A stretch of DNA of 64,000 nt from Yeosuana aromativorans (lineage in GTDB: Bacteria > Bacteroidota > Bacteroidia > Flavobacteriales > Flavobacteriaceae), in assembly GCF_014646655.1 (NCBI RefSeq), contig NZ_BMNR01000003.1, forward strand, positions 62,001-126,000. Reading direction: 5' to 3'. The position numbers and the translations under genes were made by a program. The notes beneath the pieces are model-generated. The model was not told the DNA's origin, did no database searches, and worked only from the letters and a program-made list of their open reading frames with translations. How positions within the stretch are numbered: the stretch's first letter is position 1; every line of letters starts with the position of its first letter. Positions 1 through 64,000 of this stretch are shown here, piece after piece.

Positions 1-215
1 TAATTTGTTTAGTTGAGTACAAGATAAAATGAATTTAACTTTTGTAATAAAATCAGTTTACGCTTTAAATACGTCACTAAGCCATTTTACTTATAAACAG
101 CTATTATTGACGTATCATTAAGTTACAAAAAAGTGAGTAAATATTGCGTTTAAAACGTTATATGACGTAGTTTTGACGTGTTAAAATATTAAAATAACGT
201 AGTTTTTGAAGTAGA
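1..215. promoter_or_regulatory. Intergenic region with a cluster of TGACGT hexamers
   Basis: This is the AT-rich stretch downstream of the large minus-strand regulator and before the left window edge. No open reading frame is supported. Four copies of TGACGT (one on the minus strand) occur at 71-76, 108-113, 163-168 and 174-179, with a related AACGTAG at 196-202. Such clustering could be an operator array for the gene left of the window, but no promoter box is clear. Confidence 0.3.
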
Positions 216-3014
216 TTATTCAAAATTTATCAAATAATTGGACAAAGAAATATCATTCTCTAATTTTAATTTCTTCTTTAATCTGTATCTGTGTGTCTCT
301 AAACCTCTTACGGAAACATTTAACAAAGGTGCAATTTCCTTGGTTGCTAAATTCATTTTAATGTAGGCACATATTTTTAAATCCTTTGGTGTCAACTTAG
401 GATGTTTGGCCTTAAGACCTTTGAAGAAATCTTCATGTACTTGATTGAAATTATACTCAAATATTTTCCATTCATCTTTATGAGCAATGGAACTATCCAC
501 TTTTTTCAATAACTTTTTATAGGCATACACATTATCAAAACTATCTTTATTATGATTGAGTTCCTTTTTTATTTCTTGTAAAGTCTCGTTCTTTTTGACT
601 AAAGCCATTGCTGTATTGGCTAGCTGTTTGCTTTTTAATTTAACTTCGTTTTTTAACGATTCATTTTTCAATTGAACAATACGCTTTTCATTTTCCAAGG
701 TTTTTTCCCTTAGAATTTCTTGCTGCTCTCTGGCAAATTTTATTTTTAAAAGACGTTGCTCCCTAGTTAATTTTCTCTTATTGAAATAATAAAAAATTGC
801 AAGCCCAATTAGAATTAGAACTATATAAAGAACAATTCCTTCTGTGGCTTTGTACCAAGGAGGCAAAACATTTAGTTTAATTTTACAACTATCCGATGAG
901 TTACCTAAGTTGTTACTTGTTCTGACCAGAATGGTATACGTTCCATCTTTAAGATTGGAAAGCTCTAAATGATTTTTGTCTAATTTTTTCCATTTGGTTG
1001 AATCTAATTCCTCAATGGCATATTCAAAAAAATGGTTGTTTGATTTAGGTGACGATACCGAAACACCAAAACTACTCTTTAAATTAATCTCTAAAGCTTT
1101 GTTTGATTCTAGATCAATCAATTCTTTATCAATTTCAATTTTGTCAATTGTAGGTTTTTCCAATATTGGGTGTACATGGGATGCGCCATCAATCAACATA
1201 AAACCATTATTTAAATTTAGGGCAAAAGTTGAATCTGTAATTTTTGAAATGTTTTCATTGCCAACAATTAGCCTGTTTTCAAAATTATTATTTGATAGTG
1301 ATATTTCTTTATCATCACTTGTCAATGACCTGAAACTTATGGCATCATATGGCTTTTTTAAAGCTAGGGGCTCAACGTCATCTTCAGAAATGATATAAGA
1401 GTTTTTTCCGAAATTGTCGTTTAACAATTTTGAAGGCACTATGCTATCCAAAATGGGTTCATACTTCAACCAACCATCATTTGTTTTAAAGAAAATATCA
1501 TGTTTTATTTTATATACCCTAACATTAAAATCGGAAAATTGTCCTTTAGAATTATAATTTTCAACACTGACGATAGAATCAAGGCTACTATTAAATTTAA
1601 TTTTGTACAATCCCTTATAGGCATGAGCAGCCCAAGCGGTCCTTTGATCTTCAAATACCAAATATTTGATAGGCATTGTTGTCTTTCTAAAACGCTTAAC
1701 ATTCCAATGATTGTTTTCCTTTTTAAACTTTACCAGTCCCGTATAGGTTCCTTGTATATAGGTGTTGCTTTCTTCAGGAACTTTTTTAATGACCCAGCCT
1801 CCTGTATTTGATGATATTTTTTTGATTTTATAATCCTCAACCAAAAATGTTCCTTCATTATGCCCACAAAATAGCTCGCCATCAATTTCTTTTAAGTTCC
1901 ATACTTGTGCCTGAGACCCTTTTATGAATTGCAATTTATTCTCTTTGTCTATATAAAATAATCCAGTGTTACTTCCTAAGTAAATGTCACCTTTAAACTT
2001 AATAACATCATAAACGGCACCTAGCCTACCTGAAACATCATTATAAAAATAATTATGATTGTTCAAATCAATATAAGCCAATCCATTGTCTAGCCCAAGC
2101 CATAACTTATTTTCAGTATCTAAATCTTGACTTAAAACCGTATTGTTAATCAACCCATTTTCCTTACTCACATGAAACATGACCTTACCATTATCATCCG
2201 TAAAATAGATGCCGTCTTTGATAGTTCCAAAAGCCATGTTCCCATTGGATAATTTTGAAAATCCATTTAATAAATGCTGTTTTATAAATTCATTAACTTC
2301 AAAATCTATTGGATGAAGTGTGTTATTCTCAAAAACCAAACACCCTTTTAATGATGTCATTATCAATAATTCACCTTTGTACTTCACTACAGACAAGACT
2401 TTGGTGTTTTCTAGAATTGGATCTTCTATTATAGGAATTAATTTATCATTTTGAAGCTCAAATATTCCATTGTTTAATGTAGAAACATATAATATACCAT
2501 CAACCAAACTGCAAGAAATAACAGTAGATTTAGGTTTTATCTTTTTAATATCTCCATCAAATTTATATAAATATATGTTTTGAAATGACCTAAACACAAT
2601 TCCTTCATTAAAGGATAAAATCTGCCAAATTTCCTCATCTGGTGAAATATCTTTTTTTACAAGATCACTTAAAGAATTATAGACCAATATCCCTTTAGAA
2701 TTTTTTTTCCAATACCCAAATTCTTCATAAGAACCCGTAAAAACCAAACCATTATAAGCTAAAACTGACCGAATGGTTGTTTTGTTTGGAAGCTCAAAAA
2801 AATCCCATTTTAGCCCATCATATTCCAGTAAGCCATTATTATTGGCCACATAAAGCAATCCGTTTTCATCTCTGGAAACACCCCAGTTTTGATTCCCGGC
2901 GTTATATTCAGACAAAGAAAAGTTTTGAAAATATGGTGTGTATTGCGCATGTGCCGAAAACGCTGTTAACAGTAAAAAGAATAAAGCAACTTGAATATTT
3001 AATTGTAATCGCAT
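216..3014 (-). CDS. Triple-tyrosine sensor / LuxR-type HTH regulator, membrane anchored
   Basis: A 932-residue one-piece sensor-regulator. Residues 1-24 form a signal peptide ending at AHAQ. They are followed by a beta-propeller-like ligand-sensor region of repeated short blades (GLLYVANNNGLLEYDG and similar), then a triple-tyrosine-type domain at about 640-715. A single transmembrane helix lies at about 725-744, a long charged coiled coil at about 748-825, and a LuxR/GerE-like helix-turn-helix at about 874-925 (LTPKDLKICAYIKMNLATKEIA). No histidine kinase or receiver domain is present, so the signal probably passes directly from periplasm to DNA-binding domain. This architecture is common in Flavobacteria, often near polysaccharide genes; here no obvious target is adjacent. 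The ATG start is supported by the signal peptide. The ligand is unknown. Confidence 0.85.
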   Translation of the reverse strand: MRLQLNIQVALFFLLLTAFSAHAQYTPYFQNFSLSEYNAGNQNWGVSRDENGLLYVANNNGLLEYDGLKWDFFELPNKTTIRSVLAYNGLVFTGSYEEFGYWKKNSKGILVYNSLSDLVKKDISPDEEIWQILSFNEGIVFRSFQNIYLYKFDGDIKKIKPKSTVISCSLVDGILYVSTLNNGIFELQNDKLIPIIEDPILENTKVLSVVKYKGELLIMTSLKGCLVFENNTLHPIDFEVNEFIKQHLLNGFSKLSNGNMAFGTIKDGIYFTDDNGKVMFHVSKENGLINNTVLSQDLDTENKLWLGLDNGLAYIDLNNHNYFYNDVSGRLGAVYDVIKFKGDIYLGSNTGLFYIDKENKLQFIKGSQAQVWNLKEIDGELFCGHNEGTFLVEDYKIKKISSNTGGWVIKKVPEESNTYIQGTYTGLVKFKKENNHWNVKRFRKTTMPIKYLVFEDQRTAWAAHAYKGLYKIKFNSSLDSIVSVENYNSKGQFSDFNVRVYKIKHDIFFKTNDGWLKYEPILDSIVPSKLLNDNFGKNSYIISEDDVEPLALKKPYDAISFRSLTSDDKEISLSNNNFENRLIVGNENISKITDSTFALNLNNGFMLIDGASHVHPILEKPTIDKIEIDKELIDLESNKALEINLKSSFGVSVSSPKSNNHFFEYAIEELDSTKWKKLDKNHLELSNLKDGTYTILVRTSNNLGNSSDSCKIKLNVLPPWYKATEGIVLYIVLILIGLAIFYYFNKRKLTREQRLLKIKFAREQQEILREKTLENEKRIVQLKNESLKNEVKLKSKQLANTAMALVKKNETLQEIKKELNHNKDSFDNVYAYKKLLKKVDSSIAHKDEWKIFEYNFNQVHEDFFKGLKAKHPKLTPKDLKICAYIKMNLATKEIAPLLNVSVRGLETHRYRLKKKLKLENDISLSNYLINFE

Positions 3015-3174
3015 TATTTAAAAGTTTCAAACTAATAACAAACTAAAATACATAACAAAAAGTTAATGATATCAAATCTAGTTTATTTTAAATATAATTA
3101 AAGGTTTAAGACTGTTTTTCGCTTGAAATGAATCAAATCACCATTAAATCAGCCAATTACATAATAATATCTAA

Positions 3175-3209
3175 AAAAATTGACATATATCAATTTTTTA
3201 ATACCTTTA
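3175..3209 (+). promoter_or_regulatory. Promoter with Fnr/Crp-like palindrome
   Basis: A perfect 9-bp inverted repeat (3175-3183 and 3190-3198, 6-nt spacer) contains TTGACATATATCAA at 3180-3193, one base from the Fnr-type consensus TTGAT-N4-ATCAA. TTG at 3180-3182 is followed after 19 bp by TACCTTTA at 3202-3209, close to the Bacteroidota -7 box TAnnTTTG. It lies 25 bp before the ATG at 3234. The rest of 3015-3233 shows nothing else. Confidence 0.45.
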
Positions 3210-3233
3210 AAAACAAACTAACGCCCCTTAAGA

Positions 3234-3662
3234 ATGAATAATAGTATTTACAAGTACTTAATTATTAAGCCATTAAACCTCATTATACAATTCCATCAAA
3301 ACGATTTAACCTTTGAAGGTTTAAAAAAACTAAAACAATCCATAATTGATGACAAAGACTATGATGCCAATTTCAATTTTATTGTTGACTTAAGACTTTC
3401 AAATATAAAGATGACGCCAGATGAACTTCTAAGTTATGGCAATTGGGTTGAAGATGTGCTGAATGACAAACGAAAGCAAATGGCGCTACTTACATCAAAT
3501 CCGCATCAAGTTACTCAGGCCATGTTGTTTAAGCTTAACGATAACCTGAAAAATTTATGTTATGATGTGTTTTGTACTACAGAAGGCGCACTACACCATG
3601 TAGATATTGATATTTCCAATATGGAATTTATAGAACGTGAAATAGAAAAGCTGAAATCTTAA
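3234..3662 (+). CDS. Small cytoplasmic protein, possible STAS/SpoIIAA-like fold
   Basis: A 142-residue protein without signal peptide or membrane segment. The pattern of short beta strands and amphipathic helices (FNFIVDLRLSNIKMTPDELL near residues 48-67, then a QMALLTSNPHQVTQAM segment) resembles STAS/SpoIIAA-like proteins of Bacteroidota. I cannot name a family with certainty. Its promoter carries an Fnr/Crp-like palindrome, which hints at redox or catabolite control. It stands 99 bp before the arsenosugar operon and may be an independent unit. The ATG at 3234 is the first in frame and is well placed after the -7-like box. Confidence 0.6.
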   Translation: MNNSIYKYLIIKPLNLIIQFHQNDLTFEGLKKLKQSIIDDKDYDANFNFIVDLRLSNIKMTPDELLSYGNWVEDVLNDKRKQMALLTSNPHQVTQAMLFKLNDNLKNLCYDVFCTTEGALHHVDIDISNMEFIEREIEKLKS

Positions 3663-3761
3663 ATTAACGCTTCACCCTTTTGCAAAACTTTTGTTAAGTC
3701 TGTTTAAATGACTCGACAAATAAGGTTAGATTCATATCTTTATAGAAAAACATTTAACCTT

Positions 3762-4097
3762 ATGCAAAAGACATACTACGACCCGGCAGACCTAAAAAAA
3801 TTTGGAAACATTTCAGACTGGAATGAAGAACTAGGGAAAAAATTCTTTGACTATTACGGAAAGGTTTTTGAGGAAGGCGCTTTATCAGAGCGCGAAAAAT
3901 CCTTGATTGCCCTAGCGGTTGCCCATACCATTCAATGCCCTTATTGTATTGACGCTTATACAGGTGATGGCTTACAACGTGGCATTACCAAAGCGGAAAT
4001 GATGGAAGCACTTCATGTAGCGGCGGCCATTCGTGGTGGCGCATCCTTAGTTCATGGTGTGCAAATGATGAATAAAGTTAATAAGCTTGATATGTAA
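3762..4097 (+). CDS. Arsenosugar biosynthesis-associated peroxidase-like protein (AhpD/CMD fold)
   Basis: An AhpD/carboxymuconolactone-decarboxylase-like protein of about 111 residues with a CPYC redox pair (IQCPYCIDAYTGDG) and the conserved RGGASLVHG segment. Family members of this length sit next to ArsS in many genomes and are annotated as arsenosugar biosynthesis-associated peroxidase-like proteins. The frame is open from an ATG at 3708, but homologous proteins, as I recall them, begin at about MKTYYDPADLKKFG, so the second ATG at 3762 is preferred; the extra 18 residues look non-native. The gap to ArsS is 60 bp. The likely role is redox handling of arsenic or thiol intermediates, which is inference. 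Confidence 0.8.
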   Translation: MQKTYYDPADLKKFGNISDWNEELGKKFFDYYGKVFEEGALSEREKSLIALAVAHTIQCPYCIDAYTGDGLQRGITKAEMMEALHVAAAIRGGASLVHGVQMMNKVNKLDM

Positions 4098-4157
4098 GTT
4101 TTTTTGAATACATCGTCTTATTATACACATTATACACATCTCAAATCATCTTAAATT

Positions 4158-5213
4158 TTGGTTACAGCATCTTTACATAAACGAAAAAGCGATTTAGCAA
4201 ACAGTAAACGACAACTTGAAATTTTATCTAACGGAATCTTTCAAAGTGAGGATTTACCCAAATTTGCTGATAAAATTGCTGAAACAAGTCAATTCCCGCT
4301 CAGGTCAAAAACACTGGAAGTCCTTCAAATTAATGTGGGATATATGTGCAATCAGGTTTGTGAACATTGCCATGTAGATGCTGGTCCAGACCGACAAGAA
4401 ATCATGACCAAGGAAACCATGTTACAGTGTTTGGAAGTCATTAAAAAAACAGGTGCTCATACCTTGGATTTAACAGGTGGCGCACCAGAGATGAATCCAC
4501 ATTTTCGTTGGTTTGTTGATGAAGCCTCAAAAATTGGCATCAAGGATTTTATTGTACGTTCCAACCTTACCATTATAAAGGCCAATAAAAAATTTGCCGA
4601 TTTGCCGGAGTTTTTCAAATCACACAATGTACATGTAGTGTCTTCCATGCCACATTGGACTCAAGGAAAAACTGATAAACAACGAGGAACGGGTGTTTTT
4701 AGTCAATCCATTGAAGCTCTAAAAGAATTAAATGCCGTAGGATATGGCATGCCCGATAGTAACTTGCGATTGGATTTGGTTTACAATCCATCGGGTGCTT
4801 TTTTACCAGCAAATCAAGCGTCCTTGGAAAAAGATTTCAAAAAAGCCTTGTTGGAAGATTTCAACATTCATTTCCATAATTTATTTGCCATCACAAACTT
4901 ACCAATCAGTCGGTTTTTAGACTATTTGATAGCGTCTGATAATTACGAGGATTATATGTATACATTGGTTGAAGCCTACAATCCGGAAGCTGTTAAAAAC
5001 GTGATGTGCACCAACACATTATCCGTAAGTTGGGATGGTTATTTATATGATTGTGATTTTAACCAAATGCTTCAATTGCCTGTAAATAGTAAGGTTAAAC
5101 ATATTTCAGAATACAATGAATATTTATTAAAAGGGCGGCCAATTGCCATTTCCCAGCATTGCTATGGCTGTACCGCAGGAGCCGGAAGCAGTTGTCAAGG
5201 TAGTGTTACTTAA
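4158..5213 (+). CDS. arsS: Arsenosugar biosynthesis radical SAM protein ArsS
   Basis: Radical SAM enzyme with CNQVCEHC (Cys64, 68, 71; the CX3CX2C cluster site), the glycine-rich LDLTGGAPEMNP segment, and a C-terminal DUF3641-like part rich in cysteines. The C-terminal motif is CYGCTAGAGSSCQG (Cys335, 338, 346). ArsS is reported to join the 5'-deoxyadenosyl moiety of SAM to dimethylarsenite, giving a dimethylarsinoyl-deoxyadenosine precursor of arsenosugars. The start is TTG at 4158: an in-frame TAA at 4152 excludes an earlier start and the N-terminus (SLHKRKSDLAN) fits the family. Where some family members carry selenocysteine, this one has ordinary Cys codons. ArsM, which supplies the methylated substrate, is not in the window. 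Confidence 0.92.
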   Translation: MVTASLHKRKSDLANSKRQLEILSNGIFQSEDLPKFADKIAETSQFPLRSKTLEVLQINVGYMCNQVCEHCHVDAGPDRQEIMTKETMLQCLEVIKKTGAHTLDLTGGAPEMNPHFRWFVDEASKIGIKDFIVRSNLTIIKANKKFADLPEFFKSHNVHVVSSMPHWTQGKTDKQRGTGVFSQSIEALKELNAVGYGMPDSNLRLDLVYNPSGAFLPANQASLEKDFKKALLEDFNIHFHNLFAITNLPISRFLDYLIASDNYEDYMYTLVEAYNPEAVKNVMCTNTLSVSWDGYLYDCDFNQMLQLPVNSKVKHISEYNEYLLKGRPIAISQHCYGCTAGAGSSCQGSVT

Positions 5214-5216
5214 GCC

Positions 5217-5708
5217 ATGAAATTAAATCTGTTCATACTGCTCTTTTTTGCGACCTTTTTTGGCAATGCCCAAGAGTCACTTTCTAAATTATTAAATCAA
5301 TACAACAAAAAACAGATTCCTTATATGTCTGTTCAAGAATTGGCCATGCCAAAAACGCAAGCTGTTATTTTGGACGCCAGAAAAAAAAACGAATATAAAG
5401 TAAGCCATATTAAAGATGCTATTTGGATTGGATATAACCAGTTTTCAATAGATTCTGTTCTCAAACAAGTTCCTGATAAAAATAAAGAGATTGTGGTTTA
5501 TTGTTCTATTGGAATTCGATCAGAAACAATTGCCGCAAAACTAAAAAAAGTAGGTTACAATCATGTTTTCAATCTTTATGGTGGTATCTTTGAGTGGAAA
5601 AACAATATGTTCCCCGTCTATAATTCTAAAGAACAAGAAACCGATTCTGTTCATGTTTTTTCTAAAGAATGGGGCAAATGGCTAAAAAGAGGAATTAAAG
5701 TATTTTAA
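5217..5708 (+). CDS. Exported rhodanese-like protein
   Basis: A 163-residue protein with an N-terminal signal peptide (MKLNLFILLFFATFFGNAQ) and one rhodanese domain. The active-site loop is CSIGIRS with the cysteine at about residue 96, preceded by ILDARKKNEYKVSHI and followed by NLYGGIFEWKN. It starts 3 bp after the arsS stop, so it is co-transcribed. Rhodaneses move sulfane sulfur, so a periplasmic role in arsenic-sulfur chemistry or detoxification in the arsenosugar pathway is plausible but inferred from position. Confidence 0.87.
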   Translation: MKLNLFILLFFATFFGNAQESLSKLLNQYNKKQIPYMSVQELAMPKTQAVILDARKKNEYKVSHIKDAIWIGYNQFSIDSVLKQVPDKNKEIVVYCSIGIRSETIAAKLKKVGYNHVFNLYGGIFEWKNNMFPVYNSKEQETDSVHVFSKEWGKWLKRGIKVF

Positions 5709-5709
5709 A

Positions 5710-6387
5710 ATGGGATTATTAAGCACAAAGGATTCAGGCTCTGATAATGAATTAGCAACTAATTTTTATTTTCCAACCTCAAAAAGTGCTCTTATTATTT
5801 TCACCAGAAACCCGGAATTAGGCAAATGTAAAACCCGTTTGGCAAAAACGGTTGGTGATGAAGCGGCCCTGAATATTTACAAACACTTACTTAACCATAC
5901 TGCCACAATTTCTGCAAAAGTGAATGCTGATAAATATGTGTTTTATTCTGAAACCATTAAAAAAAATGATTTGTGGAACCCTGATGTGTTCAGAAAAAAA
6001 TTGCAATATGGTTACGACTTGGGCGCCCGAATGGAAAATGCCTTTTCTGAGTTATTTCAACTGGGTTATGAAAAAATCATCATTATTGGAAGTGATATTT
6101 TAGACCTCACAGCAAATAATGTAAATGACGCCTTTCAAATGTTAAACACGCATGACTTTGTTGTAGGGCCAGCAAAAGATGGCGGTTACTATTTGTTGGG
6201 CATGAAAACATTACACAATTCCATTTTTAAAAACAAGGATTGGGACTCATCTTCTGTGTTAAAAGATACGCTAGATGATATTCAAAATAGTAACTTTAGC
6301 TTGTTAGAAGAATTAAATGATATTGATACCTTTGATGATGTTAAACCATATCAAGAATTAAAGAAATATTACAGCACAAATGATTAA
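5710..6387 (+). CDS. TIGR04282-type arsenosugar biosynthesis glycosyltransferase (DUF2064)
   Basis: A GT-A-like nucleotidyl-/glycosyltransferase of 225 residues. NPELGKCKTRLAK (about 34-46) is the signature loop of the DUF2064/TIGR04282 family. IIGSDILDLT (about 125) gives the metal-binding Asp region, and GPAKDGGYYLLGM (about 154-166) is the second conserved block. The family resembles molybdopterin nucleotidyltransferases and is linked to arsenosugar clusters. It starts one base after the rhodanese stop and overlaps the PNP gene by 8 bp. A plausible role is activation or transfer of the arsenic-bearing ribose after PNP phosphorolysis. The substrate is not proven. Residues 1-25 are a non-conserved N-terminal extension. 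Confidence 0.87.
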   Translation: MGLLSTKDSGSDNELATNFYFPTSKSALIIFTRNPELGKCKTRLAKTVGDEAALNIYKHLLNHTATISAKVNADKYVFYSETIKKNDLWNPDVFRKKLQYGYDLGARMENAFSELFQLGYEKIIIIGSDILDLTANNVNDAFQMLNTHDFVVGPAKDGGYYLLGMKTLHNSIFKNKDWDSSSVLKDTLDDIQNSNFSLLEELNDIDTFDDVKPYQELKKYYSTND

Positions 6388-7192
6388 ATACATTACAGAA
6401 ACCACTGATTATTTAATATCCAAAGGGTTTGAAAACCCTGATATTGGCATCATCTTAGGAACAGGCCTGGGACAACTTGTAGATGAAATAGATATTCTTC
6501 ATGAGGTAAGTTACAATCATATCCCTAACTTCCCAACGGCCACAGTAGAGTTCCATAAAGGCAAACTTATCTATGGAAATCTAGAAGGCAAAAAAGTGGT
6601 GGTCATGCAAGGACGTTTTCATATTTATGAAGGCTATTCGTTACAAGATGTCACCTATCCCGTTCGCATTATGCAACAATTGGGCATCCATACCCTTTTG
6701 GTTTCCAATGCTGCAGGCGCCATAAACCTTAACTTTAAAAAAGGGGAATTGATGCTAATTGAGGACCACATTAACCTACAAGGAAGTTCACCATTGGCCT
6801 TTAAAGGAGTAGAACATTTAGGAGAACGCTTTGCGGATATGAGCGCTCCTTACGATGCAGACATCAATTCTAAATTTGAAACCATTGCAAAAGAACATAA
6901 CATCAATCTCCATAAAGGTGTTTATGCCAGTGTTGTGGGACCGCAACTGGAAACGAGAGCAGAGTACCGCATGCTAAAAACCATTGGAGCCGATGCAGTT
7001 GGCATGAGCACCGTTCCTGAAATTATTGTAGCTAACCATTTAAAACTAAAAGCGGCAGCGGTGTCAGTTTTAACGGATGAGTGCGACCCAAATAACCTAA
7101 AACCAGTTGATATTAATGATATTTTGGCAATGGCGGCCAAAGCAGAACCTGATATGATTACACTTTTTAAAGAATTGATTAAGAACTTATAA
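6380..7192 (+). CDS. punA: Purine nucleoside phosphorylase
   Basis: A 270-residue trimeric-type PNP/MTAP-family enzyme. The phosphate loop is GTGLG (27-31), the base-proximal loop GRFHIYEGY (78-86), with SNAAGAIN (109-116) and a GMSTVPE segment at about 207. All conserved motifs are intact, so it should cleave purine nucleosides with phosphate to free base and ribose-1-phosphate. It overlaps the glycosyltransferase gene by 8 bp and is therefore in the arsenosugar operon. It may act on the ArsS product, releasing adenine and leaving an arsenic-bearing ribose-1-phosphate for the transferases. It could equally be the general salvage enzyme. Confidence 0.92.
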   Translation: MIKYITETTDYLISKGFENPDIGIILGTGLGQLVDEIDILHEVSYNHIPNFPTATVEFHKGKLIYGNLEGKKVVVMQGRFHIYEGYSLQDVTYPVRIMQQLGIHTLLVSNAAGAINLNFKKGELMLIEDHINLQGSSPLAFKGVEHLGERFADMSAPYDADINSKFETIAKEHNINLHKGVYASVVGPQLETRAEYRMLKTIGADAVGMSTVPEIIVANHLKLKAAAVSVLTDECDPNNLKPVDINDILAMAAKAEPDMITLFKELIKNL

Positions 7193-7258
7193 TTATGAGT
7201 TCATGAGTTCATTTGATATCTACATTGACCAAAAATAACCTTGTTATCGTCTTTTTAA

Positions 7259-8143
7259 ATGGAAAAATATTTAGACATCATAAAAAAATCCTATTTTGGT
7301 TACTGGAACTACCTCAAACATGAGTTGTTTTCCATTAACCACTGGGATAATTACTTTTATGGTTTAATTGGTATTTCACTATTGGTTTGGGGCTTGGAAA
7401 TTCTTTTCCCGTGGCGCAAAGACCAGCCTCTGTTTAGAAAGGATTTTTGGTTGGATACGTTTTACATGTTTTTCAATTTTTTTCTTCTGAACCTTATTGT
7501 GCTTATTGCACTATCAAATACAGTTGCTGAATTTTTCAACGATATTTTAAAAACCATTGGATTATCAATTTCAAGTTTTCAACTGTTTGATGTTGATGAC
7601 CTACCAAAACCAGTAGGATTACTCATCTTCTTTTTGATATCCGATTTTGTACAATGGAACACGCATAGATTATTGCATCGTGTGCCATGGCTTTGGAATT
7701 TTCATAAAGTACACCACTCCGTTAAACAAATGGGATTTGCAGCCCATTTGCGCTATCATTGGATGGAACCTGTGGTTTACAAATCCTTGCTCTATATTCC
7801 TTTGGCCATTATTGGCGGGTTTGATGCACAAGATGTTGCCATTGTGTTTTTTTTCAATATTGCCATTGGGCATTTAAACCATGCCAATTTAGGTTGGAAC
7901 TACGGCCCATTAAAGTATGTTTTGAACAACCCCAAAATGCATATTTGGCACCATGCCAAAGAACTGCCTAAAAACAGAACATATGGTGTGAATTACGGCA
8001 TTACACTCAGTATTTGGGATTACTTGTTTAAAACCGATTATATTCCGCATAGCGGCAGGGATATTGAATTAGGGTTTGAAGGTGATGACACATTTCCCAA
8101 AGATTTTGTCAATCAGGAATTATATCCATTAAGCAAAAAATGA
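7259..8143 (+). CDS. Sterol desaturase / fatty acid hydroxylase family protein
   Basis: A 294-residue integral membrane di-iron oxygenase. Histidine boxes are HRLLH (about 134), HKVHH (about 147), HLNH (about 205) and HIWHH (about 227), all present. Several hydrophobic helices lie before the first box. Members hydroxylate or desaturate lipids, sterols or carotenoids. The gene lies 66 bp after PNP and overlaps the DUF547 gene by 4 bp (ATGA), so it seems part of the arsenosugar operon. Its presence suggests a lipid or alkyl substrate, perhaps an arsenolipid, but that is inference. Confidence 0.87.
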   Translation: MEKYLDIIKKSYFGYWNYLKHELFSINHWDNYFYGLIGISLLVWGLEILFPWRKDQPLFRKDFWLDTFYMFFNFFLLNLIVLIALSNTVAEFFNDILKTIGLSISSFQLFDVDDLPKPVGLLIFFLISDFVQWNTHRLLHRVPWLWNFHKVHHSVKQMGFAAHLRYHWMEPVVYKSLLYIPLAIIGGFDAQDVAIVFFFNIAIGHLNHANLGWNYGPLKYVLNNPKMHIWHHAKELPKNRTYGVNYGITLSIWDYLFKTDYIPHSGRDIELGFEGDDTFPKDFVNQELYPLSKK

Positions 8144-8844
8144 TGAAAGTCTATTTCAGTTTTATTTTTTGCTTATTTCTAAATCTATCAGCACACAGTC
8201 AAAATTTTGACCATTCATTATGGACTTCCATACTACAAAAATATGTCACCAATGATGGCCGTGTTGATTATAAATCAATTCAATCGCATCCTGAAAACCT
8301 AAACATCTATCTTCAAAAATTATCCAAAGCAAAGCCCAATAAAACATGGTCAAAAAATGAGACCTTGGCCTTTTGGATCAATGCTTACAATGCCTTTACC
8401 GTAAAATTGATTATTGATAACTATCCGGTTAAAAGCATCAAGGATATTAAAAACCCATGGGACAAAAAGTTTATCATCATCAATGGACAAACCATGTCAT
8501 TAAACCATATCGAACATGATATCTTGAGAAAGATGGACGAACCCAGAATCCATTTTGCCATAGTTTGTGCATCGGTATCTTGTCCTAAATTGCAAAATGA
8601 AGCGTTTACAGCTTCAGAATTAAATACGCAATTAACCAATGCTGCTATTGAATTTTTGTCCGATTCAACCAAAAACACGATTTCTAAAAATAGCCTTGAG
8701 TTATCTAAAATATTTCAATGGTTTAAAAAAGATTTTAAACAACATGGCTCATTAATTGATTTTTTGAATCAGTATACCCACATTGGGATTTCTGGTAGCG
8801 CCACAATCAAATTTAAAGACTACAATTGGAATTTAAATGACTAA
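8140..8844 (+). CDS. Exported DUF547 protein
   Basis: A 234-residue protein with a signal peptide (MMKVYFSFIFCLFLNLSAHSQ) and a DUF547 domain: TLAFWINAYNAFTVKLI near residues 76-92, then MSLNHIEHDILR and HFAIVCASVSCPKL. The conserved Asn-Ala-Tyr-Asn, His and Cys of these motifs suggest a papain/transglutaminase-like fold. Its biochemical role is not known to me. The 4-bp overlap upstream and the 8-bp overlap with the next gene show tight translational coupling within the operon. Export suggests that part of the pathway runs in the periplasm. Confidence 0.87.
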   Translation: MMKVYFSFIFCLFLNLSAHSQNFDHSLWTSILQKYVTNDGRVDYKSIQSHPENLNIYLQKLSKAKPNKTWSKNETLAFWINAYNAFTVKLIIDNYPVKSIKDIKNPWDKKFIIINGQTMSLNHIEHDILRKMDEPRIHFAIVCASVSCPKLQNEAFTASELNTQLTNAAIEFLSDSTKNTISKNSLELSKIFQWFKKDFKQHGSLIDFLNQYTHIGISGSATIKFKDYNWNLND

Positions 8845-9529
8845 GCTTTCAATTATTATTCCTATTTACAATGAAGCTGATACCATAGCCAATCTGCTGA
8901 ATTATCTTTTAAATACTACTTCTGAAAAAAATATTTCAGAAATCATTATAGTAGATGGCGGTAGTACCGATGATTCCATTAAAATTGTTTCAACATTCAA
9001 AAACATCACACTTATTCATTCTGAAAAAGGACGTGCCAAACAAATGAATATTGCCGCGAAACAGGCTTCAGGAAATATCCTGTATTTTTTACATGCGGAT
9101 TCGTTTCCTCCAAAAAATTTTGATAACCTTATTATTGATGAAGTCAATAAAGGCCATTTGGCCGGTTGCTTTAAAATGCAATTTGATAGCAATCATTGGT
9201 GGTTACAGCTCATGGGATGGTTTACAAAGTTCCCTTGGTTTATTTGTCGTGGCGGTGACCAAAGCTTGTTTGTAACAAAGGAATTATTCCAAAAAATAGG
9301 CGGATTTAATGAATCCTATATCATTTATGAAGATAACATCATAATAAAAAAACTGTTTACATCCACTTCATTTAAAGTGATTCAAAAATCCATCCTCACA
9401 TCGGCCCGGCTTTATAAAAAACAAGGTGTGTGGAAACTGCAATACCATTTTTTTATAGTTCATTTAAAATACTGGTTGGGTGCCGATGCAAAAGCACTAC
9501 ATACTTATTACAAAAAACATATTGGTTAA
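8837..9529 (+). CDS. TIGR04283-type arsenosugar biosynthesis glycosyltransferase (GT2)
   Basis: A family 2 glycosyltransferase of 230 residues: IIPIYNEADTI at the N-terminus, DGGSTDD at 40-46, the FLHADSFPP metal site (HAD at 86-88) and RGGDQSLF later. TIGR04283 proteins share the last two features and occur beside ArsS. It is the last gene of the operon; its stop shares the tetramer TTAA with the stop of the convergent phosphoesterase gene. It probably attaches the dimethylarsinoylribose to an aglycone such as glycerol or a lipid; the acceptor is unknown. Confidence 0.9.
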   Translation: MTKLSIIIPIYNEADTIANLLNYLLNTTSEKNISEIIIVDGGSTDDSIKIVSTFKNITLIHSEKGRAKQMNIAAKQASGNILYFLHADSFPPKNFDNLIIDEVNKGHLAGCFKMQFDSNHWWLQLMGWFTKFPWFICRGGDQSLFVTKELFQKIGGFNESYIIYEDNIIIKKLFTSTSFKVIQKSILTSARLYKKQGVWKLQYHFFIVHLKYWLGADAKALHTYYKKHIG

Positions 9530-10260
9530 AAAGGATTACGCCCTTTTTCGTTTGGATACAATGTCCTTACAACATCACTTTGAAAAACCTCTTTTGTATT
9601 AATATCCATTGCTGAAAGCTTACCATAAAAAGCTGCGCCAGTATCAACATTCCAAATATTGGCGCCATTCATAGGCTCATAACTGTTATAATTAATAGTT
9701 GGTGTATGTCCTATATAAATTTCATGGTAATGCTTCAATCGATTTGGGTATAATTCCGAATCTTCATCTAAGTGCTTATCTAAAGACACTGCCATTTCCC
9801 AAAGGGTTCTGTCATAATAAAACGCTTCTTCAACAACTTCTTTTTCGACACCATGCATCGATGTAAACCCTGCATGAATGAATAATCGGTTTTTGTCATC
9901 AATATGATATAGTTTTAAGTTGTCAAAAAACTCTAAATGTTTCTTTTTTTCATCCTCTGAAAAACCATTATAACTCTCCATGGTTTCCTTTCCGCCATGC
10001 AGGTACCAGGTTTTGTTAACAGTATTGAATCTCAACCAATTTTCACACCAAACATCATGGTTCCCTTTTATGAAAATGCAATTGAATTTTTGGGAGAATT
10101 CCGTTAAAAACTGAATAACCTGTGCTGATTCACTCCACCCATCAACATAATCACCCATAAAAATGAATGTGTCTTCTTCTTTAACCTCCAGCTTATTCAA
10201 CAACTGAACCAATGCTTTTAATGCGCCATGAATATCACCAACCACAAAAGTTCTCATCAT
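9526..10260 (-). CDS. Metallophosphoesterase, PPP/serine-threonine phosphatase type
   Basis: A 244-residue cytoplasmic enzyme with the PPP-family metal motifs GDIHG (about 8-12), GDYVDGW (GDxVDRG-like with Gly-Trp in place of Arg-Gly), GNHDVW and later GHTP. It could be a protein phosphatase or a diadenosine tetraphosphatase relative; the sequence does not decide. It is transcribed against the arsenosugar operon and stands alone, with its own start at 10260 and a 97-bp gap upstream. Confidence 0.87.
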   Translation of the reverse strand: MMRTFVVGDIHGALKALVQLLNKLEVKEEDTFIFMGDYVDGWSESAQVIQFLTEFSQKFNCIFIKGNHDVWCENWLRFNTVNKTWYLHGGKETMESYNGFSEDEKKKHLEFFDNLKLYHIDDKNRLFIHAGFTSMHGVEKEVVEEAFYYDRTLWEMAVSLDKHLDEDSELYPNRLKHYHEIYIGHTPTINYNSYEPMNGANIWNVDTGAAFYGKLSAMDINTKEVFQSDVVRTLYPNEKGRNPF

Positions 10261-10357
10261 TAGTCTTTTTTACAAAATTAACGGTTTCCATTTAACCAAT
10301 AAATCACGCTTTTTGACAACCATTGAAAAACACCAAATAATTAAATCCATTTGAAAC

Positions 10358-11365
10358 TTATTTTTTTGAATAAAAATCCTTTATGACTTGTTCTGCAGGT
10401 TTGTTTTGGGGCGTAAACCGCGTATTATTGTTTCCACCAGCAGTCTTATGGTTATGATGCCACTTCCAAATAAAGCCCCCGGCTATCCAATCTTCGTTCC
10501 AAAACGTTTCAAAAAAAGCTTGGGTAGCATTGGTTTGTGCCTGCAAATTAACAGTACCCATTTGCCTATCTGTCAACCAAGGTTTCTTTCCTGAAAAATC
10601 AACACTTCTATAACCAAATTCAGTGAACAAAACAGGTTTTTTTAAACTATCACAGGTGTGTTTCATTTCGGTTTTCCAACGGCCTAATCCCAATTTACAG
10701 GCCTCTACCGTTGGTGTTTTTAAATCACTTACTGGAAAATAGGCATCAATCCCAATATAATCCAACTTATTCCAAAACGGGGTTTGGTTATATTCATTCC
10801 AATTGGCCGCATAGGTTAACTTACCTTTATAGACCTGTCTTATTTTTTTGATTAACTCTTTCCAATAATTTGGACGGGCTTCAATAAAATGTTCCAATTC
10901 AGTACCAATGCAAAAAATATCGGCACCAATTTCTTGGGCCACTTCTGCATAATCCAAAATAAATTGGGTGTAAGAATTCTCAAAAGCCTTCCAATCTGCC
11001 TCTGTTTTCATGGTAATATCTCCGGTGAACTCACCCTTCCAAACCCATATTTGAGGTTTTATCATAATATGTATACCATTTGTTTTTAGCGCATGGATGT
11101 AATGTTTTACACCAGCTTTTGTTTCACCAAACCATTGTCGTTTTGAATTATATTGAATTATGGGATGTGACAAATCACGAATAAACCCAAACGGCATGAT
11201 AGATGCATAATTGGCATGAATGTTCAACAAAGGTTTGATATGTATTTCTGTAATGGAATCTCTTGAAGCCACATAGCTTACCCCATTTATTTTTGAAGGA
11301 TACTGCGTAGTTATCGCACAGTTGTTCAGCAAAAAACAGAAACAAAATGCATAAATTAGCTTCAT
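10358..11365 (-). CDS. GH113-like glycoside hydrolase lipoprotein
   Basis: A 335-residue TIM-barrel protein. A lipoprotein signal ends at LLNNC (Cys16). GTELEH (Glu156) fits the acid/base and LFTEFGYRS (Glu249) the nucleophile of GH113 endo-beta-mannanases, within clan GH-A spacing. Aromatic motifs such as PQIWVWKG and FIWKWHH also fit. The mannan specificity is inferred from family resemblance only. It lies near a cellulose-synthase-like gene whose eukaryotic relatives include beta-mannan synthases, so it may trim a polysaccharide made by its neighbours. Divergent from the CC-motif membrane gene. Confidence 0.75.
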   Translation of the reverse strand: MKLIYAFCFCFLLNNCAITTQYPSKINGVSYVASRDSITEIHIKPLLNIHANYASIMPFGFIRDLSHPIIQYNSKRQWFGETKAGVKHYIHALKTNGIHIMIKPQIWVWKGEFTGDITMKTEADWKAFENSYTQFILDYAEVAQEIGADIFCIGTELEHFIEARPNYWKELIKKIRQVYKGKLTYAANWNEYNQTPFWNKLDYIGIDAYFPVSDLKTPTVEACKLGLGRWKTEMKHTCDSLKKPVLFTEFGYRSVDFSGKKPWLTDRQMGTVNLQAQTNATQAFFETFWNEDWIAGGFIWKWHHNHKTAGGNNNTRFTPQNKPAEQVIKDFYSKK

Positions 11366-11467
11366 AAGTTTGAATTAACATCTAAATTTAAACAAACCGT
11401 AGATATGTCATTAAGGTTTTAACAAATCTTACGACAAAAGCGTTGAATAGTTAATGATTACCATAAA

Positions 11468-11899
11468 ATGAAAAACAATCAAACCGAGAACAAAGAACCC
11501 AATGCCTTAAAATGGGCTTTAAAATATGCTATTCCAGCAGGAATTGCAGGTATAATTTGCTGTGTAGCTCCTGCCGTATTGTTTATGTTTGGCCTAATGG
11601 GTGGGATTTATGCCATTTCTTTTGCTGACTTCTTTTATGCCGAAGATGGATCCGTTGGGCTTGGGTCTTGGATATTGAGAGGACTGGGTGTAATCATTGG
11701 AGGCTATGGCATTTATTTATATCGAAAAAAACAAAATCAATGCTCCATAGATCCCAAACGTAAAAAAAAGAATTTAATCTTGATGATCCTCATTACCATC
11801 ATATTCGGCATTGGTATCTTTTTAACCTTAGAAAAATGGTCTTCTTGGTATTTTGACAAGCATATTGTTCCAGCTCAACAAGAAGAATACAAAAAATAA
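11468..11899 (+). CDS. Small membrane protein with Cys-Cys motif in first helix
   Basis: A 143-residue inner-membrane protein with probably three helices (about 21-45, 68-83, 98-120). The first helix contains IICCVAPAVLFMFGL (Cys31-Cys32, then Pro), an arrangement that recalls MerT/MerC-type metal transporters, although overall similarity is not evident. The C-terminal tail is charged. No recognised family can be named. It is alone, about 100 bp from the divergent GH113-like gene and 116 bp before the glycosyltransferase pair. A function in metal or heme transport is only a guess. Confidence 0.7.
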   Translation: MKNNQTENKEPNALKWALKYAIPAGIAGIICCVAPAVLFMFGLMGGIYAISFADFFYAEDGSVGLGSWILRGLGVIIGGYGIYLYRKKQNQCSIDPKRKKKNLILMILITIIFGIGIFLTLEKWSSWYFDKHIVPAQQEEYKK

Positions 11900-11986
11900 A
11901 TGTGCAGTAATTTGCGCTGGGGAGACAAGAATTTCAAGATTATTGGAATGAACTTCACAAAACGTTAAAAAATTCATAAAATATTG

Positions 11987-11994
11987 TACTTTTG
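11987..11994 (+). promoter_or_regulatory. -7 promoter box for the glycosyltransferase pair
   Basis: TACTTTTG matches the Bacteroidota -7 consensus TAnnTTTG and lies 21 bp before the ATG of the GT2 gene at 12016. No convincing TTTG/TTG -33 box was found at the usual spacing. Confidence 0.6.
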
Positions 11995-12015
11995 CACATT
12001 GATTGTTAGTATTTA

Positions 12016-12708
12016 ATGCCCAGAATTAAAGTCATCATTCCTGCTTATAATGAAGAACATTCTATAGCAAATGTCATCAATGACATACCAAAAATTGTTG
12101 ATGAAGTTATCGTGGTCAACAATAATTCCAATGATGAGACTGCAAAAAACGCAATAAAAGCTGGAGCAACAGTATTAACTGAAACTAATAAAGGTTATGG
12201 CTTTGCTTGTTTAAAAGGGCTTGATTATATAGCTGCCCATTCTGAAAAACCGGATATAATAGTGTTTTTAGATGGCGATTACAGTGATTATCCTGAAGAA
12301 CTTTCAAAACTGGTAAAACCAATTATTGATGATAACATAGATTTGGTAATAGGAGCACGAACAAAAGCGTTACGAGAACCCCATTCCATGACACCGCAAC
12401 AAGTGTTTGGCAACTGGCTTGCAACTTTTTTAATGAAATTCATGTACGGTGCACGTTTTACAGATTTAGGTCCATTTAGAGCCATAAAATATCAAAAGTT
12501 ATTAGATTTGCATATGGAAGACAAGACTTACGGATGGACTGTTGAAATGCAATTAAAGGCCTTAAAGCAAAAATTATCGTACATTGAAGTTCCTGTGAAA
12601 TACAAACAAAGAATAGGTGTTTCAAAAGTATCAGGAACCATAAAAGGTAGTATCTTTGCTGGCCTTATAATTTTAGGTTGGATTTTTAAATACAGTATTA
12701 AAAAATGA
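12016..12708 (+). CDS. Family 2 glycosyltransferase, DPM1-like
   Basis: A 230-residue GT2 with PAYNEEHSI at the N-terminus, VVNNNSNDET at about 34-43, FLDGDYSDYPEEL as the metal-binding DxD-like region near 86 and a C-terminal hydrophobic segment (IFAGLIILGWIFKYSI). It resembles dolichol-/polyprenyl-phosphate glycosyltransferases such as polyprenol phosphate mannose or glucose synthases. Such an enzyme would charge a lipid carrier for the membrane mannosyltransferase at 16668 (GT87-like). It overlaps the following gene by 4 bp. Confidence 0.87.
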   Translation: MPRIKVIIPAYNEEHSIANVINDIPKIVDEVIVVNNNSNDETAKNAIKAGATVLTETNKGYGFACLKGLDYIAAHSEKPDIIVFLDGDYSDYPEELSKLVKPIIDDNIDLVIGARTKALREPHSMTPQQVFGNWLATFLMKFMYGARFTDLGPFRAIKYQKLLDLHMEDKTYGWTVEMQLKALKQKLSYIEVPVKYKQRIGVSKVSGTIKGSIFAGLIILGWIFKYSIKK

Positions 12709-14210
12709 TATTAGTTACGCTTACTATAATTGTTTATACCGTTGCCCTTCTACTTATTTTCACATATGCATTGGCCCAGCTAAATCTATTATTCAATTAT
12801 TTAGCATCCAAAAAGCATGAGGACCATTGTATAACTTATGATTTTTCAAAACCAGAAGAGGTTCCTTACGTTACCATACAACTTCCTGTTTATAATGAAA
12901 TGTATGTTATGGAACGGTTGCTGGACAACATTGCACAAATAGATTACCCTAAAGATAAACTGGAAATACAAGTTCTTGATGATTCAACCGATGAAACAGT
13001 TAAGACAACTCATGACCATATTGAGAAGCTAAGACAAACCGGTCTTGATATTAAACAAATTACCAGAACCGACAGAACAGGCTTTAAAGCTGGTGCACTT
13101 AAAGAAGGTCTTAAGATTGCCAAAGGCGAATTTATTGCCATTTTTGATTCTGATTTTCTGCCCAAAAAAGATTGGTTAAAACGTACCATACCTTATTTTA
13201 AAGACGAACATATAGGTGTTGTTCAAACACGTTGGGGACACATTAACCGTAATTATTCAATACTGACAAAAATTCAAGCTTTTGCACTGGATGCCCATTT
13301 TACTTTAGAACAAGTGGGCCGCAACAGCAAGGGACATTTTATCAATTTTAACGGAACTGCTGGTGTTTGGAGAAAAGAATGTATTATAGATGCCGGAAAC
13401 TGGGAAGGTGATACCTTAACAGAAGATCTTGATTTAAGCTACAGAGCCCAACTTAAAAACTGGAAATTCAAATATCTTGAAGATGTAGAAACCCCTGCGG
13501 AACTTCCTGTAATTATAAGTGCCGCCAGGTCACAACAGTTTAGGTGGAATAAGGGTGGAGCCGAAAACTTTAGAAAAATGCTTTGGCGCATTCTCAAAAA
13601 CGAAAATATCTCTGCCAAAACCAAAGTGCATGGGGTTTTACATTTACTTAACAGCACCATGTTTTTAAATGTTTTGATAGTTGCCGTTTTAAGTATTCCT
13701 ATGCTTTACATTAAAAATGAATATGCTCACTTAAAACCATACTTCTATGTGATGAGCTTTTTTGTGATAAGCACCATTATTTTCTTTATTTGCTATTGGA
13801 TTATGTACAAAAACATTTATGGTAGCGGTATCAAGAATTTCATTAAATATATTGGTATGTTTTTTACCTTTTTCTCCATTGCCATGGGCTTTTCATTACA
13901 TAATTCTATTGCTGTTTTAGAAGGTCACTTAGGCAAAAAAAGCGAATTTATTAGAACTCCTAAATTCAATATAAATTCACTTAAAGACACCTGGAAAGAA
14001 AACAAATACATTAAAAAAAGCATTTCAATAAATGTGATTTTTGAAGGTCTTTTAATGCTGTATTTTGCATTTGGCATGTACAGTGCCTTTATAGTTGGAA
14101 ACCAAGGGGGTGACTTTGGTCTATTCCCATTCCATTTAATGCTTTTTATTGGCTTTGGTTATGTGTTTTTTAATTCTATTTCATCAAATTTCAAAAGGCA
14201 TCACAATTAA
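12705..14210 (+). CDS. Cellulose-synthase-like processive glycosyltransferase
   Basis: A 501-residue membrane GT2. Helices lie at 1-30 and from about 310 to the end. The catalytic core has LPVYNEMYV (about 60), LDDSTDE (91-97), DSDFLP (about 148-153), TEDLDLSYRA (about 238) and QQFRWNKG (about 277, the Q-x-x-R-W processivity motif). All motifs of bacterial cellulose synthase-like and plant CslA-like mannan synthases are present, so it probably makes a linear beta-linked polysaccharide. No PilZ domain is seen. It is translationally coupled to the GT2 before it and ends on a TTAA stop shared with the convergent peptidase. Confidence 0.87.
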   Translation: MILVTLTIIVYTVALLLIFTYALAQLNLLFNYLASKKHEDHCITYDFSKPEEVPYVTIQLPVYNEMYVMERLLDNIAQIDYPKDKLEIQVLDDSTDETVKTTHDHIEKLRQTGLDIKQITRTDRTGFKAGALKEGLKIAKGEFIAIFDSDFLPKKDWLKRTIPYFKDEHIGVVQTRWGHINRNYSILTKIQAFALDAHFTLEQVGRNSKGHFINFNGTAGVWRKECIIDAGNWEGDTLTEDLDLSYRAQLKNWKFKYLEDVETPAELPVIISAARSQQFRWNKGGAENFRKMLWRILKNENISAKTKVHGVLHLLNSTMFLNVLIVAVLSIPMLYIKNEYAHLKPYFYVMSFFVISTIIFFICYWIMYKNIYGSGIKNFIKYIGMFFTFFSIAMGFSLHNSIAVLEGHLGKKSEFIRTPKFNINSLKDTWKENKYIKKSISINVIFEGLLMLYFAFGMYSAFIVGNQGGDFGLFPFHLMLFIGFGYVFFNSISSNFKRHHN

Positions 14211-15433
14211 AAAGTGACATTCAACACAAGTGTACTGTCATTTCGTTTAATGGTAACTTGAGTGGTGTTTCCTTTTTCAAATTTTCCCAAAGATTTCATA
14301 TAACTCATCATATCACTAACCTCATAATCACCCATTTTAATAACAACATCACCCTTTTGCATGCCCGCTTTTTGTGCAGGCTTATCTTCACTTACACCAT
14401 CAATCCGCATGCCTTTACCACTAAATAAATAATCTGGCACAACTCCCAAGGTTACTTTAAATGCCGGTACTTCCTCACTTTCATTTTTTGTTTTTCTGAA
14501 AGCTAATTTTCCATCATCATTTAATTCTGTTATAATGGATAAAATGTATTGGGTTATTGTCTCCATACCCTCATAATTTAATTTATCAGAATCATCAGAA
14601 GGTTTGTGATAGTCTTCATGCTGACCAGTAAAGAAATGCAGCACAGGAATATCCATTAAATAAAATGATGTATGGTCGCTTGGCCCTACACCTGATTCGT
14701 TTTCAGTCACTTTTAAATCCCCTTTATAGGCAAAAAGCACTTGCTTGAAAATTGGGGATGTACCTACACCATAAACTGCAATGGATTTTTCTTTGTTTAA
14801 TCGGCCAACCATATCCATATTCAGCATATAGTCTACTTTTTTTAAATCAATGGTTGGGTTTTTAACAAAATAATTTGAACCCAATAAGCCCATCTCTTCA
14901 CCAGAAAAAGCTATAAACAAATAGTTGTTATTGGTGTCCTTGTTCTTTAAACCAGCCGCAAGGTGTAACATAGCTGCAACACCACTTGCATTGTCGTCGG
15001 CTCCATTATGGATTTGAGGTGTTTCACCCCTATACAATGACCCTTCAATGCCCATACCTAAATGGTCATAATGAGCTCCAATAACAATGGTGTTTTCAGC
15101 ATTATTATTTAAAAAACCAATCACATTGGTTCCTGTTGTGGTGCTATCTTCGGCTTTACTTACATAGGTTACTTTACCATGGGGATCGCTTTTATCAATA
15201 AATGAAAATTCCTGAAAATATCCGTTTGTGCCTTTAGGTTCTAACCCTATATTCTTGAATCTATCAGCTATATAGTTGGCTGCCATAATCTCATAAGGCG
15301 TACCGGTTTGCCTGCCATGAAGACTGTCTGATGCCAAAACAACAACATCATCTTTCATGGATATTTCAACAGGTTTTTCTCTTTTACATGATATAAACAA
15401 CGCGATGACAAACAAGACACATATTGGCTTCAT
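14207..15433 (-). CDS. M28 family metallopeptidase with C-terminal PDZ domain, lipoprotein
   Basis: A 408-residue exported peptidase. A lipoprotein signal ends at LFISC. M28 zinc ligands are visible in GAHYDHLG, NGADDNASGVAAM, SGEEMGLLGS (Glu-Glu pair), NMDMVGR and GPSDHTSF. A PDZ-like domain occupies about residues 325-400 (GMRIDGVSEDKPAQKAGMQKGDVV). Members are aminopeptidases acting on exported peptides. The gene is a single unit, divergent from the TolB-like gene at 15523, and ends on the TTAA shared with the glycan synthase. Confidence 0.92.
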   Translation of the reverse strand: MKPICVLFVIALFISCKREKPVEISMKDDVVVLASDSLHGRQTGTPYEIMAANYIADRFKNIGLEPKGTNGYFQEFSFIDKSDPHGKVTYVSKAEDSTTTGTNVIGFLNNNAENTIVIGAHYDHLGMGIEGSLYRGETPQIHNGADDNASGVAAMLHLAAGLKNKDTNNNYLFIAFSGEEMGLLGSNYFVKNPTIDLKKVDYMLNMDMVGRLNKEKSIAVYGVGTSPIFKQVLFAYKGDLKVTENESGVGPSDHTSFYLMDIPVLHFFTGQHEDYHKPSDDSDKLNYEGMETITQYILSIITELNDDGKLAFRKTKNESEEVPAFKVTLGVVPDYLFSGKGMRIDGVSEDKPAQKAGMQKGDVVIKMGDYEVSDMMSYMKSLGKFEKGNTTQVTIKRNDSTLVLNVTF

Positions 15434-15522
15434 AAGTTTGATTTTGTTAAGTTTGATAAAATTTTGAATAAGTAATTCATCAATACGGAAGAATCCTTAT
15501 TTTTATTAAAAATAGTTTAAAA

Positions 15523-16635
15523 ATGAAATTTGTCATAATTATATCTGCCATTTTATGTTTTCTTTCTTGCAAGGATAATAAAAACAATCAGCAATCAATT
15601 GAAAAAACAACTTCTACATCAACTGTAGAAGTAAAAAAAGATTCCTTGATTTTTCCTGAAGAGAAGCATTTTAAATCCATTAAACAAATTACTTTTGGTG
15701 GTGATAATGCTGAAGCTTATTGGAGTTTTGATGATAAACAATTGGTTTTTCAGTCTAACAATAAAAACTGGGGGCTTAATTGTGACCAAATATTTTTAAT
15801 GAATTATGGTGATACATTTAAGGATTCAAAACCTAAAATGATTAGTACAGGAAAAGGCCGTACAACCTGTTCCTACTTTCTTCCTGACAACAAGCATATT
15901 ATTTATGCCTCTACACATTTGGATAATGAAAACTGTCCAGAGGTTCCGTTAAGACAAAATGGAAAGTATGTATGGCCCGTATATGATTCCTTTGATATTT
16001 TTGTAGCCGATCTTGATGGTAACATCACTGCACAGCTTACTAATGAGCCTGGTTATGATGCTGAAGCAACCGTTTCTCCAAAAGGTGATAAAATTGTATT
16101 CACCTCAACCCGCAGCGGCGATTTAGAACTTTACACCATGAATATAGACGGAAGTGACGTGAAGCAAGTTACTGATGAAGTAGGCTATGACGGTGGTGCA
16201 TTCTTTTCTCCTGATGGCACAAAATTGATTTTCCGTGCTTCAAGACCAAAGACAGATGAAGAAATTAAGGCTTATAAAGACCTCTTGGCGAATGGATTGG
16301 TGGAACCAACCAATATGGAACTGTATATTTGTAATGTGGATGGCAGTGACCTAAAACAGATTACTAACTTAGGAAATGCCAACTGGTGTCCTTTTTTCCT
16401 TCCTTCAGGAAAAAAAGTGTTGTTTTCTTCCAATTTTGAATCAGAAAGAGGGTTTCCTTTTAATTTATACATGATTGATATTGATGGGAAAAATCTGGAA
16501 CGTGTAACCCACAGTGAAACATTTGATGCATTTCCTGTATTTTCAAACAATGGTAAATATTTGGCGTTTTCATCAAATAGAAACAATGGTGGTGGTAGAG
16601 ACACCAACTTGTTCATTGCCGAATGGGTAGATTGA
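15523..16635 (+). CDS. TolB-like beta-propeller lipoprotein (PD40 repeats)
   Basis: A 370-residue lipoprotein with signal ending at LCFLSC. Several PD40/WD40-like blades are visible: EATVSPKGDKIVFTSTRSGD, GAFFSPDGTKLIFRAS, PVFSNNGKYLAFSSNR, all with the usual S-P-D-G-x-x-[IL]-x-[FY] core. No catalytic domain is attached. Similar proteins act as periplasmic binding or scaffold propellers. The next gene follows after 32 bp and may be in the same transcript. Confidence 0.87.
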   Translation: MKFVIIISAILCFLSCKDNKNNQQSIEKTTSTSTVEVKKDSLIFPEEKHFKSIKQITFGGDNAEAYWSFDDKQLVFQSNNKNWGLNCDQIFLMNYGDTFKDSKPKMISTGKGRTTCSYFLPDNKHIIYASTHLDNENCPEVPLRQNGKYVWPVYDSFDIFVADLDGNITAQLTNEPGYDAEATVSPKGDKIVFTSTRSGDLELYTMNIDGSDVKQVTDEVGYDGGAFFSPDGTKLIFRASRPKTDEEIKAYKDLLANGLVEPTNMELYICNVDGSDLKQITNLGNANWCPFFLPSGKKVLFSSNFESERGFPFNLYMIDIDGKNLERVTHSETFDAFPVFSNNGKYLAFSSNRNNGGGRDTNLFIAEWVD

Positions 16636-16667
16636 TAAAAATATAACTGATTTAAACTTCCATACTT

Positions 16668-17996
16668 TTGTTTTTAAAACGATATAACTCCTCAATATTA
16701 TTTGTTTTAATAACAGCACTCTTTTATTTCAGTTTTGCCTACGATTTGGTAAGAACCGATTATATAAAGCTCATTATGCTTTATTCGGCTTTATGCTTTT
16801 TGTTTTACAAGCTTATACAAATCAATAAACACAATACCCTTTTTTTAAGTGCAATAGCATTTATATTCAGGTTAATATTTCTCTTTTCCATTCCAAACTT
16901 ATCCCAAGATTTTTATCGTTTTATATGGGATGGGAGAATGATTTTGGAAGGGTTAAATCCGTATTTGCACACACCTGAATCCTTTATTTCAAAAGGGATT
17001 TTTCCAATACAGCAAGCTCAAGAACTCTACAATGGTATGGGTATTTTAAACGCTAGCCATTACACCAATTATCCGCCTTTAAACCAACTTTGTTTTGTCA
17101 TTGCAAGCCTATTTGCTGGTAACAGTATTTTAGGCTCGGCAATAGTCATGCGATTGATTATCATTGCGGCCGATTTTGGAACGCTTTTTTTTGGAAAAAA
17201 ATTGCTAGAAAAATTAAACATTCCTATTCATCATATTTTTTGGTATATACTCAATCCATTTATCATTATTGAACTCACTGGAAACCTTCATTTTGAAAGT
17301 GTCATGATATTCTTTTTAATATGGGGTTTATACTTGTTTAAAATAGGCCGTTGGAAAACCGCTGCTGTAATACTGGCTTGTTCTATATCCGTAAAATTAA
17401 TACCTCTTATATTTTTACCTCTGTTTTTCCAAAAACTAGGCTGGAAAAAAAGCATCCTTTTTTACGCAATTATTGGCTTGACAACCATATTGTTTTTTAC
17501 ACCTTTTATTTCGTCTGGGCTTTTGTCAAATTATACCCAAACAGTTGCTTTGTGGTTTCAAGAGTTTGAATTTAATGCTAGTTTGTATTACATAGCCAGA
17601 GAAATAGGTTATTTGTTTAGAGGATATAATGAAATACATATTATAGGGAAAATAATTCCTGTTCTAGTGGTTCTATTTGTTTTGTTTATGGCTTTTTTAA
17701 AGAAAAACAAAACAACGCTCGAGTTGGTAAGCAATATGCTGATTGTACTATCTTTTTACTATTTTACCAGTACAACCGTTCACCCATGGTATATAGCAAC
17801 ACTTTTAATAATTTCTGTTTTTACCAAATATAAATTCCCATTGGTCTGGAGCTTTGCAGTGATATTAAGTTATTTAGCTTACACCAACACAAATAACACT
17901 GAAACCCTTTGGGTTATTACTTTGGAATATGTTTTAGTTTATAGTGTGTTTTTTTGGGAGGTATTTATAAAAAAGGCCACCAAAATGGTAGCCTAA
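16668..17996 (+). CDS. GT87-like integral membrane mannosyltransferase
   Basis: A 442-residue polytopic protein with about ten to twelve helices and the loop QDFYRFIWDGRMILEGLNPY at about 80-100, typical of polyprenol-phosphate-mannose-dependent membrane glycosyltransferases (GT87/DUF2029 type). An in-frame TAA at 16653 excludes earlier starts; the first candidate start is TTG at 16668. That TTG lies inside TACTTTTG (16663-16670), which looks like a -7 promoter box. If that box is active, transcripts starting there would lack this start codon and translation would need transcripts from upstream. The first ATG lies over 100 bp downstream and would remove the first helix. The 3' end contains a terminator for the opposite strand. 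Confidence 0.82.
   Translation: MFLKRYNSSILFVLITALFYFSFAYDLVRTDYIKLIMLYSALCFLFYKLIQINKHNTLFLSAIAFIFRLIFLFSIPNLSQDFYRFIWDGRMILEGLNPYLHTPESFISKGIFPIQQAQELYNGMGILNASHYTNYPPLNQLCFVIASLFAGNSILGSAIVMRLIIIAADFGTLFFGKKLLEKLNIPIHHIFWYILNPFIIIELTGNLHFESVMIFFLIWGLYLFKIGRWKTAAVILACSISVKLIPLIFLPLFFQKLGWKKSILFYAIIGLTTILFFTPFISSGLLSNYTQTVALWFQEFEFNASLYYIAREIGYLFRGYNEIHIIGKIIPVLVVLFVLFMAFLKKNKTTLELVSNMLIVLSFYYFTSTTVHPWYIATLLIISVFTKYKFPLVWSFAVILSYLAYTNTNNTETLWVITLEYVLVYSVFFWEVFIKKATKMVA
17969..17993 (-). terminator. Terminator of the 18018-18350 gene embedded in opposing coding sequence
   Basis: Read on the minus strand, an imperfect 7-bp stem (GGCTACC/GGTGGCC, 17987-17993 and 17975-17981, one mismatch) is followed by six T (17969-17974). 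It ends the minus-strand gene but lies within the last codons of the plus-strand mannosyltransferase. Confidence 0.6.
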
Positions 17997-18017
17997 AAAA
18001 GTCTTTTAATAAATCAA

Positions 18018-18350
18018 TTACAGCTTTTCAAGCTTTGTAATGGTATTGATTTCATTTTCATCCTCGTAATTATCTTCGTCTTTGGTAACCACTATTTTGG
18101 TTGTATACGTGATTTTAAACTTAGTTCCTATTAAGGCTTCTGATTTTAAATCAAATTCCTTTGCAACGGCATCACTTACTTCTTGGAAGGTTAAGGTATA
18201 TTCTTCATCATTATCAGGATGTTTGGCAATAAAATTATAACCGTAATCTTCATGACCGTCATAAGTAGCTTCTACTGTAGTTGATGCTTGATCCACTGGA
18301 GTAAAAAGGGGTACTATCAAAAAGGAAATCATTAAAAATAATGTTTTCAT
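18018..18350 (-). CDS. Small exported protein, paralogous to the 18960-19190 product
   Basis: About 110 residues from the preferred start (MKTLFLMISFLIVPLF, a signal peptide); the frame is open for 11 more codons upstream but these would spoil the signal peptide. The C-terminal half, EFDLKSEALIGTKFKITYTT and a following acidic segment ending NTITKLEKL, is similar in pattern to the 76-residue protein encoded at 18960-19190. No named family. The function is unknown; a terminator lies just downstream. Confidence 0.65.
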   Translation of the reverse strand: MKTLFLMISFLIVPLFTPVDQASTTVEATYDGHEDYGYNFIAKHPDNDEEYTLTFQEVSDAVAKEFDLKSEALIGTKFKITYTTKIVVTKDEDNYEDENEINTITKLEKL

Positions 18351-18536
18351 GGGTTTTGTTATTTGTTTCACAAGCACATACACCCCCCCATATTCTCATT
18401 AAAAAACCTAGGGTTTTGCTTGTAAAAAGGTTAAATGAAATGGTATGTTGTCTTCAGATATTTGCCACCTCAAGTCTGAAAATGCTTTTAGTAAAACCTT
18501 GCGTTGATTTTACATGTGGTAAGGATGGATTTCTTT

Positions 18537-18950
18537 TTAAGCTTTAAAAATATCTGTTGTTTGTTTGAATGTCTTAAATTCCAACATATATCCATTAGGA
18601 TCCTTAACAAAAAAAGACTGATGTTCTCCTAATTGATCTTTTAAATACGTAGATTCAGTAACCAAGTCAAGTTTAAATCCATCGAGTTTTGAGTAAATGG
18701 ATTTCCAAGTGTCTAAATCTACAATTACACCAAAATGAAAAGACGGCAATATTTTACCTTCAAAAATGTAGTTTGGATTATTGAAATTAAATTTTTTGGC
18801 CTTGATAAATGTAATTTGATGGCCAAACAGATTAACATCGATCCAATTTTGAGTATTCCTACCATAAGTAGCACCAATACAGTCCACATAAAAGCTCTTT
18901 GTTTCTTTTATGCTAACACATGGCAATGAAATGTGAAATGGCGTATTCAT
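18537..18950 (-). CDS. VOC (glyoxalase-fold) family protein
   Basis: A 137-residue protein with the beta-alpha-beta-beta-beta VOC fold. Likely metal ligands are His7 in PFHISLPC, His72 in PSFHFGVIVD and Glu122 in GYMLEFK. VKDPNGYMLEFKTF is the classic C-terminal VOC motif. The substrate is unknown; members include dioxygenases, glyoxalases and antibiotic-resistance proteins. It starts 9 bp beyond the stop of the small protein gene at 18960 and is probably co-transcribed with it. Confidence 0.85.
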   Translation of the reverse strand: MNTPFHISLPCVSIKETKSFYVDCIGATYGRNTQNWIDVNLFGHQITFIKAKKFNFNNPNYIFEGKILPSFHFGVIVDLDTWKSIYSKLDGFKLDLVTESTYLKDQLGEHQSFFVKDPNGYMLEFKTFKQTTDIFKA

Positions 18951-18959
18951 ATAATGAGA

Positions 18960-19190
18960 TTAAAGAGGTTTTAAACTTTCTATCCTGTAAATAACAAAAT
19001 CCTCATCGGCATCTTCAATAACTTCTATGAAAGATACCAAAAAAGATTTTCCTATTAAACTTTTATCGTTTTTTAAATCGTATTGTTTTAAGGCTCTTGG
19101 ATGAACCTCTTCAAAAACCATCTCTTCACCCGTTTCAAACAAAAACTTAAAATAACCGTCTTTGTAAGATATAAAAACAGCTTCAATCAT
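18960..19190 (-). CDS. Small acidic hypothetical protein
   Basis: A 76-residue cytoplasmic protein. The sequence reads as a small beta-sheet domain with the segment YDLKNDKSLIGKSFLVSFIE, similar to the corresponding part of the exported 18018-18350 product, and ends IESLKPL compared with ITKLEKL there. It lies 11 bp beyond the stop of the acidic protein gene at 19202 and thus trails the polyamine operon. No known domain. Confidence 0.65.
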   Translation of the reverse strand: MIEAVFISYKDGYFKFLFETGEEMVFEEVHPRALKQYDLKNDKSLIGKSFLVSFIEVIEDADEDFVIYRIESLKPL

Positions 19191-19201
19191 CTTAATAACT
19201 A

Positions 19202-19531
19202 TTAATCCAAATCCATCTCTTCAGAATCCTCAGCTACATCAATATCTGGATCTTGAATAGCATCTGGATCGTCATTGTCATAATCTTCATAATCATCCTC
19301 ATCATAATTTTCCATGGTTTTCACCAATTTGGTACTTACCTTAATGAGGTATTTGGTGTCATCGGTATTAACTTCAACAGCTTCAACCAATTCGTTTTTA
19401 GCATTTCTAAAGGTGATAATATGCTCTTCATCATATCCGTCAGGATATTTTTCAACCAACAGTCCCAAAATTTCGGGCGTTAGCTTTTTAAAGTCTACAA
19501 TGACGCGTTTTAGGTTGTCTCTTTTATTCAT
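19202..19531 (-). CDS. Acidic-tail hypothetical protein of the polyamine operon
   Basis: A 109-residue protein. The N-terminal half (RVIVDFKKLTPEILGLLVEKYPDG) is ordered and mildly basic, the C-terminal third is strongly acidic with many Asp and Glu and no hydrophobic core (from about residue 75). It starts 2 bp after the stop of the deoxyhypusine-synthase-like gene, so it is in the same transcript. An acidic tail could bind polyamines or basic proteins; this is speculation. No family name can be given. Confidence 0.68.
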   Translation of the reverse strand: MNKRDNLKRVIVDFKKLTPEILGLLVEKYPDGYDEEHIITFRNAKNELVEAVEVNTDDTKYLIKVSTKLVKTMENYDEDDYEDYDNDDPDAIQDPDIDVAEDSEEMDLD

Positions 19532-19533
19532 AA

Positions 19534-20520
19534 TTACATATCTAATAAGTAGGCAAAAATAAGCGGTGCTACAATGGTTGCATCACTTTCAATTATAAAT
19601 TTTGGTGTGTTAATATCTAATTTTCCCCAAGTTATCTTTTCATTTGGAACCGCACCAGAATACGAACCATAACTTGTTGTGGAATCACTTATCTGGCAAA
19701 AATAGCTCCAAAACGGTGTGTCTGTTCGTTCCATATCTTGATATAACATGGGCACTACACAAATTGGGAAATCACCAGCTATACCACCTCCTATTTGGAA
19801 AAAACCAATACCATTTTTTGAGTTTTCGGTATACCAATCAGCCAAAAAAGTCATATACTCTATCCCCGATTTCATGGTGCTTGCCTTAAGCTCTCCTTTA
19901 AGTACGTAGCTAGCAAAAATATTTCCCATAGTACTGTCTTCCCATCCTGGAACAATTATAGGTAAATTTTTCTTTGCTGCCGCATACATCCATGAGTCTT
20001 TTAAATCAATTTCATAATATTCTTCCAAAACGCCCGATAATAGCATTTTGTACATAAACTCATGTGGCAAATAACGCTCCCCTTTATCATCGGCATCTTT
20101 CCAAATTTTAAAAATATGTTGTTGTAAACGCCTAAAGGCTTCTTCTTCTGGAATACAAGTATCTGTTACCCTATTTAATCCTTGCTCCAACAAATCCCAC
20201 TCTTCCTGAGGCGTTAAATCACGATAATGAGGAACGCGTTTGTAATGTGAATGCGCAACCAAATTCATGATATCTTCTTCTAGGTTGGCGCCAGTACAAG
20301 ATATAATTTGCACTTTATCCTGACGGATCATCTCAGCAAATATCTTGCCCAGCTCCGCAGTACTCATGGCACCCGCCAATGACACAAGCATTTTAGAACC
20401 TTGCTCCAACTGTGCTTCATAAGCTTTTGCTGCATCTACAACCGTAGCCGCATTAAAGTGTAAGTAATATTTTTCAATAAAATTAGAAATTGCACCTTTA
20501 GTATTCGTCATCATCATCAA
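19534..20520 (-). CDS. Deoxyhypusine synthase family protein, probable homospermidine synthase
   Basis: A 328-residue enzyme of the deoxyhypusine synthase fold. NAD-site motifs include SLAGAMSTAELGKI and ISCTGANLEEDI. ITWGKL places the catalytic lysine (about Lys300) in the position of the human enzyme's SWGKI, and ESDATIVAPLIFAYL follows. Bacteria lack eIF5A, so the likely reaction is spermidine- or putrescine-dependent homospermidine formation, consistent with the arginine decarboxylase two genes upstream. The start has four consecutive ATG codons (20520, 20517, 20514, 20511); the overlap with the upstream gene (up to 23 bp) is in a trinucleotide repeat. Confidence 0.88.
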   Translation of the reverse strand: MMMMTNTKGAISNFIEKYYLHFNAATVVDAAKAYEAQLEQGSKMLVSLAGAMSTAELGKIFAEMIRQDKVQIISCTGANLEEDIMNLVAHSHYKRVPHYRDLTPQEEWDLLEQGLNRVTDTCIPEEEAFRRLQQHIFKIWKDADDKGERYLPHEFMYKMLLSGVLEEYYEIDLKDSWMYAAAKKNLPIIVPGWEDSTMGNIFASYVLKGELKASTMKSGIEYMTFLADWYTENSKNGIGFFQIGGGIAGDFPICVVPMLYQDMERTDTPFWSYFCQISDSTTSYGSYSGAVPNEKITWGKLDINTPKFIIESDATIVAPLIFAYLLDM

Positions 20521-21424
20521 ATTTTGAAACGTTATTTTTTTGGTTTAAGCCTTCGTACGAATTGTCATAATCATCATCCACATTTTCTTCAGCAAACTTG
20601 TAGCTTAACATTTTGTAATACAGTCTGGCTGTTAAAAAGTCTGAAGCAGCATTTAATTCATTAGGACACAATCCTACCAAATCAAACCCTACAATATTTT
20701 TTTCTTCAAATAATTTTCTTAAAAACTCTAAGGTTTCATACCAAAACAAACCGCCTGGTTCTGGTTTGGCAACAGATGTCATTATGGAAATGTCAATAGC
20801 TGACAAATCAAACGTAATATACACATTATCTGTCATTTGGTCAATTGCGGAATCCATCCAAGTATCATCCACTGCCATATCATGGGCAAAATATATTTTG
20901 TCCTCATCATCCATGACCGTTTTTTCAATGGCATTCATGGAACGAACCCCTACTTGAATAAGATTGGTGGTTTGGCTAGCTTCATACAGTGCGCAATCTG
21001 GATGCAGAGAAGATCCTTTGTAAGTCTTCAATAAGTTTGCATGGGCATCAATTTGAAGTACCGTTAAACTATTGAAACACTCATTAAAAGCACGAATAGC
21101 ACCAATTGAAATAGCATGGTTACCACCTACAAGCGTTACAAACTTATTCTTTTTTATATATTTTTTTGCTGATTGGTGTACCGCATTAACCATAGTTTCA
21201 GCCGAAGATTCTGTTACAGCATCAGCTAAATAAATGCCTTGTCGGTATACTTCTGTATCTGTTTCAATGTCATATAGGGTAATGTTTTCAGAGGCCTTTA
21301 AAAAAGCTTCTGGCCCTTTTTGAGATGTATTTGCATTACCATAAGGAACAGGTATTAACACAATTTTGGCCTGCTCCTGCTTAGAAAATTCCTCTGGAAT
21401 CCCAGCATACGTTTTATTGTCCAT
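20498..21424 (-). CDS. Agmatinase/arginase-family protein with degenerate metal site
   Basis: A 308-residue ureohydrolase-fold protein. The metal motifs are altered: GGNHA keeps His103; DAHAN keeps Asp126 and His128 but the next ligand is Asn130; TFDLSAID keeps Asp206 but has Ser208 where Asp is expected. GLCPN (Gly251) replaces the usual VELCP or VEVNP glutamate that contacts the guanidinium. The codons were checked on the DNA and are clear. It is probably not an active agmatinase. Position between arginine decarboxylase and the deoxyhypusine-synthase homologue, with overlaps of 11 and up to 23 bp, suggests a role in polyamine synthesis, perhaps as a regulatory or scaffold subunit. Confidence 0.86.
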   Translation of the reverse strand: MDNKTYAGIPEEFSKQEQAKIVLIPVPYGNANTSQKGPEAFLKASENITLYDIETDTEVYRQGIYLADAVTESSAETMVNAVHQSAKKYIKKNKFVTLVGGNHAISIGAIRAFNECFNSLTVLQIDAHANLLKTYKGSSLHPDCALYEASQTTNLIQVGVRSMNAIEKTVMDDEDKIYFAHDMAVDDTWMDSAIDQMTDNVYITFDLSAIDISIMTSVAKPEPGGLFWYETLEFLRKLFEEKNIVGFDLVGLCPNELNAASDFLTARLYYKMLSYKFAEENVDDDYDNSYEGLNQKNNVSKFDDDDEY

Positions 21425-22814
21425 TATAACCTAAAATTTTAAGTAAGTCTTCACTTTTTTGTTGTTCACTAAATAATTCTGTTGTAAGGTTTCCGTTTTC
21501 ATCCTTATCTATTAAAATATGTTTTGGTGAGGGTATCAAGCAATGTTGCAATCCGCCAAAACCTCCAATAGTTTCTTGATACGCACCAATATTAAAAAAG
21601 CCAATATACAAAGGTTTTTCTTTATTGTATTTTGGCAAATAAATAGCGTTCATATGTTGCTCACTGTTGTAGTAATCATCACTATCACAAGTAAGACCTC
21701 CTAACAGGACACGCTCATAGCTATCATACCATCTATTAACGGGCAACATAATAAACCGCTTGTTAATGGCCCAAGTATCAGGCAATGTTGTAATAAACGA
21801 CGAGTTGATCATATTCCATTTTTCACGGTCGTTTTGTTGTTTTTGGTACAGCACTTCATAAATAGCACCACCGCTTTCACCCACGGTAAAGCTCCCAAAT
21901 TCAGTGAAAATATTAGGCACTTTTACTTCTTCCTCATCGCAGACAAGCTTAATCTGATTGATTATTTCATCAACCATATATTCATAATCAAAATCAAATG
22001 CCAATGAATTTTTTATGGGGAAGCCACCTCCAATATTCAAACTGTCCAATGAAGGACATATCCTTTTTAAACTGACATAAACCTTTAAACATTTTGACAA
22101 TTCGTTCCAGTAATAAGCGTTGTCCCGTATGCCTGTATTGATAAAAAAGTGCAGCATTTTTAACTTTACTTTTTTATTGTCCCTTACTTGTTTGTTGTAA
22201 AACGGTACAATGTTTTTGTAACCAATCCCTAGTCTAGATGTGTAAAACTCAAATTTAGGCTCTTCTTCAGAAGCTATTCTAATACCTATGTTGAATTTGC
22301 CTTTTATTTGTTCTGATAATAAATCGATTTCCTCATAATTATCAATAATTGGAATACAATTTTTGTGTCCGTTGTTTATTAATCGCGCAATATTCTCAAC
22401 GTATTGAGCACGCTTAAATCCGTTACTGATTACGTAGGTCTCTTCGGTTATCTTACCTTCCCTTTTTAAGTTCTCAACAATATCAATATCAAAGGCTGAA
22501 GAGGTTTCTATGTGGATATCATTTTTAAGTGCTTCATTTAAAACATGCTTAAAATGGGAACTTTTGGTACAATAACAATAGTTGTATTTTCCTTTGTATT
22601 TATTTTTTTTGATGGCTTTGGCAAACCAGCCTTTGGCCCTGTTGATATTATTTGATATTTGGGGCAAGTAGGTAAACTTTAATGGCGTTCCATAGGTTTC
22701 TACCAATTCCATTAAATCGATGTCATGAAATTGAAGGTTTTTATCTTCCAGCTTAAATTCTTCTTGCGGGAAATCAAAGGTTTGGCCAATAAGGTCAATA
22801 TATTTAGTATTCAT
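21414..22814 (-). CDS. speA: PLP-dependent arginine decarboxylase (alanine racemase fold)
   Basis: A 466-residue fold-type III PLP decarboxylase. YCTKSSHFKHVL holds the Schiff-base lysine (Lys84). LDSLNIGGGFP is the phosphate-binding loop, LTCDSDDYYN the conserved Cys-Asp pair near the second active site, and GAYQETIGGFGGLQHCL the C-terminal motif. It would convert arginine to agmatine as the first step of the polyamine operon. The substrate is deduced from family resemblance and neighbours; diaminopimelate and ornithine decarboxylases share the fold. It overlaps the agmatinase-like gene by 11 bp. Confidence 0.85.
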   Translation of the reverse strand: MNTKYIDLIGQTFDFPQEEFKLEDKNLQFHDIDLMELVETYGTPLKFTYLPQISNNINRAKGWFAKAIKKNKYKGKYNYCYCTKSSHFKHVLNEALKNDIHIETSSAFDIDIVENLKREGKITEETYVISNGFKRAQYVENIARLINNGHKNCIPIIDNYEEIDLLSEQIKGKFNIGIRIASEEEPKFEFYTSRLGIGYKNIVPFYNKQVRDNKKVKLKMLHFFINTGIRDNAYYWNELSKCLKVYVSLKRICPSLDSLNIGGGFPIKNSLAFDFDYEYMVDEIINQIKLVCDEEEVKVPNIFTEFGSFTVGESGGAIYEVLYQKQQNDREKWNMINSSFITTLPDTWAINKRFIMLPVNRWYDSYERVLLGGLTCDSDDYYNSEQHMNAIYLPKYNKEKPLYIGFFNIGAYQETIGGFGGLQHCLIPSPKHILIDKDENGNLTTELFSEQQKSEDLLKILGYNGQ

Positions 22815-23147
22815 TATTTTCTATCAGATATAAAATTCTCAAAATATTTTGTTTACAAGTTATAAAAACAATCATTCATGAGAAAATCAAATTTGCTTTT
22901 GGGCACAAGTGGTAGGAATAAAACCATTCACATGCTGGCTAGATTTTATACAATAGATAGAAGCCAGCTTTAAAATTTGGTTACTTAATCTAAAAGTTGC
23001 TTTTGAACATGACTTCTTAATGCCCATAAGCCCAAACGTAGAAACATATTTCAATTTTGTTCAGCTAAATACATTACAAATGAAATATAAAAAATTGAAT
23101 TTTAAACTTTTTTTTTATTTTTTTTAAAAACATTTCAATACGTTATA
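22815..23147. other. Intergenic region with long-loop hairpin
   Basis: A 333-bp AT-rich gap. A 7-bp inverted repeat (GCTGGCT at 22934-22940, AGCCAGC at 22962-22968) has a 21-nt spacer and no T-run on either side. A poly-T tract occupies 23108-23126 on the plus strand. No open frame is supported. The promoter of the polyamine operon must lie at the left end but no clear TAnnTTTG box is visible. Confidence 0.4.
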
Positions 23148-24020
23148 TCACAGCATCTTAAGGGTATTCAATTCCTGCTGTGTTAAATGTTTCCAATGAC
23201 CCCGCGGAAGATCTTTTTTGGTTAGGTGACCAATGGCTACACAATCCAAACTAATAATTTCATATTTTAAATAATCAAAAATAGTTCTGATAATGGTATT
23301 GCCTGTATTCTTGATTTTTAATCCAATTTCCTTTTTTGAAGCACCATCAATATAACTTATTTCTTCAACCGAAATCAATTTCCCTTCAACCTTAAAGCCA
23401 TTCTGGATTTTTTTTAAATCTTCCAGTTTTAAATTTTTATCCAATTCAACATGAAATAACCGTGACACCCCATGTTTTGAATTGGTAAATTTTTCCATAA
23501 CAACCTCATCATTGGTAAACAGCAACAATCCTTTTGAATTTCGGCCTAAACGCCCAATGGGTTTTATGCGAGACGTAGTTGCGTTGGCAACTAAATCCAT
23601 AACGGTTCTGCCTTTGCCTTCACTTGTGGTTGTAGCAAAACCTTTAGGTTTATTTAGCAATACATACGCTTTTTTCTCGGGATTTATTCTAGCGCCATCA
23701 TATCGTACTTCATCATCAATCTTAACCTTATAGCCCATTTCTGTGACTACTTTTCCATTGACCGTTACCAAACCGGTTGCTATATGCACATCGGCTTCCC
23801 TACGTGAACAAACACCCGAATTGGCCACATATTTATTTAATCTGATTTCATCAGGATTTGATGATTTCTTTGAAATAGGCTTAGGAGAACCTGTTGGTTT
23901 AGGTGTTCCTACAGCTTTTTTAATTGGTGCATTTCCTCTGGCATAACTTTTTGAGCGGCTATTTCCAGTACCTCTTCCTGATGCTTTTCCTTTTCCATTA
24001 CTACCTTGATGTCTACTCAT
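23148..24020 (-). CDS. RluB/RsuA-type pseudouridine synthase homologue lacking the catalytic Asp
   Basis: A 290-residue protein. A Gly/Ser/Lys-rich basic N-tail (1-56) precedes an S4 RNA-binding domain (about 58-105: IRLNKYVANSGVCSRREAD) and an RsuA-family core. The catalytic motif normally GRLDxxTxGLLLFTND reads GRLGRNSKGLLLFTND, with Gly159 (GGC) instead of Asp. The active-site Tyr strand reads RLFHVELD (Phe189), and the conserved RNRxVRR motif near the C-terminus reads GNTIIRT. It most likely binds RNA without modifying it, or uses another residue. LNKPKG and LTKKDLPRGHW show the fold is otherwise intact. Confidence 0.87.
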   Translation of the reverse strand: MSRHQGSNGKGKASGRGTGNSRSKSYARGNAPIKKAVGTPKPTGSPKPISKKSSNPDEIRLNKYVANSGVCSRREADVHIATGLVTVNGKVVTEMGYKVKIDDEVRYDGARINPEKKAYVLLNKPKGFATTTSEGKGRTVMDLVANATTSRIKPIGRLGRNSKGLLLFTNDEVVMEKFTNSKHGVSRLFHVELDKNLKLEDLKKIQNGFKVEGKLISVEEISYIDGASKKEIGLKIKNTGNTIIRTIFDYLKYEIISLDCVAIGHLTKKDLPRGHWKHLTQQELNTLKML

Positions 24021-24037
24021 TGTTATTTTATTTTGTG

Positions 24038-24045
24038 CAAAGATA
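24038..24045 (-). promoter_or_regulatory. -7 promoter box of the RluB-like gene
   Basis: TATCTTTG on the minus strand matches TAnnTTTG and is 17 bp from the ATG at 24020. It makes the RluB-like gene a unit separate from the mevalonate operon upstream. Confidence 0.6.
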
Positions 24046-24093
24046 CTCTTTAAATTTACGAAATACGATTTTTGATTTACGATTTAAAACCCG

Positions 24094-24999
24094 TTAAAAC
24101 AGTCTGTGCAATACCACATCCACATCAATTAACAGTATGCTGAAAACCCCAAGCAAAATAATCAATTTTAAAATATTATGAAGAATGAGATAGTGCGTCT
24201 TGGTTCTTGAATTCCACAGTATAATTTGAAAAATGAGCAGTAAAACCAAACTTAAATAAAAGAACAAGTACATGTACCCAATTTTAAAACGAAATAACAG
24301 TAAATAGGTTGGAACCAAGGTTAAAAAAGTCAAAACAGTCAACATTATTTTAGAGACTTTTTCGCCATACACTATTGGAATTGTTTTATAGTTCAATGCC
24401 AAATCTCCTTTAATGTTTTCTAAATCCTTAGTGAGTTCTCGCATAGAAATAATCAAAAACAAAAACGTGGCGTGCACAAAAATAACTGGCTCAAAATTCT
24501 TGTAATAAACGAAAATGATAAAAAACGGTGTGATGGTTAATATCGCTGAAGTTAAATTCCCTATAAAAGGCAGTTTTTTTAATTTATGTGAATAAAACCA
24601 AATTGCAAAAATATAGATTGAAAAGAAAACAACCGCTTTAAAAGATTCATAGCTAGCCATAACCACGGCCATAAAATTCAATATAAAATAAAACGACAGT
24701 TTGGTGTTTTGATTGACCAATCTATCCAACTTGGACTTTTCTGGGCGATTGATTAAATCTTTTTCAGAATCATAAAAATTATTGATGATATAACCACCTG
24801 CTATGGTTGCTGCAGAAGCTAAAACCAGCATAAAAAGATTATCATCAAAAATAACTTCCCTAAGGGGTTTGTTATGTGCTAAAATGTAGATTGAAGTAAG
24901 ATATTGCGCTATGATAATGACCAGAATATTATAGCCTCGTACAACAGAAAACATACTAAAAAACTTGATTAATATGTGTTTCTGCCTTCGATTTAACAT
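24094..24999 (-). CDS. UbiA-type prenyltransferase (geranylgeranylglycerol-phosphate geranylgeranyltransferase-like)
   Basis: A polytopic membrane protein of about 301 residues with eight to nine helices. NNFYDSEKDLINRPEKSKLD holds the first Asp-rich prenyl-diphosphate site (NxxxDxxxD pattern), and a second Asp/Glu site (MRELTKDLENIKGD) follows. The frame is open from 25032, but the ATG at 24999 (MLNRRQKHILIKFF) matches the start of homologues as I recall them. Flavobacterial members are annotated as geranylgeranylglycerol-phosphate prenyltransferases; a quinone role is also possible. Next to mevalonate genes, so isoprenoid-related. Confidence 0.82.
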   Translation of the reverse strand: MLNRRQKHILIKFFSMFSVVRGYNILVIIIAQYLTSIYILAHNKPLREVIFDDNLFMLVLASAATIAGGYIINNFYDSEKDLINRPEKSKLDRLVNQNTKLSFYFILNFMAVVMASYESFKAVVFFSIYIFAIWFYSHKLKKLPFIGNLTSAILTITPFFIIFVYYKNFEPVIFVHATFLFLIISMRELTKDLENIKGDLALNYKTIPIVYGEKVSKIMLTVLTFLTLVPTYLLLFRFKIGYMYLFFYLSLVLLLIFQIILWNSRTKTHYLILHNILKLIILLGVFSILLIDVDVVLHRLF

Positions 25000-25050
25000 A
25001 ACTATGAGGTTTAAATAAAATCTTGAAAACATTCAAGATGACAGAAAGTT

Positions 25051-25980
25051 TTAGAAGCTATAAACCACTTCTAATTTATAGCCTTTTAGTGCTTGTTTAG
25101 CCTTTTCAATATCTTCAGTAAAACCAAGTATATAACCGCCACCGCCAGAACCGCAAAGTTTTAAATAGTATTCATTGGTCTTGATACCTTTTTTCCAAAG
25201 TTCATGAAATTCCTGAGGAATCATAGGTTTAAAATGATTTAAAACAACTTTTGACAAGCGTTTGGTGTTTTTAAACAACGATTTGATGTCGCCTTTTAAA
25301 AAGTCATCCACACAAGCATCGGTATGTTTAATAAACTGGTCCTTAAGCATATTACGGAACCCTTCCTGTTTCATGTTTTCCATAAAGATGCCAACCATGG
25401 GAGCGGTTTCACCAATGATACCACTATCCAATAAAAATACGGCTCCTTTCCCATCAGTTGATTGAGAAGGAATACCAGTAGCCTCAATATTATTTTGTGA
25501 ATTGATTAAAATAGGAATACTCAAATAACTGTTCAATGGATCCAATCCTGAGGATTTGCCATGAAAGAACGATTCCATTTCAGAAAAAATGGCCTTTAAC
25601 TTTAATAGCTTTTCTCGGGTTAAATTTTCTAAAACAGTTATTTTATCGAATGCATATTTATCATAAATTGCCGCTACTAAAGCACCACTACTACCTACAC
25701 CATAACCTTGCGGAATGGATGAATCAAAATACATACCCGCATTCACATCGTCGCGAAGCAAATCAATATCAAACCGTACCAACTCAGAGTTAATGCCTTC
25801 CAAATAGGTTACAAATCGCTTTAAACTTTCATTTGATTTTATGGCAATTTCAGAAGGTTGTGGGTCCTTTTTCAAAGCACCGTTATAAAAGCTATAAGGA
25901 ATTGATAAGCCTTTGGAATCTTTGATAATACCATATTCTCCAAAGAGCAATATTTTAGAATAAAAAAGCGGTCCTTTCAT
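25051..25980 (-). CDS. Mevalonate kinase-type GHMP kinase
   Basis: A 309-residue GHMP kinase. The ATP-binding motif is PQGYGVGSSGALVA (90-103); the C-terminal motif is KLCGSGGGGYILGF (around 280); the start KILLFGEYGII is typical of mevalonate kinases. It phosphorylates mevalonate, or a related mevalonate intermediate, in isoprenoid synthesis. The decarboxylase gene lies 27 bp upstream in the same transcript. The exact step (mevalonate or phosphomevalonate) cannot be settled from sequence alone. Confidence 0.85.
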   Translation of the reverse strand: MKGPLFYSKILLFGEYGIIKDSKGLSIPYSFYNGALKKDPQPSEIAIKSNESLKRFVTYLEGINSELVRFDIDLLRDDVNAGMYFDSSIPQGYGVGSSGALVAAIYDKYAFDKITVLENLTREKLLKLKAIFSEMESFFHGKSSGLDPLNSYLSIPILINSQNNIEATGIPSQSTDGKGAVFLLDSGIIGETAPMVGIFMENMKQEGFRNMLKDQFIKHTDACVDDFLKGDIKSLFKNTKRLSKVVLNHFKPMIPQEFHELWKKGIKTNEYYLKLCGSGGGGYILGFTEDIEKAKQALKGYKLEVVYSF

Positions 25981-26007
25981 TAACTAAATAGGTTTTGGGA
26001 TTTAAAG

Positions 26008-27087
26008 TTACAATTGTTTTGCTCCAAAACCAATTTTGTCGCAAATATAATGTCCATTTTGACAATATGCAACTAATTCATTCTTAATGAATTCTAAAAC
26101 GGATTCAGCTTCATTTGCAGGATACAATACGTGCACATTTGCTCCGGCATCCAAGGTAAAACTAACATGTAATCCTGTGTCTTGTCTAAACTCCCATATT
26201 TTATTTATGATTTTCAAGGTGTTTGGTTTCATCAAAATAAAATAGGGCATACTGGTCATCATCATGGCGTGGAGCGATAAGGCTTCACTTTCTACAATTT
26301 GTATAAACGCATTCAAATCACCCGTTTTAAACACATCAATTAATTTTGAAAGGTTACTATGGGCTTGACCAAAACGTTGTTCTGCAAATGGATGACCATG
26401 CATTAAATTATGACCTACTGTACTGCTGACCTGCTTTTCACCCTTATCAACCAATAAAATGGTGTCTTGGTAATTTTCAAAATTAGGATGGACTTCATAA
26501 GGGTATTTTATACCATATAAATCACTGCTGCCATCAATCTCAACATGTCGGCCCCAAACCACCAAATCGCCCTCAATACTTCTGCAAGCACTTCCAGAAC
26601 CCAATCGCGCCAAAAAGGAGGCTTTTTGGTGAAAATAATCATTGGGCATATCAGGGTTCAGCTCTCTTTTTATACTCATTAAACACAAGGCCAAAGCACT
26701 CATACCACTGGCTGATGAGGCAATACCCGAACTATGCGGAAACGTGTTTGAGGTTTCAATTTTAAAATGGTAGTCTTTTAAAAAAGGAACATATCGTTCA
26801 ATACGCTTAAAAAACGTTTTAATTTTTGGTTTAAAATCATCTTTTTTTTCATCATCTAAAAACACGTCAAATGAAAAATCACTCGAACTGTTTTTCTTTG
26901 AAAAACTAAGTGTTGTAGTAGTTTTACAAGCATCCAATGTAAAACTGATGGATGGGTTTTCTGGAATTTGATCAGCCTTTTTACCCCAATATTTTACCAA
27001 CGCGATGTTGCTTGGCGATGACCAAGTAAAAGATCCTTTTTCAACGGATTTTGAAAACGCTTTTGGTATGAAATTTTGCTCTGTCAT
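26008..27087 (-). CDS. mvaD: Diphosphomevalonate decarboxylase
   Basis: A 359-residue GHMP-family enzyme. SNIALVKYWGKK (26-37) is the signature of diphosphomevalonate decarboxylases, with SSGIASSASGMSALALC (about 118) as the phosphate loop and DAGANVHVLYP near the C-terminus. It makes isopentenyl diphosphate from diphosphomevalonate with ATP. Its start codon follows directly after the stop of the upstream DUF1697 gene, so the genes form one operon with mevalonate kinase and the prenyltransferase. Confidence 0.92.
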   Translation of the reverse strand: MTEQNFIPKAFSKSVEKGSFTWSSPSNIALVKYWGKKADQIPENPSISFTLDACKTTTTLSFSKKNSSSDFSFDVFLDDEKKDDFKPKIKTFFKRIERYVPFLKDYHFKIETSNTFPHSSGIASSASGMSALALCLMSIKRELNPDMPNDYFHQKASFLARLGSGSACRSIEGDLVVWGRHVEIDGSSDLYGIKYPYEVHPNFENYQDTILLVDKGEKQVSSTVGHNLMHGHPFAEQRFGQAHSNLSKLIDVFKTGDLNAFIQIVESEALSLHAMMMTSMPYFILMKPNTLKIINKIWEFRQDTGLHVSFTLDAGANVHVLYPANEAESVLEFIKNELVAYCQNGHYICDKIGFGAKQL

Positions 27088-27627
27088 TTATTCTGCTTCT
27101 AAAGACAAAGATAATAACTTTACCATTGTGTTGTAGTTTCTTGCCGTTGCAAATGTTTTTAGTTTACGTTCAAAAAAATTCACATTGAATTTAGCCTGAC
27201 CATAGCCTTTAGCGCAGAAATAGTATGTACAATCATTAATGATTAGGTACTCCTCACCTTCATAAACTTTTTCTGAAGCCACTTGTATTAACGTCTCATC
27301 AGGAGCATCGTGCAGCATCATGAAATAACTGGCTTTCTTTTTGTCTTCTGAAAAGGGGCAATCATCAAAAATACGTTTCAAATCAAGCCGTGTCATGACC
27401 AGAACAGAAACCTCAAATTCAAAAGAATTCAAAATAGCATTCTTGATGGTTTCCTCTATTTTTTGAGTGTTTTTTTCTGATGACTTGAAAATCACATTGC
27501 CGCTTTGAATATACGTTTGAACGTTTTCAAAACCAGATTTAGACAGCAGTTTTCGTAATTCTGCCATGGGTACTTTTTTATGCCCACCCACGTTAATGCC
27601 TTTTAAAAGTGCTATGTAAATTTCCAT
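27088..27627 (-). CDS. DUF1697 protein
   Basis: A 179-residue cytoplasmic protein of the DUF1697 family. The N-terminal IALLKGINVGGHKKVPMAEL and YIQSGNVIFKS are the family signature, and KFNVNFFERKL with TARNYNTMVKLLSL closes it. The function is unknown. It abuts both neighbours without gaps (stops at 27088, next begins at 27087; the upstream stop is at 27628), so it is a middle gene of the operon. Confidence 0.9.
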   Translation of the reverse strand: MEIYIALLKGINVGGHKKVPMAELRKLLSKSGFENVQTYIQSGNVIFKSSEKNTQKIEETIKNAILNSFEFEVSVLVMTRLDLKRIFDDCPFSEDKKKASYFMMLHDAPDETLIQVASEKVYEGEEYLIINDCTYYFCAKGYGQAKFNVNFFERKLKTFATARNYNTMVKLLSLSLEAE

Positions 27628-28839
27628 TTATTTTGAAATATGTTTGGCTGCAATATACGCACTGGTCCAGGCATTTTGAAAATTGAACCCTCCGGTAACG
27701 GCATCGATGTTTAATACTTCACCTGCAAAAAACAAGTTTTTATGAATTCGGCTTTCAAAAGTTTTAAAGTTGACTTCTTTTAAATCAATGCCACCAGCCG
27801 TTACAAATTCTTCTTTAAACGTACTTTTTCCGTCAACCTTAAAAATGGCTTGTGTCAATTGGTTTACAAAATTTTCCAATTGTAATTTGTTCATATCAGC
27901 CCAACGGGTTTCAGTATCCATTTGGGATGCCAGTACCAATTGTTGCCACAGTCGTTTTGGTAGCTCAAATTGAGTGGATTTAAAAACTGTCTTTTTAGCT
28001 AAAGACAATTTCAAATCCTTGAGAACGGACATACAATCTTCATAAGTCTTTCTAATGAAATTAATTTCAATTTGAAATTTATAGTCACGCTTTGCCAGTT
28101 CCAAAGCTCCAAAAGCTGAGAGTTTTAAAATAGAGGGGGCACTCATACCCCAATGAGTAATCAATAAAGGCCCTTCTGAATACAGATCTGAATCAACCAC
28201 ATGAATTCCAATATTTTGGACTACCACACCAGGAATATCTTTGATGCGTTTATCATTAATGTTGAATGTAAACAATGATGGAATTGGTTTCGCAATACTG
28301 TGCCCAACAGTTTCTAAAAGACTCCATATCTTGGTATTACTTCCTGTTGCGATTAATACTTTTTCACAAGAAAACAGTCCTTGGGACGTTTCTATTTGCC
28401 ATAAATTATTTTGATTTTGGATTGATTTGACCGAGTGATTATATAAAATGTCCACGTGATGTTTTTTAGCTTCCCTTAAAAAACAATCGATAATGGTTTG
28501 AGAGGAGTTTGACACCGGGAACATGCGTCCGTCTTCTTCTGTTTTCAGTTCCACGCCTCTCTTTTCGAACCACTCTATTGTATCGCCAGTCGTAAATTGA
28601 TGAAAAGGCCCCAATAATTCCTTTTCACCACGAGGATAATTCTGCACCAATTCCTGCGGAATAAATTCTGCATGCGTGACATTACAGCGTCCGCCTCCAG
28701 ACACCTTTACTTTTTGCAAACCTTCTTTGCCTCTTTCTAAAATGGCTACCTGTAAATGAGGGTTTTGCTCAGCAATGTTAATCGCCGCAAAAAAACCTGC
28801 CGCACCACCTCCAATAATGATGACATCTTTTTCAATCAT
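27628..28839 (-). CDS. HI0933/YhiN-family FAD-dependent oxidoreductase (BaiN-like)
   Basis: A 403-residue flavoprotein. The FAD-binding GGGAAGFFAAINIA (8-21) is a Rossmann motif; GGGRCNVTH (about 47-55) is the HI0933 signature; GGFNFQNAWTSAYIAAKHI is the C-terminal FAD contact. Family members reduce double bonds or handle NAD(P)H; the physiological substrate is unknown. The gene overlaps the upstream glycerophosphodiesterase gene by 4 bp. Confidence 0.9.
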   Translation of the reverse strand: MIEKDVIIIGGGAAGFFAAINIAEQNPHLQVAILERGKEGLQKVKVSGGGRCNVTHAEFIPQELVQNYPRGEKELLGPFHQFTTGDTIEWFEKRGVELKTEEDGRMFPVSNSSQTIIDCFLREAKKHHVDILYNHSVKSIQNQNNLWQIETSQGLFSCEKVLIATGSNTKIWSLLETVGHSIAKPIPSLFTFNINDKRIKDIPGVVVQNIGIHVVDSDLYSEGPLLITHWGMSAPSILKLSAFGALELAKRDYKFQIEINFIRKTYEDCMSVLKDLKLSLAKKTVFKSTQFELPKRLWQQLVLASQMDTETRWADMNKLQLENFVNQLTQAIFKVDGKSTFKEEFVTAGGIDLKEVNFKTFESRIHKNLFFAGEVLNIDAVTGGFNFQNAWTSAYIAAKHISK

Positions 28840-29513
28840 AATTTATCTGGAAAATCAGAAATAATACCATCAACGCCGTAACGTTTCATTCGGTTAATGG
28901 TTTCAGCATCATTTACAGTCCAAGTATTGACTTGATATCCTTTTGCTTGGGCTTGTTTTACATTTTCTTTTGTCAGTAATGCAACGTTTGGATGGATGGC
29001 AACTGCATTAATGGTTTTAGCAAATTCGATAGCCTCAGTAACACTGGCCTTTGTTAAAACGCCTAATGAAATTTTTTTATTTACTCGAAATACATCTTCC
29101 AATTCATGGTGTTGAAAACTGGAGACAATAAAATCGGTATATTTCCAGCCCTTTTCGTTGACATACTTTTCTACAACCTCACAAGTTTTAACAGCGGTAT
29201 GTCGTCCTTTCAATTCTATGTTTAAAAGACATGTCTTATCGATAAGCTCCAAAACTTCTTTCAGAGTTGGAATTTTATTGTTGCCTGCTACTTGTAACTG
29301 TTTTAATTGAGACAGTGTGTGCTTGGCTATTTCTCCAGTTCCATTAGTCATTCTGTCCAATGTAAAATCATGAAAAACAACCAACTCACCTGAAGCGCAA
29401 ACATGCACATCTATTTCAATTCCATCCACACCAAAATCCATTGCCTTTTGAATAGACTCCAACGTGTTTTCCGCAACATACGCCTTAGCTCCTCGATGTC
29501 CCATTTTTCGCAT
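28836..29513 (-). CDS. Glycerophosphodiester phosphodiesterase
   Basis: A 225-residue GDPD TIM barrel without signal peptide, thus cytoplasmic. GHRGAKAYVAENTLES (5-20) has the catalytic His-Arg pair, DGIEIDVHVCASGELVVFHD the metal Glu/Asp and second His, and VNTWTVND is the C-terminal motif. It hydrolyses glycerophosphodiesters to glycerol-3-phosphate and alcohol. The upstream thioesterase gene stops 4 bp away, which suggests lipid turnover as a common theme. Confidence 0.92.
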   Translation of the reverse strand: MRKMGHRGAKAYVAENTLESIQKAMDFGVDGIEIDVHVCASGELVVFHDFTLDRMTNGTGEIAKHTLSQLKQLQVAGNNKIPTLKEVLELIDKTCLLNIELKGRHTAVKTCEVVEKYVNEKGWKYTDFIVSSFQHHELEDVFRVNKKISLGVLTKASVTEAIEFAKTINAVAIHPNVALLTKENVKQAQAKGYQVNTWTVNDAETINRMKRYGVDGIISDFPDKL

Positions 29514-29517
29514 TTTA

Positions 29518-30384
29518 TTACTTATTTAATGGTCGCATCAAACCTTCCTGTGCCACAGAAGCTACAAGCTTTCCGTCCCTTGAAAAAATATTGCCCCTAG
29601 CAAATCCCCTGGCGTTTGAGGCATTCGGTGATTCCATAGAAAACAATAACCAATCATCAAAATCAAAATCCCTGAAATACCACATGGAATGGTCTAAACT
29701 AGCTGTTTGGGTATTTCCCCAATGCGCTATGCTAGCATGTGGGTTCAGGGCCGAAACCAAAATATTATAATCTGAAATGTAGGTTAAAATTTGTTGTTTG
29801 GTTGCTAAATCCAGATTGTTTACGTTGCCTTTTAACTTAAACCACACATCACTAAACGGCGGTAAATCCACTCGCTCTAAAGGGTTGACCACAACTGTTG
29901 GTTTAAACTCAATGGGGCGATCAATCTCAAAAAACACCTTTAAACTTTTTGGTAAAAAATCACCATATTGATGCAGGATATCGGTCCAACTTAGCAAGTC
30001 TTCAGGTTGCTTTATATCCGATTTCATAGCTATTTGATGGTTATAACCCGCTTCTTTTTTATGAAAAGAAGCCGACAAAATAAAAATAGTCGTTCCATTT
30101 TGTTGGGCTGTAACTCTCCGCACGGAAAAACTACCACCGTCCCTAACACAACTAACGTTGAATTGAATTGGTAAATCCAGTTTTCCTGCCTCCAAAAAAT
30201 AGGCATGCATGGAGTGCAAAATGCGTTGGTTTGTTATGGTTCTACATGCTGCATTGATGGCTTGCGCCAATACTTGTCCGCCAAACACGCGTTTGCTCCC
30301 AACTGTTTTGCTATATCCTATAAATTGAGAATCATCAACCTTTTCTAGAATTAAAAGGTCTAATAAATCTTGAACTGAAGTCAT
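29518..30384 (-). CDS. tesB: Acyl-CoA thioesterase II (TesB-like)
   Basis: A 288-residue double-hotdog thioesterase. RVFGGQVLAQAI and HSMHAYFLEAGK lie in the first hotdog; ASIAHWGNTQTASLDHSMWYF with Asp and the following FDDWLLF in the second. This fits TesB, which hydrolyses medium and long-chain acyl-CoA. It is the first gene of the 30384-24094 operon; a 68-bp gap separates it from the amylase gene on its right. Confidence 0.9.
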   Translation of the reverse strand: MTSVQDLLDLLILEKVDDSQFIGYSKTVGSKRVFGGQVLAQAINAACRTITNQRILHSMHAYFLEAGKLDLPIQFNVSCVRDGGSFSVRRVTAQQNGTTIFILSASFHKKEAGYNHQIAMKSDIKQPEDLLSWTDILHQYGDFLPKSLKVFFEIDRPIEFKPTVVVNPLERVDLPPFSDVWFKLKGNVNNLDLATKQQILTYISDYNILVSALNPHASIAHWGNTQTASLDHSMWYFRDFDFDDWLLFSMESPNASNARGFARGNIFSRDGKLVASVAQEGLMRPLNK

Positions 30385-30452
30385 TTTTTGCTTTACTTTT
30401 TTTGAATTTATAAAGCTATTAAAATCACTTCAGCTTTTGGCAAAAAAATCAA

Positions 30453-31883
30453 TTAATTAGCCAGTATTTTATACTCCCATGGGTTTAGAATTAGTTTTCC
30501 AGATTCCAGTTTCAAAGGCGAATTGGTCATATAATCTGTCGTGTTTTCGGGCAAATCAATTGTTACTGATTGTTCCTTATCGGAAAAATTGCCTATAAAT
30601 GTTACGGTGCTTCCTGCTTTACTCCTATTAAACATCAGCACATCATCATTCCCGGTTTGCATTCTTTGATACGATGCAGCTTGCTTTCCACCATTTAGTG
30701 CTGGATTTGTATTTTTTAAAGCACCAAGTTTTTTTAAGACTTCAAAATAAGGCCCTTTGGTTTTGGGAATAGAATCTTTTTCAAAAAACTTCAATGCGTG
30801 ATCTAAATCGTATTCTTGCCCTGAATAAATCAATGGCATGCCTGGCAATGTATATGTTAATGTGGTAAATATTTCTTTGTTGTTTGGCATACGTTCCTTG
30901 AGTGTTCCATTCCATGAGTTTTCATCATGATTGGTTGTAAAATTCATCAGGATATCATCTTTTTCATAAAGAGTATCAATGGTTTTCATCAAGGTATCAA
31001 AATCATGCAAGGTCTTTTTGCCTTTAGCCATATCATTCATTAAATGAAGGAGTTTCCATCCATATTCCATATCAAACAAATCATCTTTCATGAATTTTGG
31101 ATCATCATTTTCAGCTAACATGAATATCTCTTTTTTTGATTTTAACTGTGGAATTGCTTTTTCCCAAAAAGAAACCGGAGTGGGTTCTACATGGTCACAA
31201 CGGAACCCGTCAATGTTTTCTTCTTCAACCCAATACATCATATCCTTTATCATTTGGTCTTGCATAGCCATATTGGAATAATCCAGTTGTGCGACATCAC
31301 CCCAACCTTTTGAGGTGCCATCATCATTTAAAGGATCTGTGATCTCTCCTTTGGCATTTTTCACGTAAAATTCAGGATGTGTTTTTATCCAAACATGATC
31401 CCAACCTGTATGGTTAGGTACCCAATCCAAAATAACATAGATGCCATTTTGGTGAGCCGTTTTTACCAACTCTCTAAAATCTTCAATGGTACCAAATTCT
31501 GGATTGACTTTAGTGTAATCTGACACGGCATAATAACTTCCTAGCATTTTATTGCGTTCTGCTTCATCTTCAATTTTTGAAGCAAAATCACCACCCGTAG
31601 CTTTGCGCTTGGTTTGTGAAATGGGGTTAATGGGCATCAACCAAATAATTTTCACTCCCAATTGTTTTAATTCGGGAATGTCTTTGGTAAACGCATCAAA
31701 CGTTCCTTCGGGTGAATATTGACGGATGTTTGCTTCATAAATCACTGCGTTTTCCATTACTGTATCGGAAACCGGTGCTATTTCTGAAGTCGGTTCGTTG
31801 TTGGTTTTATCAACTTTTTGCTCCTGTTTGCATGAACAAAAAACAATGGATAAGACTACTAAAAATGAGATTAGTTTTTTCAT
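30453..31883 (-). CDS. GH13 alpha-amylase-type lipoprotein
   Basis: A 476-residue GH13 lipoprotein (SIVFCSC at the lipobox). Catalytic regions are complete: DWVPNHTGWDH (region I), IDGFRCDHVEP (nucleophile Asp), IFMLAENDDP (acid/base Glu) and NFTTNHDENSW (third Asp). It is the last gene of the minus-strand half of the maltodextrin locus. Probable role is cleavage of oligosaccharides in the periplasm or at the outer membrane. The bond specificity cannot be read from sequence. The upstream GH31 gene ends 3 bp before it. Confidence 0.92.
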   Translation of the reverse strand: MKKLISFLVVLSIVFCSCKQEQKVDKTNNEPTSEIAPVSDTVMENAVIYEANIRQYSPEGTFDAFTKDIPELKQLGVKIIWLMPINPISQTKRKATGGDFASKIEDEAERNKMLGSYYAVSDYTKVNPEFGTIEDFRELVKTAHQNGIYVILDWVPNHTGWDHVWIKTHPEFYVKNAKGEITDPLNDDGTSKGWGDVAQLDYSNMAMQDQMIKDMMYWVEEENIDGFRCDHVEPTPVSFWEKAIPQLKSKKEIFMLAENDDPKFMKDDLFDMEYGWKLLHLMNDMAKGKKTLHDFDTLMKTIDTLYEKDDILMNFTTNHDENSWNGTLKERMPNNKEIFTTLTYTLPGMPLIYSGQEYDLDHALKFFEKDSIPKTKGPYFEVLKKLGALKNTNPALNGGKQAASYQRMQTGNDDVLMFNRSKAGSTVTFIGNFSDKEQSVTIDLPENTTDYMTNSPLKLESGKLILNPWEYKILAN

Positions 31884-31886
31884 GAT

Positions 31887-34274
31887 TTATTTAGTTTTAA
31901 CTTTAATTTCTAATTCTTTGTTTGTATTCCAGATAACTGGTATGGTAAGCGTGTTGTTTTGTTCATCCCAATCAAAATCAACTTTCTTATTGTTAATCTT
32001 GATGCGCTTTGGCTCCGTTTGAAAATGATGTATAATGAGATCGATTTTCTTGGTTGAAGCTGTATAATGTTTGCCTGTTTCACACTCAAGTTCAATCTCA
32101 ATACCATTGCGCTCCAATTCGTATTCAAAATCCAATAGTTCATATTGACCTTTTTCAAAAGCATTGGGAGTTAAACCATCATCATTGTAAAAATGACGCT
32201 CACTTTCTGTTATTGAAGCATCATTATAGTAGTGCAATTCTAAATTACTACCCGTGTAATTTTCAGTGTTCTGCATGGGCTTGGCCATCAAAACAAATGC
32301 GCCAGCTTTTACATAGGTTGGAATGGAATTTTCTTTGATTTGTATGTCTTTGGTTTGTCCGCCTTCAAATGTTTCATCTGTATAAAAGTCAAACCACTTA
32401 TTATTTTTTGGAAAATAAATCGCTTTGGTAGTTACGCTATCTTTTAATACGGGAGCTACTAAAAAATCAGGGCCCCAAAAATATTCTGAAGCATCCTTGT
32501 ATAACGATACGTTGCTTGCTTCCTCAAAAAATAAAGGCCTCATAAGAGGTGCTCCTGTTTGATTATTTTGAAAAGCAAGATTATAATTGTAGGGTAATAA
32601 TTTATACCGCAATTCAATAGCTTCTTTTGCGAGTGCCTTAGCTCTTTCGCTTCTAAAAACAGGCTCACTGGGTACTTCTTCTTGAGCATGCGGTCTGTAA
32701 ATAGGTTGAAAAACACCATATTGCAACCACCTAACATATAAGTCATCATCTAAATTGGCACCTGCAAAACCTCCCAAATCCGAATGCATGTACCCAAGCC
32801 CTTGCATACCCATTTGAAGGGCAATTTCTGGTTGTGACTGCAAACCGCCCCAAGTTCTATTAACATCACCCGACCAAGGGATAAGTCCATAGCGTTGTGC
32901 CCCGGAATAGCCTGCCCGCATTAAAATAAACGGTCGCGTATTTGGGAAATCACGTTGATACCCTTCATACGCCAAACGCGCCCAATCCATACCATAAATA
33001 TTGTGAACTTCATCAGCGGTTCCAGTAAAGTGCCTTAACCAAGAGGGATGGACTTCTGGCTCTCCCAAATCGCCCCAAAATCCAGCAACGCCTTTATTGG
33101 CCAAGCCTTTATAAATATTCCAAAACCACTGTTCGCCTTTTGGATTATAAATGTCTATTAAACCTGTATGTCCAAAATAAAAATCGTAGGTGCCTGGATT
33201 TCCTATGGAATCTTTTGCTAAAATATCTTCATCAACAGCTTCTTGCCACCGTTTTGATGTTGTTAACACAAAAGGCTCTGTAATCAAAACCGTTTTAACA
33301 CCTTTGCTTTTTAAACGCGATACCATACCTTCAAAATCAGGAAAAGAATCCTTGTAAACCTGAAGATTGCCCATAGTTCCCATAATGTCTTTTCCAAACC
33401 AATATAAATCTAAAATAATGGCATCAACAGGAATACTGTCTTCTTTAAATTTGGCTATGGTTGCCTCGGTTTCTTGTTGTGAATGATAGCCAAATCTACT
33501 TGAAAAATTACCCAAAGCCCAACGGGGCGGCATGGGTTGCTTTCCTGTTAAGTTGGTGTAATTATCCATAACATCCATCCATGAATCACCCGCAATAACC
33601 TGGTATGTTTTTCGTCCTGAAATAGTTTCATAGGCCAGGGTATTATTATGCTTGCTGTCTAAATCCAAAAAACCAATAGGCGCATTATCAAAATGAACCA
33701 TATATTGTTTTGATGACAGCACAATTGGTAAGGTGAAGTTCATCAATTCAGAATGGGTTTCATACCCATAATGGGCCCGATTATATAGTTGCAAACGGTA
33801 GCCGCGCCTGTTCATATCCAAAGCTCTAGCGCCGCCGCCATATAAAACCTCATCTTTTGTAAGATTGAATTGAATGGTTTCTAAACTATCCTTTTTAACA
33901 TAACCTGCTTTTTCTGAAATAATAGGTTTCCCTTTATAAGAATAAGATATTTGAAAGGGTTGTTTTTGAATGAACACGGAAATCCCTTCTGAATGATATT
34001 CAACACTTGCATCTGATTGTTGTAATTGAGCATTGACAGGTTTAGGATTTAAAACAACCGCATGCGATTTTGGATTAAAAGTCTCTCCTTTAGGAATAAA
34101 GGAAGTTTCTATTATTTTGGAATTGTAAAACTGAAACCGATAAGTGCCGTCATTTACGTAAACCTCAAGATGATGGTCTTTCTCTTGCAGGTCATTGAAT
34201 ATTCTATTGGCATTTTGTGAAAACAACTGACTGCCAATAAAAACAAATACTATGCTAAATTTTAAAAACCTCAT
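31887..34274 (-). CDS. GH31 alpha-glucosidase
   Basis: A 795-residue exported glycosidase with an N-terminal signal peptide (MRFLKFSIVFVFIGSQLFSQ). An N-terminal beta-sandwich is followed by a TIM barrel: DAIILDLYWFGKDI, the nucleophile region GFWGDLGEPEVH (Asp), the acid/base region IPWSGDVNRTWGGL, then HSDLGGFAG. A C-terminal beta domain follows. It would release glucose from maltodextrin ends. It lies between the GH13 and esterase genes with gaps of 3 and 1 bp. Confidence 0.92.
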   Translation of the reverse strand: MRFLKFSIVFVFIGSQLFSQNANRIFNDLQEKDHHLEVYVNDGTYRFQFYNSKIIETSFIPKGETFNPKSHAVVLNPKPVNAQLQQSDASVEYHSEGISVFIQKQPFQISYSYKGKPIISEKAGYVKKDSLETIQFNLTKDEVLYGGGARALDMNRRGYRLQLYNRAHYGYETHSELMNFTLPIVLSSKQYMVHFDNAPIGFLDLDSKHNNTLAYETISGRKTYQVIAGDSWMDVMDNYTNLTGKQPMPPRWALGNFSSRFGYHSQQETEATIAKFKEDSIPVDAIILDLYWFGKDIMGTMGNLQVYKDSFPDFEGMVSRLKSKGVKTVLITEPFVLTTSKRWQEAVDEDILAKDSIGNPGTYDFYFGHTGLIDIYNPKGEQWFWNIYKGLANKGVAGFWGDLGEPEVHPSWLRHFTGTADEVHNIYGMDWARLAYEGYQRDFPNTRPFILMRAGYSGAQRYGLIPWSGDVNRTWGGLQSQPEIALQMGMQGLGYMHSDLGGFAGANLDDDLYVRWLQYGVFQPIYRPHAQEEVPSEPVFRSERAKALAKEAIELRYKLLPYNYNLAFQNNQTGAPLMRPLFFEEASNVSLYKDASEYFWGPDFLVAPVLKDSVTTKAIYFPKNNKWFDFYTDETFEGGQTKDIQIKENSIPTYVKAGAFVLMAKPMQNTENYTGSNLELHYYNDASITESERHFYNDDGLTPNAFEKGQYELLDFEYELERNGIEIELECETGKHYTASTKKIDLIIHHFQTEPKRIKINNKKVDFDWDEQNNTLTIPVIWNTNKELEIKVKTK

Positions 34275-34275
34275 C

Positions 34276-35250
34276 TCATTTTTTTAACAAATAGACTAGT
34301 GGGATATCCAGACGTTTATTCCAAGAATTTTCAGTATGTTCAGCACCTTCAAATTTTAAGTTTTTAAAATTTTTTGTGTCATAGCCTTTTTTGGCGAAAA
34401 CGGCATTCACCTCTGGAGCATACCTTGGATAATACTCTTCTATGGTTGATGTTGTTCCGTAATCAAAATAAAACTTATGTGTTTTTGGTGAAGGTATATT
34501 TTCTTGAAGATAATCAAAAAACACATGAGAAATGTCATCATTTTCTTCTGGAACAATACCTGAAAAATTAGTAGAGAGACAAGCTGCTCCACCAAAAACA
34601 TCGGGATATTCACAAATAGCATACATGCTTATCAACCCTCCCATACTTGAGCCCATAATAAAAGTATTCTCTCTATTAGTATAAACGGAAAATTGAGAAT
34701 CTATAAAAGGTTTAACTTCATTAACTATAAACTTTAAATAATTATCAGATTGTATAGGTCCATTGAAGAAATTTCCTTGATTAAATAATTGTGCGCTTTT
34801 GAAAATAGAATCTTTATTTACTAATTTTTGAAATGGTTTTTCTGGGAAATATTCACTTTGACGGTGTATACCTGTATTTGATAAAGCAACCACAATAAAG
34901 TTTCTGGTTATGCCTTCTTGCATTAATCTTGACGCTATTTCATCAACTTTCCATTCCTGTTTGTTCCAAGTGGTTGTGCTATCAAAAAGCATTTGACCAT
35001 CATGCATATACAAGACTGCATACTTTTTTGCTTCAGAATAATTATCGGGCAACCATATGTCGACTGTCCTTGACCGAATATATTTAGATGGAAAACTATC
35101 AATACGTTGTAATGTTCCACTTGAAAGCTGAATATCTTTTAATTGATACGCATGAATTTTATTATTAGAAATAGCGTTTTTTTTATCCTGCTTACAAGAA
35201 ATAAATAACGTGATAATTAAAAAAGATGCTATTAACTTAAAATTTAGCAT
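34276..35250 (-). CDS. Esterase D/Fes-type alpha/beta hydrolase lipoprotein
   Basis: A 324-residue lipoprotein (lipobox LFISC). The serine hydrolase signature is IMGSSMGGLIS (GxSxG at about residue 200); FDYGTTSTIEEYYP and FEGAEHTENSW give a plausible Asp/His. It resembles putative esterases of the Esterase D/Fes type that remove acyl groups from carbohydrates. It sits inside the amylase operon with 1-bp gaps on both sides. Acylated alpha-glucans are not classic substrates, so its role is unclear. Confidence 0.87.
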   Translation of the reverse strand: MLNFKLIASFLIITLFISCKQDKKNAISNNKIHAYQLKDIQLSSGTLQRIDSFPSKYIRSRTVDIWLPDNYSEAKKYAVLYMHDGQMLFDSTTTWNKQEWKVDEIASRLMQEGITRNFIVVALSNTGIHRQSEYFPEKPFQKLVNKDSIFKSAQLFNQGNFFNGPIQSDNYLKFIVNEVKPFIDSQFSVYTNRENTFIMGSSMGGLISMYAICEYPDVFGGAACLSTNFSGIVPEENDDISHVFFDYLQENIPSPKTHKFYFDYGTTSTIEEYYPRYAPEVNAVFAKKGYDTKNFKNLKFEGAEHTENSWNKRLDIPLVYLLKK

Positions 35251-35251
35251 G

Positions 35252-37180
35252 TTAGTTTAGTTTGGTAGTAAATAGTGTTATCCCGTTAGGATTGATTGCA
35301 ATGTTGTCTCCCCATGTGCTAACCTCACCACTTATAATGTCTTTTACTTGTTTGCCTTGCAACCCAACTTCTTCAAAGCGCGACAGTTCTAAACTGGTGT
35401 CAGAAGATTTGTTTAAAATAACGCTTACAACTTCATCATCAAGAATTCTGAACAACACATAAACACCATTTTGAGGCGCAAAATGAATGGTTTTACCTTC
35501 ATGGATGGCATTGCTGTTTTTTCTGTAATTCAACAGTTTTTTCATGAACAATTGCATATCTTTTTGGGCATCGGTCAATCCTTCACCCGTAAAGGCATTT
35601 GTAGCATCACCTTCCCAACCACCAGGAAAATCAGATCTGATCAAACCATGGTCACCCGGTTTTGCAGTGTCGTTCATTAAAATTTCAGTGCCGTAATATA
35701 TTTGAACAATTCTTGGCAAGGTCAAAATATAACCAACGGCCATTTTGGTCTTAGCCACATCTTCATGCAATTGTGTAAATATTCTACTCATGTCATGATT
35801 GTCAGGAAAAATCATGATGTCCTTGGGTCTTGCATAAGCAAAATCATTGGCCAAACCTTCATACATTTTTACCAAACCTGTATCCCATTGTTCATCCTCA
35901 TTTAACGCACTGACTATTTGCTTTTGCATAGCAAAATCCATGGGTGATTTTAAATTGGAATCATAGCCATCCTTGTTTACATGGCCATCTTGCCAATAGG
36001 CAATCAACAGAGGATTGTAACTCCACTCTTCTCCCACTATTGAAAAGTTAGGGTATTCTGTCATGATGGTTCCTGCCCATTTTGCTAAAAATGCTTTATC
36101 GGAATATGGATAAGTATCTTGCCGGATGCCTCCCAAGCCCAAGGTTTCAATCCACCAAATACTATTTTGAATAAGATATGTGGCCATAAACGGATTTTGC
36201 TGGTTTAAATCGGGCATCGTGGGTGCAAACCAACCATCGCTCATGTCGTGTTTATCCTGTTGCGAGGCATATAAATCTTGATTGATGGTTCGTCTGTGAC
36301 TGGATTTTTTTAGCTCAGTTTTATCCTCAAATGATTTTTGTTGATTAACCCAATCATCAAACGGTAAATCCTTCATCCACCAATGCTCACTTCCACAATG
36401 ATTGACCACTTGGTCCATGATCAATTTCATACCTTGTTCCCTAGCTTTATCGGCCAGTTTTTTATATTCATCCAGAGTACCAAAACGCGGATCAACCTGA
36501 TAAAAATCGGTCATAGCATAACCATGGTAAGATGCTCGGTACATATCATTTGTTAGCAATGGTGTTGGCCAAATAGCCGTAAACCCCATGTCATGAATAT
36601 AATCTAAATGGTCTGTAATGCCTTTGATATCGCCTCCATGTCTTGCATAATCATCCTTTCTGTCTATGGTTTTTTCATTTAAATAGGCAAACACATCGTT
36701 TAATGGATTGCCATTGGCAAAACGGTCTGGTGTAATCAAGTAAATCACATCACTACTATCAAACCCTTTGTAATCTTCAGCTGGTTTTGACCTTGATTTC
36801 AACTCATAGGTTTGAGTCTTTTGAGTGCCATTATCAAATGTGAAAACAATATTAAACTTGCCAGCTTTTGCAGATTCTGATATATTTAAGTCAATGAACA
36901 AATAATTTGGACTGGTTCCTTTGCTCACTTTTTCAATGGAAACACCATCGTATGAAATCTCTGGTTTAGCCATCGAAATAGAATCGTCTTTAACCAATAG
37001 CTGAAGTTTGGAGCTTTTAAATCCAACCCACCAATTTGAAGGTTCCACTCTTTGAATTTCATTGAATTCAGTAAATGGTTCTATAGCCATACTGTCTATT
37101 GGTTTTTTTGAAGACTCTTGTTTACATGATGAACAAAAGGTAATCACAATAATTGAAACGATATAAATTAAATATTTCAT
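35252..37180 (-). CDS. GH13 neopullulanase/SusA-like lipoprotein
   Basis: A 642-residue GH13 lipoprotein (signal with CSSC). An N-terminal Ig-like domain (about 35-125) and DVIYLITPDRFANGNPLNDV precede the barrel. Region I is MDQVVNHCGSEHWW, region II GLGGIRQDTYPYSD with the nucleophile Asp, region III FSIVGEEW with the acid Glu, and region IV FPDNHDMSRI. The domain order and lipoprotein anchor resemble cyclomaltodextrinase/neopullulanase-like enzymes such as SusA of Bacteroides. It probably cuts maltodextrins in the periplasm. Confidence 0.92.
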   Translation of the reverse strand: MKYLIYIVSIIVITFCSSCKQESSKKPIDSMAIEPFTEFNEIQRVEPSNWWVGFKSSKLQLLVKDDSISMAKPEISYDGVSIEKVSKGTSPNYLFIDLNISESAKAGKFNIVFTFDNGTQKTQTYELKSRSKPAEDYKGFDSSDVIYLITPDRFANGNPLNDVFAYLNEKTIDRKDDYARHGGDIKGITDHLDYIHDMGFTAIWPTPLLTNDMYRASYHGYAMTDFYQVDPRFGTLDEYKKLADKAREQGMKLIMDQVVNHCGSEHWWMKDLPFDDWVNQQKSFEDKTELKKSSHRRTINQDLYASQQDKHDMSDGWFAPTMPDLNQQNPFMATYLIQNSIWWIETLGLGGIRQDTYPYSDKAFLAKWAGTIMTEYPNFSIVGEEWSYNPLLIAYWQDGHVNKDGYDSNLKSPMDFAMQKQIVSALNEDEQWDTGLVKMYEGLANDFAYARPKDIMIFPDNHDMSRIFTQLHEDVAKTKMAVGYILTLPRIVQIYYGTEILMNDTAKPGDHGLIRSDFPGGWEGDATNAFTGEGLTDAQKDMQLFMKKLLNYRKNSNAIHEGKTIHFAPQNGVYVLFRILDDEVVSVILNKSSDTSLELSRFEEVGLQGKQVKDIISGEVSTWGDNIAINPNGITLFTTKLN

Positions 37181-37198
37181 TTTTTCAAATTTTATAAA

Positions 37199-39505
37199 TT
37201 ATACCGTTACTAAACTATTTGGGTGTATAGTCACCAATTTATCATTAACCAAAATGTTTAAAGCGGCTGTTCCGTCCAACTCAAAATGAGTTTCATTCTG
37301 GCATACATTCACTTTAAGTATTTGGTTTCTAAAATTAATCTTAAATGAAAAGGTTTTCCATTGTTTTGGTATTTTAGGACTGAATGACAGCACCCCATTT
37401 TTAATCCGCATACCCCCAAATCCTTCTACAATACTCATCCAAGTCCCGGCCATACTGGTTATATGAAGCCCTTCATGAACCTCATGGTTATAATCATCTA
37501 AATCCAATCTAGAAGTTCGCAAATAAAAGGTATAAGCTTGTTCCATTCTACCCAATTTTGCTGCCTGAATACTGTGAACACAGGGCGACAAAGAGCTTTC
37601 ATGAACTGTAAATGGTTCATAAAAATCAAAATGGCGTTCCAGTTCCTCGGTGGTAAAATGGTCTTCAAAAAGATAAAAGCCTTGAAGCGTATCTGCTTGT
37701 TTAATATATGGCGAACGCAAAATCCTGTCCCAAGACCATTTTTGGTTGATAGGGCGTTGCGATTGATCGAGATCTGCAACCGTTATTAATTCTTTATCCA
37801 AAAAGCCATCTTGCTGTAAATAGATGTTATGTTCTTCAGAAAACGGGAAATATAGGTTGTCTGCAACAGCTTTCCATTGTGACAGTTCTGCTTTAGATAG
37901 TTTAACCTTATTCATGATTCTTATAAAATCCGAAGGATATTCTGCTTCAATTCTTTCAATATTTTCAACGGCATAATCTATACACCATTTGGCTACATAG
38001 TTGGTGTAGAAATTATTATTGACGTTATTTTCATATTCGTTAGGTCCTGTAACACCAAGGATTACATATTGGTTTCTTAGCGTGGAAAACGTAGCGCGTT
38101 GGTGCCAGAAACGGGCAATACCTATTAAAACCTCTAAGCCTTTTTCTGGAATATAACTGTAATCTCCCGTATAACGATGATAATTGTAGATAGCAAATGC
38201 AATAGCACCATTTCTGTGGATTTCCTCAAAAGTGATTTCCCACTCATTGTGGCACTCTTCTCCATTCATGGTCACCATTGGGTATAATGCCGCTCCGTTT
38301 TTAAAGCCCAATTTTTGGGCATTTTCAATGGCTCTGTCTAGATGTCTGTATCTATATTCCAACAAATTTCTAGCAACCTTTTGATCTTTTGTGGCCAAAT
38401 AAAATGGAATGCAGTATGCTTCCGTATCCCAATAAGTGCTACCACCATATTTTTCTCCCGTAAAGCCTTTAGGACCTATATTCAATTGAGCATCTTTCCC
38501 CAAATAAGTTTGATTTAATTGAAAAATGTTAAACCGAATGCCTTGTTGGGCCTTCACATCGCCTTCAATGGTAATATCGGCCATTTCCCAAATTTTGGCC
38601 CAAGAATTCTTTTGCAAATCCAAGAGCGCATGAAAGCCCAATTTAGAAACTTCGTTAAGGGTTCGTTTGGCTACTGAACATAATTCTTTTTTATCATGGT
38701 TCCTATCTACGGTATAACCTCCAAATTTGGTAAGCGTTAAGGTATCTCCTTTAATCACTTTATTTTGGTACTGAAATTCAATATAATTGTCACGCTCCTC
38801 TACTATTTTATCTTGATTTAAAATGGTTCCGTTTAATGATAAATAGGTTTGCATGGAAGTACACACATAAAAATGTGTCTTCATGGTACGCGACATGATA
38901 AACGCTTGATTGTCGTCATGTTCAACCGTCAAGACATCCCAAAATTTATCATCCCAATTGGTGTCTTCATTGGTAATGCCACTATCCAAATATGGATAAA
39001 ATTGTATTTCGGCATCTTTGTTTAGTGGTGTAACATGATATTCTATAGCACCAATCTCATCAATGTCCAGACTTAAAAAACGTTTTGTTTCAACATTGAT
39101 TTGGGTTTGGTTTTGAAGCGTTGCCTTAAAACTTCTTGACAGCCAACCTTCTTTCATGTTAAGCTCTCTGCGAAAATTTTCAATTTTAAGACAATTGAAT
39201 AAATCCAGAGCCTCGCCATCAATACTCACGTTGATTCCTATCCAGTTTGGAGCGTTGAGCACTTTGGCAAAATATTCAGGATAGCCATTTTTCCACCAGC
39301 CCACTCGTGTTTTATCGGGGTAATACACACCTGCAATGTAGCTTCCTTGGAATGTTGGACCGGAATAGTGTTCTTCAAAATTGGCACGTTGTCCCATGGC
39401 ACCGTTTCCAATGCTGAATAAACTTTCTGAAGATTTTACCTTGTTGATGTCAAAGCCTTCTTCTATAATTGACCAATTATCTGGTTTTATATAATCTTGA
39501 TTCAT
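37199..39505 (-). CDS. GH65 maltose phosphorylase-type enzyme
   Basis: A 768-residue cytoplasmic GH65 enzyme. The N-terminal beta-sandwich is followed by an (alpha/alpha)6 barrel with TMNGEECHNEWEITFEEIHRN (general acid Glu at about 418), YWDTEAYCIPFYL and YRYRHLDRAI. Paired with beta-phosphoglucomutase downstream, it most likely splits maltose into glucose and beta-glucose-1-phosphate. Kojibiose or trehalose phosphorylase cannot be excluded by sequence alone, but the starch context favours maltose. The mutase upstream on the minus strand ends 95 bp away; that gap holds a palindromic repeat. Confidence 0.9.
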   Translation of the reverse strand: MNQDYIKPDNWSIIEEGFDINKVKSSESLFSIGNGAMGQRANFEEHYSGPTFQGSYIAGVYYPDKTRVGWWKNGYPEYFAKVLNAPNWIGINVSIDGEALDLFNCLKIENFRRELNMKEGWLSRSFKATLQNQTQINVETKRFLSLDIDEIGAIEYHVTPLNKDAEIQFYPYLDSGITNEDTNWDDKFWDVLTVEHDDNQAFIMSRTMKTHFYVCTSMQTYLSLNGTILNQDKIVEERDNYIEFQYQNKVIKGDTLTLTKFGGYTVDRNHDKKELCSVAKRTLNEVSKLGFHALLDLQKNSWAKIWEMADITIEGDVKAQQGIRFNIFQLNQTYLGKDAQLNIGPKGFTGEKYGGSTYWDTEAYCIPFYLATKDQKVARNLLEYRYRHLDRAIENAQKLGFKNGAALYPMVTMNGEECHNEWEITFEEIHRNGAIAFAIYNYHRYTGDYSYIPEKGLEVLIGIARFWHQRATFSTLRNQYVILGVTGPNEYENNVNNNFYTNYVAKWCIDYAVENIERIEAEYPSDFIRIMNKVKLSKAELSQWKAVADNLYFPFSEEHNIYLQQDGFLDKELITVADLDQSQRPINQKWSWDRILRSPYIKQADTLQGFYLFEDHFTTEELERHFDFYEPFTVHESSLSPCVHSIQAAKLGRMEQAYTFYLRTSRLDLDDYNHEVHEGLHITSMAGTWMSIVEGFGGMRIKNGVLSFSPKIPKQWKTFSFKINFRNQILKVNVCQNETHFELDGTAALNILVNDKLVTIHPNSLVTV

Positions 39506-39534
39506 CTGTTGTTCATATTTTTTTATCGGTCAGA

Positions 39535-39590
39535 TGGAACATCCATAAAATTGCCATGTTCGTCCTCAACTTTCTTTTATGGATGTTTCA
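39535..39590. repeat. Palindromic element, copy 1 (16-bp arms)
   Basis: The arms TGGAACATCCATAAAA (39535-39550) and TTTTATGGATGTTTCA (39575-39590) are complementary with one mismatch and enclose 24 nt. The element lies within the operon between the mutase and GH65 genes. A similar element with the same ends in the opposite orientation is at 55084-55141. Confidence 0.65.
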
Positions 39591-39600
39591 TTTTTAATTT

Positions 39601-40296
39601 TCAATTATCATTTGTGACATGATTGATTAAATCACTCTTTTTTGAATTGATAAGTTTTTCTAAAAACTCTAAACTTATCTGTGTAAAATCTTTAAATACA
39701 AAATCTGCATCCTTTAAAATAGTATGTTCCCCAATGCCAACACTAATCATATTAGCTGAATTTGCAGCTTGTATGCCAGCTAGGGAGTCTTCAAAAACAA
39801 TACAATTTTCTGGTGTAATGCGGATAGCCTGAGCAGCTATTAAAAACACTTCCGGATCAGGCTTGGCTTTAGTTACATGATTGCCATCTACAATTGTATC
39901 AAAATAATGCAACAAGCCTACTTTTTCTAAAATAGGTTGCGCATTTTTACTTGCTGAACCTAGAGCAATTGGTATATTGTTTTCTTTTAGATACTGTAAA
40001 GTCTTTTTGACATCAGGAAGAATTTCTGATTCATCCATGTTATCAATATATTCTAAGTAATCGTCATTTTTATCAACCATCCAAGTATCAAATTGCTCTT
40101 GTGACGCCTTTATTCCTCCAATATCCAAAAGAATGTTTAAGCACCGTTTTCTGCTTACACCTTTAAACATTTCATTCTGTTCAGGCGTAAATTCAAAACC
40201 AAGTTGGTTAGCCAATTTTTTCCATGCCAAATAATGGTACTTAGCAGTATCGACAATAACCCCATCTAAATCGAATATAAATCCTTTTTTACCCAT
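39601..40296 (-). CDS. pgmB: Beta-phosphoglucomutase
   Basis: A 231-residue HAD-family enzyme. FDLDGVIVDTAKYHYLAWK holds the nucleophile Asp9 and Asp11 and the cap start; NIPIALGSASKNA is the second motif, VFEDSLAGIQAANSANMI the fourth. The tail after about residue 215 is polar. It converts beta-glucose-1-phosphate from GH65 to glucose-6-phosphate. The transporter gene lies 3 bp upstream. Confidence 0.94.
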   Translation of the reverse strand: MGKKGFIFDLDGVIVDTAKYHYLAWKKLANQLGFEFTPEQNEMFKGVSRKRCLNILLDIGGIKASQEQFDTWMVDKNDDYLEYIDNMDESEILPDVKKTLQYLKENNIPIALGSASKNAQPILEKVGLLHYFDTIVDGNHVTKAKPDPEVFLIAAQAIRITPENCIVFEDSLAGIQAANSANMISVGIGEHTILKDADFVFKDFTQISLEFLEKLINSKKSDLINHVTNDN

Positions 40297-40299
40297 AAT

Positions 40300-41661
40300 T
40301 TAATTTTGTACTACATCATCAACATCTTTGACTTTATAGACCAATGCTGCTGCAATTAAAAAGCTAGCACCACTGACCATTAAGGCAAAAATGGCATGGT
40401 TGTCATAAGCATACTTAACCAATGGCCCGCCTATTAATGCGTTGATAATTTGTGGAATAACTATAAAGAAATTGAAGATACCCATATACACACCCATTTT
40501 TTTGGGAGATATAGATCCTGCTAATATGGCATAGGGCATGGCCAAAATACTGGACCAAGCAATACCAACACCAATCATAGATAGAATGAGCCAGTTTTTA
40601 TCTGGCATAATATAAATGGACAGCAAACCTAATCCTCCAATAATCAGTGACGTGGCATGGGTTCGTTTTCTACCTAATTTTTTAGCAATATAAGGTAATG
40701 CAAATGCGTAGAATGCTGATACGAGATTGTAAACCCCAAACAAAACGCCCACCCAATCACCAGCATCTTGGTATAGCGAACTGCTGCTATCTGTATAAGC
40801 CAAGCCATACATATGCTGTGCAATGGCCGGTGTTGCAAAGACCCACATACCAAATAGCCCAAACCAAGAAAAAAATTGCACCCAACTTAATTGGCGCATG
40901 GTAACAGGCATTTTCTTGAAATCGTCAAAAATGTCAAATAAGCTGGATTTGTGTTCTTCGCCATCTTTTTTCAAGGCATCTGTATGCGCTTGCTCATCTT
41001 CAAAACTTGCAAGTTCTTCAGGCGAATATTCTTTTGTGGACAAAACAGTTACTAAAATGGAGATTATCAGTATAACAGCACCAATAATAAACGATAAGAT
41101 CAAGTTAAAAGGAACTTCTCCTTCAACAGTTCTGTTGGAAACACCAAACCAATTGGTTAAAGCATAGGGAAGCCAAGAACCAACAACAGCGCCAAAACCT
41201 ATTAAGGCAGTTTGAACACTAAACCCTAATGTGCGTTGGTCTGTTCTAAGATTATCCCCAACCAAAGCCCGGAACGGTTCCATGGCAATGTTAAAGGAAG
41301 CATCCATAATCATAAGCATACCTGCACCAACCCACAAGGCTGGCAAAAACGCTATAAAAATGTCGGCCTGAGGCATTAAAATCAAACCGATTGATGCCAA
41401 GAGAGCGCCCGTTAAAAAATAAGGTTTTCTTCTACCAAAGCGCCCCCAAGTTTTGTCGCTGTAATGACCAATTATGGGTTGAACTATAAGCCCCATAAGT
41501 GGTGCTATAATCCAAAACCAAGATAGCTCATCTACATCAGCTCCAAAAATTTGAAGAATTCTACTTGCGTTGGCATTTTGAAGGGCAAAACCCATTTGGA
41601 TTCCCAAGAATCCGAAACTCATGTTCCAGATTTCCCAGAAACTCAGTCTACGCTTTTCCAT
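40300..41661 (-). CDS. MFS sugar transporter (SLC45/GPH-like, maltose)
   Basis: A 453-residue polytopic transporter with twelve predicted helices. GHYSDKTWGRFGRRKPYFL is the loop 2-3 motif of sucrose/maltose-type MFS carriers. A cytoplasmic loop around 210-235 is acidic (SFEDEQAHTDALKKDGEEH). It would import maltose or short maltodextrins for GH65. It is the first gene of the operon, preceded by a leader with overlapping inverted repeats. Confidence 0.9.
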   Translation of the reverse strand: MEKRRLSFWEIWNMSFGFLGIQMGFALQNANASRILQIFGADVDELSWFWIIAPLMGLIVQPIIGHYSDKTWGRFGRRKPYFLTGALLASIGLILMPQADIFIAFLPALWVGAGMLMIMDASFNIAMEPFRALVGDNLRTDQRTLGFSVQTALIGFGAVVGSWLPYALTNWFGVSNRTVEGEVPFNLILSFIIGAVILIISILVTVLSTKEYSPEELASFEDEQAHTDALKKDGEEHKSSLFDIFDDFKKMPVTMRQLSWVQFFSWFGLFGMWVFATPAIAQHMYGLAYTDSSSSLYQDAGDWVGVLFGVYNLVSAFYAFALPYIAKKLGRKRTHATSLIIGGLGLLSIYIMPDKNWLILSMIGVGIAWSSILAMPYAILAGSISPKKMGVYMGIFNFFIVIPQIINALIGGPLVKYAYDNHAIFALMVSGASFLIAAALVYKVKDVDDVVQN

Positions 41662-41686
41662 AAATAGTAAAGTTTAATTATTACTA

Positions 41687-41746
41687 TTTTGATAAGCATA
41701 TTACTTATCAAAACTTATTTCTGAGAAGTGAAAATATAAGTTTTGA
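41687..41746 (-). promoter_or_regulatory. Leader with two mutually exclusive inverted repeats, MFS operon
   Basis: Repeat A is a perfect 10-bp inverted repeat (TTTTGATAAG 41687-41696, CTTATCAAAA 41704-41713, 7-nt loop). Repeat B has 11-bp arms (TCAAAACTTAT 41708-41718, ATAAGTTTTGA 41736-41746). They share bases 41708-41713, so only one can form at a time. They lie between the -7 box at 41754 and the start codon at 41661. Bases 41722-41739 also recur upstream of susC. Confidence 0.55.
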
Positions 41747-41753
41747 TTTGGGT

Positions 41754-41761
41754 CAAAGATA
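41754..41761 (-). promoter_or_regulatory. -7 promoter box of the MFS-amylase operon
   Basis: TATCTTTG on the minus strand matches TAnnTTTG and is 92 bp before the MFS start codon, giving an untranslated leader of about 85 nt. The preceding LacI gene ends at 41792, so the operon has its own promoter. Confidence 0.6.
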
Positions 41762-41791
41762 AAAAATAATTTTATGTATCCTAATAATTTT

Positions 41792-42865
41792 TTATTTCGT
41801 AGATTCTCTTTCTATTAATTCTGTTTCAATGACCACCGTTTTAAAATCCATATCTATTTCATTTTCATCCACATACACGTCGTCCTCTTCATCATCAAGT
41901 TCCAACCTATCAATGAGTAAGTTAGCTGCCTGCTCGCCCATTTTTTGGCCATGTTGGCTTACGGTTGTTAAACTTGGCCTGGCGTGTTTTGACAAAACGC
42001 CATCGGTAAATCCAATGACCTGAATATCTTCCGGAATTCTAAAATCAAGTTTCCTTGCCACTTTCATGGCCGTTACCGCATACAGCTCATTAACTGCAAA
42101 AATACCATCAATTTTGTCGTTGTTTTTAAAGAATTGTTCAATTTCCCGTTCTAAAATATCGAGATGTTCTTCAAGCGCTAGACTGTCATCCAGTTTTAAA
42201 ATCAAACTCGCTTTAGGATTTATTCGATGATCTTCCAAGGCCTTCAAATACCCCTGCGTTCTTAACTTTCCAACACTCACATAATCCATGGTTGTAATGA
42301 GTGCTATGTTTTTACAGCCTGTTGCAATCAATTTTTTTACAGCATTGATAGAGCCTTTGTAGTCATCCACTATGACTTTATCACAATCCACCTCGTTGAT
42401 GACCCTGTCAAACATCACTATTGGAATACCTTGGCTTATGGTTTCCTTAAAATGGTGGTAATCCTGCTGTAACAATGTTTCTTTGGAAATGGATAAAATA
42501 AACCCGTCAATGCTACCATTGGCAAGCATTTCCATATTGATGACCTCTTTACTGAAGGACTCATTAGACAACCCAATAATAACATTATAGCCTCTTTTGT
42601 TAGCTACAATCTCAATCCCACGAATGACCGTAGAAAAAAAATGATGGACAATTTCCGGGATCAAAATCCCTATGGTTTTGGTTTTCTTGTTTTTTAAACT
42701 CAGTGCAATATTATTGGGCCTGTAGTTGTAAAACTTGGCAAAGGCTTGAATCTTTTGCCGTGTTTCTTCTCCAATTTCCTTACTATTGCTTAAGGCGCGT
42801 GAAACTGTTGAAATGGAGACATCCAGTTCTTTGGCTATTTGTTTTAGAGTTACTTTTCGTTTCAT
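41792..42865 (-). CDS. LacI-family transcriptional regulator of the maltodextrin locus
   Basis: A 357-residue LacI/GalR protein. Helix-turn-helix at residues 3-24 (VTLKQIAKELDVSISTVSRAL), hinge to about 60, then a periplasmic-binding-protein-like effector domain (IGILIPEIVHHFFSTVIRG, IDGFILSIS, VIGFTDGVLSKHARPSLTTV). The C-terminal stretch has an acidic insertion (LELDDEEDDVYVDENE). The ligand is probably maltose or a derivative. It sits between the two divergent halves, and AAACGTTT palindromes occur in the upstream region. Confidence 0.9.
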   Translation of the reverse strand: MKRKVTLKQIAKELDVSISTVSRALSNSKEIGEETRQKIQAFAKFYNYRPNNIALSLKNKKTKTIGILIPEIVHHFFSTVIRGIEIVANKRGYNVIIGLSNESFSKEVINMEMLANGSIDGFILSISKETLLQQDYHHFKETISQGIPIVMFDRVINEVDCDKVIVDDYKGSINAVKKLIATGCKNIALITTMDYVSVGKLRTQGYLKALEDHRINPKASLILKLDDSLALEEHLDILEREIEQFFKNNDKIDGIFAVNELYAVTAMKVARKLDFRIPEDIQVIGFTDGVLSKHARPSLTTVSQHGQKMGEQAANLLIDRLELDDEEDDVYVDENEIDMDFKTVVIETELIERESTK

Positions 42866-42963
42866 AAGTTCCTATAAAAAATGTAACTAAACTTACATCT
42901 TAGGGGTGGATTTTTAGTTTAGCTAATTTAATGTTTTTCTTTGGATTTATTGGGAAAACATGA

Positions 42964-43044
42964 AAGTTGTCAACACGCAAACGTTTCCGTTACGGATTTC
43001 GTAAAAGTTGTCAACACGAAAACGTTTGCGTTGCGGATATCATA
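42964..43044 (+). promoter_or_regulatory. Tandem 40-bp repeats carrying LacI-type operators
   Basis: Copies at 42964-43003 and 43005-43044 differ at 5 of 40 positions. Each has a LacI/GalR-like palindrome: ACGCAAACGTTTCCGT (42975-42990) and ACGAAAACGTTTGCGT (43016-43031), centred on AAACGTTT. The centres are 41 bp apart, about four helical turns, so two repressors would bind the same DNA face. They lie between the LacI and susC genes. No clear -7 box for susC was found. Confidence 0.7.
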
Positions 43045-43142
43045 AAATTTTCTTAAAAGTTTACATTAAGTTTACGATGTTTTTACATGAGAAGTGAAAA
43101 TATAACAAACTAATTTTTAATACACTAATTCAAAAGTATTGT

Positions 43143-46052
43143 ATGAAAACAACTGTAAACAGCTTACTGTTTTTCTTATTCTTAGTCCCAATTTGCATAT
43201 TTGGACAAACAACATTAAAAGGAACGGTAACAGAACAATCAACATCAATACCGCTTCCGGGGGTGAATGTCATTATTAAAGGCACATCAACTGGAACGGC
43301 AACGGATTTTGATGGTAATTATCAAATCAACGTAAAAAACGGAGATGTATTAGTATTTTCTTATGTAGGATACAAATCAACCGAAATTACGTATACTGGG
43401 CAACTTACATTAGATGTTGCACTTGAAGAGAATGCTGCCCAATTAAACGAGGTAGTTATTATTGGTTATGGATCGACAACCAAAAAAGACGCAACAGGCT
43501 CAGTAGAATCCATTACTGAGAAAGATTTTACAAAGGGTAACATTGTGACTCCTGAAAATTTATTAAGCGGTCGAATTGCTGGTGTAAGCATTACTACCAG
43601 TGGAGCACCAGGTTCCGGATCTCAAATTAAAATTCGTGGTGGATCTTCCATTAACGCATCCAACGACCCACTTATCATAATTGACGGATTACCTATTGAC
43701 AATAATGGAGTAAGCGGATCTAGAGGGGTTTTAGCAAGTATCAACCCTAACGACATTGATTCGTTTTCTGTTTTAAAAGATGCCTCTGCAACGGCCATTT
43801 ACGGGTCAAGAGCATCAAACGGGGTAATCATCATTGTTACTAAAAAGGGGAAATCAACTTTTAGTGCCACTTATGATGCTCAGTTTAGCTTTGGAGAGCT
43901 AACAGATAGAATAGATGTGTTTTCTGCAAGTGAATTTAGACAACTTGTAAATTCACAACCTATTAATGGCACAACAATGAACACAAGTTTATTAGGTGCT
44001 GCCAGTACAGATTGGCAAAATGAAATTTTTAGAAACACATTTTCCAATCAGCACAATGTATCTTTACAAGGAGCGCTTTTTAAAGCCCTTCCTGCGAGGT
44101 TCTCGTTTGGGGTTACCAATCAACAAGGAGCTTTATTGACTTCAAAATTTGAACGAAGAAACTTGAGTTTAGCTTTAAACCCAACGTTTTTTGATAATCA
44201 TTTGAAAGTGAATTTAAACGCAAACCTATCTTATGAAGATAACAGGTTTGGAGATTCAGGTCAAATTGGGGCCGCCATACATTACGACCCAACCCAGCCT
44301 ATATATGATCCAGCCTCTCCTTTTGGTGGTTACTATCAACATAGAAATGGAAACATTCTATTACTTGGTACTACCAACCCAGTGGCATCATTACTTCAAA
44401 CTAACAATACAGGTGATTCAAACAGAACTTATGGCAATTTAAACTTTGATTACAAATTCCATTTTTTACCTGAACTAAGAGCCGTATTAAATTTAGGTTA
44501 TGACGAAACAGAAGCAAAAACCATAAATTATACATCAACTTTAGTTCCCACAAACGATCCTGTAAAAGGAAATTCATCAAGAGGTTTTCAAACAAGAACC
44601 AATAAATTATTAGATGGATATTTAACGTACAATAAGGAATTCAATAAGGTAAGAACAGAATTGACCGCAGGTTACTCTTATCAGCAATTCACTAACAGTG
44701 GAAGTAACACAGGAAACATGAGAGATCCTGGAAGTTTTCCTTCAACATTTGCTGACCCTAATGTGGTGTTGATTGGTTTCTTTGGTAGAGCAAACCTAAC
44801 CTTTTTAGATAAATACTTATTGACACTTACCTACAGACGTGACGGCACATCTCGTTTTAGCAAAGACAATCAGTGGGGTGACTTCCCTGCAGCTGCAGTA
44901 GCTTGGAACATAAGTGATGAGGATTTCTTGAAAGATTCCAAAGTCATTTCCAACTTGAAGCTTAGAGCTGGTTATGGTATTACAGGTCAACAAGCTGTAA
45001 ACGAAAAAGACATTTTCTTAAATCGTTACAGAGGTGGCGATGCCAACTCACAATACCAATTTAACAATCAAGTTATTAATTCATTAATTGCTTCAGAAAT
45101 TAACCCTAACTTAAAATGGGAAGAAACAGCAACTATTGAATTTGGTATTGACTACGGATTGTTCAATGAAAGACTGTCTGGCTCACTAAACTTTTTCCAA
45201 AAAAATTCTACTGACTTGTTATTTACAGCATCAGTAGCAGATGGAACAAACTTTTCAAACAGTATCATCCAAAACATTGGTGAGTTACAAATTCAAGGTA
45301 TAGAGTATTCATTAAATGCCGATGTTGTTAAACAAGATGATTTTAATGTAAACTTTAACTTCAACGCAACCTTTTTAGATAGAAAAATCAAAAAGCTAGC
45401 TCTTGGACAAGATGTTAGAACAGGAGGTATTGCAGGTGGTACCGGAAACAACATTCAGTTATTAAGAGAAGGTGAAGCACCGAACTCATTTAGTGTGTTT
45501 AAACAATTATATGACGTATCTGGAAACCCAATAGAAGGTGCTTATGTGGATTTAAATGGTGACAACATCATCAATGATGATGACCGTTACTTAAAAGAAA
45601 GTCCAGGTGCCAACGTGATTTTAGGATTTCAAGCCAACATCGATTACAAAAACTTTGATTTAGCATTCAATTTAAGAGCCAACTTAGGAAATTATGTTTA
45701 CAACAACGTAAACTCTTCCAATGCTCAATATGAGAGAATACAAGACAATGCTGTGTTGGCCAATCTACCAAAATCAGTATTAAACACCAATTTCCAAAGA
45801 ACATCTGATGTCATTATTTCAGATATCTATTTAGAAGACGCTTCGTTCCTTAAAATGGATAATATCACACTTGGATATACTTTTAACAACATAACTAAAG
45901 ATTTGAAAAGTATACGCTTGTGGGCTGGAGTTCAAAATGTGTTTACTATAACTAATTATAGTGGATTGGACCCAGAAGTCTTTGACGGTATTGACAACTT
46001 GATTTACCCAAGATCAAGAAACGTTTTAGTTGGAGCTAATTTTAAATTTTAA
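43143..46052 (+). CDS. susC: SusC-like TonB-dependent outer-membrane transporter
   Basis: A 969-residue SusC/RagA protein. Signal peptide 1-22, then a carboxypeptidase-regulatory-like beta-sandwich (LKGTVTEQSTSIPLPGVNV), the TonB-dependent plug (NEVVIIGYGSTTKKDATGSV, IRGGSSINASNDPLIIIDG, KDASATAIYGSRASNGVIII) and a long barrel ending in Phe (LVGANFKF). It works with the SusD protein 11 bp downstream to import starch oligosaccharides. The start has the signal peptide directly at the first ATG. Regulation is probably by the LacI protein. Confidence 0.93.
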   Translation: MKTTVNSLLFFLFLVPICIFGQTTLKGTVTEQSTSIPLPGVNVIIKGTSTGTATDFDGNYQINVKNGDVLVFSYVGYKSTEITYTGQLTLDVALEENAAQLNEVVIIGYGSTTKKDATGSVESITEKDFTKGNIVTPENLLSGRIAGVSITTSGAPGSGSQIKIRGGSSINASNDPLIIIDGLPIDNNGVSGSRGVLASINPNDIDSFSVLKDASATAIYGSRASNGVIIIVTKKGKSTFSATYDAQFSFGELTDRIDVFSASEFRQLVNSQPINGTTMNTSLLGAASTDWQNEIFRNTFSNQHNVSLQGALFKALPARFSFGVTNQQGALLTSKFERRNLSLALNPTFFDNHLKVNLNANLSYEDNRFGDSGQIGAAIHYDPTQPIYDPASPFGGYYQHRNGNILLLGTTNPVASLLQTNNTGDSNRTYGNLNFDYKFHFLPELRAVLNLGYDETEAKTINYTSTLVPTNDPVKGNSSRGFQTRTNKLLDGYLTYNKEFNKVRTELTAGYSYQQFTNSGSNTGNMRDPGSFPSTFADPNVVLIGFFGRANLTFLDKYLLTLTYRRDGTSRFSKDNQWGDFPAAAVAWNISDEDFLKDSKVISNLKLRAGYGITGQQAVNEKDIFLNRYRGGDANSQYQFNNQVINSLIASEINPNLKWEETATIEFGIDYGLFNERLSGSLNFFQKNSTDLLFTASVADGTNFSNSIIQNIGELQIQGIEYSLNADVVKQDDFNVNFNFNATFLDRKIKKLALGQDVRTGGIAGGTGNNIQLLREGEAPNSFSVFKQLYDVSGNPIEGAYVDLNGDNIINDDDRYLKESPGANVILGFQANIDYKNFDLAFNLRANLGNYVYNNVNSSNAQYERIQDNAVLANLPKSVLNTNFQRTSDVIISDIYLEDASFLKMDNITLGYTFNNITKDLKSIRLWAGVQNVFTITNYSGLDPEVFDGIDNLIYPRSRNVLVGANFKF

Positions 46053-46063
46053 AAAAATAAACT

Positions 46064-47665
46064 ATGAAAACAAGATTTAAAATATATAAAACACTAGGTT
46101 TTGTAATACTTTTTATCGCTACAATAACATCTTGTACAAACGATTTAAATATTACACCTAAAGATGATCAAACTGTTTTAAGTGAAGATCTTTTTAAAGA
46201 TGAAACCGCTTACAAACAAGTTTTGGCTGGTATATATGCGAATTTAGCATTAACCGGAACCGATGGTGCAGGAAGCTCAAACCTTAAAAACATTGATGCT
46301 GGTACCAGTCAATTTGGACGTGTACTTTTATATGTGCAAACGCTTTCTGCAGATCAAATGATTTGGTCTTATGAAAACGACCCAGGTACCAGAGAAATCC
46401 AACGTAATATTTGGACCGCTCAAAACCCATTGTTATTAGGTATGTTCAGTAGAGCACATCTTTCAATTGCATTGGCCAATAACTTTTTAAGAGAGACCAC
46501 TGATGCAAAACTGGACGAAAGAAACGTGTCTGCATCTGTTAGAAGCGACATGCCAGCTTACAGAGCTGAATCTCGATTGATGAGAGCCATGGCTTACTAT
46601 TACATGATGGATATCTTTGGAAAAGCAAATTTTGTTACTGAAGATGACCCTCTTAATTCTCAACCTCCAGTTTATGGCAGAGCCGAGTTGTTCTCATTTA
46701 TAGAATCAGAATTAAAAGATATTGATACTGATTTGGTAGATGCCAGACAAAATGAATACGGCCGTGCTGATAAAGCAGTAGCGTATATGATTTTAGCCAA
46801 AATATATTTAAACGCTCAAGTTTATATAGGTGAAGATCATTATTCAGATTGTATTACTTACTGCAACAAAATAATTGGAAGCGGTTATACACTAGCATCT
46901 AATTATCTCTATAATTTTATGGCTGACAACAATACCAACGATGCTAAAAATGAAATTATTTTTCCAATTATTTCAGACGGTTTAACCACCCAAAACTATG
47001 GCCCAACAACAGTTATGATCAATGGTTCTGTAGGCAGTATTGAGCAAAACGGAACAGAAGTTGGTGTGAGCCAAGGTGGCTGGGGAGGCGCCTTAAGGGT
47101 AAGAAAACAATTTGCCAATCTTTGGGGAGCTGCCTTTGCTAATGATGACAGAAACACAATTATCTCTGATGGCCGTTCAATAGACATTACTGATATTTCT
47201 GATAAAGATTCAGGTTATATTGTTCAAAAGTATTCAAATGCAACCTCTACTGGTGGCTTTGGGGTTGATCAAACATTTGTAGATACAGATTTCCCTTTAT
47301 TTAGATTAGCCGATGTATATTTAATGTATGCTGAAGCCTTTTTAAGAGGTGGTGGTGGTGACCAAGCAACTGCTGTTGGTTATATCAATGCACTTAGAAC
47401 CAGAGCCCATAACCCAAATACAATAACCTCAAGTGATTTAACGCTAGATTTTATTCTTGACGAAAGAGCTAGAGAACTGTATTGGGAAGCTCATAGAAGA
47501 CAAGATTTGATACGATTTGGTAAATTCACTGGTGGCAACTACAACTGGGCATGGAAAGGCAACGGTAGCAATGGTATTTCACTTCCATCTTACTTTAACT
47601 TGTACCCTATACCTACAGCAAGTATGGCTGCAAACCCAAATTTAACTCAAAACCCAGGGTATTAA
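46064..47665 (+). CDS. susD: SusD-like starch-binding lipoprotein
   Basis: A 533-residue SusD/RagB lipoprotein; the lipobox is TSC before TNDLNITPKDD. TPR-like alpha helical regions (MAYYYMMDIFGKANFVTED, AVAYMILAKIYLNAQVYIG) and the C-terminal DERARELYWEAHRRQDLIRF motif identify the family. It forms the lid of the SusC barrel and binds maltodextrin. Gene spacing of 11 bp after susC and 6 bp before the SusE gene shows an operon. Confidence 0.93.
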   Translation: MKTRFKIYKTLGFVILFIATITSCTNDLNITPKDDQTVLSEDLFKDETAYKQVLAGIYANLALTGTDGAGSSNLKNIDAGTSQFGRVLLYVQTLSADQMIWSYENDPGTREIQRNIWTAQNPLLLGMFSRAHLSIALANNFLRETTDAKLDERNVSASVRSDMPAYRAESRLMRAMAYYYMMDIFGKANFVTEDDPLNSQPPVYGRAELFSFIESELKDIDTDLVDARQNEYGRADKAVAYMILAKIYLNAQVYIGEDHYSDCITYCNKIIGSGYTLASNYLYNFMADNNTNDAKNEIIFPIISDGLTTQNYGPTTVMINGSVGSIEQNGTEVGVSQGGWGGALRVRKQFANLWGAAFANDDRNTIISDGRSIDITDISDKDSGYIVQKYSNATSTGGFGVDQTFVDTDFPLFRLADVYLMYAEAFLRGGGGDQATAVGYINALRTRAHNPNTITSSDLTLDFILDERARELYWEAHRRQDLIRFGKFTGGNYNWAWKGNGSNGISLPSYFNLYPIPTASMAANPNLTQNPGY

Positions 47666-47671
47666 TAAAAA

Positions 47672-48808
47672 ATGATCAAAATGAAAAATTTGAAAAACAT
47701 ATCAATTTTAATGCTAACAGCATTTGCTTTCTTGCTGGTTAGTTCATGTGATGATACTACAGATAAGTTTGTGGTGTCTGAAACAAGCCCAGTTACATTA
47801 TCTGAATTAGCAATATCAGATATAGAGCTAGATGCAGCTAACACTAACAACCCTGCTATAACTTTTAACTGGACTGAAGCAGATTATGGACAACAAGCTT
47901 CTGTTAATTACTCATTAGAGATATCTGCTGATGATTCATTTACAAATAGCGTAATTCCAGCTACTGTAAACGGAAACAACACCATTACACTTTCGGTTAG
48001 TGAATTAAACGCTGCCGCGGGGAACGCTGGTTTGAATCCGTTTGAATGGGCAACACTTTATGCTAGGGTTGTATCTAACATAGGAACGCAAAATGGATTA
48101 CCTGTACCTTCAAACAGTATTAGTTTTAATGTATATCCATACTTTAACTATGTATTTAATGATTATTATCTAGTTGGAAATGCTACTCCTGATAATTGGA
48201 ACAACAACGCAAACAATACGCCTTTATTTAGAGATAGTGAAAACCCTAATTTATTTCACTTTACAGGATATTTTAAAGGATCAAATGGAGATTACAATTC
48301 AGGAAGATTTAAAGTTCTTGAAACCAGAGGTTTATGGCAGCCACAATGGGGCGTGACAGATAACGAAGGGAGTGACGATATTAAAACTTCTGGAGGTATA
48401 GCCGGAAATCCAGGCACACAAAGTAATGACCCTGGTCGTTTTGGGGTCCCAACAGACGGGTATTATACATTTACAATAGACTTCTCAACAAAAACATACA
48501 CAACTCAACCTTTTGATGCATCGGGTATTACAAGTCCTGCTTCTATATCTATTCAGGGGTCAAGTGTTGGAACAACCGCAATGACACCACTTGCGTTTGA
48601 TGGACATATATGGTATGCAACTGGTTTGCATTTAACGCCTGGAGATGTTACATTTTTAGCTGACTCAGCTACTATGGGAAGCACTACATCCTTTTCAGGT
48701 GTTGCAATTGTTGATGGCGGTTCTATTCCTGTAATTGTAGAAGATGATTATGATGTTTGGTATGACGATTTAAATGGTCGTTATATCATGATTCCATTGA
48801 ATTTATAA
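47672..48808 (+). CDS. SusE-like outer-membrane starch-binding lipoprotein
   Basis: A 378-residue lipoprotein (lipobox LVSSC before DDTTD). Residues about 40-140 match a SusE-type Ig domain (ITFNWTEADYGQ..SVNYSLEISADD). A following domain has YLVGNATPDNWNNNANNTPLFRD and FTIDFSTKTYTTQPF, which resembles SusE/F starch-binding modules. The start used is the first ATG; a second ATG three codons later (47681, MKNLKN) is an equally good start. It binds alpha-glucan outside the cell with the SusF-like protein. Confidence 0.85.
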   Translation: MIKMKNLKNISILMLTAFAFLLVSSCDDTTDKFVVSETSPVTLSELAISDIELDAANTNNPAITFNWTEADYGQQASVNYSLEISADDSFTNSVIPATVNGNNTITLSVSELNAAAGNAGLNPFEWATLYARVVSNIGTQNGLPVPSNSISFNVYPYFNYVFNDYYLVGNATPDNWNNNANNTPLFRDSENPNLFHFTGYFKGSNGDYNSGRFKVLETRGLWQPQWGVTDNEGSDDIKTSGGIAGNPGTQSNDPGRFGVPTDGYYTFTIDFSTKTYTTQPFDASGITSPASISIQGSSVGTTAMTPLAFDGHIWYATGLHLTPGDVTFLADSATMGSTTSFSGVAIVDGGSIPVIVEDDYDVWYDDLNGRYIMIPLNL

Positions 48809-48826
48809 TCCTTTAAAAAAAAGAAC

Positions 48827-50503
48827 ATGAAAAAATATATTAAAAAAATAAGCTTTTTTCTGCTTGCATTCTCACTTGTTTTTGTGAGTTGCAATACTGA
48901 ACAAAGTTTTCAGATTACATCACCAGATCCTGCTTTTACTTTACAAGAGCCTGGTATAAGCAGTGTGTTTTTAAACTTTAGTTTACCTGCAAATAATGCC
49001 TTCACAATTTCTTGGAATGATGAAGTTACAGGAAGTGGGTCATATGATGTTGAAATGTCGCTTGATGATGCTTTTACATCACCAGTGAGCCTTGGTACTG
49101 TAGACAACAACTCTTTTTCAATTAGCGTTGAAGACCTAAATACAGCTATTAGAAATGCAGGAGCGACAACATTTAGAGATATCGCCATTTACATTCGTGT
49201 AAAAGGCGGAAGCACTTACAGTAACACTATTTTATATTTAGTAACAACCTATCCACTAAATGCACCTATATTCACTAATCCTGGCAATAGTGATTCTTTT
49301 TCATTATCAATTGCAAATAATAAAGTAGAAGCTGTAAATGTTCAATGGGAAGATTCAGTTTTGGAATCTACTTTGGGGGTTGATGTTGTTTATTTCTTGG
49401 AGGGAGGAACTGCAGGATCAGATTTTGCCAATCCTATTGATATGGGGAAAGTCACTAATGACAATAGTCTTTCATTGACAAATTCTCAATTAAATAATGC
49501 TGCAATATCTAGCGGAATCTTACCAGATACTACTGGTGATTTAGATTTGAGAATTAGATCAGTCATCACAGATCAAAATTCTGGAAGTGTATTGGAGAGA
49601 ATTTCAGATAAAGTTACTATTACTGTTACAACATATCTTACTGTTTTGGATTTATCTACAAACTGGGGTGTTGTTGGAGAAGTAACAGGTTGGGGTGGAT
49701 CTCCAGATTTACCTTTCTGGACTACTGACATTGATGGCGTTTTAGTTGCTTATGTTAATTTGCCTGTCGGTGAAATTAAGTTTAGAGAAAACATGGCTTG
49801 GGACAATAATTATGGTGATAATGGAGCTGATGGAACACTAGATAGCGGTGGCGCTAATATTGTCATTTCAACTGCAGGTGATTATAAAATAACTATGGAT
49901 TTGAATAATCTTACTTATACTATTGAACCATTTTCTTTGGGAATTGTAGGAGGAGCATATAATGAATGGGGAGCAACTCCAGACTTTAAGTTAGAGTATG
50001 ATCAATATTCAGATGTGTTCAGAGGAATTGTGACTTTATTAGATGGTGAAATGAAGTTTAGATTAAATAATGCTTGGGCCACCAATTGGGGTGATGATGG
50101 TGCTGATGGCACACTTGACCCAGGTGGTGCAAATATTGTAGTCACTGCCGGAATTTATATTGCAACAGTTAATCTTAACGATAACACATATACTCTAGAA
50201 CCTATTGACTATGTCTGGGGGCTTGTTGGGGGAGCTTATAATGAATGGGGAGCAACTCCAGACGCTCAGTTTACAAGAGATTGGTCAAGACCATTTGATG
50301 ATATTTGGATTCTTAACAATGTTACATTAATTGATGGTGAGTATAAATTTAGAGCAAATAACAGTTGGGATGTTAACTATGGAGATGATGGAGCTGACGG
50401 CACTTTAGAAGCTGGTGGAGCCAATATTGTTGCTGTAGCGGGTACATATTCATTTGTATTGGATTTTTCAGATCCAGCTCATCCAACATATACAATAAAT
50501 TAA
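48827..50503 (+). CDS. SusF-like lipoprotein with three tandem starch-binding modules
   Basis: A 558-residue lipoprotein (lipobox VSC before NTEQ). Residues 40-150 and 155-265 are SusE-type Ig domains. Three homologous modules follow at about 279-369, 370-461 and 462-558. Each starts WGVVG, LGIVG or WGLVG and has a GDxGADGTL loop (GDNGADGTLDSGG, GDDGADGTLDPGG, GDDGADGTLEAGG). The second and third have a nearly identical AYNEWGATPD segment encoded by 33 bp with one difference. Each module probably binds one maltodextrin, as in SusF. It lies 18 bp after the SusE-like gene. Confidence 0.87.
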   Translation: MKKYIKKISFFLLAFSLVFVSCNTEQSFQITSPDPAFTLQEPGISSVFLNFSLPANNAFTISWNDEVTGSGSYDVEMSLDDAFTSPVSLGTVDNNSFSISVEDLNTAIRNAGATTFRDIAIYIRVKGGSTYSNTILYLVTTYPLNAPIFTNPGNSDSFSLSIANNKVEAVNVQWEDSVLESTLGVDVVYFLEGGTAGSDFANPIDMGKVTNDNSLSLTNSQLNNAAISSGILPDTTGDLDLRIRSVITDQNSGSVLERISDKVTITVTTYLTVLDLSTNWGVVGEVTGWGGSPDLPFWTTDIDGVLVAYVNLPVGEIKFRENMAWDNNYGDNGADGTLDSGGANIVISTAGDYKITMDLNNLTYTIEPFSLGIVGGAYNEWGATPDFKLEYDQYSDVFRGIVTLLDGEMKFRLNNAWATNWGDDGADGTLDPGGANIVVTAGIYIATVNLNDNTYTLEPIDYVWGLVGGAYNEWGATPDAQFTRDWSRPFDDIWILNNVTLIDGEYKFRANNSWDVNYGDDGADGTLEAGGANIVAVAGTYSFVLDFSDPAHPTYTIN

Positions 50504-50520
50504 TTTTAACATAAATCTCT

Positions 50521-50555
50521 TCAAGGGCTATCTCATGAGGTAGCCCTTGATTGTT
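50521..50555 (+). terminator. Terminator-like hairpin between susF-like and amylase genes
   Basis: TCAAGGGCTA (50521-50530) and TAGCCCTTGA (50541-50550) are perfect 10-bp arms, and the internal CTCATGAG extends the stem. Three T in TTGTTTCTAA follow, a weak T-tract. It lies 17 bp after the susF-like stop. It could end the SusCDEF transcript or reduce readthrough into the amylase gene. Confidence 0.6.
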
Positions 50556-50570
50556 TCTAAAAGTAATGTT

Positions 50571-53333
50571 ATGAAAAAACTTTTTATATTTCTTTTTTTA
50601 TTAATTGTTTCATTTACCTACTCACAAACAACAACAATTTCACCAGCAATCTCAACGGTTTCTGATATTGTAACAATTACTTTTGATGCTACAGGTTCTC
50701 CTTTAGAAGGATATGCGGGAGATGTGTATGCCCATACTGGTGTTTTGACAACAGCATCAGTGGATGATAACGACTGGAAACATGTTATTGGTACTTGGGG
50801 AAACAACACGACACAACCTAAATTAACCAGAACTGGCACGAACACCTATGAATTAAAAACAGATCCAAAAAATGTGACCAACTATTATAATATAACAACT
50901 GGCGAAGTGGTTACTAATTTAATGTTTGTTTTTAGAAGCAGTGCAACCAGTGGACAACCTCAAACTGGAAATATTAAACTACCCATTTATGCCGCCGGTT
51001 TAAACGTGGCCTTTACAAACCCTTCAGATAAAAGCGTTTATAACTTAAATGATAATATTACCATTAGCGCAACATCTAGTATCAATGCCAATTTAGAATT
51101 GAAAGTCAATAATGCTTCTGTTCAAACGGCCTCAAACACCACCTCAATTTCAAAATCATACACCTTTACATCTACGGGAAGTTACGCTTTACAGGCAATT
51201 GCCACACAAAATAGCGAAACAAAAACCCAGGATATTTCAGTTTATGTAAAAACACTCACTCAAAATCAAACATTACCAACTGGTTTAGAAAACGGATTTA
51301 ATGATAACGGAGACGGAACGGTCACGTTTGTTTTACAAGCCCCAAATAAAACAGATGTCTTCTTAATTGGTGGTTTTAACAATTGGTCTCTTGATTCTAA
51401 TTATCAAATGAAAAAAGATGGCGATACATTCTGGCTCACCGTATCTGGTTTAGATCCTGATACAGAATATGCTTATCAATACTATATTGATTATAGCTTA
51501 ACAGTAGCTGACCCGTATTGTCACAAAATACTAGACCCTGATAACGACCAATATATAACTTCTACCACCTACCCAAACCTGATGGCTTATCCAACAGGTA
51601 AAACCACAGGTATTGTTTCTACCTTTAAAATAAATGAAACACCGTATACGTGGCAAACCACTTCGTATACAAAACCTAACGAAGAAAATCTGGTTATCTA
51701 TGAAATGCTCATCAGGGATTTCACCGAGACAGATTCGTTTCAGGATGCCATGACCCATCTGGATTATTTGCAACAGTTAGGGGTTAATGCCATTGAATTA
51801 ATGCCTGTTAGTGAATTTGAAGGCAACAATAGTTGGGGCTATAATCCATCCTTTCATGGAGCCTTAGATAAAGCTTATGGTACTCCAAATGATTTGAAGG
51901 AATTTGTTGATGCATGCCACCAAAGAGGAATTGCTGTTATTCTGGATGTGGTATATAACCATGCTTTTGGGCAAAGTCCTTTGGTGCAGATGTATTGGGA
52001 TGCAGTCAACAATAGACCTGCATCAGATAACCCATGGTTAAACCCAGTTGCCAAACATCCTTATAATGTGGGATACGATTTTAATCATGAAAGTTCTTAT
52101 ACCAAAACCTATGTAAAACAAACCCTAAAATATTGGGTTGATGAATTTAAAGTAGACGGTTTTAGGTTCGATTTATCTAAAGGATTTACACAGACCAACA
52201 ATCCAAGTAATGTTACTGCATGGGGAAATTATGATGCATCAAGAATTGCTATTCTTGAAGATTACGGAAATTATATTTGGACCAATGTCTCATCAAACGA
52301 GTATCTTATCTTAGAACATTTTGCGGACAATTCCGAAGAGACCGTTTTGTCCAATTATGGATTTATGCTTTGGGGAAATCTCAACTATAATTTTAATCAA
52401 AATACCATGGGATATTCTACGGGCAGTGATGTATCATGGTTATCTTATCAAAGTAGAGGCTGGAACAGTCCACATGTTGTCGGCTATATGGAAAGCCATG
52501 ATGAAGAACGCTTGATGGTTAAAAATCTAGCTTATGGAAATTCAAGCGGAAGCTATAACGTTAAAGATTTAAGTACCGCTTTAAACAGGCAAGAGGCCGC
52601 AAGTGCTATATTTTATGGAATCCCAGGCCCAAAAATGCTTTGGCAATTCGGCGAACTTGGTTATGATAAAAGCATTAACTGTGCCGCCAATATTAATGAT
52701 GGAAGCTGTAGAACTGATAGAAAACCTGTAGCGTGGACCTTGGGTTATGATTCTGATCCTGATAGACAGGATTTGTACAACGTAACGGCTAAAATGATAT
52801 CACTAAAAAAACAATTTCCGTCAACTTTTAATACAGACAATTATAGTTTAAATGTTGGAGGACTAGTAAAACGTATTAATTTATACGATAACGCAGGCAA
52901 CATGGATGTTGTCATTGTGGCCAATTTTGATGTGACCACACAATCAGTAAATCCCAATTTCCCAGCAACTGGAACTTGGTATGAGGCCTTTACCCAAACT
53001 TCAATAAATGTGACAAACCCAACGGCCTCATTAAGTCTTCAACCAGGTGAATATAGATTATACTCCCAAAGCCAAAGCTTAGATGTTAAAGAACGTTTAA
53101 TGAGCAATTCCATTAAAATCTATCCTAATCCAGTAACAAATAGTTTTAAAATCAATAAAACTATAAATAGTTTACAGATTTATGATTTGACCGGGAAACT
53201 CATTAAATCATTTAAAGGTGAATTTGGCAAAGAACATCTTTTTAATATTTCAACTTTAAGCAAAGGAATATATATCATTAAAGCCAAAAACAACCAATTA
53301 GAAGAAACGTCTTCTAAATTAATCAAGTTTTAA
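50571..53333 (+). CDS. Type IX-secreted GH13 alpha-amylase, multidomain
   Basis: About 920 residues from the ATG at 50571; the frame reads 8 more codons upstream from a TTG in the hairpin, but the signal peptide (MKKLFIFLFLLIV) starts here. Domains: a beta-sandwich (about 30-150), an Ig-like domain (about 150-240), a CBM48-like E-set domain (VFLIGGFNNWSLDS), then GH13 with VVYNHAFG (region I), VDGFRFDLSKG (nucleophile Asp), YLILEHF (acid Glu) and MESHDEERL. The C-terminus (SIKIYPNPVTNSFKIN..GIYIIKAK) is a T9SS sorting domain. It is the SusG counterpart of this locus. Confidence 0.9.
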   Translation: MKKLFIFLFLLIVSFTYSQTTTISPAISTVSDIVTITFDATGSPLEGYAGDVYAHTGVLTTASVDDNDWKHVIGTWGNNTTQPKLTRTGTNTYELKTDPKNVTNYYNITTGEVVTNLMFVFRSSATSGQPQTGNIKLPIYAAGLNVAFTNPSDKSVYNLNDNITISATSSINANLELKVNNASVQTASNTTSISKSYTFTSTGSYALQAIATQNSETKTQDISVYVKTLTQNQTLPTGLENGFNDNGDGTVTFVLQAPNKTDVFLIGGFNNWSLDSNYQMKKDGDTFWLTVSGLDPDTEYAYQYYIDYSLTVADPYCHKILDPDNDQYITSTTYPNLMAYPTGKTTGIVSTFKINETPYTWQTTSYTKPNEENLVIYEMLIRDFTETDSFQDAMTHLDYLQQLGVNAIELMPVSEFEGNNSWGYNPSFHGALDKAYGTPNDLKEFVDACHQRGIAVILDVVYNHAFGQSPLVQMYWDAVNNRPASDNPWLNPVAKHPYNVGYDFNHESSYTKTYVKQTLKYWVDEFKVDGFRFDLSKGFTQTNNPSNVTAWGNYDASRIAILEDYGNYIWTNVSSNEYLILEHFADNSEETVLSNYGFMLWGNLNYNFNQNTMGYSTGSDVSWLSYQSRGWNSPHVVGYMESHDEERLMVKNLAYGNSSGSYNVKDLSTALNRQEAASAIFYGIPGPKMLWQFGELGYDKSINCAANINDGSCRTDRKPVAWTLGYDSDPDRQDLYNVTAKMISLKKQFPSTFNTDNYSLNVGGLVKRINLYDNAGNMDVVIVANFDVTTQSVNPNFPATGTWYEAFTQTSINVTNPTASLSLQPGEYRLYSQSQSLDVKERLMSNSIKIYPNPVTNSFKINKTINSLQIYDLTGKLIKSFKGEFGKEHLFNISTLSKGIYIIKAKNNQLEETSSKLIKF

Positions 53334-53382
53334 ATTTTAGATGTTTTTTTGAAACCTGTCAAGGTTATTAAATATATTAAAC

Positions 53383-53415
53383 AAAAAAAGCTTCTCAATG
53401 TCTTGAGAAGCTTTT
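53383..53415 (-). terminator. Terminator of tRNA-Leu (also usable on the plus strand)
   Basis: The arms AAAAGCTTCTCAA (53386-53398) and TTGAGAAGCTTTT (53403-53415) are perfect 13-bp complements around TGTC. On the minus strand seven T follow, from 53389 down to 53383. On the plus strand it also lies 52 bp after the amylase stop. Confidence 0.8.
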
Positions 53416-53424
53416 CCTTTTCAG

Positions 53425-53506
53425 TGCGGGCGGGGAGACTCGAACTCCCACACCTCGCGGCACTAGATCCTAAGTCTAGCGTGTCTACCAATTCCACCAC
53501 GCCCGC
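53425..53506 (-). tRNA. tRNA-Leu (anticodon TAG)
   Basis: An 82-nt class II tRNA. Acceptor stem GCGGGCG/CGCCCGC, D-arm TGGTAGAC, anticodon stem-loop CTAGACTTAGGATCTAG with TAG, variable arm TGCCGCGAGGTG, T-arm GGGAGTTCGAGTCTCCC. The discriminator base is A, followed by CTG, so CCA is not encoded. It decodes CUA (and probably CUG by wobble). It lies between the convergent amylase gene and the divergent M20 peptidase gene. Confidence 0.93.
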
Positions 53507-53577
53507 AAAAGGATTGCAAATATAATCAAGATTTTTAAATTGCAAACATATACGCCCTTAAAAAGCTTCAATTTTAT

Positions 53578-53585
53578 TACTTTTG
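53578..53585 (+). promoter_or_regulatory. -7 promoter box of the M20 peptidase gene
   Basis: TACTTTTG matches TAnnTTTG, 19 bp before the ATG at 53605. No -33 box is obvious. Confidence 0.5.
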
Positions 53586-53604
53586 GCTTAAATCCAAAAA
53601 AATA

Positions 53605-54993
53605 ATGAAAAACATTCAATCCTATATTCAAGACCATAAAAAACGATTTTTAAACGAACTTATTGAACTTCTTAAAATACCATCAATAAGTGCAGACTCT
53701 GCCTATAAAAATGATGTGTTAAAAACCGCTGAAGCCGTTAAGCATAGTCTTGAAAAAGCAGGTTGCGATGTTGTTGAAATCTGTAAAACCGATGGTAACC
53801 CCATTGTTTATGGTGAAAAAACAATTAACCCAAAATTACCTACTGTCTTAGTGTATGGCCATTATGATGTACAACCAGCCGATCCTATTGAATTATGGAC
53901 CTCGCCACCTTTTGAACCCATCATAAAAAAAACAGACTTACACCCTGAAGGTGCTATTTTTGCACGTGGTGCCTGCGATGACAAAGGACAAATGTACATG
54001 CATGTTAAAGCATTGGAATTTATGGTTACAACCAATCAATTGCCTTGTAATGTTAAGTTCATGATTGAAGGTGAAGAGGAAGTGGGCAGCAAAAATCTGG
54101 GCACCTTTGTTAAAAACAATCGGGACAAGCTTAAAAATGATGTCATCTTGATTTCCGACACGGGCATGATTGCCAATGATGTACCATCTATAACCACAGG
54201 ATTGCGTGGATTAAGCTACGTGGAAGTAGAAGTAACCGGACCCAACAGGGATTTACATTCAGGACTTTATGGTGGGGCCGTGGCCAATCCAATCAATATT
54301 TTAACCAAAATGATTGCCTCGCTCCATGATGAGAACAATCACATTACCATACCAGGATTTTACGATAAAGTAGAGGAGCTTTCAAAAGAAGAACGCACTG
54401 AAATGGCCAAAGCGCCTTTTTCATTGGATGCTTATAAAAAAGCGCTTCAAATCAACGATGTTTATGGTGAACTGGGGTATACAACCAATGAGCGTAATTC
54501 AATCAGGCCAACACTGGACGTTAACGGCATATGGGGCGGTTACACTGGTGAAGGTGCCAAAACGGTCATTGCCAGTAAAGCCTTTGCAAAAATTTCCATG
54601 CGTTTGGTACCACACCAAGATTGGGAAGAAATCACAGAACTCTTCACAAAACACTTTACAAGCATTGCTCCTGTAGCCGTAACAGTAAAAGTCACACCAC
54701 ACCACGGTGGCCAGGGCTATGTAACGCCCATCGATAATATTGGCTACCAAGCCGCATCAAAAGCCTATCAACAAACCTTTGGAAAAAAACCAATCCCACA
54801 ACGTAGTGGTGGCAGCATTCCAATAGTAGCCTTGTTTGAAGAGGAATTAAAAAGCAAAACTATCTTGATGGGATTTGGCTTGGATAGCGATGCCATCCAC
54901 TCACCCAATGAGCACTTTGGGGTGTTCAATTATTTAAAAGGCATCGAAACAATCCCCTATTTTTATAAATATTTTACCGAGCTTTCTAAGTGA
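53605..54993 (+). CDS. M20 family dipeptidase (CNDP-like)
   Basis: A 462-residue cytoplasmic metallopeptidase. Ligand motifs are YGHYDVQPAD (His, Asp), RGACDDKGQM (bridging Asp), EGEEEVGS (catalytic Glu and ligand Glu), ISDTGM (Asp) and a C-terminal His (DAIHSPNEHFG). The dimerisation domain is inserted at about 205-360. It cleaves dipeptides, similar to carnosine dipeptidases and DapE-like enzymes. It stands as a single unit between the tRNA and the EamA gene. Confidence 0.92.
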   Translation: MKNIQSYIQDHKKRFLNELIELLKIPSISADSAYKNDVLKTAEAVKHSLEKAGCDVVEICKTDGNPIVYGEKTINPKLPTVLVYGHYDVQPADPIELWTSPPFEPIIKKTDLHPEGAIFARGACDDKGQMYMHVKALEFMVTTNQLPCNVKFMIEGEEEVGSKNLGTFVKNNRDKLKNDVILISDTGMIANDVPSITTGLRGLSYVEVEVTGPNRDLHSGLYGGAVANPINILTKMIASLHDENNHITIPGFYDKVEELSKEERTEMAKAPFSLDAYKKALQINDVYGELGYTTNERNSIRPTLDVNGIWGGYTGEGAKTVIASKAFAKISMRLVPHQDWEEITELFTKHFTSIAPVAVTVKVTPHHGGQGYVTPIDNIGYQAASKAYQQTFGKKPIPQRSGGSIPIVALFEEELKSKTILMGFGLDSDAIHSPNEHFGVFNYLKGIETIPYFYKYFTELSK

Positions 54994-54998
54994 TTTTT

Positions 54999-55070
54999 TG
55001 GGGTGTTCCCCGCTAAAGCGGGGTCGCGCTTTCCGCACTTCACGGTAGTTTGCTGCAATCGCTAACACAG
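54999..55070. repeat. GC-rich island resembling a dispersed Flavobacteriaceae repeat
   Basis: The short stretch is unlike its AT-rich surroundings. CCCCGCT (55008-55014) and AGCGGGG (55017-55023) form a tight hairpin, followed by TCGCGCTTTCCGCACTTC and TTTGCTGCAATCGCTAAC. I recall similar GC-rich palindromic repeats in intergenic regions of Flavobacteriaceae genomes. No second copy was found in this window. Confidence 0.45.
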
Positions 55071-55083
55071 ATAAGTATATAGA

Positions 55084-55141
55084 TGAAACATCCATGACCG
55101 GTTTTTAGACACACTTTGGGATGATTATTATGGATGTTCCA
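55084..55141. repeat. Palindromic element, copy 2 (12-bp arms)
   Basis: TGAAACATCCAT (55084-55095) and ATGGATGTTCCA (55130-55141) are complementary with one mismatch. The ends equal those of the reverse complement of the 39535-39590 element, while the interior differs. It ends 32 bp before the preferred start of the EamA gene. Confidence 0.6.
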
Positions 55142-55173
55142 TGTGCCCATTGAAAAACAATAAAAATAAACAC

Positions 55174-56034
55174 ATGAAAAACCAACATACCAGCCATCTT
55201 ATTGAACTTTTAATAGGAACCCTTTTTATAAGCACTTCAGGTGTTTTGGGTAAATTTATTGATTTGCCAACACCAGTCATTATTTGGTGCCGCTGTGCCT
55301 TGGGGGCCTTGTTTTTATATCTGTTTTGCAGATTAAAAAAATTCAACATCACCATAAATTCAAGAAAGGATTTTTCAACAATCTTTTTAAGCTCCCTATT
55401 TTTAGGAGTCCATTGGATTACCTATTTCTACGCATTAAAGCTCTCCAATGTGGCTTTGGGGATGTTGTCGCTCTTTACATTTCCTGTGATCACGGCTTTG
55501 TTGGAGCCTTTGTTTATAAAAACAAAATTAAACCCTATCCATATTATTTTAGGACTTATTGTCTTAATAGGCATCTATATTCTGGCACCAGAATTCAACT
55601 TTGAAAACACACAATTAAAAGGTGTGTTGGTAGGTGTGTTTTCTGCTGTTTGTTACTCATTGCGCAATCTGATATTAAAACAACATGTTGGTCAATATAG
55701 TGGAACCTCACTTATGATGTATCAAATTTCAATACTGACCATTGTTTTACTTCCGTTTATGTTTGTTATGGATATTAGTAATATCACCACACAATATCCT
55801 TATGTTATTCTGTTAGCCCTGTTAACAACAGCTATCGGCCATTCCATATTCATACACAGCTTAAAGTATTTCTCAGTGAGTACGGCAAGTATCATCAACA
55901 GCATACAGCCCATCTTGGGCATTATTATGGCCTTCTTTTTTCTCAATGAAATCCCAACTTGGAATACGTTTTTTGGCGGCTCTTTGATTTTGGCAACCGT
56001 TATTATTGAAAGCATTCGATCTAGAAAAGCATAA
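55174..56034 (+). CDS. EamA/DMT-family transporter
   Basis: About 286 residues with ten helices and two EamA repeats, the first from about 10-140 and the second 150-285 (GVFSAVCYSLRNLILK; SIINSIQPILGIIMAFFFLNE). The frame opens at an ATG at 55141, which lies in the palindromic element; the ATG at 55174 (MKNQHTSHLIELLIGTLF) begins the conserved helix and is preferred. DMT exporters carry amino acids or metabolites; the substrate is unknown. Confidence 0.88.
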   Translation: MKNQHTSHLIELLIGTLFISTSGVLGKFIDLPTPVIIWCRCALGALFLYLFCRLKKFNITINSRKDFSTIFLSSLFLGVHWITYFYALKLSNVALGMLSLFTFPVITALLEPLFIKTKLNPIHIILGLIVLIGIYILAPEFNFENTQLKGVLVGVFSAVCYSLRNLILKQHVGQYSGTSLMMYQISILTIVLLPFMFVMDISNITTQYPYVILLALLTTAIGHSIFIHSLKYFSVSTASIINSIQPILGIIMAFFFLNEIPTWNTFFGGSLILATVIIESIRSRKA

Positions 56035-56045
56035 GTTTTTTTACT

Positions 56046-56085
56046 CTACATTTGTAGAATTAAAATAATTGTTCTATGTTTGTAG
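56046..56085 (+). promoter_or_regulatory. BlaI-type operators
   Basis: CTACATTTGTAG (56046-56057) contains TACA-N2-TGTA, the BlaI/MecI operator form. CTATGTTTGTAG (56074-56085) is a second copy with one mismatch. The pair lies 24 bp before the blaI-like start, which suggests autorepression. Confidence 0.7.
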
Positions 56086-56108
56086 AGTTAATTCTAATAA
56101 TGTAGAAA

Positions 56109-56474
56109 ATGCAACTGTCAAAAACCGAGGAAGATTTAATGAACTATTTATGGAAACTTGAAAAAGCTTTTATGAAAGATTTACTGGATGCCTATCCAGA
56201 ACCCAAACCAGCTACAACAACTGTAGCAACGCTTTTAAAAAGAATGACCGATAAAGGTTTTGTGGCTTATAATTTATACGGAAATTCTAGGGAATATTAT
56301 CCGCTTGTTAAAAAGAAAGATTATTTCTCCAAGCATGTAAACGGTCTTATAAAAAACTTTTTTAATGATAGCGCTTCTCAGTTTGCTTCTTTTTTTACCA
56401 AAGAAACCAATCTTACAAAAGAAGAATTGGAAGACCTAAAAACGCTTATAGACAACCAACTTAAAAGCAAATAG
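56109..56474 (+). CDS. BlaI/MecI-family transcriptional repressor
   Basis: A 121-residue winged-helix protein. QLSKTEEDLMNYLWKLEKAFMKDLL and TTTVATLLKRMTDKGFVAY are the DNA-binding parts, followed by a dimerisation helix (VNGLIKNFFNDSASQFASFF). The family represses beta-lactamase-type and M56-linked genes and is cleaved or released by the partner peptidase. It is followed after 2 bp by the M56 peptidase gene, and operators lie upstream. Confidence 0.93.
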   Translation: MQLSKTEEDLMNYLWKLEKAFMKDLLDAYPEPKPATTTVATLLKRMTDKGFVAYNLYGNSREYYPLVKKKDYFSKHVNGLIKNFFNDSASQFASFFTKETNLTKEELEDLKTLIDNQLKSK

Positions 56475-56476
56475 AC

Positions 56477-57850
56477 ATGGAATTCTATATATTAAAGTCT
56501 GGCGTGTGCTTAGCTGTATTTTACAGTTTCTATAAATTATTGTTGGAAAAAGAAAGTTTTCACAACTTTAAGCGGCTTTATTTATTGGCATCTTTAGTCC
56601 TAGCATTTACCATTCCTTTAATAACATTTACAGAATATAGAGAGATTATCACTCAAGATTCACCTTTATTTTCTACTGAAATATCTCAAAATGCAACAAC
56701 AAAAACAACATTGGCAAGTTACTTACCTATTATTTTATGGAGTATTTATGGTTTGGGTGTTTTTCTTTTTGGTTTTAAGTTTTTAAAAAACTTATTGGAG
56801 CTAATTATTAAAATTAAACGGAATCCTAAATTTAAAAATGAAAGCCTCATAAATGTTCTGTTACAAGATTTAGTAATTCCTCATACATTTTTCAGTTACA
56901 TTTTTTTAAATAAACAGAAATTTGAATCGCATCAAATACCTAAAGAAGTGTTGCTACATGAAGAAACCCATGCAAAACAGAAACATAGTATAGATGTGGT
57001 GTTTATTGAAATATTCCAAATACTCTTTTGGTTTAATCCGTTCATCTATTTAATAAAGCGTAGCATTAAATTAAACCATGAATTTTTAGCAGACCAATCC
57101 GTTTTAAACAAGGGTGTTAAACCTTCCAAATATCAACAAATTTTATTGGCATTCTCATCAAATGCCCCTGAACCTCAATTGGCAAATGCCATTAATTATT
57201 CATCAATCAAAAAACGATTTACAATTATGAAAACACAATCATCAAAACAGAGCTTATGGATTAGAAGTTTTATTCTATTACCCTTATTAGCTGTTTTAAC
57301 CTTTAGTTTTAGCAATAAACAAATTGTAACTAATCAACAAAAAGCCACTGCTAAAGAAATTACTGAATATAACCAACTTGCAAAAAAGTACAATTTAATG
57401 TCAGAAAGTGGTGAGTTCATTGTGAAAAAAGAAGAAAAAGAGCGCATAAACTATCTTTATAACAAGATGTCTCTTGCCCAACGGAAAAATGCTGAACCCT
57501 TTCCTGTGTTTCCACCTCCACCTCCGCCTCTAGCTCCAACATCTCCCAAAGTGGCGCAAGATGATGTTATTGATCTTCCGCCACCCCCACCACCAGCCCC
57601 GATATCATTTAGTGATGAAAAAGTTCCTTCTCCTCTACCTCCACCTCGTCCAAAATCACCTCTTGAGCATGTAAAGGAAATGGCTGATAAAGGCGCAAAA
57701 TTCTTTTATAATGAAAAACCTATCGACTCTAAAAGGGCCATTGAGCTTTTGGAATCCAATAACAGTCTAAATATTCTTACAAAGCATAGTGATGAAACAG
57801 ATTTTGTTGTGCACATATCCTCTGAACCAATCGAGATCAAACCAGAATAA
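56477..57850 (+). CDS. M56 (BlaR1/MecR1-type) membrane metallopeptidase with poly-proline linkers
   Basis: A 457-residue membrane sensor peptidase. Four helices in the N-half surround the M56 zinc site LLHEETHAKQKHS (HExxH at about 162-166) and EFLADQSVL. After a fifth helix at about 260-280 the C-terminal part carries runs of proline (PPPPPP) at about 347-395. No penicillin-binding transpeptidase domain is present. Flavobacterial partners of BlaI often look like this; the signal is unknown. The rigid proline linkers may span the periplasm. Confidence 0.9.
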   Translation: MEFYILKSGVCLAVFYSFYKLLLEKESFHNFKRLYLLASLVLAFTIPLITFTEYREIITQDSPLFSTEISQNATTKTTLASYLPIILWSIYGLGVFLFGFKFLKNLLELIIKIKRNPKFKNESLINVLLQDLVIPHTFFSYIFLNKQKFESHQIPKEVLLHEETHAKQKHSIDVVFIEIFQILFWFNPFIYLIKRSIKLNHEFLADQSVLNKGVKPSKYQQILLAFSSNAPEPQLANAINYSSIKKRFTIMKTQSSKQSLWIRSFILLPLLAVLTFSFSNKQIVTNQQKATAKEITEYNQLAKKYNLMSESGEFIVKKEEKERINYLYNKMSLAQRKNAEPFPVFPPPPPPLAPTSPKVAQDDVIDLPPPPPPAPISFSDEKVPSPLPPPRPKSPLEHVKEMADKGAKFFYNEKPIDSKRAIELLESNNSLNILTKHSDETDFVVHISSEPIEIKPE

Positions 57851-57895
57851 AATCATCCTTAAAAAGGATTAGAAAAATATAGTTTTAAAAAAAAC

Positions 57896-57921
57896 AGCCA
57901 GGTTTAGCTTGGCTATTTTTT
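57896..57921 (+). terminator. Terminator after the M56 gene
   Basis: AGCCAGGTTTAGCTTGGCT forms a 7-bp stem with a wobble pair and a TTTAG-type loop at 57896-57914, followed by A and seven T. It ends the blaI-M56 transcript. Confidence 0.75.
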
Positions 57922-57989
57922 TATCAATTCATGTAACAAATATCAAACTATAACGTTCTAATAGTCAATCAATCAAAATCAATCACGTT

Positions 57990-59090
57990 ATGTTAAAGCA
58001 ATTCTTCATTATCTGCTCAGGTTCAGATACTGCTATTTTAGAGACCTGTTCTGTTGGCGAACAAAATAAATATGTCGGTATTGGCGCCACCGTTTTTTTT
58101 ACGGCCATTATGGCTTTTATTGCTGCCAGTTATGCCCTTTACACTGTTTTTGACAATTTATATACTGCTATTTTTTTTGGGTTAATTTGGGGTTTGCTCA
58201 TTTTTAATTTGGACCGATATATTGTTTCCACTATTAAAAAAACAGGGAATGTCATGGATGAACTCATTCAGGCCTCACCCAGAATTTTACTGGCAATCAT
58301 CATTGCCGTGGTCATTTCAAAACCATTGGAACTGAAAATTTTTGAAAAAGAAATCAATCAAGTGCTGTTAGAACAAAAAAACGAACTGACACTGGCCAAT
58401 AAAAACCAAATTGCCGAACAATTCAATCCATCCATTGAAAGCTTAAACAAAGACATAAAATCGTTGCAAGACGAAATCTCTACCAAAGAGAGTGAAGTAA
58501 ATGCGTTATACAACACCTATATCTCTGAAGCCGAAGGCACAGCCGGTACCAAACTCTTAGGTAAAGGACCCGTTTATAAAGAAAAACGCGAGAAACATGA
58601 TGCTGCCCTGGCCGAATTGCAACAACTAAAAGCTGAAAACAAAGCCAAAATAGAAGCTGCAGAAAATCAAATAGCGGCTCTTAAAGGTGATTTTGAAACT
58701 CAAGTGGTAACCACCCAACCCATCATTAATAATTTTGACGGTTTGATGGCACGTGTCAATGCGCTTGGAAAACTACCTTGGCTACCATCATTTTTTATAT
58801 TCTTATTGTTTTTGGCAATAGAAACAGCGCCTATTCTGGCCAAATTATTATCGCCCAAAGGATCTTACGACTTTAAACTTGAAGATCAAGAAACGGCCGT
58901 GAAAACCAGTGTACTTCAAAATAAAAACCAACGGGAAGCTCTTCTAAAAACAGATTATGCACTTAATGACCGTATTTATAGTGACATTGAAAACGAAGAA
59001 GAATTATATGCCTACAAGCGAAAAAAAGCCATAGAAATCATGCAACTTCAAACGGATGCTTTCTATAAACGTCAAAAAAATGCGCTCTAA
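57990..59090 (+). CDS. DUF4407 membrane protein with coiled coil
   Basis: A 366-residue protein with helices at about 30-52, 57-76, 98-112 and 260-280. A long coiled coil (about 115-245) is rich in Glu, Lys and Gln. The C-terminal tail after 285 is charged. LIFNLDRYIVSTI and SKPLELKIFEKEI are typical DUF4407 segments. The biochemical role is unknown; the topology suggests an anchor or partner-binding membrane protein. It stands alone, with the convergent STAS gene ending 5 bp beyond it. Confidence 0.87.
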   Translation: MLKQFFIICSGSDTAILETCSVGEQNKYVGIGATVFFTAIMAFIAASYALYTVFDNLYTAIFFGLIWGLLIFNLDRYIVSTIKKTGNVMDELIQASPRILLAIIIAVVISKPLELKIFEKEINQVLLEQKNELTLANKNQIAEQFNPSIESLNKDIKSLQDEISTKESEVNALYNTYISEAEGTAGTKLLGKGPVYKEKREKHDAALAELQQLKAENKAKIEAAENQIAALKGDFETQVVTTQPIINNFDGLMARVNALGKLPWLPSFFIFLLFLAIETAPILAKLLSPKGSYDFKLEDQETAVKTSVLQNKNQREALLKTDYALNDRIYSDIENEEELYAYKRKKAIEIMQLQTDAFYKRQKNAL

Positions 59091-59095
59091 AAATA

Positions 59096-59374
59096 TTAAG
59101 ATGCTGTTTGATACTTAAAATGCTCGTAAAGGTCTTTGCATCCTAATCCAATAATAGATAGCTTTTTGTTTTTCAAAATAGCTTCATTATGCAATGCAGC
59201 CATAGCATTTACACCATCTCGGTCCATCCACTCAACTTCTTCTATACTGATAGTTAAGGTATTTACGCGTTCAAAAATATGTTTAAATTCTCTATTAAAC
59301 ACATCCATGCTACTTCTGTCAAGAATTCCTTTGATTTTAAAAAAGGTGCTGCTTTGGGTGATTTTTAAGTTCAT
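59096..59374 (-). CDS. STAS-domain protein (anti-sigma antagonist-like)
   Basis: About 92 residues from the preferred ATG at 59374 (MNLKITQSSTFFKIKGILDR). The upstream 27 codons from 59455 are rich in Tyr and unlike the family. LTISIEEVEWMDRDGVNAMAALHNEA holds the position of the regulatory Ser/Thr in anti-anti-sigma factors (here Asp-Arg-Asp-Gly), so phosphoregulation at that position is doubtful. It has its own promoter region on the right. The partner is unknown. Confidence 0.8.
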   Translation of the reverse strand: MNLKITQSSTFFKIKGILDRSSMDVFNREFKHIFERVNTLTISIEEVEWMDRDGVNAMAALHNEAILKNKKLSIIGLGCKDLYEHFKYQTAS

Positions 59375-59610
59375 AATAACATAGTAATTATATTCAACAA
59401 TACATTTAGGGCTATTAATCAATTGATTACCATATAAATATAAAACAAAAACCATATAGCGGTTCCAATTTTCGACAAAGAGAATTTATCTTTGGATAAA
59501 AAAAAATTAGATGTCAAATTAATCGATGATTGACCATTTTTAAAACAAGTTTTTATATTTTTACCCTATAAGTTTAGTTTCAACCTCTGACAAATAATCA
59601 TTTAAAATCC

Positions 59611-60045
59611 ATGAAAAAATATATTTTAATTATGTGCACCTTGTTACTGGCACAGGTAAGTTTTTCACAATCTTCAGAAAAACAAGATGTTAAAGAAATC
59701 AAAGCCGTTCTAAAAGCCCAAAGATTAGCTTGGTCAAAAGATAATATTGAGGAGTTTATGGAGGGTTACTGGAAAAGTGACTCCTTAAAGTTTTATGGAA
59801 GCAATGGTGTAACCTACGGTTGGGAAAACACGTTGGAGCGTTATAAAAAAGCCTATCCTAGTGAAGACCATACAGGAACGCTGAGTTTTAAAATCAATGC
59901 GGTCACTAAAATTGCGGAAAATGCTTATTATGTTTTGGGCGAATACCATTTAAAGCGAAATGTTGGAAATGCCGATGGTGTTTTCATGTTGGTTTTCAAA
60001 AAAATAGATGGTGAATGGAAAATCATTGTGGACACGTCTTGCTAA
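59611..60045 (+). CDS. Exported NTF2-like/DUF4440 protein
   Basis: A 144-residue protein with a signal peptide (MKKYILIMCTLLLAQVSFSQ). The remaining domain (VLKAQRLAWSKDNIEEFMEGYWK; YVLGEYHLKRN; GVFMLVFKKIDGEWKIIVDTSC) is a cone-shaped NTF2-like fold of the DUF4440/SnoaL type. Such domains bind small molecules or are enzymes; no catalytic residues could be assigned. It lies 9 bp before the Gfo/Idh gene and is probably co-transcribed. Confidence 0.86.
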   Translation: MKKYILIMCTLLLAQVSFSQSSEKQDVKEIKAVLKAQRLAWSKDNIEEFMEGYWKSDSLKFYGSNGVTYGWENTLERYKKAYPSEDHTGTLSFKINAVTKIAENAYYVLGEYHLKRNVGNADGVFMLVFKKIDGEWKIIVDTSC

Positions 60046-60054
60046 AAAATCAGT

Positions 60055-61029
60055 ATGAGTAAAATAATAAACTGGGGAATCATTGGGGTTGGAGACGTTT
60101 GTGAGAAAAAAAGTGGCCCAGCCTATCAAAAAACAGATGGCTTCCACTTAAAAGCTGTCATGCGAAGAGATTTTGACAAAGCTAAAGACTTTGCAAAACG
60201 ACATGGTGTTGAAATCTATTCTGATAATGCAGAAGAAGTAATCAACAACCCAGAAATAGACGCCATATATATAGCCACACCGCCTAATAATCATTTGGAA
60301 TATGCTCTACAGGTTGCCGAGGCCGGTAAAATTTGTTGTGTGGAAAAACCCATGGCCGTAACTTTTGAAGAATGCCAAACCATGCTTTCTGCTTTCAAGA
60401 AAAAAAACATTCCGCTCTTTATAGCGTATTACAGAAGGAGTCTGCCTCGGTTTGAGCAAGTTAAAAAGTGGATAGACCTAAAAGAAATAGGTGATATCAG
60501 GCACATTCATTGGGCATTAAGCAAACCTGCCAATGCGATTGATTTATCTGGAAACTATAATTGGCGAACTGATAAAGACATTGCTTTAGGAGGTTATTTT
60601 GATGATTTGGCATCACATGGTTTAGACTACTTTCATTATATCTTAGGTGAAGTTGAATCGGTTTCTGGGCAAAGCACCAATCAACAACACTTATACTCTG
60701 CAAAAGATGCTTTGTCGGCTTCCTGGATTCATAAAAATGGCGTCACGGGTTCTGCATTTTGGAATTTTGGTGCTTGGAAACGAGAAGACCAAGTTGAAAT
60801 CATTGGCAGTAAAGGATCTATCATATTTTCTGTTTTTGATGAAAATCCCATTCAACTGATCACACCAAAAGAAACCATAAGTTTAACCATTGAACATCCT
60901 GAAAATATTCAATTGTACCATGTTGAGAACATGAAAAAACATTTAGACGGTACAAAACAACATCCCTCAACTGGCGAAACAGCTTTACATACTGCTTGGA
61001 TAATGGATAAGATTCTTGGTAGAATTTAA
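60055..61029 (+). CDS. Gfo/Idh/MocA-family oxidoreductase
   Basis: A 324-residue NAD(P)-dependent dehydrogenase. The Rossmann loop is GIIGVGDVCEKKSGP (near residue 9), with TPPNNHLEYALQVAEAGK and CVEKPMAV (Glu-Lys-Pro) as the second motif, and GGYFDDLASHGLDYFHYILG the metal/substrate-like His region. The substrate is unknown; sugars and inositols are usual. It ends on a TTAA shared with the convergent FAD enzyme. Confidence 0.9.
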   Translation: MSKIINWGIIGVGDVCEKKSGPAYQKTDGFHLKAVMRRDFDKAKDFAKRHGVEIYSDNAEEVINNPEIDAIYIATPPNNHLEYALQVAEAGKICCVEKPMAVTFEECQTMLSAFKKKNIPLFIAYYRRSLPRFEQVKKWIDLKEIGDIRHIHWALSKPANAIDLSGNYNWRTDKDIALGGYFDDLASHGLDYFHYILGEVESVSGQSTNQQHLYSAKDALSASWIHKNGVTGSAFWNFGAWKREDQVEIIGSKGSIIFSVFDENPIQLITPKETISLTIEHPENIQLYHVENMKKHLDGTKQHPSTGETALHTAWIMDKILGRI

Positions 61030-62273
61030 AATATCCTATCGGGATGAAACATATCCAGCGATATTGAAGTTTTTTTATTGGAAATGATTTCTGAAACCAA
61101 CTTTCCGGTCGCAGGCCCCATACTCCAACCCATCATGGCATGTCCTGTCGCAATGGTTAAATTATTGCACTTTAACGATTTCCCAATGTATGGCAATCCA
61201 TCTGGGGACAATGGCCGTAGGCCACAAGTGGCCTGACTTTTCTCTTCTGAGCTTAATACAACATCTGGATAATATCGTGTTACAGCATTTGCAATGGCTT
61301 CAACCCGTTCTTTTCTAATGGTGTGGTTAATCCCCGCTATTTCCATGGTGCCGGCAAACCGCGTAAATCCGTGCATGGGCGTTACGGCTACCTTTGCTTC
61401 GGTTAAAATAGCTGGCACAGTAATATTGGTGTTTTGATTGGAATTAATACGGTAGCCCTTCCCGGCCTGAAGCAATAATTTCAATCCTATTTTCTTGCTT
61501 AATAATGAGGTCCAAGAACCGGCCGCCAAGACAAACTCATCTGCTTTTAGTGTTTGTTTATTGGTTTTTATTGCTGTAATGGCTCCATTTTTGAATTCCA
61601 AGTCTTCAACCGTTTCATTTGAATAAAAGACTACACCAACTTGTTTCAAATAAGCTTTCATAGCTTCCATAAACTCATTAGGTGTTGAATGGGAATCACA
61701 TTTAAAATAGACTGCTCCAATGGCATTTAGCTGTACGTTTGGCTCTACCTCTTTTAACTCATTTGCATTTAGTTCTACAACATCCAATCCTTCTCGCTTA
61801 GCCAAATGGGCTGTTTTAACTTCATGTTCCAACACTTTCTCCGTTTGACAGAGCATTAACAAGCCTTTCTTTTCATAATGGGAATGAAATCCTTCTGCTT
61901 GATTGATATCTTCATACAGCTTTTGACTTAACAACGTAATATCCTTAATGGTTGGAATTGCTTTTTGAACGTGAGCAGTATTGCATGATTTATTGAAAGC
62001 CCAAGTCCATTTTAAAAAATCAATATCCAAACGCGGTTTGATGTATAACGGACTGGAGGAATTAAACATCCATTTTAATCCCTGTTTCATAACACCTGGT
62101 GCCGATAATGGAATGATATGACTTGGGGAAATATACCCAGCATTTACATATGAAGCGCCAGCATCCATATTGGATTGATCAACAATAGTCACTTGATGTC
62201 CTTCCTTTTGAAGATAATAGGCAGAACACAATCCTATAATGCCGCCCCCAATTATTATAATGTTTTTACTCAT
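61026..62273 (-). CDS. FAD-dependent D-amino acid dehydrogenase (probable D-hydroxyproline dehydrogenase)
   Basis: A 415-residue DAO-type flavoprotein. GGGIIGLCSAYYLQKEG (8-24) is the FAD motif; GGAGKGYRI-like and GLRPLSPDGLPYIG (about 367-380) are C-terminal contacts. With the adjacent 4-hydroxyproline epimerase it probably oxidises cis-4-hydroxy-D-proline to pyrroline-4-hydroxy-2-carboxylate. The epimerase gene ends 1 bp upstream. DadA-like enzymes act on other D-amino acids, so the specificity rests on context. Confidence 0.87.
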   Translation of the reverse strand: MSKNIIIIGGGIIGLCSAYYLQKEGHQVTIVDQSNMDAGASYVNAGYISPSHIIPLSAPGVMKQGLKWMFNSSSPLYIKPRLDIDFLKWTWAFNKSCNTAHVQKAIPTIKDITLLSQKLYEDINQAEGFHSHYEKKGLLMLCQTEKVLEHEVKTAHLAKREGLDVVELNANELKEVEPNVQLNAIGAVYFKCDSHSTPNEFMEAMKAYLKQVGVVFYSNETVEDLEFKNGAITAIKTNKQTLKADEFVLAAGSWTSLLSKKIGLKLLLQAGKGYRINSNQNTNITVPAILTEAKVAVTPMHGFTRFAGTMEIAGINHTIRKERVEAIANAVTRYYPDVVLSSEEKSQATCGLRPLSPDGLPYIGKSLKCNNLTIATGHAMMGWSMGPATGKLVSEIISNKKTSISLDMFHPDRIF

Positions 62274-62274
62274 A

Positions 62275-63285
62275 TTAAATTACTTGAAAACCGTGCGCAT
62301 AGGGATCATCAACATCATCAATGGTAATGGTGTTATGCCCATAAATTTTTGCCCAACCTTTTATACTTGGAATAATTGCCAATTTACCATCTAAAGTAGT
62401 TGCTTCCTCAACACATCCAATAAATTTGCTACCTATAAAACTTTCGTGAATGAATTCCTCACCTATTTTCAATTTCCCTTTTGCATATAACTGAGCCAAT
62501 CGTGCTGATGTCCCTGTTCCACACGGACTTCTATCAATGGCCTTGTCTCCATAAAACACGGCGTTTCTTCCTGAGGATGTTGGGTCTATGGGTGTTCCTG
62601 TCCAAAGCATGTGAGACACATTTCTAATGGTTTCGTTTTCGGGATGCACAAACATGTTTGGATAGGTTTCATTGATTCGTTGGCGAACCACTTGTGAAAA
62701 TTGGATGATTTGCGAGGCTGAAAAATCCTGCACGCCCGAAAAGTTTTTTTGAGGGTCCACAATGGCATAATAATTTCCTCCATAAGCCACATCAAACACA
62801 ATCTCTCCCAGTTCTGGACAATCAATTGTTAATCCTTCAGCAGCTAAATAACTTTTAACGTTGGTTAATTTAACCCAATCTACTTTTCCTCCTGTCTGTT
62901 GATATTCAATATTTACCAATCCCGCAGGCGCTTCCATTTTTATTTTCCCGGGCGTTTTGGGTATTATTAAGCCTTCTTCAATAGCAACCGTAATCGTGCC
63001 AATGGTACCATGCCCACACATGGGCAAACAACCTGATGTTTCTATGAATAAAATAGCAAAATCATTTTCTGGATTATGTGGCGGAAACAGCATACTACCA
63101 CTCATCATATCATGGCCACGAGGCTCAAACATGAGGCCTTTTCGAATCCAGTCATATTCCTTTAAAAAAAACTGACGCTTTTCATCCATGGTGTTTCCCA
63201 ACAGTGCAGGAACACCTTCTTTGATGACCCTTACAGGATTGCCACAGGTATGGGCATCAATACAGACAAAGGTATTTCTAGCCAT
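62275..63285 (-). CDS. 4-hydroxyproline epimerase (proline racemase family)
   Basis: A 336-residue enzyme. Cys90 in LPMCGHGTIG and a second Cys (about 254) in DRSPCGTGTSARL are the two catalytic cysteines of the proline racemase family. A pair of cysteines fits epimerases rather than trans-3-hydroxyproline dehydratases, where one is replaced. It turns trans-4-hydroxy-L-proline into cis-4-hydroxy-D-proline. The ATG overlaps the stop codon of the upstream aldehyde dehydrogenase gene by one base. Confidence 0.92.
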   Translation of the reverse strand: MARNTFVCIDAHTCGNPVRVIKEGVPALLGNTMDEKRQFFLKEYDWIRKGLMFEPRGHDMMSGSMLFPPHNPENDFAILFIETSGCLPMCGHGTIGTITVAIEEGLIIPKTPGKIKMEAPAGLVNIEYQQTGGKVDWVKLTNVKSYLAAEGLTIDCPELGEIVFDVAYGGNYYAIVDPQKNFSGVQDFSASQIIQFSQVVRQRINETYPNMFVHPENETIRNVSHMLWTGTPIDPTSSGRNAVFYGDKAIDRSPCGTGTSARLAQLYAKGKLKIGEEFIHESFIGSKFIGCVEEATTLDGKLAIIPSIKGWAKIYGHNTITIDDVDDPYAHGFQVI

Positions 63286-64000
63286 TAACTGATTATATCT
63301 TTAGTCATGTTATTATTTACAAGTCTTGAAATCCCTAATGGGTTTTCATTTTTCAATTCGTTAGGCAACAAATCATTTGGCCAATCCTGATAACTAAACG
63401 GACGTACCCAACGTTTTATGGAATTAATTCCAACGGCAGTAAAACGACTATCGGTAGATGCCGGATACGGACCGCCATGTGTCATGGACGGACAGACCTC
63501 AACACCTGTTGGAACGCCATTAAATATTAAACGTCCTACCCTATTCTGTAATGCTGAAATTAAACTAGGGTGTTTTGAAGCTTCGTCATCATCAGCAATT
63601 AATGTTCCTGTTAATTGACCTTCCAATTTTGAAATGATAGCTTCTAACTGCTTTATGTTTTCACATTGAACCACCATAGAAAACGGCCCAAAAACTTCTT
63701 GGTGCAATGCAGTATTTTCTAAAAAAGTATGGCCTTCAACCGTGGTTATCGCTTGTCTGGCATAATTGGTTTGCACATCACTTTCAAAATCTGACACCAC
63801 ACGCAGACCGCCTTGGGAAATCATTTTGGCTTTCTTGTTTTCATAGGCTCCAATGATATTAGGATGCAACATACACGATGGCTCTATCTTAACAATTTGG
63901 TTGGCTAAAGCCGAAATAAATTGTGTTAATTCATCACTTTTTATGGCCAATAACAATCCGGGATTGGTGCAAAACTGGCCTGTTCCCAAAGTGATGGAAT
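63285..64000 (-). CDS. Aldehyde dehydrogenase, probable 2,5-dioxovalerate dehydrogenase (partial)
   Basis: The C-terminal part of an aldehyde dehydrogenase; the gene continues past the right edge. The first visible residues read ITLGTGQFCTNPGL, with the catalytic Cys, followed by HQEVFGPFSMVV and, near the end, a divergent PSMTHGGPYPAST. A TTG codon at 63989 is not the true start: it is the Leu of the conserved SxTLGxGQFC segment. In this operon it would oxidise alpha-ketoglutaric semialdehyde to 2-oxoglutarate, the last step of hydroxyproline breakdown. Confidence 0.88.
   Translation of the reverse strand, partial: SITLGTGQFCTNPGLLLAIKSDELTQFISALANQIVKIEPSCMLHPNIIGAYENKKAKMISQGGLRVVSDFESDVQTNYARQAITTVEGHTFLENTALHQEVFGPFSMVVQCENIKQLEAIISKLEGQLTGTLIADDDEASKHPSLISALQNRVGRLIFNGVPTGVEVCPSMTHGGPYPASTDSRFTAVGINSIKRWVRPFSYQDWPNDLLPNELKNENPLGISRLVNNNMTKDIIS

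Follow-up and report, generated by a model that had tools for sequence, protein, structure and literature searches.

The roles of the active-site residues of the agmatinase SpeB of Escherichia coli have been described (PMC8049259), and the same arginase fold is seen in 3pzl, the structure of an agmatine ureohydrolase. Proteins of this fold that lack a working catalytic site are also on record. The ornithine decarboxylase/arginase of Fusobacterium nucleatum (Oda) is reported to carry a nonfunctional arginase domain, in which metal-ligand Asp residues are replaced by Ser and Asn and which is retained across genomes, and the ornithine decarboxylase (ODC) domain without this dead domain restored growth (PMC12826042). 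MetCb (MfmB), a subunit of metformin hydrolase, is described as an arginase fold without a metal site that serves as a binding partner and is termed a pseudoenzyme (PMC11271267), and an arginase-like protein of Trypanosoma brucei is described as having lost its catalytic residues (PMC10820115).

The window analyzed here is a 64,000-nucleotide stretch of the Yeosuana aromativorans genome (contig NZ_BMNR01000003.1, positions 62,001 to 126,000), and its minus strand carries an operon of an arginine decarboxylase (ADC), an agmatinase and a deoxyhypusine-synthase homologue (DHS). The agmatinase open reading frame, at window positions 20498 to 21424, encodes an orthologue of SpeB of 308 amino acids that matches PF00491 with 140 bits. 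It overlaps by 11 nt the gene for a SpeA-type ADC of 466 amino acids (21414 to 22814, minus strand) and by 20 nt that of the DHS homologue (19534 to 20517, minus strand), the latter overlap being counted with the first ATG, at 20517, as the DHS start; an earlier note, made from the sequence alone, had described an intact gene overlapping both neighbors, and this was confirmed. The DHS homologue is SpeY- or homospermidine-synthase-like, but every NCBIfam score lies below its cut-off and its function is not settled by this resource. The final gene of the run (19202 to 19531, minus strand) encodes a small acidic protein of 109 amino acids for which searches of Pfam and NCBIfam gave no match; a homologue directly follows the altered agmatinase gene of genome G234. 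The agmatinase itself ends in an acidic C-terminal tail (residues 278 to 308, ending in DDYDNSYEGLNQKNNVSKFDDDDEY; 20501 to 20593, minus strand), which is kept in the altered sequences and whose final codons overlap the DHS start.

Alignment to the solved agmatinases 3lhl and 3pzl showed that the window protein retains His103, Asp126, His128 and Asp206 and has Asn130 and Ser208 in place of Asp and Gly251 in place of Glu, all as the earlier note had read them. By motif, these seven positions correspond to H126, D149, H151, D230, D153, D232 and E274 of E. coli SpeB, respectively. In intact orthologues, the positions of Asn130 (codon at 21035 to 21037, minus strand) and Ser208 (20801 to 20803, minus strand) are metal-ligand Asp residues and that of Gly251 (20672 to 20674, minus strand) is the guanidinium-binding Glu. 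The protein thus lacks the full set of six metal ligands (two His and four Asp) of an agmatinase. Pro142 and Lys220 occupy the columns of SpeB H163 and T244, so that, together with Gly251, none of the three guanidinium residues, matched by motif, is left. The deletion suspected near residue 33 proved to be four residues missing from the substrate loop between T33 and S34 (21323 to 21328, minus strand), where three other aligned sequences (L130, L155 and L011) are also gapped. Despite these losses, the fold of the arginase/agmatinase family is kept, as an AlphaFold2 model (pLDDT 85.5) superimposed on 3pzl with a Z score of 32.9 and an rmsd of 2.3 over 273 residues; a kept fold with lost catalytic residues is one mark of a pseudoenzyme of the arginase superfamily. 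The window protein misses the TIGR01230 equivalog cut-off (156.5 versus 174.3 bits), which the four intact flavobacterial agmatinases tested exceed (223 to 234 bits). Judged from its residues, this agmatinase has very probably lost its catalytic activity.

Searching the whole Yeosuana genome with PF00491 identified three loci on three contigs and no active arginase-fold paralogue beside the gene. Nor did the search for an intact speB succeed elsewhere, as the other two arginase-fold proteins are a HutG-like one, with ligands intact by eye but a score of only 39 bits against the agmatinase model, well short of the cut-off, and one whose metal motifs are degenerate by eye. The window protein is orthologous to the flavobacterial agmatinase and was altered in situ, and the likeness to catalytically dead paralogues of trypanosomes drawn in the earlier note does not hold, as there is no active copy beside it. 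For the same reason, we rejected the idea that the protein is a metal-free partner to an active paralogue next to it, in the style of metformin hydrolase.

To compare genomes, a sequence was called dead if any of the six metal ligands, or E251, was changed. In the first sample, 87 of 94 Flavobacteriaceae SpeB orthologues were intact; loss is thus lineage specific, and a family-wide pseudoenzyme could be ruled out. Dead forms were found in 21 distinct genomes falling into six signature lineages. Within the genus of the window (seven genomes), N130 and G251 are present in all members and S208 in six, which excludes a sequencing error or an isolated oddity, and the other six genomes carry open, full-length copies that are 78 to 90% identical in this protein. 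Position 130 is altered in all six lineages, but different sets of residues are broken in each, and the replacements vary both between and within lineages; in one genus residue 142 varies among P, E and K, and one member has H103Q and D126G. By parsimony the losses recurred, requiring four changes on the ADC+DHS tree (from which the sixth lineage and 15 identical ADC+DHS rows were left out) and six on the ADC-only tree. Conserved columns lost in at least two lineages are concentrated in the active-site loops (18 of 44, versus 6 of 80 elsewhere; Fisher test, 2e-5). H128 is retained in all 17 dead sequences of the residue table, which leaves out L099 (a frameshifted gene) and L144 (the same place as L134). 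The label is less sure for G282 and G436, as their sole losses are one metal ligand (D130G) and T220.

The earlier note had reasoned that without another agmatinase putrescine must come by a different route, and the proposed search for an agmatine deiminase pointed to a likely one. Homologues of agmatine deiminase (AguA) and N-carbamoylputrescine amidase (AguB) are encoded side by side elsewhere in the genome of the window, so the idea that no putrescine could be made there was dropped. The AguA homologue matches PF04371 with 363 bits, above the cut-off, and contains the motif WGxGxxHC, which we take to mark the catalytic Cys of AguA; AguB scores 319 bits to TIGR03381. As both miss their NCBIfam equivalog cut-offs (238.6 versus 381.8 for AguA and 319 versus 410.25 for AguB), these activities are probable rather than certain, and putrescine is probably made via AguA-AguB.

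AguA was scored as a full-length match to PF04371 with an E value of 1e-90 or better or to the AguA of the window's genome at 1e-60, except that in the fourth sample only the latter query was used for all genomes but G234. Weaker or longer PF04371 matches were taken as other family members (23 of the 41 positive genomes of one sample, as well as G177, G181, G197 and G202), and L117 and L232 were not counted, having 34 to 36% identity to the window's AguA and no AguB hit at the locus. With these rules, all 21 distinct dead genomes proved to have an AguA homologue, versus 22 of 182 distinct intact genomes, after duplicates borne out by identical DNA were dropped (L247, L248 and L324, and seven AguA-negative intact rows, which reduced the intact denominator from 189 to 182). 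AguB adjoins AguA in each of the 20 dead genomes (all but G362) whose AguA locus was retrieved. G234 had appeared to be a counterexample, with a dead SpeB and no match to the window's AguA, until a Pfam search revealed another type of AguA with AguB beside it. Sister species illustrate the pattern: Seonamhaeicola sediminis has an intact SpeB and only a distant relative among PF04371 matches (6e-53), whereas S. aphaedonensis has a dead SpeB and AguA (2e-110). Kinship-aware pair tests of the link all pointed in one direction but were underpowered (median p of 0.25); a further pair test, of genomes scored as not intact, was set aside as biased, since its gene-less rows had been drawn from AguA-positive genomes. 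Among the 48 AguA-positive genomes of one sample, 20 had an intact SpeB, 12 a dead one and 16 no orthologue; thus, having AguA is not enough to force SpeB to be lost, as 20 genomes keep both routes. A search of an open-licence library yielded no paper joining agmatine deiminase, agmatinase and Flavobacteriaceae and none on Yeosuana and polyamines.

Simple decay does not account for the state of the dead gene, and purifying selection maintains the protein. Omega was 0.032 in the window's genus, where the frame is open in all seven members, and 0.061 and 0.044 in two further dead groups, compared with 0.028, 0.029 and 0.050 in three intact groups; fixing omega at 1 in the dead groups worsened the fit by about 654, 159 and 215 lnL units (tree and kappa held). 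Rates in different parts of the protein were compared between pairs matched on ADC distance, as the SpeB core distance itself grows faster in dead copies. At equal ADC divergence, the active-site loops, whose ranges were chosen by us from motifs, differed by 0.19 to 0.34 in dead versus 0.04 to 0.05 in intact pairs, a change five to eight times faster. The core differed by 0.07 to 0.17 versus 0.07 to 0.09, dead copies being approximately twice as fast in two of three lineages. The tail, compared without its last seven residues, was no faster in dead pairs (0.13 to 0.16 versus 0.27 to 0.32), a slowness that is unexceptional, as 26 to 29% of matched intact pairs were equally slow. Tail omega was 0.010 to 0.024 in the three dead groups, 0.10 to 0.14 in two intact groups and 1.000 in the third (likely a failed fit), values that carry little weight with 31 codons. 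The ratio of SpeB to ADC omega was about 4 to 6 in dead versus 1.4 to 2.1 in intact groups; taken with the faster core, this indicates that constraint is partly relaxed in dead copies.

The reading that we prefer, with a probability of roughly 60%, is that of a displaced agmatinase, kept after a takeover by AguA-AguB as a noncatalytic partner, most likely of ADC. The gene would encode the former agmatinase of the flavobacterial ADC-agmatinase-DHS operon; AguA and AguB would have assumed the step from agmatine to putrescine, and SpeB, freed from catalysis, would have lost its metal and guanidinium residues independently in several lineages. The folded protein may have been retained for a second, noncatalytic job. 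Of the pseudoenzyme proposed in the earlier note, the very probable loss of catalysis and the maintenance of the gene stand, and the selection acting on it is what suggests a scaffold or regulatory role. We infer that the partner, structural or regulatory, is most likely ADC, whose gene overlaps speB, and the conserved acidic tail perhaps mediates the partnership. ADC is favored over DHS because all 21 dead genomes have it at the locus of the dead gene, and no DHS match was found in three of them (G234, G282 and G436). More tentatively, and with somewhat less than even odds, the flavobacterial agmatinase could in general also be a subunit or regulator of ADC, a job that persisted beyond catalysis in five or more independent lineages once AguA-AguB had been gained, with the acidic tail as its working part; the dead proteins would then be natural separation-of-function mutants. 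Any second job appears dispensable in the gene-less AguA-positive genomes; no remnant of SpeB was seen in the 14 gene-less loci with a DHS hit, in which the ADC and DHS matches lie 14 to 189 bases apart.

Those clean absences bear on the view that the gene is a relic on its way out, useless after AguA and AguB arrived, seen between the loss of activity and deletion and held open by ribosomes running through to the DHS start. The coexistence of intact, dead and gene-less states among AguA-positive genomes is as this view would expect, as are a genus (g116) with both a dead gene (G115) and no gene (G365), the 20-nt overlap with DHS, the partly relaxed core and the SpeB of S. aphaedonensis, which stops four residues early in the tail. 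Translational coupling cannot, however, constrain missense change, and the omega values of 0.03 to 0.06, with omega of 1 worse by 159 to 654 lnL units, are strong evidence against it; moreover, the six other members of the window's genus retain full-length copies, and the frame is still open in the three genomes without a DHS match. We consider a relic unlikely. Strong overall constraint, the persistence of H128 and the fixation of N130 and G251, and nearly of S208, in the window's genus could also mark a new enzyme, its changed site binding one metal or another cofactor and acting on a different substrate. Such a site should be conserved, yet no part of the dead proteins changes faster than the active-site loops, and both the broken positions and their replacements differ among and within lineages, which makes a new catalytic site distinctly improbable.

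Continued agmatinase activity, either slow with residual metal or through ligands supplied by another arginase-fold protein in a mixed oligomer, could draw on the four of six ligands left in the window protein, the five left in G282 and G436 and the presence of the HutG-like protein. It seems more improbable still, as the window protein has lost two metal ligands along with the guanidinium Glu and two further substrate contacts, and the HutG-like gene lies on another contig and scores poorly as an agmatinase; arginase-fold subunits, furthermore, each have their own metal site, which counts against activity in a mixed oligomer. A role with the DHS homologue, or in a guanidino-polyamine route, rather than with ADC has a precedent in Thermus CdmS, a DHS homologue described as coupling two agmatines before a ureohydrolase acts (PMC10981699). 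A distinct DHS type (about 81% mean identity to intact-operon DHS, versus about 91%) occurs in 11 dead-SpeB genomes and in one AguA-positive genome that lacks SpeB, and was never seen next to an intact SpeB. Dead SpeB is nevertheless also found with the ordinary DHS type, including in the window, and the function of the homologue is left unsettled by NCBIfam. As three dead-agmatinase genomes have no DHS match, this role is disfavored and we give it very little credence.

Isolated cases of dead enzymes are plentiful but difficult to interpret. In this operon, a single family is met in an active state, in several dead states that arose independently and as clean absences, together with a likely trigger, the presence of AguA-AguB, that can be scored from sequence; thus, the reason why a dead enzyme of polyamine synthesis persists becomes directly testable. 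There is also a warning for annotation, as the equivalog cut-off for agmatinase is still passed by three of the six other dead proteins scored against it (189 to 202 bits).

Compared with SpeB (E. coli 7lol and 7lba; TIGR01230), the window protein shares the fold, the order of motifs and the place beside arginine decarboxylase but has lost two of the metal ligands, all three guanidinium contacts and some of the substrate loop, has an extra acidic C-terminal tail and falls below the family cut-off. Like MetCb, it is an arginase-fold protein without an intact metal site that may be kept as a partner; MetCb, however, partners an active paralogue encoded beside it, and the window protein is an agmatinase orthologue without any such neighbor. 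The T. brucei protein likewise combines an arginase fold with lost catalytic residues but is eukaryotic, and its account in PMC10820115 describes no such operon or pathway replacement. That the ODC domain of F. nucleatum alone restores growth weakens the reading of a second job for dead arginase-fold proteins. Oda nonetheless offers a close likeness, with a ureohydrolase that is linked to a decarboxylase forming a polyamine and is retained despite inactivation by ligand replacement, although its arginase domain is fused, the agmatinase here is a separate gene and replacement by an agmatine deiminase is absent from the case as described (PMC12826042). The flavobacterial operon is relevant to the dead and unexplained arginase domain found in the Fusobacterium ornithine decarboxylase.

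The gene at 20498-21424, which the earlier note had described as an intact agmatinase homologue overlapping both neighbors, proved to be a real open reading frame of 308 aa; it lies on the minus strand, and the plus strand across the interval contains many stops. It is the second gene in a tightly packed minus-strand run that reads from right to left as a SpeA-type arginine decarboxylase (ADC; 21414-22814), the pseudo-agmatinase (SpeB), a deoxyhypusine-synthase homologue (DHS; 19534-20517), and a small acidic protein of 109 aa (19202-19531), with overlaps of 11 nt between ADC and SpeB and 20 nt between SpeB and DHS. The protein scored 140 bits against Pfam Arginase, and its best NCBIfam model was agmatinase, yet at 156.5 bits it fell below the cut-off of 174.3. 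The structure predicted with a 53-sequence alignment as input (pLDDT 85.5) matched agmatine ureohydrolase 3pzl with a Z score of 32.9.

According to the available excerpt on E. coli SpeB (PMC8049259), the metal ligands are H126, D149, H151, D153, D230, and D232, catalysis involves D153 and E274, and guanidinium binding is proposed for H163, E274, and T244. Alignment to the solved agmatinases 3lhl and 3pzl bore out the suspected losses: His103, Asp126, His128, and Asp206 are retained, while two metal-ligand Asp residues are replaced by Asn130 and Ser208 and the Glu by Gly251. By motif-based matching, N130, S208, and G251 correspond to SpeB D153, D232, and E274, and Pro142 and Lys220 occupy the columns of H163 and T244. 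The deletion suspected near residue 33 was also seen, as a four-residue gap between T33 and S34. Given the losses at the metal ligands, the guanidinium site, and T33/S34, the protein very likely lacks agmatinase activity.

Among 149 Flavobacteriaceae genomes searched, agmatinase matches were found in 116, and 94 orthologous genes, at about 48% identity or more, were read. Eighty-seven were intact, six were dead (one or more of the six metal ligands or E251 altered), and one (L099, from genome G061, which has no match to agmatine deiminase [AguA]) was frameshifted, possibly reflecting a different path to loss or a sequencing error. ADC and DHS share a 4- to 5-kb locus with SpeB in all 94 except L054. 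With the window's genus (7 genomes) and 80 named loci added, the set came to 179 rows, duplicates still included, of which 155 were intact; the closest named relative was Yeosuana marina (L139; 88% identity). The 21 distinct dead genomes comprise all seven of the window's genus; Confluentibacter sediminis, G110, and G362; three Mariniflexile species with G071, G115, and G134; Mangrovimonas xylaniphaga; Seonamhaeicola aphaedonensis; and G234, G282, and G436. Parsimony required four changes on the ADC-plus-DHS tree, from which the G234/G282/G436 lineage was left out, and six on the ADC tree. Positions 130 and 220 were each altered in all six dead lineages, and the extent of loss was uneven: the youngest dead cases retain seven or more of ten key residues, and G282 and G436 have lost a single metal ligand.

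The earlier note had argued that putrescine must come by another route if no other agmatinase exists, and a candidate was found in the same genome. This is a member of the agmatine deiminase family (PF04371, 363 bits; top PDB match, 1xkn), encoded directly beside an N-carbamoylputrescine amidase (AguB) homologue (319 bits to TIGR03381). The deiminase carries the cysteine motif that we take to be typical of agmatine deiminases. As both homologues fall below the NCBIfam equivalog cut-offs, their activities are probable rather than proven. A route from agmatine through N-carbamoylputrescine to putrescine is known from bacteria, as stated in the excerpt available (PMC10407285).

In the first sample, all six dead genomes and 7 of the 87 intact ones had AguA, and the frameshifted one had none. 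In the second (54 of 55 chosen genomes searched), it was found in 11/11 dead and 2/43 intact genomes, both Formosa; one further intact genome had a 36% AguA relative at a locus without an AguB match. Third, when 397 genomes were searched with the window's AguA, 48 were positive; of these, 20 had intact SpeB, 12 had dead SpeB, and 16 had no SpeB. The 30 newly examined among them included 18 with a SpeB orthologue, which was intact in 13 and dead in 5; two of these five dead genomes had already been counted. No SpeB remnant was found in the 14 SpeB-less AguA-positive loci with a DHS match (L135 to L138 and L330 to L339), where ADC and DHS are directly adjacent, with matches 14 to 189 bases apart. 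In the fourth sample, of 80 genomes without window-type AguA, 51 had SpeB: 50 intact, scored with the window's AguA only so that other AguA types may be hidden, and one dead (G234). G234, like G282 and G436, carries another AguA type (37% identical) with AguB adjoining. Combined, AguA occurred in 21/21 dead and 22/182 intact genomes (22/189 rows before removal of seven duplicates), counts that do not represent natural frequency because presence of AguA guided the choice of the third set and its absence that of the fourth. Of the 21 dead genomes, 20 have AguB adjoining AguA, the AguA locus of G362 being outside the comparison. A Fisher test gave 4e-15 (142 rows, relatedness ignored), and pair tests allowing for relatedness, which were underpowered, pointed in a single direction only. 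The AguA of G069, a genome with intact SpeB, groups within the clade of the window's genus, so AguA seems to move between lineages. The sister of the dead Mangrovimonas is an intact, AguA-positive genome, which fits an order of AguA first and SpeB loss second.

Codon models gave omega values for dead SpeB of 0.032 (window's genus, 7 genomes), 0.061 (Mariniflexile, 3), and 0.044 (L022, L036, and L039), against 0.028, 0.029, and 0.050 in three intact groups. Setting omega to 1 in the dead groups, with tree and kappa held, worsened lnL by 654, 159, and 215; saturation is an unlikely explanation in Mariniflexile, whose short tree spans 1.1 substitutions per codon. Dead SpeB is looser relative to ADC, with omega ratios of about 4 to 6 versus 1.4 to 2.1 for intact. 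At equal ADC divergence, dead lineages differed by 0.26, 0.19, and 0.34 in the active-site loops (intact pairs, 0.04 to 0.05), by 0.145, 0.070, and 0.165 in the core (0.07 to 0.09), and by 0.13, 0.16, and 0.125 in the tail (0.27 to 0.32, with 26 to 29% of intact pairs equally low). The tail comparison excludes the last seven residues; the last codons overlap the DHS start. Thus, the active site has been released from constraint, the core shows partial relaxation in two of the three dead lineages, and the tail shows none. Across 145 intact sequences, 124 columns reached at least 97% conservation; 65 of these were unchanged in all 17 dead sequences compared, and losses in at least two lineages fell mostly in active-site loops (18 of 44 columns versus 6 of 80 elsewhere). 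G234, G282, and G436, which have no DHS match, retain an acidic tail that includes a KF motif. A stop codon ends the dead agmatinase of S. aphaedonensis (L214) four residues early in the tail, and its intact sister (L208) keeps them.

The dead gene might be kept by translational coupling alone, which would, however, leave missense changes unrestrained; a role for the folded protein is therefore the better reading. For the earlier suggestion of a regulatory or scaffold pseudoenzyme, the residue losses, the retained fold, and purifying selection are shown, and the partner role is an inference. ADC accompanies the dead gene in all 21 dead genomes, and a search for DHS in these gave no match in 3 (G234, G282, and G436); ADC is therefore proposed as the partner, with folded dead SpeB acting as its putative structural or regulatory companion. 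Against this proposal, the 16 AguA-positive genomes manage without SpeB, and the F. nucleatum decarboxylase domain is described, in the portion of the source available, as working without its dead arginase domain (PMC12826042).

The small acidic protein (99 aa in G234) had no match in Pfam or NCBIfam. Its G234 homologue (L323:2987-3286, plus strand; 49% identity over 63 aa) directly follows the dead agmatinase where DHS is missing, and it may thus be part of the same system. Twelve genomes (L011, L022, L036, L039, L130, L131, L155, L163, L165, L186, L246, and L339), of which 11 have dead SpeB and one is AguA positive without SpeB, carry a distinct DHS type that is about 81% identical to the common one and about 95 to 98% identical to L039; as this type divides the window's genus, horizontal exchange of the DHS gene is suggested. 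The window's genome (G000 C1) also encodes a second arginase-fold protein of 388 aa (L003:1228-2394, minus strand), in which, by eye, GGSQD, VDCKFD, and IDLNS stand in place of the usual metal motifs; it may be another pseudoenzyme. The upstream reading frame appears topoisomerase-like by eye.

The observation is real, and the protein is very likely a variant of an already known kind of pseudoenzyme. MetCb of metformin hydrolase is, in the excerpt available, a metal-free partner subunit with an arginase fold (PMC11271267), and the available part of the Fusobacterium ornithine decarboxylase/arginase report describes a dead arginase domain with metal-ligand Asp changed to Ser and Asn, for which a noncatalytic role was suggested (PMC12826042). 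What is new relative to these parallels is independent losses linked to a replacement pathway.
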